A DNA stretch of 35,088 bases from Oscillospiraceae bacterium (GTDB taxonomy: Bacteria; Bacillota; Clostridia; Oscillospirales; Ruminococcaceae). The translations under genes and the position numbers were made by a program. Where the stretch lies: the NCBI GenBank assembly GCA_009777445.1, contig WRLV01000017.1, forward strand, positions 1 to 35,088, given 5' to 3'. Under the pieces are notes generated by a model. It did not search any database and was not told the DNA's origin. It saw only the letters and a program-made list of their open reading frames with translations. Positions within the stretch are counted from its first letter, which is position 1. The number at the start of each line of letters is the position of its first letter. Positions 1 to 35,088 of the stretch are shown in pieces.

Positions 1-1003
1 TGAAAATTTGTCTAAGTATTATGGGAATAAGAAAGCGGTCAATTCTATTTCTTTTAAGGCATCCGATGGGGAAATTCTCGGCTTTTTAGGGCCAAATGGG
101 GCAGGGAAGACCACCACAATGAATATGCTGACAGGATATATATCCGCTACAAGCGGCAGAGCCTTGATAAACGGAATAGACGTGCTTGAAAATCCTATAG
201 CGGCTAAGAGAAATTTAGGCTATCTGCCTGAAAATCCGCCGCTTTATCTTGATATGACGGTTGATGAATATCTAAGATTTGTGTATGAACTGAAAAAATG
301 TAAAATGCCGCGTAATTCTCATCTTGATGAGTTGAGAGAGCTTACAAATATTAACGATGTGAGAGGGCGACTGATTGCCAATTTGTCAAAGGGCTATCGC
401 CAGCGCGTGGGCATTGCCGGGGCGTTAGTCGGAAATCCAAAAGTTTTAATATTAGACGAGCCTACAGTCGGGCTTGACCCAAATCAAATCATAGAAATCA
501 GAAACCTCTTGAAACAATTGGGCAAAGACCATACTATGGTTATGTCATCACACATTCTCAGCGAAATAAAAGCGGTGTGCGACCGCATTGTCATCATAAA
601 CGAGGGTACAATAGCAGCAGACGACACCCCCGAAAACTTAACAAAAGAGCTGTCAGGCAACAACGCTTTGTTAGTCCGTGTTGAGGGAGAGCCACAGCGC
701 GTTTGTGAAGTTTTGAGGGAAATTGAGTCTCTTGACGAGATTAAAACAATGGACTCAACAGAACCAGGCGCGCATGACTATGAGTTGACAGCAAAAGTCC
801 CCGATATTCGTCGCGATGTGTCGGCTTTGCTTGCCGCTAATAACCTGCCGTTGCTTATGATGAAAACAAACGAGTTAACGCTTGAAGAAATATTTATCAA
901 ATTGACTAACACAAACGCAGCGGACATTCCAAAAGAAGAAGAAGAATCAGAAATTTGCGAAGAGATAGTCACTGATGAATTGCCGGAAAGTGAGGGTGAA
1001 TAA
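1..1003 (+). CDS. ABC exporter ATP-binding protein, GldA-like (5' end outside window)
   Basis: ATPase subunit of an ABC-2 type exporter; it would sit on the inner face of the membrane and drive the permease encoded next. The reading frame is open to the left edge (E-N-L before the first TTG at 8), so the true start lies upstream and only the first few residues are missing. Visible are Walker A GPNGAGKTTT, the signature region LSKGYRQRVG, Walker B VLILDEPT and the switch histidine in SSHI. About 110 residues follow the nucleotide-binding domain and end in an acidic tail rich in Glu. It overlaps the permease gene by one base (TAATG), so the two are translationally coupled. Together with the GldG-like and DUF4340 proteins downstream it forms the gliding-type ABC operon found in many non-gliding bacteria; the substrate is unknown. 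Confidence 0.93.
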   Translation, partial: ENLSKYYGNKKAVNSISFKASDGEILGFLGPNGAGKTTTMNMLTGYISATSGRALINGIDVLENPIAAKRNLGYLPENPPLYLDMTVDEYLRFVYELKKCKMPRNSHLDELRELTNINDVRGRLIANLSKGYRQRVGIAGALVGNPKVLILDEPTVGLDPNQIIEIRNLLKQLGKDHTMVMSSHILSEIKAVCDRIVIINEGTIAADDTPENLTKELSGNNALLVRVEGEPQRVCEVLREIESLDEIKTMDSTEPGAHDYELTAKVPDIRRDVSALLAANNLPLLMMKTNELTLEEIFIKLTNTNAADIPKEEEESEICEEIVTDELPESEGE

Positions 1004-1707
1004 TGATTAGTATATTTAAACGTGAGTTGAACGCTTATTTTTACTCACCTTTAGGTTATGTGTTTATTGCCATAAGTTTTGCAACGTCCGGGCTTTTCTT
1101 TTTCGATACGGCATTAAGTCGCGGCTCTACTGATATAAGAGGCGTGTACGAGTCTATGTATATTATCATAATGGTCACCATTCCGATATTGACTATGCGC
1201 CTAATGGCGGACGACAAGAAAAGGGGAACCGACCAGCTCTTACTCACATCTCCCGTTGGGCTGTTCTCACTTGTGTCGGGAAAATTTTTGGCGGCATATG
1301 TTGTCTTTATTATTGCCACGGCAATAATTCCGGGCTACGCCGTGGTTATGTCGTTTTATTCCCCCGTTGCATGGAAAATCATCTTAGGCTATTGGTTAGG
1401 GCTGTCTCTTGTGGGCGCGGTTTATGTCGCCTTAGGGGTTTTAATTTCAACCCTTACCGAAAATCAGATGATAGCGGCGATTGTCGGCATTATTCTTAAT
1501 ATAGTCATGCTCTTTATGAACTATTTAGCGGCACTTATACCCATTGCTATAATCAGGCAGGCAGTTCAGGCACTTTCACTTACCGAGCGATTTTCAGAGT
1601 TTACCTTAGGATTTTTCAGCCTATCGGGAGTGTTGTTTTTCCTGTCACTTACCTTTGTTTTTTTAGTATTGGCAACAAGATTAACAGAACGCCGAAGATG
1701 GGCGTGA
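1003..1707 (+). CDS. ABC-2 type permease, GldF-like
   Basis: Integral membrane subunit of the exporter. The 234-residue protein has an N-terminal segment typical of ABC-2 permeases (FKRELNAYFYSPLGYVF) and about six hydrophobic stretches, near residues 15-35, 48-66, 95-120, 130-152, 158-185 and 205-228. The loop RLMADDKKRGTDQLLLTSPV is the coupling region that contacts the ATPase in this family. The start codon overlaps the stop of the ATPase gene. The gene ends where a large inverted heptamer repeat begins. The ABC-2 fold is clear, while the transported compound cannot be inferred. Confidence 0.92.
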   Translation: MISIFKRELNAYFYSPLGYVFIAISFATSGLFFFDTALSRGSTDIRGVYESMYIIIMVTIPILTMRLMADDKKRGTDQLLLTSPVGLFSLVSGKFLAAYVVFIIATAIIPGYAVVMSFYSPVAWKIILGYWLGLSLVGAVYVALGVLISTLTENQMIAAIVGIILNIVMLFMNYLAALIPIAIIRQAVQALSLTERFSEFTLGFFSLSGVLFFLSLTFVFLVLATRLTERRRWA

Positions 1708-1709
1708 CG

Positions 1710-1857
1710 GACAATTGACAATGTACAATTGACAATTGACAATGGTGGTGTCGCTATCGCGACTTATTAGAATTTATTATCAATTGCCATAAATAAAATC
1801 CGTCGCCGTCAGGCGACACAATAATTGTCAATTGTACATTGTCAATTGTCAATTGTC
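1710..1857. repeat. Inverted pair of five-heptamer repeats forming a 148-bp MITE-like element
   Basis: Five heptamers (GACAATT, GACAATG, TACAATT, GACAATT, GACAATG) occupy 1710-1744. Their reverse complement, five heptamers shifted by one unit, occupies 1823-1857. The arms extend inward to GTGTCGC at 1748-1754 and GCGACAC at 1813-1819, giving a terminal inverted repeat of roughly 45 bp around an AT-rich core of about 60 bp. The element lies inside the exporter operon between the permease and GldG-like genes. In RNA it would fold into a long hairpin just before the next ribosome binding site. Related heptamer blocks occur at 13905, 20295 and 34814. No coding sequence is seen in it. Confidence 0.85.
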
Positions 1858-1869
1858 ATGGGAGGGGCT

Positions 1870-3381
1870 ATGTATAATTTTAGAAAATTGAAGTATGGTG
1901 GGTTTTCTTTGTTTATTACGGTTGTTATTATAACGGCTGTGGTGCTTTTGAATGTTATTGTTGAGCTTTTGTCTGAGCGGCTTGATGTCCGAATTGACCT
2001 TACCGATAATATGCTGTTTTCTGTTGAGGACTCTACTGTTGAATATTTGAGGAATTTAAACAGCGATATAAAACTTACGATTACTAATAATGAAGAGGAT
2101 TTTAAATCGTCAAACATGAGTTCGGACAGTCTTTATTATTCACAAATGAATGAAATTGTGAGGGTTTTCGCTCAAAGTTCAGACACAATCACGGTAGAAT
2201 ATGTTGATTTATTAAGAAACCCTGCCTTCGCAGGGCGATATGACACTACCTTAACCCCTTATAATATTATTGTCGAATCGGCTGTCACATCAAGGTATAA
2301 AATACTCACACCAAATGAATATTTAGATATAAAATACTTCTCTGCTGATGGCAGCCCTATTTCAGAACGCGATGCACAAATGCACATGGCATTTAACAGC
2401 CCCGTGTATCAAGATATAAGCGCAGCGGCAGAGCAGGCTATTCTCTCTGCTATTATGTCGGTTAGTGACGAAACGCCGACACGAGTAGCGTTCAGTGCGG
2501 GTTATGGTGAGGATAAACCTTCTCATGAAGCGTTTAGGCAAATTTTAGAAGACAACGCCTTTCTTGTTGAGGAGTTAGATTTAAATCTAACCACTCAAAT
2601 AGATGATAAGCTTAACATTTTAATTTTGTTTGCCCCCGAACACGACTACAGCAACGATGTCTTGAACGAACTTGAGCGTTGGTTAGAAGAGAGCCAAGAT
2701 AAAACGCTTGTGTTTGTCCCCGGGCTTCAAAATACACGTCTTGTTAATACTGACAGGTTTCTTGCCGAATGGGGGTTGGCGGTTGCACACGAACTTATCT
2801 GGCAGACTGATTTAAGATACGCCGCTAACGACCAAATTCAATACCTTAAAGCAGTCGGTGAGTTTTCTAAAGGGTTTGAAGAAGACAGATTTTTGGGGCT
2901 TTTCGTCCGTGCGGTTGAGCAATTACGCACCCCGGGCGTGATTGCCGAGACGCTTTTAGAGTCGTTTGACGGAGCAATAAAAATCCCGCTCGAACCGCCC
3001 GATTGGGTTGAAAGCGAGCAGGACGAACAGGAATATTTCAGCACACTGCCACGTGGTGTTTATTCCGTCGCCGCTCAAAGTGCCAGGGTGGGAGTGCGCG
3101 GCGAGAACGGTCGCCTGTTAGTGTTCGGAAGCCCGTTGCTTTTCGATGAGTCGCTGTTAGTGGCGGAACAATACAGCCACGCCGAATATTTTATTAACGT
3201 TTTCAACACGCTAAGCGGAAAAGATGTGACGGTAACGTTAGCCCCTAAAGCGTTTCGCCTTCCCGCCTTAGACATTCCGGCAGCTGATGTGCGCAATTTA
3301 ACGCTCATATTCTGCTTAGCTCTCCCCTTAGCCGTCTTGATTTTGGGAATGTTTGTTTGGATTAGGAGAAAAAGAAAATGA
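1870..3381 (+). CDS. GldG-like ABC exporter accessory protein
   Basis: Extracytoplasmic auxiliary subunit of the gliding-type ABC exporter (ABC_transp_aux family). One transmembrane helix lies near residues 14-35 and another at the C terminus (LTLIFCLALPLAVLILGMFV), followed by the basic end RRKRK, so the long central part faces outward. The region DEKPTRVAFSAGYGED-like to LNILILFAPEHDYS resembles the auxiliary domain in which N- and C-terminal halves form an alpha/beta fold. I chose the ATG at 1870 because GGGAGG lies just before it. In-frame starts at 1825 and 1858 fall within or at the edge of the heptamer repeat and have no ribosome binding site. The 3' end overlaps the next gene by four bases (ATGA). 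Confidence 0.87.
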   Translation: MYNFRKLKYGGFSLFITVVIITAVVLLNVIVELLSERLDVRIDLTDNMLFSVEDSTVEYLRNLNSDIKLTITNNEEDFKSSNMSSDSLYYSQMNEIVRVFAQSSDTITVEYVDLLRNPAFAGRYDTTLTPYNIIVESAVTSRYKILTPNEYLDIKYFSADGSPISERDAQMHMAFNSPVYQDISAAAEQAILSAIMSVSDETPTRVAFSAGYGEDKPSHEAFRQILEDNAFLVEELDLNLTTQIDDKLNILILFAPEHDYSNDVLNELERWLEESQDKTLVFVPGLQNTRLVNTDRFLAEWGLAVAHELIWQTDLRYAANDQIQYLKAVGEFSKGFEEDRFLGLFVRAVEQLRTPGVIAETLLESFDGAIKIPLEPPDWVESEQDEQEYFSTLPRGVYSVAAQSARVGVRGENGRLLVFGSPLLFDESLLVAEQYSHAEYFINVFNTLSGKDVTVTLAPKAFRLPALDIPAADVRNLTLIFCLALPLAVLILGMFVWIRRKRK

Positions 3382-4727
3382 GCAAAGTTAAAATCGTTAT
3401 ATTTTCAATGCTCGCTCTTTTGGTTTTGGGTGGAATTTTGTTGGTGCTGTTAATCACCGCTCCTACAGATATTGAAACGCCGCCCGAAGTTATAAACCAT
3501 TCTTCCACTATTCCTCTGATGGGAAGAGATTTAGATGAGATTGAAACCGTTGAAATAACTAATCAGATGAGCAGTTACACAATCCAAAAAAATAGAACAA
3601 AAACCGACGAATATTACATTGAAAGTTTTGGCGACTCTGTAAAGACAAATCAAGCTGAATTTTCAAAGAACCTCGGTTATTTAGCACTGCTTCCCGCAAA
3701 TGAGTTGGTGGAAGAAAATGCCGATTTAGATAAATACGGCTTGAAAACGCCGTTGGCTTCAATCAACGTTTACTTTGACGATGATTCTTATACCCTTAAA
3801 ATCGGGCTTCAAACAGGCAACCTCAGTTATATTTCAATCAATGACGAGAAAAGTGTTTATGTAATCGACGGATTTAAAGTCGCCCCACTTTTGTCAGACG
3901 AGTTAAGTTATGTTGAGAGGAATGTCTTTCAGCATAGCGGCGAGGCGTTCAGCAGACTTGAAGTCGTTGGAACTTATGACGAACCCATTGTTATAACGCC
4001 CGGAGATAGGGGTGGCTATTTGATGAGCGAACCTGTGCGCGCAATGTTGCACCCCGACAACAGCGTTGACTATATCAACAGTTTATTTAATCTAACAGCG
4101 GATTCTGTTGCTTTCGTGTCTAATTCTGCCGGCAAAACTCTTGATAAAGAAACTGCTGATTATATTGTTTCGGCGCGCTTAGAAGACGAGTCCGAGTTAG
4201 TTTTGTTTATCGGCGAAAAAACAGACGAAGGATATTACGCCACATCAAATACGGCACCTGGCGTTATGTTCATAGTGAACGAACATAATCTGCCGTGGGT
4301 GACATCAACAATTGAGGATATTATCATGGGTGTTGCCTTAATGCCGTATATTTTTGATTTGAGCGAGTTTTCTGTTGAAGCCGACGAGAGAGTTATATCC
4401 ATAACCGTTGTGGGTGATGAGCTTAACGAGGAATTTCTTTATAACGATGAAGTTGTTTTGCCGCCCGAACGTGCTAAAGAGCTGTATAGATTCATGATAA
4501 GTGCACAAGCTGAAAGTGTCTACACTAAAGCGACACAGGGGGCGAGATTGGCGCGCTTCACCTATCGTTATGAAGACACGACCCAACCCGATGATATAGT
4601 CGAGTTTTTCCGTGCAGATGACAGGGGACTGATTATCAGCATTAACGGAAAGCCAAGTTTCAGATGTCGCGAAACCTATCTTGACGGGCTTATACAAAGC
4701 ATGAATGATTTTTTGACCAGTTCCTAA
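3378..4727 (+). CDS. DUF4340 domain protein of the exporter operon
   Basis: A 449-residue protein with one N-terminal transmembrane helix (residues 7-27) and a long outward-facing part. The repeated pattern of ETVEITNQMSSYTIQK, DKYGLKTPLASINVYF and TLKIGLQTG matches the DUF4340 family, which accompanies GldG-like proteins in bacterial operons of this kind. Its biochemical role is not established. It overlaps the upstream gene by four bases, so it belongs to the same transcription and translation unit and is probably an extracellular component of the same exporter. It is the last gene of this operon. Confidence 0.88.
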   Translation: MSKVKIVIFSMLALLVLGGILLVLLITAPTDIETPPEVINHSSTIPLMGRDLDEIETVEITNQMSSYTIQKNRTKTDEYYIESFGDSVKTNQAEFSKNLGYLALLPANELVEENADLDKYGLKTPLASINVYFDDDSYTLKIGLQTGNLSYISINDEKSVYVIDGFKVAPLLSDELSYVERNVFQHSGEAFSRLEVVGTYDEPIVITPGDRGGYLMSEPVRAMLHPDNSVDYINSLFNLTADSVAFVSNSAGKTLDKETADYIVSARLEDESELVLFIGEKTDEGYYATSNTAPGVMFIVNEHNLPWVTSTIEDIIMGVALMPYIFDLSEFSVEADERVISITVVGDELNEEFLYNDEVVLPPERAKELYRFMISAQAESVYTKATQGARLARFTYRYEDTTQPDDIVEFFRADDRGLIISINGKPSFRCRETYLDGLIQSMNDFLTSS

Positions 4728-4733
4728 GCGAGC

Positions 4734-4749
4734 AAATGTTTGAACATTT
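4734..4749. other. 16-bp dyad upstream of the toxin-antitoxin genes
   Basis: The sequence AAATGTT-TG-AACATTT is a perfect seven-base inverted repeat, seven bases after the DUF4340 stop codon and about 60 bases before mntA. No T-tract follows, so it is not a good terminator. It could be an operator for the toxin-antitoxin operon, but no clear -35/-10 pair was found beside it. Function is inference only. Confidence 0.35.
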
Positions 4750-4809
4750 CAGCAACATTTATATTCAAAGCCGCGTTACAATTGTGTTTTTGAGAGGAGA
4801 ATAAATAAC

Positions 4810-5118
4810 ATGGAACGAATTTACAGCATTGATGAGTTACGGGGACTATTATACCCTGTGTTTGCATCATATCCTGTTCGCAAAGCTACATTGTTTGGCT
4901 CATATGCGAGAAGAGATGCCGACAGCGGCAGTGATTTAGACATTGTTATTGATAGCGGCGGCAATCTTCGTGGATTTAACTTTTTTGGATTGCTTGGCGA
5001 CATCGTTGAAACGCTTGACAAGCGGGTGGACTTGCTTGATGAACGTGGAATACACAACGATAGCCCGGTTCGGTTTGCCTTACAAAAAGAGGGGATAGCA
5101 TTGTATGAAAAATCGTGA
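4810..5118 (+). CDS. mntA: MntA-type nucleotidyltransferase antitoxin
   Basis: A 102-residue minimal nucleotidyltransferase. The family motif GSx10DxD is present (G30-S31 and D42-L43-D44 in GSYARRDADSGSDLD), with a third acidic candidate in KRVDLLD. In characterised systems MntA transfers AMP groups from ATP to a tyrosine of the HEPN toxin HepT and so silences it. The start follows a GAGAGGAGAA ribosome binding site. The gene overlaps the toxin gene by 14 bases, the usual arrangement. All catalytic residues appear intact, so an active antitoxin is expected. Confidence 0.9.
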   Translation: MERIYSIDELRGLLYPVFASYPVRKATLFGSYARRDADSGSDLDIVIDSGGNLRGFNFFGLLGDIVETLDKRVDLLDERGIHNDSPVRFALQKEGIALYEKS

Positions 5119-5452
5119 CATTAAAATTATCGAGAAATTTCTTGAGCATATCGAAGATGTCAAAGATTTCGTGGGGAACTCTAATTGTGCTGAATTTATG
5201 TCTAACAAGAAGGATATGATGGCGACTGCATTTGCTATTGCACAAATCGGCGAACTGACAATGCAAATATCTGATGAGGTAAAAGTAATATTACAAGAGG
5301 TTGATTGGCGTGGGATTAAGGGTTTCCGCAACTGGCTTATCCACAATTACGAAAAAGTGGAATTGCCGGCGTTTTGGGACGTGATTAAAAACGACCTACC
5401 TGAGCTTGAAACACGATTGAAAGATTTTTTGAAGAGAAAGGAAACGTTTTAA
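5105..5452 (+). CDS. hepT: HepT-type HEPN ribonuclease toxin
   Basis: A 115-residue all-helical HEPN (DUF86) protein. The active-site motif R-x4-H-x-Y is complete (R75, H80 and Y82 in RNWLIHNY). In studied HepT proteins the arginine and histidine carry out RNA cleavage, and the tyrosine is the residue AMPylated by MntA. The ATG at 5105 lies inside the end of mntA with GAGGGG upstream, giving translational coupling. The combination of intact toxin and intact antitoxin points to a functional type VII toxin-antitoxin pair. Confidence 0.9.
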   Translation: MKNRDIKIIEKFLEHIEDVKDFVGNSNCAEFMSNKKDMMATAFAIAQIGELTMQISDEVKVILQEVDWRGIKGFRNWLIHNYEKVELPAFWDVIKNDLPELETRLKDFLKRKETF

Positions 5453-5725
5453 ATGGAAAAAAAATTCGCTATGTACAAGGGTTATCCCTTAGTGCGCAAG
5501 GGTAATCAGATTTATTATGGCAATATGTCAGATGAGTATGTTTGCATGATTAGCATTTTATCGACAAAAAAAGTCAAAGATTTAGAAGTCGCCGATAATT
5601 TAAAGGTGATGTTGGCTTTGACCTCTGAGAGAGATGCCGCAAGCATGATTGTGAGGAACACCGACCGCAATAACCTGTATGATGCCTTAGAAGTTTCATA
5701 CAATTGGCTTAACAAAACAAAATAA
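5453..5725 (+). CDS. Small conserved-looking protein, third gene of the toxin-antitoxin operon
   Basis: A 90-residue soluble protein whose ATG directly follows the hepT stop codon, preceded by the GAGAGGAAA-type site inside the end of hepT. It starts MEKKFAMYKGYPLVRKGNQI and contains ILSTKKVKDLEVADNL, which I recognise only as the style of a small protein common in Clostridia. It has no signal peptide, transmembrane segment or catalytic motif that I can name. The tight spacing suggests co-transcription with mntA-hepT. It could be an independent housekeeping gene or an accessory to the toxin; neither is shown by the sequence. Confidence 0.72.
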   Translation: MEKKFAMYKGYPLVRKGNQIYYGNMSDEYVCMISILSTKKVKDLEVADNLKVMLALTSERDAASMIVRNTDRNNLYDALEVSYNWLNKTK

Positions 5726-5779
5726 TTATAAAAATAATTAGTAAAATTTCACATAAACGTGTAAATTTTTACGCAGCTA

Positions 5780-5808
5780 TTGCACTTCTCAAAAATTTAT
5801 GATATAAT
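5780..5808 (+). promoter_or_regulatory. Promoter of the lipoprotein/Sia operon
   Basis: TTGCAC at 5780-5785, a 17-base spacer, and TATAAT at 5803-5808 form a housekeeping sigma-type promoter. Transcription would start near 5815, about 38 bases before the lipoprotein ATG. An imperfect AT-rich hairpin at 5741-5772 precedes it and may separate it from the toxin-antitoxin operon. There is no SAM riboswitch, T-box or other recognisable riboswitch in the leader. Confidence 0.75.
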
Positions 5809-5852
5809 GTCTTTGAATATATTTTGAATATATTTCTTGAGGAGGGGGGACT

Positions 5853-6758
5853 ATGATTCGTAAAAACGGTATTTTCGCTTTAATAATGGCATTTATAGTG
5901 TCCATTGCCGGTTTGTTGTCAACGGGTTGCTTTGCAACACCGGGCGTTGCTCTTCCCAGAGTTTCTGATTATTACAAAGAGCGAGTGGTTGTTGAGCGAA
6001 AAGAGTTGAGGGTTGGGCTTACTTCCGGCTCTTATGGTGAGATGTTTAACGAAATTATCGCGCCTTTGCTCAACGAAAAGGGGTATACTTTTGAGTTGGT
6101 TTACTATGATAACGTCATACTCCCGAATTTCGATTTAGCCGAGGGTAAGATTGATTTAAACATCTTTCAAAACATAAAATATCTGAATACCCATAAATTC
6201 GCTAACGATAACGACTTGGCGATTCAAGCAATCACCGAGATTCCAACGGCACCGATGGCTGTTTATTCTCGCGAACACAATTCTTTTAGTTCGCTCAGAA
6301 GAGGGGCGACGGTTTCTATCCCCTCTGATGCCACAAATAAGGCGAGGGCGTTAAAATTGTTAGAGAGCGCGCGGCTTATAAAAATTGACCCGTTTATAGA
6401 CAAATCGAAGGCAACCGAGAACGATTTAATAGAAAATAGATTAGAGTTAGAATTTATCACGGCTGATATGAATAAACTTCCTATTACCCTTAATTATTGT
6501 GACATTTCGGTTATAGCGGGAAGTTATGCAATTTCTGACAATTTAAACTTGTCTGATGCTTTGATTGTTGAAGACCGATATGACGATGACTATAAGAACG
6601 TGATTGTAGTGCGAAACGAGGATATAGGAGAGCAGTTTTCGTTAGACATAATAGATGCCGTTTACTCAATCGAGTTTTTTAATCAAATCACCGCCGATGA
6701 CAGCAAGTATAAAGAATACGCATATCCGCGACATTTCTATAAGATGACTAATCAATAG
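5853..6758 (+). CDS. NlpA/MetQ-family substrate-binding lipoprotein, orphan
   Basis: Predicted exported lipoprotein with a basic start, a hydrophobic helix at residues 7-25 and a lipobox-like LSTGC with the lipidated cysteine at 26. The body resembles the MetQ/NlpA binding-protein fold: LRVGLTSGSYGEMFNEIIAP at the beginning, IDLNIFQNIKYLNTH matching the family's YFQHxxYL-like segment, and VSIPSDATNKARALKLL matching the conserved IPNDxxNxxRAL segment. Family members bind methionine or its analogues and feed MetN/MetI. No metN or metI lies nearby; instead the gene shares a promoter with a Sia-type phosphatase 41 bases downstream. It may therefore act as a ligand sensor for that pathway. AGGAGGGGGG precedes the ATG. 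Confidence 0.85.
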   Translation: MIRKNGIFALIMAFIVSIAGLLSTGCFATPGVALPRVSDYYKERVVVERKELRVGLTSGSYGEMFNEIIAPLLNEKGYTFELVYYDNVILPNFDLAEGKIDLNIFQNIKYLNTHKFANDNDLAIQAITEIPTAPMAVYSREHNSFSSLRRGATVSIPSDATNKARALKLLESARLIKIDPFIDKSKATENDLIENRLELEFITADMNKLPITLNYCDISVIAGSYAISDNLNLSDALIVEDRYDDDYKNVIVVRNEDIGEQFSLDIIDAVYSIEFFNQITADDSKYKEYAYPRHFYKMTNQ

Positions 6759-6799
6759 TTTTTCGCAAATATAATTGCAAGAATGGGGGTGTTTGAGCT

Positions 6800-8449
6800 T
6801 TGAAAGTATCGCAAAAACTGCGCATTGGCTTTGCTGTTGTTATTTTAATCGCAATGTTCATGAGCATTGCCGGTATAGTCGGAATGAATAATATTTACCG
6901 TTCAGGGCGCGATATGTATGAAAAGCAAGTGGCGGCTCTTGAGCTGTTAGGCGTTGCCACCGAAAAATTCAAACAACTCCAGATTGAAATTAAGAGAGTA
7001 ATTATTTGCGGATTTTACGATGATATGAGAGAAGCAATTGACTCTAAAAATGACTTTGAAAAAGGGGTTGAAGAGTTTCGGCTCATTATGCTTGAAGTCC
7101 GTGGGTTAGAAGACGATGAAATTCCCGAGAATTTGCTTCAATTCTACGAGTTAATTGACGCGAAATTTGAAAATGAATATCTGCCAATTGCCCGCGAAAC
7201 AATAGACATGTCGATAGGCGACATGCCGGACCACTTTAACAAGTTATATATAAACGTTAAATTAAACTCTTTGAACTATACCACTGATGTAGTTAACGAC
7301 CTTATGTTGGGTCTTATGAGGTTTAAGTCAATCCAGGTTGACATAGCGAGTCAGGAGAATGCCGAAATAACGCAAGATGTTGTTGTGCTTCAAGTCTTTT
7401 TGATTATCATGACAATAATCGCGGCAGTCATTATAACGAGAATTATCATAAGAGATATTGCAGAGCCGCTTAACGAAGCGTCGGCTGTTTTGCAAAACAT
7501 TTCAGGCGGAAACTTTGATGTGAGAATAAAAGGCTATTATAAAGGCGAGTTTAACAACATGAAGGAGACAATCAACGATGCTGCCAAGAAACTTTTAGTT
7601 TTGTTTGATGAAAAAGCAAAAGCTGAACAATCAGAATTTACCTCAAAGCTGACGGCAGAAAAGGCAGTGGCGGCGAAAGAGGCCGTATTAGACAGTATCA
7701 TATACGCCAGCAAAATTCAAAAGAACCTTATTGCCAACGATGCTGTTTTCAAGAGGGTGTTCACAGACTATTCGGTGACCTGGAAACCGCGTGATGTGGT
7801 TGGAGGAGACATCTATTGGCTTAAAGAGTTTGAAGAAGGGGCAGTTCTTTGTGTTTGTGACTGCACAGGGCATGGAACGCCGGGTGCGTTGTTGACCATG
7901 TTAGTGGTTTCGGCATTCGAGTCGCAGGTTAACAACAAAAATTATAAAGATACGGCTGAAATTATCTGGCTGTTAGAAAGAAAATTAGTCGGTGTTTTAA
8001 ATGTTGATTCCGGTGTGCAAGAAGCCGGAGCTTCAGACATTAAAGATGGATGTGACTTGGCTGTTTTATACATCTCTAAAAGCGGGGAAGTTTCAATTTC
8101 ATCGGCTAACACCCATGTTTTTATCAGCAACGGTAAAGACATTACCCAAATAAAAGGGCAAAAACTATATGTCGGCGAGGGTAAAATCAAGAGCAAAGAA
8201 GACATAAAAGTAACTCAAATCGAACCTAATTCCGACAACAAGTTTTATATTGCTTCAGACGGGCTTTATGACCAAATGGGGGGAACTCCACCGCGACCTT
8301 TCGGGTATAGGCGGTTTAAAGAAATAATACTCAATTTTCATGGTGACAGCCAACAAAATATCTGCACTAAGATATGGAAGGCTTTTGAGGAATATCAAGG
8401 CACTCAAATGAGAAGGGATGATGTTGAACTTATATCATTTAAAATATAA
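6800..8449 (+). CDS. SiaA-like membrane PP2C/SpoIIE phosphatase with HAMP domain
   Basis: A 549-residue sensor phosphatase. Transmembrane helix 1 is at residues 9-29, a helical extracytoplasmic sensor of about 160 residues follows, transmembrane helix 2 is near 195-217, HAMP near 218-270, and a short coiled coil leads to a PP2C/SpoIIE domain from about 290 to the end. Metal-ligand motifs are intact: RDVVGGDIYW, CDCTGHGTPGALLTM, ASDGLYDQMGG and the terminal DDVEL. In Pseudomonas aeruginosa SiaA has this architecture and dephosphorylates SiaC. The start is TTG at 6800, eight bases after GGGGGTG. Products resembling the other three Sia proteins follow in the same operon, which makes the assignment strong. 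Confidence 0.9.
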   Translation: MKVSQKLRIGFAVVILIAMFMSIAGIVGMNNIYRSGRDMYEKQVAALELLGVATEKFKQLQIEIKRVIICGFYDDMREAIDSKNDFEKGVEEFRLIMLEVRGLEDDEIPENLLQFYELIDAKFENEYLPIARETIDMSIGDMPDHFNKLYINVKLNSLNYTTDVVNDLMLGLMRFKSIQVDIASQENAEITQDVVVLQVFLIIMTIIAAVIITRIIIRDIAEPLNEASAVLQNISGGNFDVRIKGYYKGEFNNMKETINDAAKKLLVLFDEKAKAEQSEFTSKLTAEKAVAAKEAVLDSIIYASKIQKNLIANDAVFKRVFTDYSVTWKPRDVVGGDIYWLKEFEEGAVLCVCDCTGHGTPGALLTMLVVSAFESQVNNKNYKDTAEIIWLLERKLVGVLNVDSGVQEAGASDIKDGCDLAVLYISKSGEVSISSANTHVFISNGKDITQIKGQKLYVGEGKIKSKEDIKVTQIEPNSDNKFYIASDGLYDQMGGTPPRPFGYRRFKEIILNFHGDSQQNICTKIWKAFEEYQGTQMRRDDVELISFKI

Positions 8450-8500
8450 GCAATCTAAAATGTGATTTACGCTGAACGCAGAAAGGCACGGTCTTAAGAT

Positions 8501-9226
8501 ATGGATATCTATGAGAGGGAACAAGCAATATACGATAATGCCGTTCAACGATTAGAAGAAGTTAAGAACGGGGATTCGTGTACCATTGATGATTATGGTG
8601 GGCTTTTAAGAGAATACGGCAGGCTGTTACGCCAAATGCGCCGTTTCACCACCATTTCAGACAGAACAGCAGAGACTCTTAACACCACCAAACAGGACTT
8701 GTTGGGAAAAGTAAACTTCGACCAACTCACAGAACTGTATAATAGGCGTTTTATGGAAGAAAGTTTTAACCGACTAATCAAGTCAATTTCGCGTTATGGT
8801 GGAATTTTAAGTGTTTTAATGCTTGACATTGACTTCTTTAAGCCGTATAATGATACATACGGGCATGCGCAAGGCGATGAATGTCTTAAAGTAGTCTCGA
8901 AGGCTATCGCACGCTGTGTCACGCGCTCAGATGATTTTGTGGCGCGATACGGAGGAGAGGAATTTGTGGCAGTGTTGCCAAACACCGATAAAAGAGGGGC
9001 TTGTTTGGTTGCCAAATCAATACTTGAAACGATTAGAGAATGTGATATTAAGCACGAAAACAGCAGAGTCGCTAAGTTTGTCACAATCTCAATCGGGGTG
9101 ACAACCGGGAATGTCGAACACTCGCAGGATTATTCTGATTTTATTAAGCAAGCGGATAAGGCTTTGTATATGTCAAAGCAAAACGGAAGAAACATGTACA
9201 CATTCCTTGACTTCAAGGAAGACTAA
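8501..9226 (+). CDS. SiaD-like diguanylate cyclase (GGDEF)
   Basis: A 241-residue cytoplasmic diguanylate cyclase making c-di-GMP from two GTP. Residues 30-70 form a helical stalk (LLREYGRLLRQMRRF, then SDRTAETL) typical of SiaD, where SiaC binds. The GGDEF domain covers about 72-238. DIDFFKPYND binds metal and GTP, and the active-site loop is GGEEF at 151-155. An RxxD inhibitory site is present at R142-D145, at the normal distance, so product inhibition is likely. It has no transmembrane segment and no other sensory domain, as expected of an enzyme switched by a partner protein. It lies 51 bases after the phosphatase gene. Confidence 0.92.
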   Translation: MDIYEREQAIYDNAVQRLEEVKNGDSCTIDDYGGLLREYGRLLRQMRRFTTISDRTAETLNTTKQDLLGKVNFDQLTELYNRRFMEESFNRLIKSISRYGGILSVLMLDIDFFKPYNDTYGHAQGDECLKVVSKAIARCVTRSDDFVARYGGEEFVAVLPNTDKRGACLVAKSILETIRECDIKHENSRVAKFVTISIGVTTGNVEHSQDYSDFIKQADKALYMSKQNGRNMYTFLDFKED

Positions 9227-9257
9227 TTTTAATAGCGTGGAAAGGACATGTCTTAAA

Positions 9258-9812
9258 ATGATAAAAATGCTTGATGCCTATAACATGGTTAAGGATGAAA
9301 ACATAATCCTTATTTACAGCGGCCCTATTTGGAACGATGGTATGCAGGGAATCGCTGAAAACCTAAAGAAGCGGTTAGAGTTTGATGAACTTCCGCTGTC
9401 TGCCTCACAGTCAGTTTTCTCAGTCTTTGTCGAGCAAATGAACAACATTTTAATGTATTCGGCAGAGAAACAACATCTGCACTTGAAAGAAAAAGAATTT
9501 GATGTGTCTAAGGGAATGTTGATTATCGGTGTAATCGAAGGCAAGTCGTATTTTATAAGAAGCGGAAATCTTGTTAAGAATTCCGGTATAGAACTGATAA
9601 AGTCACGAATAGACCATCTTAACACACTCGATAAACAACAACTGCGTAAATTCTATAAAGAGCAAATAAGAGCCGAAAACACCAACCCCGAGAGCAAGGG
9701 CGCGGGAATAGGCTTAATCGAAATAGCAAGGCGAGCGACAGGCAAAATCGAATATGAATTTACGCCCTATAAAGGTGACTTTTCGTTTTTTTCTATGTTA
9801 GTCTATATATAA
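9258..9812 (+). CDS. SiaB-like protein kinase (DUF6272)
   Basis: A 184-residue protein of the SiaB family, distantly related to GHKL anti-sigma kinases. In P. aeruginosa SiaB phosphorylates SiaC and so stops it from activating SiaD. The motif GAGIGLIEIARRATGKIEY near the C terminus matches the family's glycine-rich GxGxGLIxxAR segment, and an N-box-like region FVEQMNNILMYS lies near residue 60. I took ATG 9258, preceded by GGAAAGG and in the correct frame. The longer reading frame from 9111 would run far into the cyclase gene. The TAA stop is formed at the edge of a 68-bp repeat. Confidence 0.85.
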   Translation: MIKMLDAYNMVKDENIILIYSGPIWNDGMQGIAENLKKRLEFDELPLSASQSVFSVFVEQMNNILMYSAEKQHLHLKEKEFDVSKGMLIIGVIEGKSYFIRSGNLVKNSGIELIKSRIDHLNTLDKQQLRKFYKEQIRAENTNPESKGAGIGLIEIARRATGKIEYEFTPYKGDFSFFSMLVYI

Positions 9813-9878
9813 CCGGCGAGCCGCCGGTCGCAAACCGACATAATGTATGTTTTATTTGCAATAGCTCACGCGCCGGTT
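9811..9878. repeat. 68-bp dispersed palindromic element, copy 1
   Basis: Begins AACCGGCG (9811-9818) and ends CGCCGGTT (9871-9878), a perfect eight-base terminal inverted repeat. The first 18 bases also contain the local hairpin ACCGGCG-AGC-CGCCGGT. The central part is ATGTATGTTTTATTTGCAA followed by TAGCTCACG. It is the same length as the copy at 33986 and differs from it at about eight positions. It lies between the SiaB- and SiaC-like genes and supplies the last two bases of the upstream TAA. Confidence 0.9.
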
Positions 9879-9933
9879 TACATTGAATTTTTGGTGAGCT
9901 TGAATCACTACTTTAGGAGAGGAGAATTCCCTT

Positions 9934-10314
9934 ATGGCTTTTATTTTAGAACGGCAAAGAACAGGCTCAACCCCTTATGTTTTCATTGACGGGGATAAGG
10001 GTTATATAAAACTTGAAGGTGAAAGCTTTCACGAAAATGTTGTTGAATTTTTCAAAGATATAAATGCGTGGCTTGACAGCTTTTTGGCATCGGAATTTAC
10101 CGAGCTGACTTTCGACTGCGCCATGGAATATTTTAACAGCTCAACCGCAAAACTTTTGTTCAATATGCTGCTTAATATGGACGATTATGCCATTGACGGC
10201 AAAAAAGTTGTCGTAAATTGGATAACCACTGTTGATAACGATATTATAATAGAGTGCGGAGAAGATTTTGAAGAAGAACTTAACAATCTGGAATTTAACA
10301 TGATTATCCAGTAA
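9934..10314 (+). CDS. SiaC-like switch protein (DUF1987)
   Basis: A 126-residue protein of the SiaC/DUF1987 family. Family landmarks are KLEGESFHENVVEFF (residues 26-40), the segment MEYFNSSTAKLL (64-75) and the acidic end GEDFEEELNN. In P. aeruginosa SiaC is phosphorylated on Thr68 by SiaB and dephosphorylated by SiaA; the unphosphorylated form binds and activates SiaD. The equivalent position here appears to be Ser69 in YFNSST, with Thr71 as an alternative. Translation starts after TTTAGGAGAGGAG. A 68-bp palindromic repeat lies in the 121-base gap upstream and could affect its expression relative to siaB. Confidence 0.88.
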   Translation: MAFILERQRTGSTPYVFIDGDKGYIKLEGESFHENVVEFFKDINAWLDSFLASEFTELTFDCAMEYFNSSTAKLLFNMLLNMDDYAIDGKKVVVNWITTVDNDIIIECGEDFEEELNNLEFNMIIQ

Positions 10315-10318
10315 AATG

Positions 10319-10347
10319 TTGACATGTCTTAATTTTTATGGTAGAAT
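10319..10347 (+). promoter_or_regulatory. Promoter of the SCP2-like gene
   Basis: TTGACA at 10319-10324, a 17-base spacer and TAGAAT at 10342-10347. It begins only five bases after the siaC-like stop codon. Transcription would start near 10354, giving a leader of about 50 bases. It allows the SCP2-like and Sel1-repeat genes to be expressed apart from the Sia operon. Confidence 0.8.
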
Positions 10348-10403
10348 ATATATAGAGACGTTATCTTATGACGAACTCTTAAAATAAAACAGGGGGTGTA
10401 ATT

Positions 10404-10724
10404 ATGACTTTAGAAAAAATAATAGCCGAAATCAAAGAGAAAACTGTTAACTTTGATGGTAGCAATTACGGCGGTTTTTTAGCGATTCAGGTGACTTTAA
10501 GCGACTTGAATCAAGTTTTCTATGTCGAAATCAAGGACGGGAAGTTATCGGTTGAACCTTATGAATATCACGATAGGCAGGCGAACCTAATCATCTCCTC
10601 CGCGAACTTCGTGAAACTGATAAACAATAAACTCAACTCTGTGCTTGCTTTCACTACCGGGTTACTTAAAATCGAAGGTGATATAGGAAAAGCGACCGAA
10701 CTTGCAGGTTTGTTTAAAAAATAA
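10404..10724 (+). CDS. SCP2-like lipid/sterol-binding domain protein
   Basis: A 106-residue single-domain protein of the SCP2 fold. The pattern of an amphipathic start, FLAIQVTLSDLNQVFYVEIKDGKLSVEP, a middle LIISSANFVKLINNKLN and the end GLLKIEGDIGKATELAGLF matches SCP2 proteins, which hold lipids in a hydrophobic pocket. No signal peptide is seen, so it is cytoplasmic. It follows the SiaC-like gene but has its own promoter. AGGGGGTG precedes the ATG. A role in sensing or moving lipid related to the Sia pathway is possible but is only inferred from position. Confidence 0.85.
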   Translation: MTLEKIIAEIKEKTVNFDGSNYGGFLAIQVTLSDLNQVFYVEIKDGKLSVEPYEYHDRQANLIISSANFVKLINNKLNSVLAFTTGLLKIEGDIGKATELAGLFKK

Positions 10725-10787
10725 GCGAACAACACATTCCCCAAAAAAGCAAGTAGAACTTATAACATAATTTTTTCGATGCTGTAA

Positions 10788-10808
10788 TGGGGAAGCCAAT
10801 ATGGTTTC
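10788..10808. other. Stem-loop in the leader of the Sel1-repeat gene
   Basis: GGGAAGCC, a five-base loop AATAT, and GGTTTCCC pair with one G-U step. No T-run follows, so it is not a standard terminator. It lies about 20 bases before the AGGAGG site of the next gene and may modulate read-through or message stability. Confidence 0.4.
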
Positions 10809-10843
10809 CCTATTATCAAAAAATGAAGAGAGGAGGCATGTTA

Positions 10844-11743
10844 ATGGCTGATGCTAATGATAAAAAACAAGCGACGGCGGAGAATTTATATATTCAAGGT
10901 AAAATGGACAAGGCGTATAAACTTTTGTCTGAGCTTTCCAAAACGGGAAATCCTCAGGTAATGTTTTTGTTAGGCGAATGTTTCCGTTATGGTCATGGTG
11001 TGCCCGAAAGCGAAGAAGAGGCCTTGAAATGGTATGAGAAAGGCGCGGATAAAAACCACCTCTTGTCGTCTTGCGGAAAAGCCTCTTTGATTAAAGAGCC
11101 AGAGGAAAGAAATGATGTCCTCTCAAGATTAAGAGAACCCCTTGAGCGTTCAGCTTATGATGGGAATGTCTTTGCGTGCCATATGTTAAGTGTTTGTTAT
11201 CTTTACGGGCGTGGTGTGCCGGAAGACCCTGCTAAAGCAATTGACTTTTGCACCCGAGCCGCCAATCAAGGGTATGCGTTAGCGCAATATCACTTAGGGC
11301 TGTATTGTAGCAAAGGCATCGGAGTAACAAGAAACCCTAAAGAAGCACTCAAATGGTTTGAAAAAGCGGCTGAACAAGGTTATGCCGCCGCGCAATATAA
11401 AGTCGGGATTCATTATTCAGAAGAAGGCGCGGATGCGAAAAGCAGAACTACCGGGGCGAAATGGTTTTTAAAGGCGGCAGAGCAGGGGCATGCGTTGTCG
11501 CAATATCAAGTTGCGCTGTGTTATTATAACGGCTCGGGGTTAATGCTGAGTGTCAAAAAATCAGCTCAGTGGTTTCAAAAATCGGCTGACCAGGGTTATG
11601 ACTGGGCTATGTTCAGACTTGCTAACTGTTATAAATATGGTTATGGCGTTAACAGAGACAAGCGAATGGCAGAAGAGCTCTATGAAAAAGCAAAAAAGCG
11701 AAACAATCCCGAATTATTGCAAGCACTTAAAAATGAAACTTAA
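10844..11743 (+). CDS. Sel1-repeat (SLR) protein
   Basis: A 299-residue protein built from about six Sel1-like repeats of 36 residues, each with the pattern AQYxLGxxYxxGxGVxxxxxxAxxWFxKAAEQGxA. Examples are LGECFRYGHGVPESEEEAL and LGLYCSKGIGVTRNPKEAL. Such repeats form alpha/alpha superhelices that bind other proteins. No signal peptide or transmembrane segment is visible. I chose ATG 10844, seven bases after AGGAGG at 10831-10836; ATG 10838 is too close to it and the upstream ATG at 10787 lies in the stem-loop. It is probably co-transcribed with the SCP2-like gene. The partner protein is unknown. Confidence 0.88.
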   Translation: MADANDKKQATAENLYIQGKMDKAYKLLSELSKTGNPQVMFLLGECFRYGHGVPESEEEALKWYEKGADKNHLLSSCGKASLIKEPEERNDVLSRLREPLERSAYDGNVFACHMLSVCYLYGRGVPEDPAKAIDFCTRAANQGYALAQYHLGLYCSKGIGVTRNPKEALKWFEKAAEQGYAAAQYKVGIHYSEEGADAKSRTTGAKWFLKAAEQGHALSQYQVALCYYNGSGLMLSVKKSAQWFQKSADQGYDWAMFRLANCYKYGYGVNRDKRMAEELYEKAKKRNNPELLQALKNET

Positions 11744-11780
11744 ATAATCTAAGAAATAATAATAAAATGGGGGTCAATTA

Positions 11781-13829
11781 ATGAAAGCCTATCAATGCAA
11801 AAGCATACGCAACATCGCGCTCACAGGGCATGGCGGTTGCGGAAAAACAACGTTAGCCGACGCGCTTGTTTATAAGAGCGGCGGCAGTGACAGAATGGGG
11901 AAGGTGTCGGATGGTACCGCTCTTACCGACTTTGACCCCGATGAAATTAAAAGAAAGGTGTCGCTTAACACCGCGCTTGCTTATGCCGAGTGGAAAGATG
12001 TCAAAATCAACATTATTGACACACCCGGGCAGTTTGATTTTATTGGCGGAATGTATGAAGGTATTCGTGCCGCCGAAAGCGTGGTTATAGCCTTAGCGGC
12101 TAAAGACGGGGTTCAAGTGGGAACCGTAAAAGCCCACAAAGAAGCGACTAAACAGGGTAAGGCAAAAATTTTTGCCGTAACTAAAATTGATGAAGAAAAC
12201 GCCGATTTTGACAAAACCCTCGCCGGGCTTAAAGAAAAGTTCGGTAATTCGGTGTGTCCTGTTATTGTTCCTGCGGCGAGTGGCGTTTTCGTTAACCTAC
12301 TTACAATGAAGGCGTATAAATATGACAAAGGAAATTCAACGCAAACCGACATGCCGTCGGGCGATTTTGACTCACTGCGCATGACTTTAGCAGAGGCGAT
12401 TGCCGAAACAAATGAAGATTTAATGGAGCGGTTCTTTGAAAACATGGGTGAAGATTTCACCGATGAGGAGTTTTCAAACGGGCTGAGAGACGGCTTAATT
12501 TCAGGCGCGGTTTCTCCTGTTATAGCGTGTTCGGCTGAAAACCTCGGCGGAATTGACCTATTGCTTGACTTAATTGTCGGCTCTTTCCCCTCACCGTGTG
12601 ATGTTGAGGGTGAGGTTTCGGGCGACAAGAAAATTAAATGCAGTGACAGCGCGCCTTTGTCGGCGTTTGTATTCAAAACAGTTGCAGACCCGTTTGTCGG
12701 TAAAATGAGTTTTGTTAAAATTATCACGGGGAAATTAAACCCAAAAACCGAACCGGTCAACACAAGAACAGGGGAAGTAGAGCGTTTTGGTAAACTCTTA
12801 GCACTTAAAGGCAAAAAGCAGGCAGACTTAGCAGAAGCCGCCGCCGGCGATATTGTTGCTATTACAAAGCTGAACGCCACCACAGGCGATGCCTTGTGCG
12901 CCCCCGGAAACAGCATGGAATTTGCTCAAATTGAGTTTCCACCTGCTTGTTTCTTCCAGGCTATTTCTGCTAAGGGTAAGGGCGACGAAGCAAAAATCAG
13001 TAGTGCAATTCAAAAAACCCTTGAAGAAGACCGCACGTTAACCTATACAAACAACCGCGAGACACGCCAACGCGTCTTGGGTGGATTGGGCGACCAACAC
13101 CTTGACGTTGTCGTCAACAAGATGAAGAACAAGTTCGGCGTTGACGTTGAGCTGTCTGAGCCAATCATTGCATATCGCGAGTCCATCAGAAAAAAAGTTG
13201 TGAACATTGAAGGCAAACACAAAAAACAATCCGGCGGCGCGGGTCAATTTGGCGTTGTCGTTATGGAATTTGAACCGCACGAAGAAGACCAGTTAATCTT
13301 TGAAGAAAGAGTGTTCGGGGGAAGTGTTCCCAAACAATTTTTCCCGGCTGTTGAAAAGGGCTTAAAAGAGAGTGTAGAACACGGCGTTTTGGCGGGTTAT
13401 CCCGTTGTTAGGCTGAAAGCGACTTTGGTTGACGGAAAATATCACCCCGTTGACAGTAAAGAAATCGCGTTTGTTCAAGCGGCGCGTTTGGCGTTCAAAG
13501 CGGGCGTTAAGGCGGCATCTCCTTGTTTGTTAGAGCCGGTTATTTCCATGAAAATTTTAGTTGGCGACGAGAATACCGGTGATGTTATGGGGATTGTCAA
13601 TAAGCGCCGTGGCTCAGTTCTCGGGACTAATCCCGTTGGTGGCGGTATGACTGAAATTGAAGCTGAAATGCCGCAAGCAGAAACCTCCGACTTCGCATTA
13701 GTCATTCTGCAAATGACTAAAGGATTAGGAAGTTACACCTTTGAATTTGCAAGATATCAAGAACTCCCGGGGCAACTCGAGGCAGAAGTAATCAAAAACG
13801 CACCTAAGTTTAGTGAGTATGAGGGATAA
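11781..13829 (+). CDS. Elongation factor G paralogue (EF-G-like GTPase)
   Basis: A 682-residue protein with the EF-G domain order: GTPase domain (about 1-270), beta-barrel domain II, domain III, domain IV with SGGAGQFGVVVMEFEP, and domain V ending near GSYTFEFARYQELPG. The P-loop GHGGCGKT (16-23) is intact. In the G3 motif the catalytic histidine of EF-G is replaced: DTPGQ (80-84) instead of DTPGH. The G4 motif is TKID (134-137) rather than NKxD. These changes mark the EF-G-like paralogue group rather than the main translocase, and GTP hydrolysis is probably altered. The function of this group is not settled. The start follows ATGGGGGTCAATTA. A tetracycline-resistance role cannot be claimed from this sequence. 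Confidence 0.87.
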   Translation: MKAYQCKSIRNIALTGHGGCGKTTLADALVYKSGGSDRMGKVSDGTALTDFDPDEIKRKVSLNTALAYAEWKDVKINIIDTPGQFDFIGGMYEGIRAAESVVIALAAKDGVQVGTVKAHKEATKQGKAKIFAVTKIDEENADFDKTLAGLKEKFGNSVCPVIVPAASGVFVNLLTMKAYKYDKGNSTQTDMPSGDFDSLRMTLAEAIAETNEDLMERFFENMGEDFTDEEFSNGLRDGLISGAVSPVIACSAENLGGIDLLLDLIVGSFPSPCDVEGEVSGDKKIKCSDSAPLSAFVFKTVADPFVGKMSFVKIITGKLNPKTEPVNTRTGEVERFGKLLALKGKKQADLAEAAAGDIVAITKLNATTGDALCAPGNSMEFAQIEFPPACFFQAISAKGKGDEAKISSAIQKTLEEDRTLTYTNNRETRQRVLGGLGDQHLDVVVNKMKNKFGVDVELSEPIIAYRESIRKKVVNIEGKHKKQSGGAGQFGVVVMEFEPHEEDQLIFEERVFGGSVPKQFFPAVEKGLKESVEHGVLAGYPVVRLKATLVDGKYHPVDSKEIAFVQAARLAFKAGVKAASPCLLEPVISMKILVGDENTGDVMGIVNKRRGSVLGTNPVGGGMTEIEAEMPQAETSDFALVILQMTKGLGSYTFEFARYQELPGQLEAEVIKNAPKFSEYEG

Positions 13830-13833
13830 TACG

Positions 13834-13861
13834 CAAAACCCCCTGCCTAATGGTGGGGGGT
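13834..13861 (-). terminator. Terminator of gpr (convergent region)
   Basis: Positions 13838-13861 form a ten-pair stem with G-U steps around a TAAT loop (ACCCCC ... GGGGGT). On the minus strand it is followed by TTTTGCG, so it would end gpr transcription. On the plus strand no T-run follows, but the hairpin may still mark the end of the EF-G-like message. Confidence 0.6.
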
Positions 13862-13863
13862 AA

Positions 13864-13939
13864 TTCGGTGTTCATTCGGGACGAGCAAGCCCGTCCCCTA
13901 CAATAATTGTCAATTGTCAATTGTACATTGTCAATTGTT
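13864..13939 (-). repeat. Five-heptamer repeat with conserved palindromic tail
   Basis: Read on the minus strand, five heptamers (13939-13905: AACAATT, GACAATG, TACAATT, GACAATT, GACAATT) are followed by ATTGTAGGGGACGGGCTTGC-type sequence and GAATGAACACCGAA (to 13864). The same order, heptamers then tail, is seen at 34814-34889. The stop codon of gpr lies inside the heptamer block, so the repeat has replaced or capped the gene's 3' end. Confidence 0.88.
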
Positions 13940-14734
13940 CGTCAACTGTTTAAACTCTTCATCGCTGAGTGTGGGGTTTAGTATTCTGTTTAACGCGCTG
14001 CCAATCGTTCGGGCGTAGCGGTTTATAATCATGTCTATTTCGCGTGGGACGATAATTGTGTGGGCGAAGGCGTTGTCTTTGGTGACGTTGGCTGTGTCGG
14101 CTACAGTCGGCACGCCGATTGCCAACACGGGGACGTTAAGCGTTTTCTCTGATATTTCATGGCGCGCGTTTTTTACCCCACTGCCCGGGGCTATGCCTGA
14201 GTCGGCTATTTGTATTGTCTTTCCGAGCCGCTCAATGTCCATGCAGGCAAGGCTGTCTACCGCAATAACCAACTGCGGCTTTATTCCGTCACAAATATAT
14301 TTGAGCTGTAACGCGCTTTCAATCCCCGTTTGAGCTAACACGCCCGTTTCCACCACATAGACTTTGCGCATAGAAAGCTCTTCAAATTCCGCTAAAGCTG
14401 AGAAATGCGCGGTGGCGACAGTGTTCTTGACTGCTCTTACCCCAAGGGAGTCGGGGGTTATGTTCTCGTTTCCTAAACCCGCAACCAACACATTCCCCCC
14501 TTTAGGAATTAACGGCGACAACAACTGCTCTAACGCTGATTTTTCTGCCGACTGAGCACCGTCATTGCAAAAAAGGGTGATATATATTCCGGGGGGCTTA
14601 CCGATTGCGCGAGAGCCTTCTTCATTTAGATTAATACGCGTATAATTAACGCCTTCGATTGTGCCTTCAGTCAGCTCGTTGTCTTGATAATTTTCCTTTG
14701 GTAATATTTCTAAAGCAAGGTCAGTTCTGTTCAT
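13931..14734 (-). CDS. gpr: GPR germination/spore protease
   Basis: Spore protease that starts degradation of small acid-soluble spore proteins during germination. The 267-residue protein begins MNRTDLALE, matching the conserved RTDLAxE, and has GLGNENITPDSLGVRAV, PQLVIAVDSLAC and IQIADSGIAPGSGVKNAR, all hallmark GPR segments. It is shorter than the Bacillus enzymes (about 370 residues). The N-terminal propeptide of about 15 residues found in Bacillus GPR is absent: the ATG lies two residues before RTDLA with AGAGAGGA directly upstream. It is divergent from rpsT, a gene order widely kept in Bacillota. It would be expressed in the forespore; no sigma-G promoter was confidently located. Confidence 0.93.
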   Translation of the reverse strand: MNRTDLALEILPKENYQDNELTEGTIEGVNYTRINLNEEGSRAIGKPPGIYITLFCNDGAQSAEKSALEQLLSPLIPKGGNVLVAGLGNENITPDSLGVRAVKNTVATAHFSALAEFEELSMRKVYVVETGVLAQTGIESALQLKYICDGIKPQLVIAVDSLACMDIERLGKTIQIADSGIAPGSGVKNARHEISEKTLNVPVLAIGVPTVADTANVTKDNAFAHTIIVPREIDMIINRYARTIGSALNRILNPTLSDEEFKQLTNN

Positions 14735-14778
14735 AAAAATCCTCTCTAAAATTTTTTTGAAAATTTTTCAAAAAAGTA

Positions 14779-14807
14779 TTGCAAATTTTTAAAATACATG
14801 CTATAAT
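14779..14807 (+). promoter_or_regulatory. Promoter of rpsT
   Basis: TTGCAA at 14779-14784, a 17-base spacer and TATAAT at 14802-14807. Transcription would begin near 14814, about 45 bases before rpsT. It lies in the 124-base divergent gap between gpr and rpsT. Confidence 0.8.
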
Positions 14808-14858
14808 ATACTTTGCTAATAATAACAAACTATACTTGTAAAAAAGGAGGAAACTTAA

Positions 14859-15104
14859 GTGCCTAATATTAAATCAGCTAAAAAAAGGGTTCGTGTGACA
14901 AAGGTAAAATATGAGAGAAATAAAGCAAGACGTTCGGAAATGAAAACCGTTTTGAAAAAAGCTAAAGCCGATGGCGCGGCTCATATTGAGATTCACAACG
15001 CCTTAAGAATGTTAGATAAAGCGGCAGGCAAAGGGATTATCCATCGTAATAAAGCCGCTCGTCTCAAAAGCAAACTTGCAAAAAAACAAACAGCTTCAGC
15101 GTAA
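14859..15104 (+). CDS. rpsT: 30S ribosomal protein S20
   Basis: An 81-residue, very basic protein starting PNIKSAKKRVRVTKVKYERN after the initiator, the standard S20 N terminus. It ends with NKAARLKSKLAKK, which is also typical. S20 binds 16S rRNA early in 30S assembly. The start is GTG at 14859, eight bases after AAAGGAGG. Normal length for the family. Confidence 0.97.
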   Translation: MPNIKSAKKRVRVTKVKYERNKARRSEMKTVLKKAKADGAAHIEIHNALRMLDKAAGKGIIHRNKAARLKSKLAKKQTASA

Positions 15105-15124
15105 TTAGAATTCGCTATACAGAC

Positions 15125-15159
15125 ACCGGTGCCGTTTAAACGATGCCGGTTGTTGTTTT
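15125..15159 (+). terminator. Probable terminator of rpsT
   Basis: ACCGGTGCCGT (15125-15135) pairs with ACGATGCCGGT (15140-15150), with two G-U pairs and one mismatch around a TTAA loop. The tail TGTTGTTTT follows. The T-run is interrupted, so some read-through into the chorismate mutase gene is likely. Confidence 0.6.
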
Positions 15160-15172
15160 CTGTGAGGTATTT

Positions 15173-15445
15173 ATGAAATTAGAAAGAATAAGAGAAGAAA
15201 TTGACGAAATTGATAATAAAATTTTGTTGTTGTTTAAGGAACGGCTTGAAAAAACCGATGAGGTAGCGCGTTATAAACAAAAGAACAATCTGCCTATATT
15301 AAATGTTGAAAGAGAAAAGCAAATCATAGACAGAATCTGCGGCGAATGTAATGAACACACAAAAGACTACGCAGCGCGCCTTTTCGACACGCTGTTTGAC
15401 ATTAGCCGCGATTACCAAAAGGTGATTCTAACAAATAAGGAGTGA
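15173..15445 (+). CDS. Chorismate mutase, AroQ class
   Basis: A 90-residue helical protein that would convert chorismate to prephenate in phenylalanine and tyrosine synthesis. The AroQ pattern is present: LERIREEIDEIDNKILLLFKER, then VARYKQKNNLPILNVEREKQ with the lysine and arginine/glutamate residues that line the active site. I chose ATG 15173 because GAGG lies six bases before it. An earlier in-frame ATG at 15143 lies inside the rpsT terminator. The stop overlaps the ribosome binding site of uppP, suggesting coupling. Stand-alone mutases of this size are common in Clostridia. Confidence 0.88.
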   Translation: MKLERIREEIDEIDNKILLLFKERLEKTDEVARYKQKNNLPILNVEREKQIIDRICGECNEHTKDYAARLFDTLFDISRDYQKVILTNKE

Positions 15446-15450
15446 ACATT

Positions 15451-16311
15451 TTGGAATACATAGCCGTAATAATTCAAGCAATTGTTCAAGGGTTAACCGA
15501 GTTTTTGCCGGTATCGAGTTCGGGGCATTTATCAGTGCTACAGCACTTTATGAACGTGGAAGAAGAAAGCCTCACCATTGCTGTGGTGTTGCATTTGGGG
15601 ACGTTGGCAGCTGTTTTCATCGCTTTTCGTTCAACGGTTTTTGCGATGCTCAAAGAGTTTTTTATGACGTTCGCCGACATTTTCACGGGAAAGTTTTCGT
15701 GGAGAGACATGAACGGCCCACGCCGTATGATGTTTATGGTGATTATAGCCACGGCGGTTTTGGTTCCCGTTTATCCTTTTAGGGCGTATTTTACTGAAAT
15801 GAGCGGTGATGGCGATATAATTTTTGAGGGTTGCGCGTTTATTGTGACCGCCATATTTTTGTTCTTAGCAGATGCTTGTGTGAAGGGAAACCGCGTTGAC
15901 AGCGAAATGAAAGCGAAGGATGCCTTGACGGTGGGCGCGTTTCAGGTGGTCGCCCTGTTTCCGGGGGTGTCGCGTTCGGGTTCGACTATTTCAGCCGCTC
16001 TTTTTTGCGGTTTAAGTCGTGAGACTGCCGTTGCCTTTTCTTTTATGTTGAGTATTCCCGCTATTTTGGGTGGTGGAATGTCTCATCTGACAGAAATAGC
16101 GCAGTCAGAATTTCAACCCAACTATCTTGAATTAGCAATAGGTTTTGCAGTTTCAGCGATTGTCGGGCTTTGTGCAATCAAGTTGGTTAAAATTTTAATC
16201 AAGAAAGAGAAGATGAAAATTTTCGGGATATACACAGCGGTTTTAGGATTAGCGTGCATAACAGTAGGAGCCGTTGAATATATCACCGGCTGGGAATTTG
16301 TAATAAAATAA
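15451..16311 (+). CDS. uppP: Undecaprenyl-diphosphatase UppP/BacA
   Basis: Membrane phosphatase that recycles undecaprenyl pyrophosphate to the monophosphate carrier for peptidoglycan and other surface glycans. The two signature motifs are intact: QGLTEFLPVSSSGH near the N terminus and FPGVSRSGSTIS in the middle. About eight hydrophobic helices are seen over 286 residues, the normal size. The likely start is TTG 15451, eight bases after AAGGAG at 15437-15442. A GTG at 15442 overlaps that ribosome binding site. It sits in an operon with chorismate mutase, ftsK and rlmD. Confidence 0.95.
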   Translation: MEYIAVIIQAIVQGLTEFLPVSSSGHLSVLQHFMNVEEESLTIAVVLHLGTLAAVFIAFRSTVFAMLKEFFMTFADIFTGKFSWRDMNGPRRMMFMVIIATAVLVPVYPFRAYFTEMSGDGDIIFEGCAFIVTAIFLFLADACVKGNRVDSEMKAKDALTVGAFQVVALFPGVSRSGSTISAALFCGLSRETAVAFSFMLSIPAILGGGMSHLTEIAQSEFQPNYLELAIGFAVSAIVGLCAIKLVKILIKKEKMKIFGIYTAVLGLACITVGAVEYITGWEFVIK

Positions 16312-16330
16312 ATGCAGGGGAAATTTTAAG

Positions 16331-18871
16331 ATGTCTAAAACTAAAAATCCAAAGACGGCGGTTAAAGAAGATAGCGAGAAAAAGAAACAAAAGGCGTTAG
16401 AAAATGAAAAGAAACGGCGACAGTTCTTGTCGATTGTGATTTTTGCCGTTGGTGTTTTGCTCACCCTGTTTTCTTTTTTCGGTTCACATGTCCCCGAAAG
16501 CGGTGAGAATTTAGCTAATCGCATACATAGCTTTTTAGCAGGAATGTTCGGGTTCACGTTGTTTTTCACGGGGCCGACTGTCATCTATTTTGCCGTGACA
16601 ATTGCGGCGGAAAAAGGCGGCTCGATTGCGTTGAAATTCATTCGTGCAATTTGCGCGCTCTTGCTTTTAAGCGCGGCCCTTCAAATTCTGTTTTGGGGCG
16701 AATTAGAGGGGGAGACATTCTTTGAAATAATAGGAAAAACTTATGAACGCGGTCTTGAACTTAGGGGCGGCGGTGTAGTGGGGCTTATCTTCGGCGCGCC
16801 GCTGTTATTGCTCGGAAGAGCGACAGCAAGCGTAATAATTATCCTAATTGTTTTTGTGATGGTAATGCTCATCGCGAACATCTCTCTTTTGGACTTTCTC
16901 AAAGCTTTGTCTACCCCTTTCAAAAAGATGGGGAAATTGATTTCAAAGCAGATGAAAGAGCGAAAAGAAGAGAGAAAAATCGCGAAGGAAGCCTACGCCG
17001 CGGAATATTCCTCAACCACACCACGTCCCACGAAGGAAAAGAAAATCGTTGTAAATAAAGAAGCTGATTCTATTCCACAACAAAAAGAAAGCGCGGATAC
17101 ACATTCCACCCAAAACCAAAATAGTGTTAACGATGAAGACGAGAACGCTGGTTTTCCCTTTGAGTTGTCGCCGCTCGACGAGAGCGAGAGCGAAAGCATG
17201 AGCGATAACGAAGAGCCGTTTTATCCGGAAGTGTCGCCTGTTTTTGACGATGAAATTGTTGATGGCGAAGAGACTGAAGAACCGAAAAAGCCCAGCCCAT
17301 TGTTTGAAGCGATTGATGCGTTTAAGGCTGAAAATGAGATTATTGAAGAGGTTGAGGTTGAAACTGTCGATGATGAGGAAGAGGTTGAAATTCTTGCAAA
17401 AAAATACACTTTGCCGCCAACTTTGTTGCTTAACGATATAATTTCCGAGAAAGACCCGTTAGAAATTGAAGCGGAGTTGCAGGGCAATGCCGATAAGCTG
17501 ATTGAAACGCTTAAAAGCTTCGGGGTTCAAACCAAAATTGTCGGAATTTGCCGCGGCCCATCGGTAACGCGCTATGAAATTCAGCCTGCGGCAGGGGTGA
17601 AAATTTCAAAAATAACCGGCTTAGTTGACGACATAGCCCTCAATTTAGCAACCGCCGGCGTTCGCATTGAAGCCCCAATTCCGAACAAAGCGGCTGTCGG
17701 AATAGAGGTTCCCAATAAAAAAGTTGATACTGTTCCTTTGCGCTCTCTCATTGACAGCGAAGAATTTAAGAGAGAACAAGGCAAGTTAGCGGCTGTCATC
17801 GGCAAAAATATCTCGGGTGAGATTATCATCGCCGATATTGCTAAAATGCCGCATATACTAATTGCAGGGACTACCGGTTCGGGTAAATCTGTTTGCGTTA
17901 ATTCGATTGTAATGAGCATACTTTTCCGTTCAACGCCCGATGAGGTGAGGTTGCTTATGATTGACCCTAAAGCGGTTGAATTTATGATTTACAACGGGAT
18001 TCCCCATCTTCTTATTCCCGTAGTCACCGACCCGAAAAAGGCGGCGGGCGCGTTGGGGTGGGCAGTCACCGAAATGCTTCATCGCTATTCACTTTTTGCC
18101 GAAAACAACGTGCGTGATTTGGGGGGTTATAATTCTTTAGCGAAGGGTAACCCCGAAATTTCTGTTTTGCCGCAAATTGTTATTTTCATTGATGAGCTTG
18201 CCGATTTGATGATGTCATCTCCCGGTGAGGTAGAGGAGAGTATCGGGCGTTTGGCACAAATGGCAAGGGCGGCGGGAATGCACCTTGTAATCGCCACGCA
18301 ACGCCCTTCGGTTAACGTGGTGACTGGCGTTATCAAAGCGAACATTCCAAGTCGAATTGCCCTGAAAGTAGCGTCACAGGTAGACAGTCGCGTGATTATT
18401 GACTCAGCCGGCGGCGCGGAAAAACTGTTGGGTAAGGGTGATATGCTTTATTTTCCTGTTGGCGCGCCGAAGCCTATGCGTGTTCAAGGGTGTTGGGTTT
18501 CTGACAAAGAGGTTGACAGAGTCGTAAACTTCATCAAGAACAGCTTCATTCTTGATTATGACGAAAGCGTAATTATAGAAATAGAGCGGCAGGCTGAGTT
18601 GGCGCAAAGCGGCAAGGGAAAAGCGGCTGAAAGCGGCGACATTGACCTGTCGGATGACAAATTAGATGAAGCAATAGAAGCCGTTGTCGAAGCAGGGCAA
18701 GCGAGTACATCATATTTGCAAAGAAAGCTAAAATTAGGTTACGGGCGCGCGGCACGCATTATCGACATTATGGAAGAACTGGGGGTAGTCGGCCCTTATG
18801 AGGGGAGCAAAGCGCGTGAAGTGCTGATGACAAAGCAGGACTGGTATGAGAGGAAGTTGAACAGACTGTGA
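16331..18871 (+). CDS. DNA translocase FtsK/SpoIIIE
   Basis: An 846-residue ring-forming DNA pump for chromosome segregation and, in spore formers, for moving DNA into the forespore. Four transmembrane helices lie in residues 35-190, then a basic segment and an acidic, low-complexity linker (about 200-350). The motor carries Walker A AGTTGSGKS near residue 511 and Walker B VIFIDELADLMM near 617. The C-terminal gamma winged helix (QASTSYLQRKLKLGYGRAAR, about 780-846) reads orienting DNA sequences. The protein is complete and of normal length. The start is ATG 16331 with AGGGG upstream. The stop overlaps the GTG start of rlmD. Confidence 0.95.
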   Translation: MSKTKNPKTAVKEDSEKKKQKALENEKKRRQFLSIVIFAVGVLLTLFSFFGSHVPESGENLANRIHSFLAGMFGFTLFFTGPTVIYFAVTIAAEKGGSIALKFIRAICALLLLSAALQILFWGELEGETFFEIIGKTYERGLELRGGGVVGLIFGAPLLLLGRATASVIIILIVFVMVMLIANISLLDFLKALSTPFKKMGKLISKQMKERKEERKIAKEAYAAEYSSTTPRPTKEKKIVVNKEADSIPQQKESADTHSTQNQNSVNDEDENAGFPFELSPLDESESESMSDNEEPFYPEVSPVFDDEIVDGEETEEPKKPSPLFEAIDAFKAENEIIEEVEVETVDDEEEVEILAKKYTLPPTLLLNDIISEKDPLEIEAELQGNADKLIETLKSFGVQTKIVGICRGPSVTRYEIQPAAGVKISKITGLVDDIALNLATAGVRIEAPIPNKAAVGIEVPNKKVDTVPLRSLIDSEEFKREQGKLAAVIGKNISGEIIIADIAKMPHILIAGTTGSGKSVCVNSIVMSILFRSTPDEVRLLMIDPKAVEFMIYNGIPHLLIPVVTDPKKAAGALGWAVTEMLHRYSLFAENNVRDLGGYNSLAKGNPEISVLPQIVIFIDELADLMMSSPGEVEESIGRLAQMARAAGMHLVIATQRPSVNVVTGVIKANIPSRIALKVASQVDSRVIIDSAGGAEKLLGKGDMLYFPVGAPKPMRVQGCWVSDKEVDRVVNFIKNSFILDYDESVIIEIERQAELAQSGKGKAAESGDIDLSDDKLDEAIEAVVEAGQASTSYLQRKLKLGYGRAARIIDIMEELGVVGPYEGSKAREVLMTKQDWYERKLNRL

Positions 18872-20310
18872 ACATAATCACAACAATCACCGACATAAAC
18901 AGCGACGGCTACGGCGTTGGGCGGACCGGCGAGCCGCCGGTGGCAGACCGTGAGTATGTTTGCGATACTCGCAATAGCTCACTCGCGGGTTTATCTTGTG
19001 CTTTCGTTGGAAGAGCCAACGAGCCGCCGAGAAAAGTTATCTTTGTTCCCTATACCGCTGTAGGGGACTGTGTGGAAGTGTCAGTTGTTAAGCAGACTAA
19101 GTCTATAATTTACGGCGAGTTGGTTCGGGTTTTAAGCCCTTCGCCTGACCGAATTGTTCTTGATTGTGAATATTTTGGTTGTGGAATGTCCGGCGGCTCT
19201 GTTAGATGTGGCGGTTGTGACTTTCGCCATATTTCATATGAAGCTGAGCTTAGAGCGAAGGCGAATTTTATAAAAAACGCATTCATTAGAATAGGCGGCT
19301 TTGAGCCTGAATTTCTGCCGCTTATTCCGAGCGTGAGCGTGGATTATTATCGAAATAACGTTCAATTTCAAGTTTGTAAAAATAAAGACGGTGAGTTAAT
19401 ATACGGGTTTTACGCGCCTAAAAGCAGAACAGTCGTTCCTCACAAAAATTGCAAATTATATCATCGTGAATTTGCTGAAATCGCCGAAAAGGCACTCGAA
19501 AAAGTTCGTGGGCGAATTCCAAAGCAAATTTGTGTGAGAAAAGGGCATTACAGCGGCGAAATAAATGCTGTTGCTGACAGACAAACACCGCTAATCGGAG
19601 CGCGTGACATTACCGACACTATGTGCGGGCTTAAAGTTGTAATTTCGCCGAACTCATTTTATCAAATCAACACCCCCACAGCCGAAAAGCTTTATGCTGT
19701 GATTAAGGAGTTTGTAGGGGGCGACAGTGCTCAAAAAGCTCAAGTTCAACCCGCGAGTGAGCTATTGCAAACCGCACAAACGTGTTCACGGTCTGCCACC
19801 ACTCAAAAAGCTCAAGTTCAACCCGCGAGTGAGCTATTGCAAACTGCACAAACGTGTTCACGGTCTGTCTCCGGCGACCCGCCGGTAGTTTTGGATGTTT
19901 ATTGTGGAATTGGGACAATTGGGTTGTCGCTTTCTGATGTGGCGAAAGAAGTTGTTGGTGTTGAATGTGTGAGAGCGGCTGTTAAAAATGCGGTTGTTAA
20001 TGCCAAACTCAATAATATTAAGAACGCACGATTTATCTGCGCCGATGCTTGTGAACTTCCCGAAAACATTCGCCCTGATGTGGTTATTCTCGACCCTGCA
20101 CGTAAGGGTTGCGACTTTTCTGTGTTAGAAAAGGTTAAGAATTTAAAACCTTCTAAAATAGTGATGGTTTCTTGCTCCCCCGCAACCGTGGCAAGAGATT
20201 GCGCTATATTAAGGCAATTCGGCTATGAGGTAACAAGGGTTCAAGGGGTAGACCTGTTCGCACGCACTAAGCATGTTGAGTGTGTGGTGGGGCTGACAGT
20301 TGACAGTTGA
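18868..20310 (+). CDS. rlmD: 23S rRNA (uracil-5-)-methyltransferase RlmD/RumA family, carrying in-frame repeat insertions
   Basis: SAM-dependent RNA m5U methyltransferase. Family features are the N-terminal TRAM domain, the iron-sulfur cysteines around CEYFGC and RCGGCDFRH, ISPNSFYQIN, the SAM motif VVLDVYCGIGTIGL, and the catalytic VMVSCSPATVARDC. The 480-residue protein is longer than expected because repeats are translated within it. About 30 extra residues split the TRAM loop between GVGR and RKVIFVPY (DNA 18921-19010). About 50 extra residues lie just before the SAM motif (19731-19887), including two 24-residue copies of QKAQVQPASELLQTAQTCSR. Both sites are likely surface loops. The start is GTG 18868, overlapping the ftsK stop. 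The gene ends within a heptamer repeat (LTVDS). It could equally be RlmCD-like; the exact uracil is not predictable. Confidence 0.88.
   Translation: MNIITTITDINSDGYGVGRTGEPPVADREYVCDTRNSSLAGLSCAFVGRANEPPRKVIFVPYTAVGDCVEVSVVKQTKSIIYGELVRVLSPSPDRIVLDCEYFGCGMSGGSVRCGGCDFRHISYEAELRAKANFIKNAFIRIGGFEPEFLPLIPSVSVDYYRNNVQFQVCKNKDGELIYGFYAPKSRTVVPHKNCKLYHREFAEIAEKALEKVRGRIPKQICVRKGHYSGEINAVADRQTPLIGARDITDTMCGLKVVISPNSFYQINTPTAEKLYAVIKEFVGGDSAQKAQVQPASELLQTAQTCSRSATTQKAQVQPASELLQTAQTCSRSVSGDPPVVLDVYCGIGTIGLSLSDVAKEVVGVECVRAAVKNAVVNAKLNNIKNARFICADACELPENIRPDVVILDPARKGCDFSVLEKVKNLKPSKIVMVSCSPATVARDCAILRQFGYEVTRVQGVDLFARTKHVECVVGLTVDS
18924..18991. repeat. 68-bp dispersed palindromic element, copy inside rlmD
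   Basis: Same 68-base length as the intergenic copies, starting GACCGGCG and ending CGCGGGTT. It shares CGAGCCGCCGGTGGCAGACCG and GCAATAGCTCAC with them. It is read through as part of RlmD (TGEPPVADREYV). The direct repeat CGTTGG flanks a 90-base (30-codon) insertion at 18915 and 19005. Confidence 0.87.
19731..19874. repeat. Two tandem 72-bp units inside rlmD derived from the 68-bp element
   Basis: Positions 19731-19802 and 19803-19874 are nearly identical 72-base (24-codon) units. Each holds a reverse-oriented copy of the 68-bp element beginning AACCCGCGAGTGAGC (at 19748 and 19820). Because 72 is a multiple of three, the frame is preserved and the protein has two copies of the same 24 residues. 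A tandem duplication after insertion is the simplest explanation. Confidence 0.9.
19820..19887 (-). repeat. 68-bp element, full-length inverted copy inside rlmD
   Basis: The reverse complement aligns over all 68 positions with the element at 33986 without gaps: AACCCGCG at one end, GGTCTG in the middle, and CCGGCGACCCGCCGGTA at the other. It is translated as the run before the SAM-binding motif of RlmD. The first tandem unit (19748-19800) is a copy truncated by the duplication. Confidence 0.87.
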
Positions 20311-20403
20311 CAATTGAGAGTTGACAGTTATGTAGGGGACGGGCTTGCCCGTACCTTCTCTTACAAACATCTGCAAATTTCGGTACGGGCAAGCCCGTAC
20401 CCT
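20295..20403. repeat. Five-heptamer repeat followed by a long palindrome between convergent genes
   Basis: Five heptamers at 20295-20329 (GACAGTT, GACAGTT, GACAATT, GAGAGTT, GACAGTT) contain the rlmD stop codon. After them GTAGGGGACGGGCTTGCC-type sequence (20332-20354) is mirrored by its reverse complement at 20380-20403, around a 25-base loop. The structure lies between convergent rlmD and the Rpn gene and could act as a two-way transcription barrier. It belongs to the same family as the copies at 13864 and 34814. Confidence 0.85.
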
Positions 20404-20423
20404 ACACAATTGCCTGTATTGTT

Positions 20424-21326
20424 TTATTGCAGTTGCAAGCGTTGGATTTCTCTGTGTGTTAAGCCGGTATCTTCAACAATCTCCTCGACGGATTTACCAC
20501 GCCCAAGCATTCTAAGAGCAATCTCAAGAATGCCTTCGGCTTTTCCCTCGGCTTTCCCCTCGGCTCTTTGTCTTGTGGTTTCTAAATAATAGCGTTTTTC
20601 TACAGCTTCCATAACCTCGTCCACCTCCTTATGGTTTACTTTGGCTTTATCAAGTACGTTTTTTAGAATACATCTTAACGCTTCTGTTGCGAAGTCAGCG
20701 GTATTTTTGCTGATTTCCTCTTTATGTAATCTTTCCTTTATGCCATCTGACAGGAAAACCGCAATATCACGCAGTTTTTCAACGTCAGCAGGATTTTTCG
20801 CAATTTTATTTTCAAACAGCATCGAATAAAACGGCGCGAAAATCAGCATTGACTTGCTTATTAAATCCTCCGGTTTGTATTCGCTGAGCCGTTTAGTCGG
20901 AACTTTGTAAGAAACAATATTACTGTCCGGTAATTTTAGTTCAATCGTTAACTCGTGTGGAGTGTTTTTATTGCTTCGCAGATAGAATACAACCGTTTTC
21001 GGAAAATCTAATCGTAAATAATCTGCACGAAGTGTTGTTCTGTGTTGCAACGCCGCTCGATATTGATAAACGAATATTCTTAAAGGCATTGACTCGTCGT
21101 TCTCGCTTTGAACTTCGACAAGGTAATCGTCTTTGCCGATTCGAAGCATTGTGTCTGAACGTTTTTCCTCACCGTCAAAATGACTTTCGGTAGCTAACCT
21201 TAAAATCTTGCTGTCATAAGGATAAGTTGTACCAAACAGACCGTTTATAAGTGCCACAACATCATCATCGGGAAACCCGTCCAACAATTCCTTAAAATAT
21301 CCGTCGTAACTGATAGATTTGCTCAT
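20424..21326 (-). CDS. Rpn-family recombination-promoting nuclease / PD-(D/E)XK transposase-like protein
   Basis: A 300-residue protein of the Rpn/PDDEXK group. The N-terminal nuclease part contains KRSDTMLRIGKDDYLVEVQS (about residues 56-75), where the aspartate and the E-x-Q form the expected catalytic site. LRADYLRLDFPKTVVFYL follows the same fold. The C terminus has a GKAEGKAEG repeat and a short helix-turn-helix-like end (MLGRGKSVEEIVEDTGL), both usual in the family. Members are often numerous in clostridial genomes and are linked to recombination in Escherichia coli. It has its own promoter and no inverted repeats of an insertion sequence around it. Confidence 0.88.
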   Translation of the reverse strand: MSKSISYDGYFKELLDGFPDDDVVALINGLFGTTYPYDSKILRLATESHFDGEEKRSDTMLRIGKDDYLVEVQSENDESMPLRIFVYQYRAALQHRTTLRADYLRLDFPKTVVFYLRSNKNTPHELTIELKLPDSNIVSYKVPTKRLSEYKPEDLISKSMLIFAPFYSMLFENKIAKNPADVEKLRDIAVFLSDGIKERLHKEEISKNTADFATEALRCILKNVLDKAKVNHKEVDEVMEAVEKRYYLETTRQRAEGKAEGKAEGILEIALRMLGRGKSVEEIVEDTGLTHREIQRLQLQ

Positions 21327-21359
21327 TTACCGCACCTTTTTCTTTCGATTTCTATTTTT

Positions 21360-21388
21360 ATTCTAACATAATTATCGCAATTTGTCAA
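21360..21388 (-). promoter_or_regulatory. Promoter of the Rpn-family gene
   Basis: On the minus strand TTGACA (21388-21383), a 17-base spacer and TAGAAT (21365-21360). Transcription would begin near 21353, about 27 bases before the ATG at 21326, with AAAGGTG as ribosome binding site. Confidence 0.82.
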
Positions 21389-21533
21389 GAAAAAAATAAT
21401 TATAAAAATTTCATTGAAATTTCATTTAGCTGTTGAAAAGTAAGTAAAAAAATGTTATCATTATATAGTAGGTAGCTGTAGCACAGAAAGCGAGGTCTTA
21501 ATAAGTTTTAATAAGTTTTAATTAAAAAAATCA

Positions 21534-21562
21534 TTGACACCCTGCCCATAATATGCTAAAAT
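21534..21562 (+). promoter_or_regulatory. Promoter of the DUF1624-like gene, seven bases before its ATG
   Basis: TTGACA (21534-21539), a 17-base spacer and TAAAAT (21557-21562). The predicted transcription start coincides with the ATG at 21570, so the message would be leaderless. Upstream, AATAAGTTTT occurs twice in tandem (about 21500-21520). The rest of the gap from 21327 holds only this and the opposing promoter. Confidence 0.75.
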
Positions 21563-21569
21563 AAGTATT

Positions 21570-22646
21570 ATGAATATTTTCAGTGTTAAATACTTAAATG
21601 CCGGTTTTCAAAAAGAGCTTGCTTTCGCGCGGGGATTTGCGGTTTTATTTATGGTGTTGGTTCATGTGAAAGAGGACCTCCCCGGGTATCCTTTTTCAGA
21701 TATGTATGCCAATATTATTGAGTTTTGCGGAAGCCCGTTGGCCGCGCCTACGTTTATGCTTCTTTTAGGTGCCGGGATTGTGTACTCAAAAAATCGAGAA
21801 CCAAAAAAATTGGCGATGCGTGGGTTGCAGCTATTTGCGGCAAACTATGTGTTGAACTTTGTTGCGTTCGGCATACCACATCTTATTGTATTCGCTCAAA
21901 CGAAAGATGTGGCTCTTATTGAAACGATTCTTGACACGGTTTTTGGGGTGGATATTTTAGCTTTTGCCGGGTTAGCTTTCTTGTTTTTCGCATTAACCGA
22001 AAAACTTAAACTCAAGCTCATACACATTGCACTAATCTCTCTTGTGTTGTCTTGCTTAAACTATATTTTAACCGATGTTGCGGCGACTCTTAATTTGTCT
22101 GAACCCCCGGGGTGGTTGGTGAGGGCAGAGGAATATTCGTATTTCCCGTTTTTGTCGTGGATTGAGTATCCCGTGATGGGCTATGTCTTTGGTCATTTTT
22201 TGAAACGCTGTTCCGACAAAAAGGCGTTTTATAAATACCTGCTTTCCTTTTCGGCATTAATTGTTGTCGCGCTTTCTTTAGGCGCGCTCAAGTATGATTT
22301 TGACCTTTGGAGTATGCATTTCGGCCCGGAAACTTATTATTATCAGGACTTTCTTCAGTATATCTTAGTGGGCGGCATTTGCTTTTCATGGCTCAGCATA
22401 TTGTACTTTTTGACTTCCGCGACTACTTTTAAGGCTATTGACAAGCATTTTGAACGGTGGAGTAAAAACACAACTGCTATATTCTTCATACAGTGGCTTA
22501 TTATCGGCTGGTTTTCGATTTTAAACTTCATTGAATTTCCCGTTAACCCTTATGTAAATTTAGCGACAGGTCTAACTATTTTTATTCTCTCTGATATAAT
22601 TGCGGTTTTTTATAAGAGAATTATTCAAAAACGAAAAGGGGTGTAA
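21570..22646 (+). CDS. Multi-pass membrane acyltransferase-like protein (DUF1624/HGSNAT type)
   Basis: A 358-residue integral membrane protein with about ten hydrophobic helices. The N-terminal region ELAFARGFAVLFMVLVHV, followed by APTFMLLLGAGIVYS, matches the DUF1624 / heparan-alpha-glucosaminide N-acetyltransferase-like and YeiB-like group, in which the histidine of the first helix takes part in acyl transfer. The natural substrate is unknown. The ATG at 21570 has no ribosome binding site and lies about where transcription should start; no other suitable start exists before the first conserved helix. A ClC-type gene follows after four bases and is probably in the same operon. Confidence 0.75.
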   Translation: MNIFSVKYLNAGFQKELAFARGFAVLFMVLVHVKEDLPGYPFSDMYANIIEFCGSPLAAPTFMLLLGAGIVYSKNREPKKLAMRGLQLFAANYVLNFVAFGIPHLIVFAQTKDVALIETILDTVFGVDILAFAGLAFLFFALTEKLKLKLIHIALISLVLSCLNYILTDVAATLNLSEPPGWLVRAEEYSYFPFLSWIEYPVMGYVFGHFLKRCSDKKAFYKYLLSFSALIVVALSLGALKYDFDLWSMHFGPETYYYQDFLQYILVGGICFSWLSILYFLTSATTFKAIDKHFERWSKNTTAIFFIQWLIIGWFSILNFIEFPVNPYVNLATGLTIFILSDIIAVFYKRIIQKRKGV

Positions 22647-22650
22647 GAAT

Positions 22651-23874
22651 ATGAACTCTGAAAAATCAAGGGGCTCCCCGATTTTGCCAGTCGCTCTTTT
22701 GCTTGGGGCTGTTACCGGCGGAATTGTTTGGCTGTTTTTAAAGTTGCTTGAAGTGGGTACGTTCTTTTTGTGGGAAACTCTGCCATCGTGGTTTGAGTTT
22801 AATTTTTATCCGTTGGCGATTTGTTTGCTCGGAGGAGTTTTAATCGGCCTGTGGCGCAAAAAGTTCGGGGCTTATCCTGAGGAATTTGAGTCGGTAATAG
22901 AGCTTGTCAAAAAGACAAAGCGGTATGATTCCCGATTGGTGAGCGTGCTTATAGTTTCGTCAATCCTTCCCCTTATGTTCGGCGGCAGTGTCGGCCCTGA
23001 AGCGGGGCTTGTTGGCATTACGGCGGCGTTATGCACATGGGTGGGTGACCGTTTCAAACACGTACATAAAGAAATGAGTTCTATAACACAAGTTGGCATA
23101 TCCGCATCGCTTAGTACATTATTCACAGCACCGTTATTTGGCTTTTTAACTCAAGTTGAAGGCGAAAATCAAGACAATGCTTTCCCCGGCAGGTCTAAGA
23201 TGATTGTATATTTTTCTGCTATTTTCAGCGGCATAGGCATGCTTTTCTTGCTTACGTCTTTGTTTGGCGGCGGAATGGCATTTGAAAGATTTGGCGAAGC
23301 GCAAGTCGGCGAGTATGAAATGCTTTTGTTTTTGCCGTTCGCGTTAGTCGGCGTAATAGCAGGGAATGTCTTTAATCTTGCCGATAAGTTAATCGGAAAT
23401 TTAACAAAATCGTTCGAGGGGGCACCGTTTACGGGCGCGTTGATTGGTGGTTTGTTACTCGGGGTTTGTGGGATTGTCATTCCTTTGGTAATGTTCTCCG
23501 GTGAAGAACAGATGTTCGAGCTGTCGGAAACATGGCTAATTATAACACCAGCCATGCTCATGCTCACCGGGCTTGTTAAACTTTTGTTAATAAATATATG
23601 TGTCCACACGGGTTGGAGGGGTGGCCACATAATCCCGATTATTTTTGCAGGGGCATGCTTTGGATATGCCGCCGCGGCTTTTACCGGCGCGAACGAGATT
23701 TTTGCCGTTGCGGCGGTAACTTCCGCTTTGTGCGGCGCGGTCATGCGAAAACCGCTTGCAGTGATTATGGTCTTGTTAATTTTCTTCCCCATGAAGAATA
23801 TAATAGTTTTGTCATTAGCCGCTTTCATCGGCGCGTTTTTGACTTTTAAAGAAAATCAAAAAAACGAGAAATAA
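22651..23874 (+). CDS. ClC-family chloride channel/transporter
   Basis: A 407-residue membrane protein with the ClC pattern: helices at the start (PILPVALLLGAVTGGIVWLF), a conserved GGSVGPEAGLVGITAALC in place of the usual GxEGP-type filter segment, and the gate region FTAPLFGFL. The second half carries HTGWRGGHIIPIIFAGACFG, the counterpart of the GxFxP filter. The family moves chloride or other halides, either as channel or H+ antiporter; I cannot assign the mode because no clear gating glutamate is identified. I chose ATG 22651 after AAGGGGTGTAAGA rather than the upstream ATG at 22600, which lies inside the previous gene. Confidence 0.82.
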   Translation: MNSEKSRGSPILPVALLLGAVTGGIVWLFLKLLEVGTFFLWETLPSWFEFNFYPLAICLLGGVLIGLWRKKFGAYPEEFESVIELVKKTKRYDSRLVSVLIVSSILPLMFGGSVGPEAGLVGITAALCTWVGDRFKHVHKEMSSITQVGISASLSTLFTAPLFGFLTQVEGENQDNAFPGRSKMIVYFSAIFSGIGMLFLLTSLFGGGMAFERFGEAQVGEYEMLLFLPFALVGVIAGNVFNLADKLIGNLTKSFEGAPFTGALIGGLLLGVCGIVIPLVMFSGEEQMFELSETWLIITPAMLMLTGLVKLLLINICVHTGWRGGHIIPIIFAGACFGYAAAAFTGANEIFAVAAVTSALCGAVMRKPLAVIMVLLIFFPMKNIIVLSLAAFIGAFLTFKENQKNEK

Positions 23875-23888
23875 TATAATAAATTCAC

Positions 23889-23917
23889 TTGCGCCTTGCG
23901 CAAATTTATGTTATAAT
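23889..23917 (+). promoter_or_regulatory. Promoter with a dyad over the -35 box, for the SNF2-like/GHKL pair
   Basis: TTGCGC (23889-23894), a 17-base spacer and TATAAT (23912-23917). The -35 box is one arm of a perfect inverted repeat TTGCGC-CTT-GCGCAA (23889-23903), a possible operator. As RNA the dyad could also form a small hairpin after the ClC gene, but no T-run follows. Confidence 0.65.
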
Positions 23918-23961
23918 ATAGTAAATATCAACGGCGGTTTTTAGAATTGGGGGTTTTGTTT

Positions 23962-25263
23962 ATGGGGTTTAAGAAAGAAATACTTAATATGGCAGGAAAG
24001 CCAAAGCTTGACTTAGCGGCACGGGAAATTTTCAACACACTGTCAAAAGGGGAAAAGCCCTGCATTTTAATAGTTTGCCCCGAGTATAAAATGTTTGAGT
24101 GGCACAGTGGTTTAATGGTAAGGTTAGGGTTGGAATTTAAGTTTTTCTCTGCTGACACTATTAACTTTGTCTCAAAGACAACCGCCAATCTTTTAATCGC
24201 GGCGGACAGGTTTCCCCTGCCCGATTGCGAATGGGATTTGTTGTTCTTAGACACAACAGAGAGCAAAAATCTGCCATCATCGGCAAACACCTTAATTTTT
24301 TCAATCGGAGAGCCGCCGGAAGAAGTGACACAAGAAGAAATGCCCGAAACACAAGTAAACGAGTCTGACAACTTCTTTGAGCCACCGGATGAAAAAGTGG
24401 ACGAGTCTCACGAAACACAGACGGACGAGAATGACAACCCTTTTGGACTGTCGCTTGAAACGCCGTCTGATGAGAGCGAAAAGGCGAATGTGTCGGACGA
24501 GTTGTTGGAAACAATTGATGAGTTGTCGGAAGCACTCGGCGAGTTGACGGACATACCATGCGTGCCGTCCGAAGGTGTCACTCCCCAAACTTTCTCTTAC
24601 CGCGTTGACTGTGAGAGTTTAAGCTATTCTGATAACGAGGACAGGTTGACATTACTTCTGACACGTCTTGCTGATGTTATTGACGACCCTTATGGAAGCT
24701 CGGTGGTTTATTTTAACGAAAAGCAGTCAATGGACGAGGTTCACGCCGCAATCAAAGCGCGGTTTAGTTACGCTTTAGTTAAAAAAGTGAGTGGCATGAC
24801 GGTGGACGGAGCTGCTCTTAATAACTATCTAAACGGTGGGTTTGAGCGTGTCCCTAAAATTATTCTTGCGTTTGATAATATTGCGTCGGGGTTCAACTTT
24901 GTCCCGATGATTACGCATATTTTTAATTATGACAGCACTGACAACTTGTGCAGGCTGTTATCGCGTTTTTTGAGAAGAGGAGAGGACTTTGACCGCACCC
25001 CCACTATGTATTTCTTTGAGCCTCTTTCAGAGGAACACCAAGACATTACCAAAGAATTTTCTCTTTATGCACAAAGGGTAATGCAAAAACAAGAAGGCAC
25101 GGGGGCTGAAATAAGTGGGTTTAACCTGACACAATCGGAGTTCGATAACGCAATCGAAAGTGATTGTATCAGCGTGGTTAAAACCTTCTTTGACTGGAAA
25201 AACGCCGGCAAAGAAAGCCCTATATCTTATAAGCAGTTTTTAATTCGTGAAGGGAGTGTCTGA
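23962..25263 (+). CDS. Degenerate SNF2/SF2 helicase-like protein lacking Walker A
   Basis: A 433-residue protein not assigned to a named family. Residues 33-50 (PCILIVCPEYKMFEWHSG) resemble helicase motif Ia of SNF2 proteins, and WDLLFLDTTE (91-100) stands where the DEAH box should be. No GxGKT is found upstream. After an acidic linker (about 118-200) the second half looks like a helicase C lobe: SVVYFNEK (motif IV), KIILAFDNIASGFNF (motif V, 299-313) and CRLLSRFLRRGE (motif VI, 330-341). ATP hydrolysis is therefore unlikely, although nucleic-acid or partner binding may remain. ATG 23962 follows GGGGG. The stop is five bases before the GHKL gene, so the two probably act together. Confidence 0.7.
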   Translation: MGFKKEILNMAGKPKLDLAAREIFNTLSKGEKPCILIVCPEYKMFEWHSGLMVRLGLEFKFFSADTINFVSKTTANLLIAADRFPLPDCEWDLLFLDTTESKNLPSSANTLIFSIGEPPEEVTQEEMPETQVNESDNFFEPPDEKVDESHETQTDENDNPFGLSLETPSDESEKANVSDELLETIDELSEALGELTDIPCVPSEGVTPQTFSYRVDCESLSYSDNEDRLTLLLTRLADVIDDPYGSSVVYFNEKQSMDEVHAAIKARFSYALVKKVSGMTVDGAALNNYLNGGFERVPKIILAFDNIASGFNFVPMITHIFNYDSTDNLCRLLSRFLRRGEDFDRTPTMYFFEPLSEEHQDITKEFSLYAQRVMQKQEGTGAEISGFNLTQSEFDNAIESDCISVVKTFFDWKNAGKESPISYKQFLIREGSV

Positions 25264-25268
25264 AAAAA

Positions 25269-28200
25269 ATGGAACACTATGCTGAAATATTAGCCCTTAT
25301 CGGCGATTTTTACGAAAGCCATGCCAACCAGGACTATCCCGCAATGAAGGATGCAATCAATAAATTAGAGTGTACGTTGGAGTACCCCGATGTTACGAGT
25401 GAGCCGTTTTTAGAATATTTTTCTGAACTTTACAGTGGGCGCGGTGGACTCGGCGCGCTTCCGGGGGCGGACTATCCTGCCCAAAGCGTAATAAGAGAGC
25501 TGTTTCAAAACGCATTTGACAGCTATTATTCCGAAAGGGATATAAAGTTGGCGGTGAATTTTAACGAAAATAATGTTATTTCGGTTGCCTATAATGAATT
25601 GAGTTTTACCCTTGAGCAACTTTTATACTTCTTAGGTGTCGGGAGAAATGACCGCGACCGCATGAGAGAAGGCAGGTTCGGAATCGGGGCGAAAAGCGTT
25701 TTTATGAACACCGAGAGTTTCAGTATGCGCTCAAGTACATTCAGCCTTGACATCGTGAACAGAAATGGTAGACCCGAAATAGAAAGCCTTGACCTTAAAA
25801 GGCCGCGTTTCAAAGGAACTGAAATTAAAATCACCGTCAGCGAGAGCCGTTATGAAGACATTTTCGCAAACTTCACCTCTCTTTGCGAAGCGCGCGGCAA
25901 ATATATTAACATAGTTGATTTATGTTTTGCGTTTAATCGTAAAAAATTGCTCAACTCATATGTTGACCGGGTGGAATGTAATGAGCGGACTTTTAATATA
26001 GCCGTCACCCGAAAAGGCGAGTTTGTGACAGTCTATCAGGTAATGAAACACAACAATCAAGCTCTCAACCTTAATACTATAAGGTTTCTGCACAACGGGA
26101 ACAGCGTTGTCGATTTTGTCTGTCACGAATATAACGATGTTATTTTCTTAGTGCCGTTTGCGGTTTCGGGAAGTTGTCGGCGACAGGTAATCACACTTCT
26201 CTCAGACCGTTATAATTTCTTTTCGACTTATGAGCTTACCGGTTTGCTTAAAACCAAAAATGAAAGCTTTTTGAACAAAAAGCTTTCGGCGTTCTTCATA
26301 AGTGTTCCTAACACATATGTGGCTTCAAGTCGCACAGGAATCAAACATGAAAGCGAAGCGGAGGTTTTTGAAAAAGTTAAGAGCGGAATTAGCGACTTAA
26401 TCAAAAAGAACAAAAAATATTTTCTGTTGGGTGTGCGTGAAATTGAGGGGGAAATCTCGTCCGATGGCTCTTCTCTTTGTTTGTTGCGCCCTGAGAGTTA
26501 TATATTTGAGTTTGTTAAAAGATTTATTTTCAGCTCTAACATCTGTGAAAATTCAGAGAATGAATTTTTAAGCTCTGTTTCAATTAATTTCCCCGGCGAA
26601 AAAGAGCCTGTTCCATATCCTGTTATGTTAGAAACCGCCTACGTTAACGAAACAAAAGGCGTGACGAAACAAGAACATGACGATGGCAGCGCGTATGAAA
26701 AATATATAGTAGACGCGCTTGAACGTTGCGAGCGAATTTTGAATGACGAGCAAGTCGAAACCAAGACAATTTGCGTTAAATACAGTTGGACGGGCGACGA
26801 AGGTGAGCGAGGAGCAGAGTTTTTATATAAATTCTACCGCCCCGAAAAGTGTTTTGTTCTCTCTTCAAAGTCTCAAAACGTAAAGTCGGACTTCAATCTT
26901 TCCGGCAGTTTTAAAAACATAGCTGAAATCATGGCGCAGGAAATAGTTCCTGACGGCGAGCTTTATGACGAAGACGCACTTTTGGAATTATTTGAGCTTC
27001 TTGACACAGAATATCCGGGTGATTATTCGGTGGACATACGTGAGTGCGCGCCGAATGTAAGCGCAGAGGACATTCCACCAAAAGAAGAAAGCAACACGCT
27101 TAGTTTTATCGCCGAGACATCTGATAAAATATTTAACTTTTCTCTTTGTGAGATGAAAATCGCAAACCTGAAAATGGCAATGAACGTTTTAGAAAGCCAC
27201 AAAGGCACATTTGAGTCGCTACCTGCATATGAACGTTTTAGCAATTTCATCATCGACAAATTCATAGGAGACAGCGAGCCGTCAAACGCGCTCAAATTGA
27301 TGAAAGAGCAAGGGGTAGACTTAGAAATCAGCTTAGGCAGGCCCATGAGTTTCACCGCTTACGGCAGGCAGTTTGCCGAAAAGCGGCCGCTGACGATGGC
27401 CGAATTATTGCTTTTATGTGAAGATAAAAAGGCGTTGTTTAACGGCGGCTGGTTAGTCGGGCGCAAGTGTGACGTTACCCTTGAAAGCCTGAATGTCTCG
27501 TTTGAACCCGAAATTATTGCTGATTTGTTAAGGCACAGCCTTTTAGAAGAAAGAGAAATTGTCAGACGGGTTACGTCGGTTTATGCCTGCGACTTAGACC
27601 TAAAAATCATCGCCTTTTTAGATGACAGCGATATAATTTTAGGTTTCAACCGCTTCGAGTCAGACATAGACAGCAAAATCAAAGCCGCGCGTTACTGCTT
27701 GTTAAGCACTCAATGCGACAAAAAGACCACCAGCGACATTGTTGAGAGGATTGTTTGCGGTCAAAGCAAGGGGATTGTCGGGCATTATTTTCTGCGCGCC
27801 CCGGTGGTTAATCGTATGCTTGCCGACCAACTTCCACGCGGATTTAAGCCCTGTCGCGCTTTGAGTAAAGATGAATTTAACGAGTTAAAGGGCTTTGTTA
27901 AAGAGTTGAACCCGTTCAAGGACAAGCCCCAATATAGAAACTATTTTATAAAAGATTTGAACTATAAATTTTACGGCTACGGCGGTGTGTGTTCGGGTTG
28001 CGGCTATGAAAGCGGCGTTTTGAACGCTTTTAAGCTTTGCGATTTTTCGTTGATGTGTGAGGATGAGGTAGATGCCTCAAAAGAAAAGCGGTTTAATTTC
28101 TCGCTCTTGCTTTGCGCGAACGATGCTGTTGGTTCTGAAAGCTGGCAGATTGAAAGCCTGTCAATAGGCAACGCCGCGCTTTCACCTTTCAACTGGCTTG

Positions 28201-28394
28201 AGGCAGTAAACAACGCCGATGAAATCCCCGCGCAAATGCTGAGTGCTACGTTAGAATACCGCGAGCAAATAGCCTACGGGCTACCCGGGGTCTTTCGCGA
28301 AAATACACCGGAGACTATATTAAACACGCCTAAACGTAGCAGAAAAATCAGGTTAACACCGCTTATGGCGGCTAAGTGGGTGGAGGAGAATTGA
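25269..28394 (+). CDS. Large GHKL (Hsp90-like) ATPase-fold protein with broken G1 motif
   Basis: A 1041-residue protein whose first 190 residues hold a GHKL fold: N-box RELFQNAFD (E77, N81), G2 GRFGIGAKSVF (135-145) and G3 KGTEIKI (182-188). The G1 motif, normally DxGxG, reads YNELS (108-112), so the aspartate that holds adenine in Hsp90 and MutL is a tyrosine. Later parts have no recognisable catalytic motif; a CxxC lies at C908 and C911 (GGVCSGCGYES). No signal peptide or transmembrane helix is visible. It pairs with the SNF2-like gene upstream and ends before a strong terminator. Large GHKL proteins paired with helicases are known in bacterial conflict systems, but function here is inference. 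Confidence 0.75.
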   Translation: MEHYAEILALIGDFYESHANQDYPAMKDAINKLECTLEYPDVTSEPFLEYFSELYSGRGGLGALPGADYPAQSVIRELFQNAFDSYYSERDIKLAVNFNENNVISVAYNELSFTLEQLLYFLGVGRNDRDRMREGRFGIGAKSVFMNTESFSMRSSTFSLDIVNRNGRPEIESLDLKRPRFKGTEIKITVSESRYEDIFANFTSLCEARGKYINIVDLCFAFNRKKLLNSYVDRVECNERTFNIAVTRKGEFVTVYQVMKHNNQALNLNTIRFLHNGNSVVDFVCHEYNDVIFLVPFAVSGSCRRQVITLLSDRYNFFSTYELTGLLKTKNESFLNKKLSAFFISVPNTYVASSRTGIKHESEAEVFEKVKSGISDLIKKNKKYFLLGVREIEGEISSDGSSLCLLRPESYIFEFVKRFIFSSNICENSENEFLSSVSINFPGEKEPVPYPVMLETAYVNETKGVTKQEHDDGSAYEKYIVDALERCERILNDEQVETKTICVKYSWTGDEGERGAEFLYKFYRPEKCFVLSSKSQNVKSDFNLSGSFKNIAEIMAQEIVPDGELYDEDALLELFELLDTEYPGDYSVDIRECAPNVSAEDIPPKEESNTLSFIAETSDKIFNFSLCEMKIANLKMAMNVLESHKGTFESLPAYERFSNFIIDKFIGDSEPSNALKLMKEQGVDLEISLGRPMSFTAYGRQFAEKRPLTMAELLLLCEDKKALFNGGWLVGRKCDVTLESLNVSFEPEIIADLLRHSLLEEREIVRRVTSVYACDLDLKIIAFLDDSDIILGFNRFESDIDSKIKAARYCLLSTQCDKKTTSDIVERIVCGQSKGIVGHYFLRAPVVNRMLADQLPRGFKPCRALSKDEFNELKGFVKELNPFKDKPQYRNYFIKDLNYKFYGYGGVCSGCGYESGVLNAFKLCDFSLMCEDEVDASKEKRFNFSLLLCANDAVGSESWQIESLSIGNAALSPFNWLEAVNNADEIPAQMLSATLEYREQIAYGLPGVFRENTPETILNTPKRSRKIRLTPLMAAKWVEEN

Positions 28395-28408
28395 GAGTTA
28401 AAGAATTA

Positions 28409-28438
28409 CAGGCAACCTAAAAGTTGCCTGTGTTTTTT
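28409..28438 (+). terminator. Intrinsic terminator of the SNF2-like/GHKL operon
   Basis: CAGGCAAC, loop CTAAAA, GTTGCCTG, then TGTTTTTT. The eight-pair stem is perfect and the T-run is good. It closes the two-gene unit 14 bases after the GHKL stop and lies between convergent transcription units. Confidence 0.92.
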
Positions 28439-28481
28439 GAAGTTGTTTGAACCTATTTAAAGAATACGAAATGAATTGTTT

Positions 28482-29567
28482 TTATTTCCCTTTCGCGAAT
28501 AATCTTCTTGCAGAACGTAAGGGTTTTGTAATTTTCCAGCTAATTGATTTTTGAAGGGCAAAAACTTGATTTTTAGCATTTTGCAATTCCCCTTGCGTGT
28601 CCTCAATGCGTTTTATAATGGAAGGTATAGCAAGGGAATTATAATAAGCAAGCTGCTTTTCATTAAATTGAACTTTATCTACGTAGACATTCAAACCATT
28701 TGCATACGATATACTTAAAAGTTCAGCCATTTTCCGCAGCATATCTTCATAAACTCCATTGTAAAAAGCTTTATATTCAGCCGTAATACGGACATTTTTT
28801 ACTCCTGAACAAACGCAATTTTTAACAAACGCTTCAAACTCACCTGTGTCCCAATTTTCAGGTAACACAATATACTTAATTGTCACTAAATCAGAATTAG
28901 CATTACAATATTTTTTTATGTTTTCCCAAACCTGTTCGTGACAATCCCTGCCTTTTACTTTTTTAAAGACAGGGGCAGTTCCCGAATCCACGCTTATTTG
29001 CATACTTGTTTTTTTAATTTTAAGAGCTTTTTCGAGGTCGGCTGAGAATACAGAGGCGTTTGTGTTAATGTTTTGAAATAATCCGTTTTCGACTAAAAAC
29101 TGCACAACTTCATGACAACTTTTGTTTACTGTTACCTCCCCTCCCCCCCAGTCAACGAGGGTGTTGTTATTTATAATTCCTAAGTCCAACATGTTCTGAA
29201 GTGTAGGTTTTATGCTCGCGCGTTCTTTTTTTCCTTGTTCATAATCTCCATTTTTATATGAACAATAAATACAACTAAAGTTGCACAAATTACAACCGAT
29301 TACTATAGAGGTAAAGTATGTAAATTCAGGAATCGTTTCGTCCGGGGTTTCGATTAAATGCGCACAACCCCCACAAGGAGGAGAATCAGAATTGTTTAGC
29401 TTGTGAAGCTCTAAAACACTTCTTTTATACGCTTCTAACGGAAAGTCATCGCCATAACTAAATTCACATGCAACGGGAGCCCCTAAGTATACTGTTGATG
29501 AACAGCAATGCAAAATTCTATTTTCACCGAGAGCGGCGATTTTCCCAATTAAATAACATGTTTTCAT
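28482..29567 (-). CDS. Radical SAM protein with glycan-cluster C-terminal tail
   Basis: A 361-residue radical SAM enzyme. The cluster motif is C95-x3-C99-x2-C102 (CNFSCIYC); additional cysteines precede it (CGGCAH at 65-70, C92). The SAM-contact segment VDWGGGEVTVN and a barrel body follow. The last 45 residues form a probable coiled coil (IKRIEDTQGELQNAKNQVF) and then SWKITKPLRSARRLF, shared with the two genes upstream. The chemistry and substrate are unknown. Because it is in an operon with a GT2 glycosyltransferase and a methyltransferase, modification of a surface sugar or lipid-linked precursor is a reasonable inference. It is the last gene of the operon. Confidence 0.82.
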   Translation of the reverse strand: MKTCYLIGKIAALGENRILHCCSSTVYLGAPVACEFSYGDDFPLEAYKRSVLELHKLNNSDSPPCGGCAHLIETPDETIPEFTYFTSIVIGCNLCNFSCIYCSYKNGDYEQGKKERASIKPTLQNMLDLGIINNNTLVDWGGGEVTVNKSCHEVVQFLVENGLFQNINTNASVFSADLEKALKIKKTSMQISVDSGTAPVFKKVKGRDCHEQVWENIKKYCNANSDLVTIKYIVLPENWDTGEFEAFVKNCVCSGVKNVRITAEYKAFYNGVYEDMLRKMAELLSISYANGLNVYVDKVQFNEKQLAYYNSLAIPSIIKRIEDTQGELQNAKNQVFALQKSISWKITKPLRSARRLFAKGK

Positions 29568-29594
29568 ATAATTTAAACCCTTCCCCTTATAAAT

Positions 29595-30524
29595 TTATTT
29601 AGCTCTAAAAATATTTCTCACCGCCCGCAAGGGCTTCGTCAATTTCCAACTTTTAGACTGCAACATATTTTGGATATGGTCATTTAACGTTAAAATCTGT
29701 TCGTTAGTTTTATTTATTTGGTCGGTAAATTGAGCGGTTAATTCCTTAATATATGAATTGCTTACATCTGTTGTAAAGGCATTGGCGATGTCTAAATTAA
29801 AATTAGATTTTGAAGCGACACACAAATAATTTTTCGGAATTCTATGCGTTATATCAACTTTAATTAAAGCTTCTTCAAATGGAGTTAAAAAAGTTTCAAT
29901 TGTTCTGTGTGTGTCTCTTTCTCCCTCTCCTTGAACACTAAAAATTTGGTTTTGAAAATAGTTTTGTTGTCCAAAAAAAGTGCGAAACGGAAAATGCGTT
30001 GCTAATAATTTATCAAATTCGTCAAAAGTACATTCTCTTTTGTGATATGGATTGTCCTCTATGTTATATAATTTACTCGTATATTCTAAATTTGGCGTGG
30101 AAATAAACAATAAACCCCCATGTTTAAGTAGTCTGCTGAACTCATCAATCATAAGGATTTGTTCTTGCTCATCAACGTGTTCAAGTGTTTCAAAACTGCA
30201 TATTATATCGAAAACTTCTTTACCTTCAACAGGGACTTGACAAACAGTTCCTTGTAAAAATTGTAAATTATCCCTTTTATATTTACTATTAGCAAATTGC
30301 ACAATCTCATCATCTATATCTACCCCCACTACTTTATTGGTTGCATCTTGCGCTAAAATTGCCGACCCATATCCTTCGCCGGATGCACAATCTAAAATAA
30401 CTTTACCACTTTTTAAAAATTGCTTTACGAAATAATAACGACCCAAATGGTCATAATGCATTCCGGTTGATATGGGCATCCATGGGACATACCTTCCGTT
30501 TTCTAAGTTTTGATTATACTTCAT
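29595..30524 (-). CDS. SAM-dependent class I methyltransferase with glycan-cluster C-terminal tail
   Basis: A 309-residue protein with a class I methyltransferase fold. Motif I is VILDCASGEGYGSA, the acidic motif II is VVGVDIDDEI, and FDIICSFETLEHVD plus LLKHGGLLFISTPN follow as in UbiE/ubiquinone-type methyltransferases. After about residue 240 a coiled-coil segment (QINKTNEQILTLNDHIQ) leads to SWKLTKPLRAVRNIF. The ATG directly follows the stop of the glycosyltransferase gene, so translation is coupled. It is likely to methylate a glycan or its precursor; no closer assignment is possible. Confidence 0.85.
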   Translation of the reverse strand: MKYNQNLENGRYVPWMPISTGMHYDHLGRYYFVKQFLKSGKVILDCASGEGYGSAILAQDATNKVVGVDIDDEIVQFANSKYKRDNLQFLQGTVCQVPVEGKEVFDIICSFETLEHVDEQEQILMIDEFSRLLKHGGLLFISTPNLEYTSKLYNIEDNPYHKRECTFDEFDKLLATHFPFRTFFGQQNYFQNQIFSVQGEGERDTHRTIETFLTPFEEALIKVDITHRIPKNYLCVASKSNFNLDIANAFTTDVSNSYIKELTAQFTDQINKTNEQILTLNDHIQNMLQSKSWKLTKPLRAVRNIFRAK

Positions 30525-31604
30525 TTATTGCACCCCTATTTGTTTCCCTTTCTCGAATAATCTCCTCACCGCCCGCAAGGGCTTCGTCAATTCCCACGAA
30601 TGGCTGTTTTCGTATGACAGCCGAACTCCCCTGACAACTTCCTCTAAAATTTGCTCATGCTTTTCTTTTGTAAACATCATGCCGGATAAGAGTACATCTT
30701 TTTTTTCATCTGCTGTATTGCATTTTCTAAAAAGCTTAAGTCTCTCTTCCATTGCTTTAGAAATGGCGTATAATGCGATTTCTGTGCCTAAATAAATGTT
30801 GCAAATATGGGTATACAGTTTCAATTTTGAACCGAACACCAACCGCACTTCCTGCTCTGTTAATTTCTCTAAAACCTCAATAATAAAGTCGTTAAAAGCG
30901 GGGACTAACTCTTTGACTTTGGTTATAGTGTCCTGTCCTTCGTGTAGTCTTTTAATGCTTAACGGTTCACGCACATATACAAGAGGCTGATTTCTCATCA
31001 TGCGAAACCATAAGTCTATATCATTGCACAGCGAGTTGACATTAAACGTACCGACTCTTTCAAAATGGCTTTTATGTATAAACAACGAACAACCAAATAT
31101 TAACCCGGCGAAACCAAAGATAGTTCGCAACAAAATAAACAGCGGTGTTGCTAATTGCTCATCGGTATAATCGGCGGCTTCATCGAATTCCTTAACCCCA
31201 TTTTTTGTCTCTTGTCCCTCAAATATACGCTTATACCCACAGGAGACAAGAGTTGTTTTGTCTTTCAGTGCAGACAAAGCCTTGACTTGTTTGCTTATTT
31301 TATTTTCGTGATACAAATCATCGTGACTGAGCCATGAAAAATACTCTCCGCGCATATTCTCAATAGCCATATTTAACGCTGTTGCAACCCCACCGTTTTC
31401 CTTTACAAAATACCTGATTTTGTCGCCGTACTCCAGCGCGATTTTTTCGGTTTCGCCGCCATCGTTTGAGCCATCATTCACTACAAGGATTTCGCAATTT
31501 TGATAGGTTTGCATAAGCGCGCTGTCAATTGCCTCACGCAGGTAGTTTGAACCGTTATAAACAGGGATAACGATTGACACTAATGGGTTAAACTCTTTTT
31601 TCAT
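30525..31604 (-). CDS. GT2-family glycosyltransferase
   Basis: A 359-residue GT-A fold enzyme that transfers a sugar from a nucleotide donor. LVSIVIPVYNGSNYLREAID starts the domain, ILVVNDGSNDG is the nucleotide site, and FSWLSHDDLY holds the DxD-like metal motif. The catalytic domain covers about 1-230 and is followed by helices and the tail SWELTKPLRAVRRLF. It is the first gene of the minus-strand operon. Translation starts at 31604 after AAGGTTG. The leader contains two promoters, a tetranucleotide repeat and an intrinsic terminator, so its expression may be attenuated. Confidence 0.9.
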   Translation of the reverse strand: MKKEFNPLVSIVIPVYNGSNYLREAIDSALMQTYQNCEILVVNDGSNDGGETEKIALEYGDKIRYFVKENGGVATALNMAIENMRGEYFSWLSHDDLYHENKISKQVKALSALKDKTTLVSCGYKRIFEGQETKNGVKEFDEAADYTDEQLATPLFILLRTIFGFAGLIFGCSLFIHKSHFERVGTFNVNSLCNDIDLWFRMMRNQPLVYVREPLSIKRLHEGQDTITKVKELVPAFNDFIIEVLEKLTEQEVRLVFGSKLKLYTHICNIYLGTEIALYAISKAMEERLKLFRKCNTADEKKDVLLSGMMFTKEKHEQILEEVVRGVRLSYENSHSWELTKPLRAVRRLFEKGKQIGVQ

Positions 31605-31639
31605 ATTTTCATCAACCTTATTTTAAAATTCTACACAAC

Positions 31640-31677
31640 AAAAAAACGACCGCCCCCATCAAGTGGGTAACAATCGT
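31640..31677 (-). terminator. Intrinsic terminator upstream of the GT2 operon
   Basis: On the minus strand ACGATTG (31677-31671) pairs with CGGTCGT (31652-31646) using two G-U pairs. CCC/GGG pairs extend it inside, and TTTTTTT (31646-31640) follows. It lies between the tandem promoters and the glycosyltransferase ATG, the position of an attenuator. Confidence 0.7.
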
Positions 31678-31744
31678 TTTAAAGATATGGCAAACAATGC
31701 GGAATAAAGAAAATCACTCCGCAGGCGGTTAAATTTATGTGTTT

Positions 31745-31823
31745 GTTGGTTGGTTGGTTGGTTGGTTGGTTGGTTGGTTGGTTGGTTGGTTGGTTGGTTG
31801 GTTGGTTGGTTGGTTGGTTGGTT
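31745..31823. repeat. Tetranucleotide microsatellite (GTTG)n, 79 bases
   Basis: An uninterrupted period-four run, 19.75 units, GTTG on the plus strand and AACC on the minus strand. It lies between the divergent GT2 operon and htpG, directly at the predicted start of minus-strand transcription. Such runs change length by slippage. Reading frames through it on either strand give only GWLV or TNQP repeats and are not considered genes. Confidence 0.98.
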
Positions 31824-31832
31824 CTACTTATA

Positions 31833-31861
31833 ATTATAGCACATTTAGTCATATTTGTCAA
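31833..31861 (-). promoter_or_regulatory. Minus-strand promoter P2, next to the AACC repeat
   Basis: TTGACA (31861-31856), a 17-base spacer and TATAAT (31838-31833). Both boxes are consensus. The predicted start lies at the edge of the microsatellite. It resembles P1 over about 30 bases and may be a duplication of it. Confidence 0.85.
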
Positions 31862-31886
31862 TCCATTCTTTTGTATTCTTTTAAAC

Positions 31887-31915
31887 ATTATATCACCTTT
31901 ACCAATATTTGTCAA
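31887..31915 (-). promoter_or_regulatory. Minus-strand promoter P1
   Basis: TTGACA (31915-31910), a 17-base spacer and TATAAT (31892-31887), 54 bases upstream of P2. The spacer begins AATAT and contains TAAA like that of P2. Both drive transcription toward the GT2 operon. Confidence 0.85.
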
Positions 31916-31977
31916 TAGGTTTTTGAAATTTTATTTTAACTGCCATCACAAATTAAACAAAATTTCAATTTTCCCTC

Positions 31978-32006
31978 TTGACAAGTCTTGGGGTTTTGTG
32001 TATAAT
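31978..32006 (+). promoter_or_regulatory. Promoter of htpG
   Basis: TTGACA (31978-31983), a 17-base spacer and TATAAT (32001-32006), both perfect consensus boxes. The predicted start near 32013 lies inside the CIRCE element, so HrcA binding would block transcription. Confidence 0.92.
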
Positions 32007-32010
32007 TATA

Positions 32011-32037
32011 TTAGCACTCTGGATAAAAGAGTGCTAA
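32011..32037 (+). promoter_or_regulatory. CIRCE operator (HrcA binding site)
   Basis: TTAGCACTC, nine bases, GAGTGCTAA: a perfect CIRCE element. HrcA represses heat-shock genes through this site. It overlaps the predicted transcription start of htpG and lies 24 bases before its ATG. The element would also be present at the 5' end of the message. Confidence 0.96.
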
Positions 32038-32061
32038 TATAAAACAGAGAGGACGATGAAA

Positions 32062-33987
32062 ATGGAGAAAAAACAGTTTCAGGCTGAGTCAAAGCGTATG
32101 CTTGAGATGATGATTAACTCAATCTATACCCACAAAGAAATTTTTTTGCGTGAGCTGATTTCAAACTCAAGCGATGCTGTTGATAAGCTGTATTACAAGT
32201 CGTTGAGTGAGAATATCGGGCTTTCACGCGGCGACTTTGAAATTAACATTTCAATTGCTAAAGATGCCCGCGTTTTAACGATTTTCGATAACGGCATCGG
32301 AATGGGCAAAGATGAGCTTGAACAAAACTTAGGCATAATTGCCAAGAGCGGCTCTTTGCAGTTTAAAAACGATGTTTTGGGGGCAAAAGATGACAAGAAC
32401 GCCAATGATTTAAATGATTTAAGCGTTATCGGTCAGTTCGGCGTTGGGTTTTATTCCGCTTTTATGGTGTCGTCAAATGTTGAAGTAATCTCAAAGGCAT
32501 ACGGGAGCGATAAGGCGTATCTTTGGAGTTCGTCCGGGGTTGACGGTTACACGATAGAGCCTTGCGAGTGCGACTTTGAATACGGCACTAAAATTACACT
32601 CTTTATAAAAGAAAACACCGATGATGAAGACTATGATGAATTTTTGGCAGAGTATAAAATTAAAAGCTTGGTGTCAAAATATTCTGATTATATTCGCTAT
32701 CCTATAAAAATGGAATGTTCTAAGCGCGTACCTAAATCCGGCAGCGATGAAGACAATCCACAATTTGAAGAAGTAAAAGAAATTTTGACACTCAACAGCA
32801 TGATTCCAATCTGGAAAAAAAGCAAGTCTGAGCTTAGTGATGATGACTATAATGAATTTTATAAGTCTAAATTTCATGATTTTAACGCGCCTATTGCCCA
32901 TGTTCACTCGAAAACAGAAGGCGCGGCAACCTACAGCGCGCTGATGTTTATTCCCCAAAAAGCCCCTTATGATTTTTATACTAAAGAGTATGAAAAAGGG
33001 CTTCAACTTTATTCAAGCGGCGTTATGATTATGGAAAAATGCGCCGATTTGTTGCCAGACCATTTTAGTTTTGTTAAGGGATTGGTTGACAGCGACGATT
33101 TATCACTGAATATTTCAAGAGAAATGTTACAACACGACCGCCAGCTGAAAGTAATGTCAAAGGCGATTGAACGCAGCATCAAAAATGAATTGAAGAAAAT
33201 GCAAAGCACTGACCGCGAAAAATACGCTGAATTTTGGGGCTGTTTCGGGACACAAATTAAATTCGGGATTTATAATTCTTTCGGCGCGGCACGCGAAATG
33301 CTTCAAGATTTATTAATGTTTTATTCATCATCTGAAGAAAAATTGATTACTCTTTCGGAATATGTTTCACGAATGAAAGAGTCACAAAAAGAAATATATT
33401 TCGCAAGCGGCGGAAGTGTTGCGCGCATATCTGCCTTGCCGCAGGTTGAAACCGTAAAAGATAAAGGCTTTGAAATTCTTTATCTCACCGATAATGTTGA
33501 CGAGTTTTGCCTTCAAATGCTAAATGCCTATGAAGAAAAACCGTTTAAGTCAATCCAAAGCGCGGACTTAGACCTTGAAACAGACGAAGAAAAGCAGGAG
33601 ATTAAAGCCAAAAACGATGACAACAAAGCCATGTTTGAGTTTATGAAAGAAGCGTTGGGCGATAAAGTCAGCTTTGTTCGGCTGTCGCAAAAACTGAAGT
33701 CGCATCCCGTTTGTATTTCGGGCAGCGGGGCATTGTCCGTTGAAATGGAAAAAGTATTAGCCGCCATGCCGACCGATGGGCAAAACCGCGCAAAGGCAGA
33801 CAAAGTGCTTGAAATAAACGCTTCCCACCCAATCTTTGACAAGCTGACGTTTTTGTTCGACAACGATAAAGAGACATTAAAACTCTACAGCGACATATTA
33901 TATAACCAGGCATTGCTTATTGAGGGGGTGAATATTGACGACCCATCTGACTTTGTTAAAAACATGAGCGAAATTCTATCAAGATAA
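32062..33987 (+). CDS. htpG: Molecular chaperone HtpG (bacterial Hsp90)
   Basis: A 641-residue Hsp90 chaperone, complete. The N-terminal GHKL ATP site is intact: LRELISNSSDAVDKL (N-box), IFDNGIGMGKDEL (G1) and IGQFGVGFYSAF (G2). The middle domain has GLVDSDDLSLNISREMLQ with the catalytic arginine region, and the C-terminal dimerisation domain ends at the stop. I prefer ATG 32062 (MEKKQFQAES), nine bases after AGAGG; an ATG two codons earlier at 32056 is only three bases from it. It is controlled by a consensus promoter and CIRCE. The TAA stop is built from the edge of a 68-bp repeat. Confidence 0.97.
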   Translation: MEKKQFQAESKRMLEMMINSIYTHKEIFLRELISNSSDAVDKLYYKSLSENIGLSRGDFEINISIAKDARVLTIFDNGIGMGKDELEQNLGIIAKSGSLQFKNDVLGAKDDKNANDLNDLSVIGQFGVGFYSAFMVSSNVEVISKAYGSDKAYLWSSSGVDGYTIEPCECDFEYGTKITLFIKENTDDEDYDEFLAEYKIKSLVSKYSDYIRYPIKMECSKRVPKSGSDEDNPQFEEVKEILTLNSMIPIWKKSKSELSDDDYNEFYKSKFHDFNAPIAHVHSKTEGAATYSALMFIPQKAPYDFYTKEYEKGLQLYSSGVMIMEKCADLLPDHFSFVKGLVDSDDLSLNISREMLQHDRQLKVMSKAIERSIKNELKKMQSTDREKYAEFWGCFGTQIKFGIYNSFGAAREMLQDLLMFYSSSEEKLITLSEYVSRMKESQKEIYFASGGSVARISALPQVETVKDKGFEILYLTDNVDEFCLQMLNAYEEKPFKSIQSADLDLETDEEKQEIKAKNDDNKAMFEFMKEALGDKVSFVRLSQKLKSHPVCISGSGALSVEMEKVLAAMPTDGQNRAKADKVLEINASHPIFDKLTFLFDNDKETLKLYSDILYNQALLIEGVNIDDPSDFVKNMSEILSR

Positions 33988-34053
33988 CCGGCGAGCCGCC
34001 GGTGGCAGACCGGGAATATGTATGTTTTATTTGCAACAGCTCACGCGCCGGTT
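33986..34053. repeat. 68-bp dispersed palindromic element, copy after htpG
   Basis: Starts AACCGGCG and ends CGCCGGTT, with the local hairpin ACCGGCG-AGC-CGCCGGT and the shared TATGTTTTATTTGCAA core. It is 68 bases, the same as the copy at 9811. Its first two bases complete the htpG TAA stop. The intergenic tail to 34080 contains a second CTGGCAGACCAG similar to the element's GGTGGCAGACCG. The reverse strand is open through it (LKPARELLQ...), the same frame that is translated in rlmD. Confidence 0.9.
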
Positions 34054-34101
34054 TCAGGCGTGCTGTCGCTGGCAGACCAGAATTTTTAGGAGGAAATAAT
34101 A

Positions 34102-34812
34102 ATGATTGAAAACAATAACAACTATGTCTATTCGCAACCGCAAAGCGAACCCGCAAGTTTGAGTCATATGCTGACCGGCGTAATGCAGGGCGTTTATATG
34201 TATATGTTCATAGGGTTAATGGCAACCGCCTTTGCGTCATACACTGCTTTTTCTCATATCCCGTTGCGTATTTGGGTTATGGAAAGCTTTTTGGTTTTGA
34301 TAATTGTGGAACTTGTTTTAGTTTTTGCTTTAGGGTTTTTTATTCACAAAATGCCGTTTGCGGCGAGTCTTGGGATTTTCTTAGGCTATGCCATCTTAAA
34401 CGGGCTTACTCTTTGCGGAATATTTATAGTCTATGAAATGGGTTCAATTGCCGCCGCGTTTTTCACAACGGCACTGACATTCGGAATCATGTCGGCGTAT
34501 GGCTATTTCGCAAAAAAAGACCTTACCGGAATTGGCAGTCTTTGCTTTATGGGGTTAATCGGAATCATTATTGCCATGGTGATTAACATGTTCTTGGGAA
34601 GCGAAACGATGGATTATATAATCTCAGCCGTTGCCATTCTCGTTTTCATCGGCCTCACCGCCTATGACACACAAAAAATCAAGAAAAGACTGAGCGAAGA
34701 AAGCAACGAGCTTGCAATTAAGCGAATAACAATATGGGGCGCGTTGCAGTTATACCTCGACTTTATCAATATCTTCTTGCACCTTTTGAGGTTTATGGGG
34801 AAGAGAAACTGA
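34102..34812 (+). CDS. Bax inhibitor-1/YccA family membrane protein
   Basis: A 236-residue protein with a polar N-terminal tail (about 25 residues, Asn and Gln rich) and seven hydrophobic helices. Family features are GVMQGVYMYMFIGLMATAFA at helix 1, LTYG-like helices in the middle (SAYGYFAKKDLTGIGSL) and IGLTAYDTQKIKKRL near the end, with the conserved aspartate. BI-1 relatives act as pH-sensitive calcium leaks in studied bacteria. TTAGGAGGAAATAATA precedes the ATG. It may be co-transcribed with htpG across the 68-bp repeat. Confidence 0.92.
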   Translation: MIENNNNYVYSQPQSEPASLSHMLTGVMQGVYMYMFIGLMATAFASYTAFSHIPLRIWVMESFLVLIIVELVLVFALGFFIHKMPFAASLGIFLGYAILNGLTLCGIFIVYEMGSIAAAFFTTALTFGIMSAYGYFAKKDLTGIGSLCFMGLIGIIIAMVINMFLGSETMDYIISAVAILVFIGLTAYDTQKIKKRLSEESNELAIKRITIWGALQLYLDFINIFLHLLRFMGKRN

Positions 34813-34813
34813 C

Positions 34814-34889
34814 GGCAGTTGACAGTTGACAATTGATAGTTGACAGTAATTGTAGGGGACGGGCTTGCCCGTCCCGAATGAACACCGAA
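34814..34889 (+). repeat. Five-heptamer repeat with conserved palindromic tail
   Basis: Heptamers GGCAGTT, GACAGTT, GACAATT, GATAGTT and GACAGTA (34814-34848), then ATTGTAGGGGACGGGCTTGC-type sequence and GAATGAACACCGAA (to 34889). The tail matches that at 13864-13904 almost base for base. It starts two bases after the BI-1 stop codon. Confidence 0.88.
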
Positions 34890-34894
34890 ATTAT

Positions 34895-34925
34895 ACACCG
34901 CCCGACACTAAGTGCCGGGCGGTGT
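34895..34925. terminator. Strong hairpin after the BI-1 gene
   Basis: ACACCGCCCG pairs perfectly with CGGGCGGTGT, and CACT/AGTG can extend the stem inside. It has no T-run on either strand, so it is a terminator-like barrier at most. It follows the heptamer tail, as a hairpin also does at 13838. Confidence 0.5.
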
Positions 34926-34964
34926 CTGAATTGAAGCACTAATTGCCCAAAAAACAAAAAACCA

Positions 34965-34993
34965 TTGACAAAACACAAAAGATATGTTAAAAT
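34965..34993 (+). promoter_or_regulatory. Promoter of the gene starting at 35024
   Basis: TTGACA (34965-34970), a 17-base spacer and TAAAAT (34988-34993). Transcription would start near 35000, leaving a 24-base leader with AAAGGAGGTG as ribosome binding site. Confidence 0.82.
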
Positions 34994-35023
34994 TAAGATA
35001 AAGAACTAAAGGAGGTGCTTTTG

Positions 35024-35088
35024 ATGGCAACCGAAACATTTTATAAGCGAATAATTCTATCAAACGAAGCCGCCGAAAAATTAGCAGA
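35024..35088 (+). CDS. Start of an unidentified gene, cut by the right edge
   Basis: ATG at 35024 lies seven bases after a near-perfect AAAGGAGGTG and behind a consensus promoter, so a real gene begins here. Only 21 residues are visible (MATETFYKRIILSNEAAEKL and on). They are polar and helical without a signal peptide. Too little is present to name it. Confidence 0.7.
   Translation, partial: MATETFYKRIILSNEAAEKLA

Follow-up and report, generated by a model that had tools for sequence, protein, structure and literature searches.

Introduction

Palindromic elements that insert in frame into genes have been described above all in Rickettsia and Wolbachia. These elements (RPEs and WPEs) are reported as repeats that lie between genes as well as in frame inside conserved genes, where the inserts are solvent-exposed and a host enzyme is still active (PMC3767692, PMC2229807, PMC10969869). 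RPEs are given as 105 to 146 bp in length, with long stem-loops and terminal inverted repeats (PMC2229807). GTAG/CGTC REPs are small hairpins with alternative complementary stem bases, and units have been found inside ORFs, including the genes for DNA polymerase I and DnaE; the ends of GTAG REPs often supply TAG stop codons (PMC3733652). Intragenic REPs are recorded in several phyla, most of them in Opitutus terrae and R. conorii, and the phyla named there for GTAG or CGTC REPs do not include Firmicutes (PMC3733652). Coding palindromes have also been recorded in the archaeon Methanocaldococcus jannaschii, and PARCELs are described as tandem amphipathic repeat domains (PMC2996958). No clostridial or Firmicutes case of a coding palindrome came up in searches of the open-licence literature, in line with the initial annotation of the DNA studied here, which had expected such an element to be a new case.

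The window, that is, the whole stretch of 35,088 nucleotides that was analysed, is contig C17 of an Oscillospiraceae assembly of 1,983,484 bases in 91 contigs (91.57% complete, contamination 0.52%). This single metagenome-assembled genome (MAG) is the basis for all counts in the source species. A coding hairpin element lies inside the rlmD gene of the window, and dozens of conserved genes of the genome contain copies, oriented either way, with their frame intact. The element is very probably a non-autonomous hairpin repeat dispersed through the genome, which is mobile or once was, is present in low copy in other species of the genus and was amplified here into a short and a long form.

Anatomy and copy number of the element

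The hairpin core, ACCGGCGAGCCGCCGGT (17 nt), has 81 matches at no more than two mismatches in the 1.98-Mb assembly, 19 of them exact, and a control pattern (the core read in reverse) has none in the same assembly. With a covariance model of 21 long copies, 86 places were found at E <= 1. Thirty of these score at least 46 bits and represent the long form, including five that lie outside the stretches retrieved before the covariance-model search. The element, initially picked out at four places in the window, is confirmed by this search as a repeat of the wider genome. The short form consists of the hairpin followed by GGCAGA, about 21 to 23 nt in all, and sometimes occurs in 21-nt tandem arrays. 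The long form, of about 79 nt, consists of two local hairpins and a right half.

Pairing in the 21 long copies is strongest in the left hairpin (columns 1-7 with 11-17), where 93.2% of the cells are paired and four of the seven pairs have changed on both sides. Helix 19-23/44-48 is 89.5% paired, with no pair changed on both sides, and helix 27-32/37-42 is 80.0% paired with three such pairs; these values come from a structure derived from one alignment row, which favours that structure over slid controls. The outer arms have 78.6% of their cells paired and no pair altered on both sides. The initial annotation had drawn the element as one 68-bp palindrome, an anatomy that was dropped because the outer arms do not covary, whereas the local hairpins do. 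Among the core matches with exactly two mismatches, 10 of 33 carry compensatory changes, against a random expectation of 1.7%. Compared with their shuffles, six single copies have only moderately better folding energies (z from -1.1 to -3.3). Rfam gave no match to the window, nor any that overlaps the element at two further loci (L055 and L060).

The element in rlmD

All four places named at the outset (9811, 33986, 18924 and, reversed, 19820) hold the element; its borders by the covariance model are given in Table 1. The three plus-strand starts had each been set one base early, by counting AACCGG; in the rlmD copy, the base preceding ACCGG is G, not A.

Table 1. The element and its host gene rlmD in the window.
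Feature	Position	Strand	Remarks
Long copy, outside genes	9812-9890	+	86.4 bits; begins on the final base of the TAA stop of ORF 9111-9812
Host gene rlmD, RlmD-family rRNA methyltransferase	18868-20310	+	TIGR00479, 256.8 bits (cut-off 183.55); open through all inserts
Long copy in rlmD	18925-19003	+	86.7 bits; sense, frame 0, TGEPPVADREYVCDTRNSSLAGLSCAF
Probable decayed short unit in rlmD	19015-19032	+	Read ANEPPR, same phase; by eye, no model score
Probable decayed short unit in rlmD	19180-19203	-	Antisense, CGMSGGSV (cf. SATGGSPV), residues 105-112; by eye
Long copy in rlmD, altered hairpin end	19736-19800 (19803 by covariance model)	-	64.7 bits; antisense
Long copy in rlmD	19808-19886	-	89.6 bits; antisense, KAQVQPASELLQTAQTCSRSVSGDPPV
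Long copy, outside genes	33987-34065	+	90.5 bits; begins on the final base of the htpG TAA stop

The claim that rlmD is read through its inserts without a stop or frameshift, and in both orientations, holds. The two copies first seen there are real, but the count was incomplete: an antisense long copy with an altered hairpin end had been overlooked, as had, probably, two decayed short units, so that the gene carries one sense and two antisense long copies. The antisense pair is matched by a direct repeat (19730-19800 and 19802-19872; spacing 72 nt, 71 nt long, 96% identity).

A first search for RlmD matched 48 of 60 genus genomes, and 23 relatives, with 48 to 58% identity to the protein, went into the alignment. 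Residues 289-339, made by the antisense tandem pair, are absent in all 23, and residues 20-51, made by the sense copy, have a counterpart in at most one. Measured between flanking positions, the stretch 12-62 holds 51 residues in the window against 18 to 25 in all 23 genus relatives, and the stretch 270-346 holds 77 against 26 in all 23. The best homologue of known structure, PDB chain 5xj1_A, likewise skips query residues 283-338. Relatives thus lack the added residues at the borders first proposed, the element is present elsewhere in the genome, and the structure prediction described next puts the residues in low-confidence loops, so that the original interpretation, a selfish-type element translated in frame in either orientation, is supported.

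The AlphaFold2 model of RlmD, computed from the 24-sequence alignment, has a mean pLDDT of 81.5 and a pTM of 0.81. Runs of three or more residues with pLDDT below 50 occur only at 27-51, 106-109 and 289-333, and all three fall within stretches absent in relatives (20-51, 105-112 and 289-339). The first of these loops lies between strands 16-19 and 57-60, a pair that we take to be the TRAM hairpin, and the last follows helix 270-284 and precedes strand 340-344, directly ahead of the SAM motif. The inserts are thus predicted to be unstructured, and the model places low-confidence loops at both of the sites where surface loops had been suspected. The middle stretch, CGMSGGSV in the cysteine-cluster loop (residues 105-112), looks like a decayed antisense short unit. 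Only one of the 23 relatives (G021, locus L102) has residues at this position, and these form a different insert of its own, which indicates that the loop tolerates inserts.

Two other kinds of repeat were observed in the window. A second repeat family, of CAATTGACAATTG type and partly beside a palindrome GGGACGGGCTTGCCCGTCCC, lies at 1705-1858, 13864-13944, 20294-20412 and 34816-34889; the last residues of RlmD, TVDS, and the stop codon fall inside a copy of it (20297-20331), so that rlmD is touched by two repeat families. Upstream of htpG, a long run of the tetranucleotide GGTT (31745-31823) gives an ORF of WLVG repeats (31737-32042), probably a spurious one.

Other host genes

In a Pfam scan, 39 of 40 copy-bearing ORFs had a match at E <= 0.001, as did eight of ten further ORFs. 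Altogether 48 copy-bearing hosts have a Pfam or NCBIfam match at this level (RlmD included, via NCBIfam), 45 of them over the curated cut-off and three (L044, L047 and L058) only below it. No family match was obtained for L033:6125 and L073, nor for L069, in which the copy is in phase. Hosts include NspC, HisI, RsgA, KsgA, GlmU, a Tex-like protein, RNase R and PriA, as well as IspH-RpsA, DNA polymerase I, DnaE, GyrB, SecA, PurD, dihydroorotase and a XerC-like integrase, the names DnaE, GyrB and XerC being assigned from Pfam domains.

Comparison with the best PDB homologue shows the element residues being skipped in five of these proteins: KsgA (query 151 to 181 against 144 to 147), Tex (242 to 282 against 251 to 268), GlmU (102 to 133 against 101 to 105), RsgA (62 to 95 against 64 to 70) and NspC (338 to 383 against 287 to 299). 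For DNA polymerase I, the comparison with a solved homologue is not sharp around the element. KsgA could be followed further, with matches in 55 of 60 genus genomes, the source genome included. In G070 and G045 the matches up to residue 153 and from residue 181 lie on directly adjacent bases, and the insert is therefore residues 154-180, or 81 nt. Judging from these alignments, the element is missing at these borders from the orthologues examined. The copy precedes the first matched domain in eight hosts (PriA, GyrB, ArgJ, BioY, HisI, a nucleotidyltransferase, a DRTGG protein and, for its first copy, NspC), and a wrong start codon is possible in these cases.

Copies at stop codons

The placement and phase of the core were counted at the 67 sites with at most one substitution, using ORFs of at least 100 aa and taking the longest ORF without a family check. 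Forty-eight sites lie inside an ORF, 17 sense and 31 antisense, and 19 lie outside. Fifteen of the 19 outside sites have the stop of an ORF on their own strand no more than 3 nt away and share the orientation of that gene; at 13 of these, the final base of TAA or TAG stands directly ahead of CCGG. At htpG, the C-terminus has been kept beside the copy: the protein has matches in 39 of 40 genomes, and most of those of full length end between query residues 636 and 643 (of 643), with the matches in G023 and G043 extending to residue 643.

A site so close to the stop, always gene-oriented, is what would be expected of a functional RNA hairpin, the transcript of which acts after stops in mRNA 3'-end protection, termination or attenuation, with in-gene copies as by-products. 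The preservation of the stem through paired substitutions also fits such a role. However, most core sites lie within ORFs, and the majority of those are antisense; the KsgA and RlmD inserts are missing from relatives; and the Rfam comparisons above gave no match. We regard this explanation as improbable and prefer the reading of a dispersed repeat.

A YA dinucleotide precedes 13 of 15 stop copies, 15 of 27 antisense copies and 2 of 11 sense copies; a general YA target, which the pooled flank profile had suggested, was rejected on the figure for sense in-gene copies. MITEs are marked by terminal inverted repeats and target-site duplication; no shared duplication was seen by eye in the long-copy flanks, for which there is no close empty site to compare, and the relatives, which are distant (RlmD identity as given above), provided no empty site at the DNA level.

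Reading phase inside genes

Forty-three of the 48 in-ORF core sites are read ACC GGC ... CCG GT, giving TGEPPV in sense and TGGSPV in antisense, and five are read otherwise. Because the hairpin is a palindrome, the two readings amount to the same phase viewed from opposite strands. In 40 family-matched hosts, counted from nhmmer matches of at least 8 bits and leaving out short matches without the hairpin as well as L069, the favoured phase is used by all 20 long copies and by 37 of the 39 short ones, in 38 of 40 hosts; the off-phase copies are in GH94 and HflX. With eight later hosts, a hand count gives 63 of 68 copies in phase. The copies added by hand are six in phase (OKR decarboxylase, SMC-like, ArgJ, RNase HII, RuvX and DprA) and three off phase (two in FliH and one in a methyltransferase), and the DprA match, at 8.4 bits, may be due to chance. 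Random placement would put a copy in the favoured phase with a frequency of 0.35, or 0.43 with a YA target. Three long in-ORF copies found later (on C1, C45 and C30) are all in the favoured phase. Among eight weaker places, five fall in ORFs of 80 aa or more; two of the five are in phase and three are off, two of the latter without the hairpin.

Part of this preference has a plain cause in the long copies. Three of the six frames of the long consensus contain a stop that closes them, and two TGA codons stand at the end of sense frame 0; the remaining two frames are open, and one of these is used by none of the 20 long copies. The excess of antisense over sense among the long copies of the 40 hosts (14 against 6) fits this arrangement, in which three frames are closed and a sense copy in frame 0 stays open only when both TGA codons have been lost. 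The consensus stops do not account for the phase of short copies. In the alignment rows, a stop in the sense frame is found in none of five sense in-gene copies and in all 11 antisense copies, the own frame of which has none (0 of 11). The stop-free sense copies were dropped as proof of selection, since a copy within an ORF cannot hold an in-frame stop and the result is largely true by construction; the short row L030 was excluded from that comparison.

The rule does not extend to the whole family, a generalisation that was abandoned. In five relatives, the favoured phase is used by 14 of 27 units within ORFs of at least 150 aa, a count drawn from 40 matches at no more than three mismatches, some of them perhaps chance, and this differs from the 43 of 48 short copies in the source genome (Fisher p 0.0005). 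Because the rule fails in these relatives, it cannot stem entirely from other peptides being disfavoured.

A single phase in the source genome, and the 21-nt tandem arrays of some hosts, could also be explained at the protein level, with TGEPPVA/SATGGSPV repeats being useful flexible linkers that spread by within-gene duplication and recombination, and DNA likeness being secondary. We consider this very unlikely: the 19 core sites outside ORFs carry the same DNA, full long copies among them, both strands are used, the stems change in pairs, and 13 of the 27 units in relatives are read in other phases. The evidence agrees better with a repeat that was dispersed as DNA.

Distribution beyond the source genome

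At no more than three mismatches, the short unit occurs in 26 of 60 genus genomes, the source included, with 81 matches in the source, at most 15 elsewhere and none for the control. With stricter filters, the long-form model gives weak matches (21.8 to 25.8 bits) in 5 of the 59 other genus genomes and a strong match in none of the 59. A 24-nt piece, at no more than two mismatches, was found in none of 390 other genomes of the class. Carriage as phage or plasmid cargo was dropped as an idea after blastn of a 111-nt query gave no match in phages or plasmids, and a 25-nt pattern has no exact match in IMG/VR. Units in relatives can have 3' tails of their own, such as GGCAATAT in several units of G043 (L204-L218) and TGCCGGCTTCGCCGGA beside two units of G021 (L192-L196), and these distinct tails hint at species-specific subfamilies of the unit.

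That the element is an artefact of assembly or contamination is scarcely credible: the MAG is a single assembly in 91 contigs, and assemblies err at repeats, but its contamination is 0.52%, the inserts keep frame in dozens of genes and short units are present in other assemblies of the genus.

Origin and spread

The dispersed hairpin repeat would have spread as DNA, perhaps via a hairpin intermediate, and insertions that broke genes would have been lost through selection. The survivors would then be copies placed right at a stop codon, or copies whose translation is a small linker rich in turns (TGEPPVA or SATGGSPV). We infer that the added loops are merely tolerated by the host, that is, that they are neutral. 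As for the machinery, Y1_Tnp (PF01797) has no match in the source assembly, which is 91.6% complete, and a RAYT-driven REP was rejected on that basis. The same family was found in one of ten relatives tested. This sole protein (L171, at G042:C12:1099-1455) belongs to a genome with three short-unit matches at two to three mismatches.

A further suggestion, which we put forward tentatively and hold to be somewhat doubtful, is that the element is a "translation-ready" selfish hairpin. The favoured phase would give a near-identical linker from either strand (TGEPPV or TGGSPV), so that both orientations would be tolerated even in essential enzymes, and sites at TAA or TAG stop codons would be likewise harmless. 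If true, a translation-ready hairpin would have decorated about 50 proteins here and would keep supplying a gut clostridium with new protein loops.

Comparison with known systems

A separate family of in-frame palindromic elements in a gut clostridial lineage would widen the range over which such elements are known. With about 48 family-supported hosts, including genes for replication, ribosome assembly and secretion, it would show that mobile hairpins can supply core enzymes with extra peptides far beyond the intracellular Rickettsiales. Insert-free orthologues are present in many sequenced species of the genus, which makes it possible to test questions not settled by RPEs: whether such inserts are tolerated noise or raw material, and what sets the surviving frame and place.

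Like RPEs and WPEs, the element is a dispersed palindromic repeat that lies between genes and in frame in conserved genes, and orthologues without the insert can be found (RlmD in 23 of 23 relatives, KsgA, and six PDB comparisons covering RlmD, KsgA, Tex, GlmU, RsgA and NspC). The placement of an insert in a non-structured loop, a further likeness, was seen in RlmD only (pLDDT below 50). It differs from RPEs in its lengths of about 21 to 23 and 79 nt, its local hairpins, its outer arms without covariation and its clostridial host, and in that the hairpin is read in one phase on both strands; the distinction from RPEs is made by description. With GTAG/CGTC REPs the element shares a stem of 5 to 13 bp, a short loop and alternative complementary stem bases. 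In contrast to these, the terminal tetranucleotide GTAG or CGTC is missing from the flank profile of the 67 core sites, and the RAYT (Y1) transposase of GTAG REPs has no counterpart in the source assembly by the PF01797 search. The palindromes of M. jannaschii and the PARCELs are similar in being palindromic DNA that codes inside proteins; unlike PARCELs, and again compared by description, the inserts here are mostly linker-like and lie in housekeeping enzymes. Elements of this kind are already known, as RPEs/WPEs and intragenic REPs, and it is the sequence family, the clostridial host and the one-phase reading that look new.
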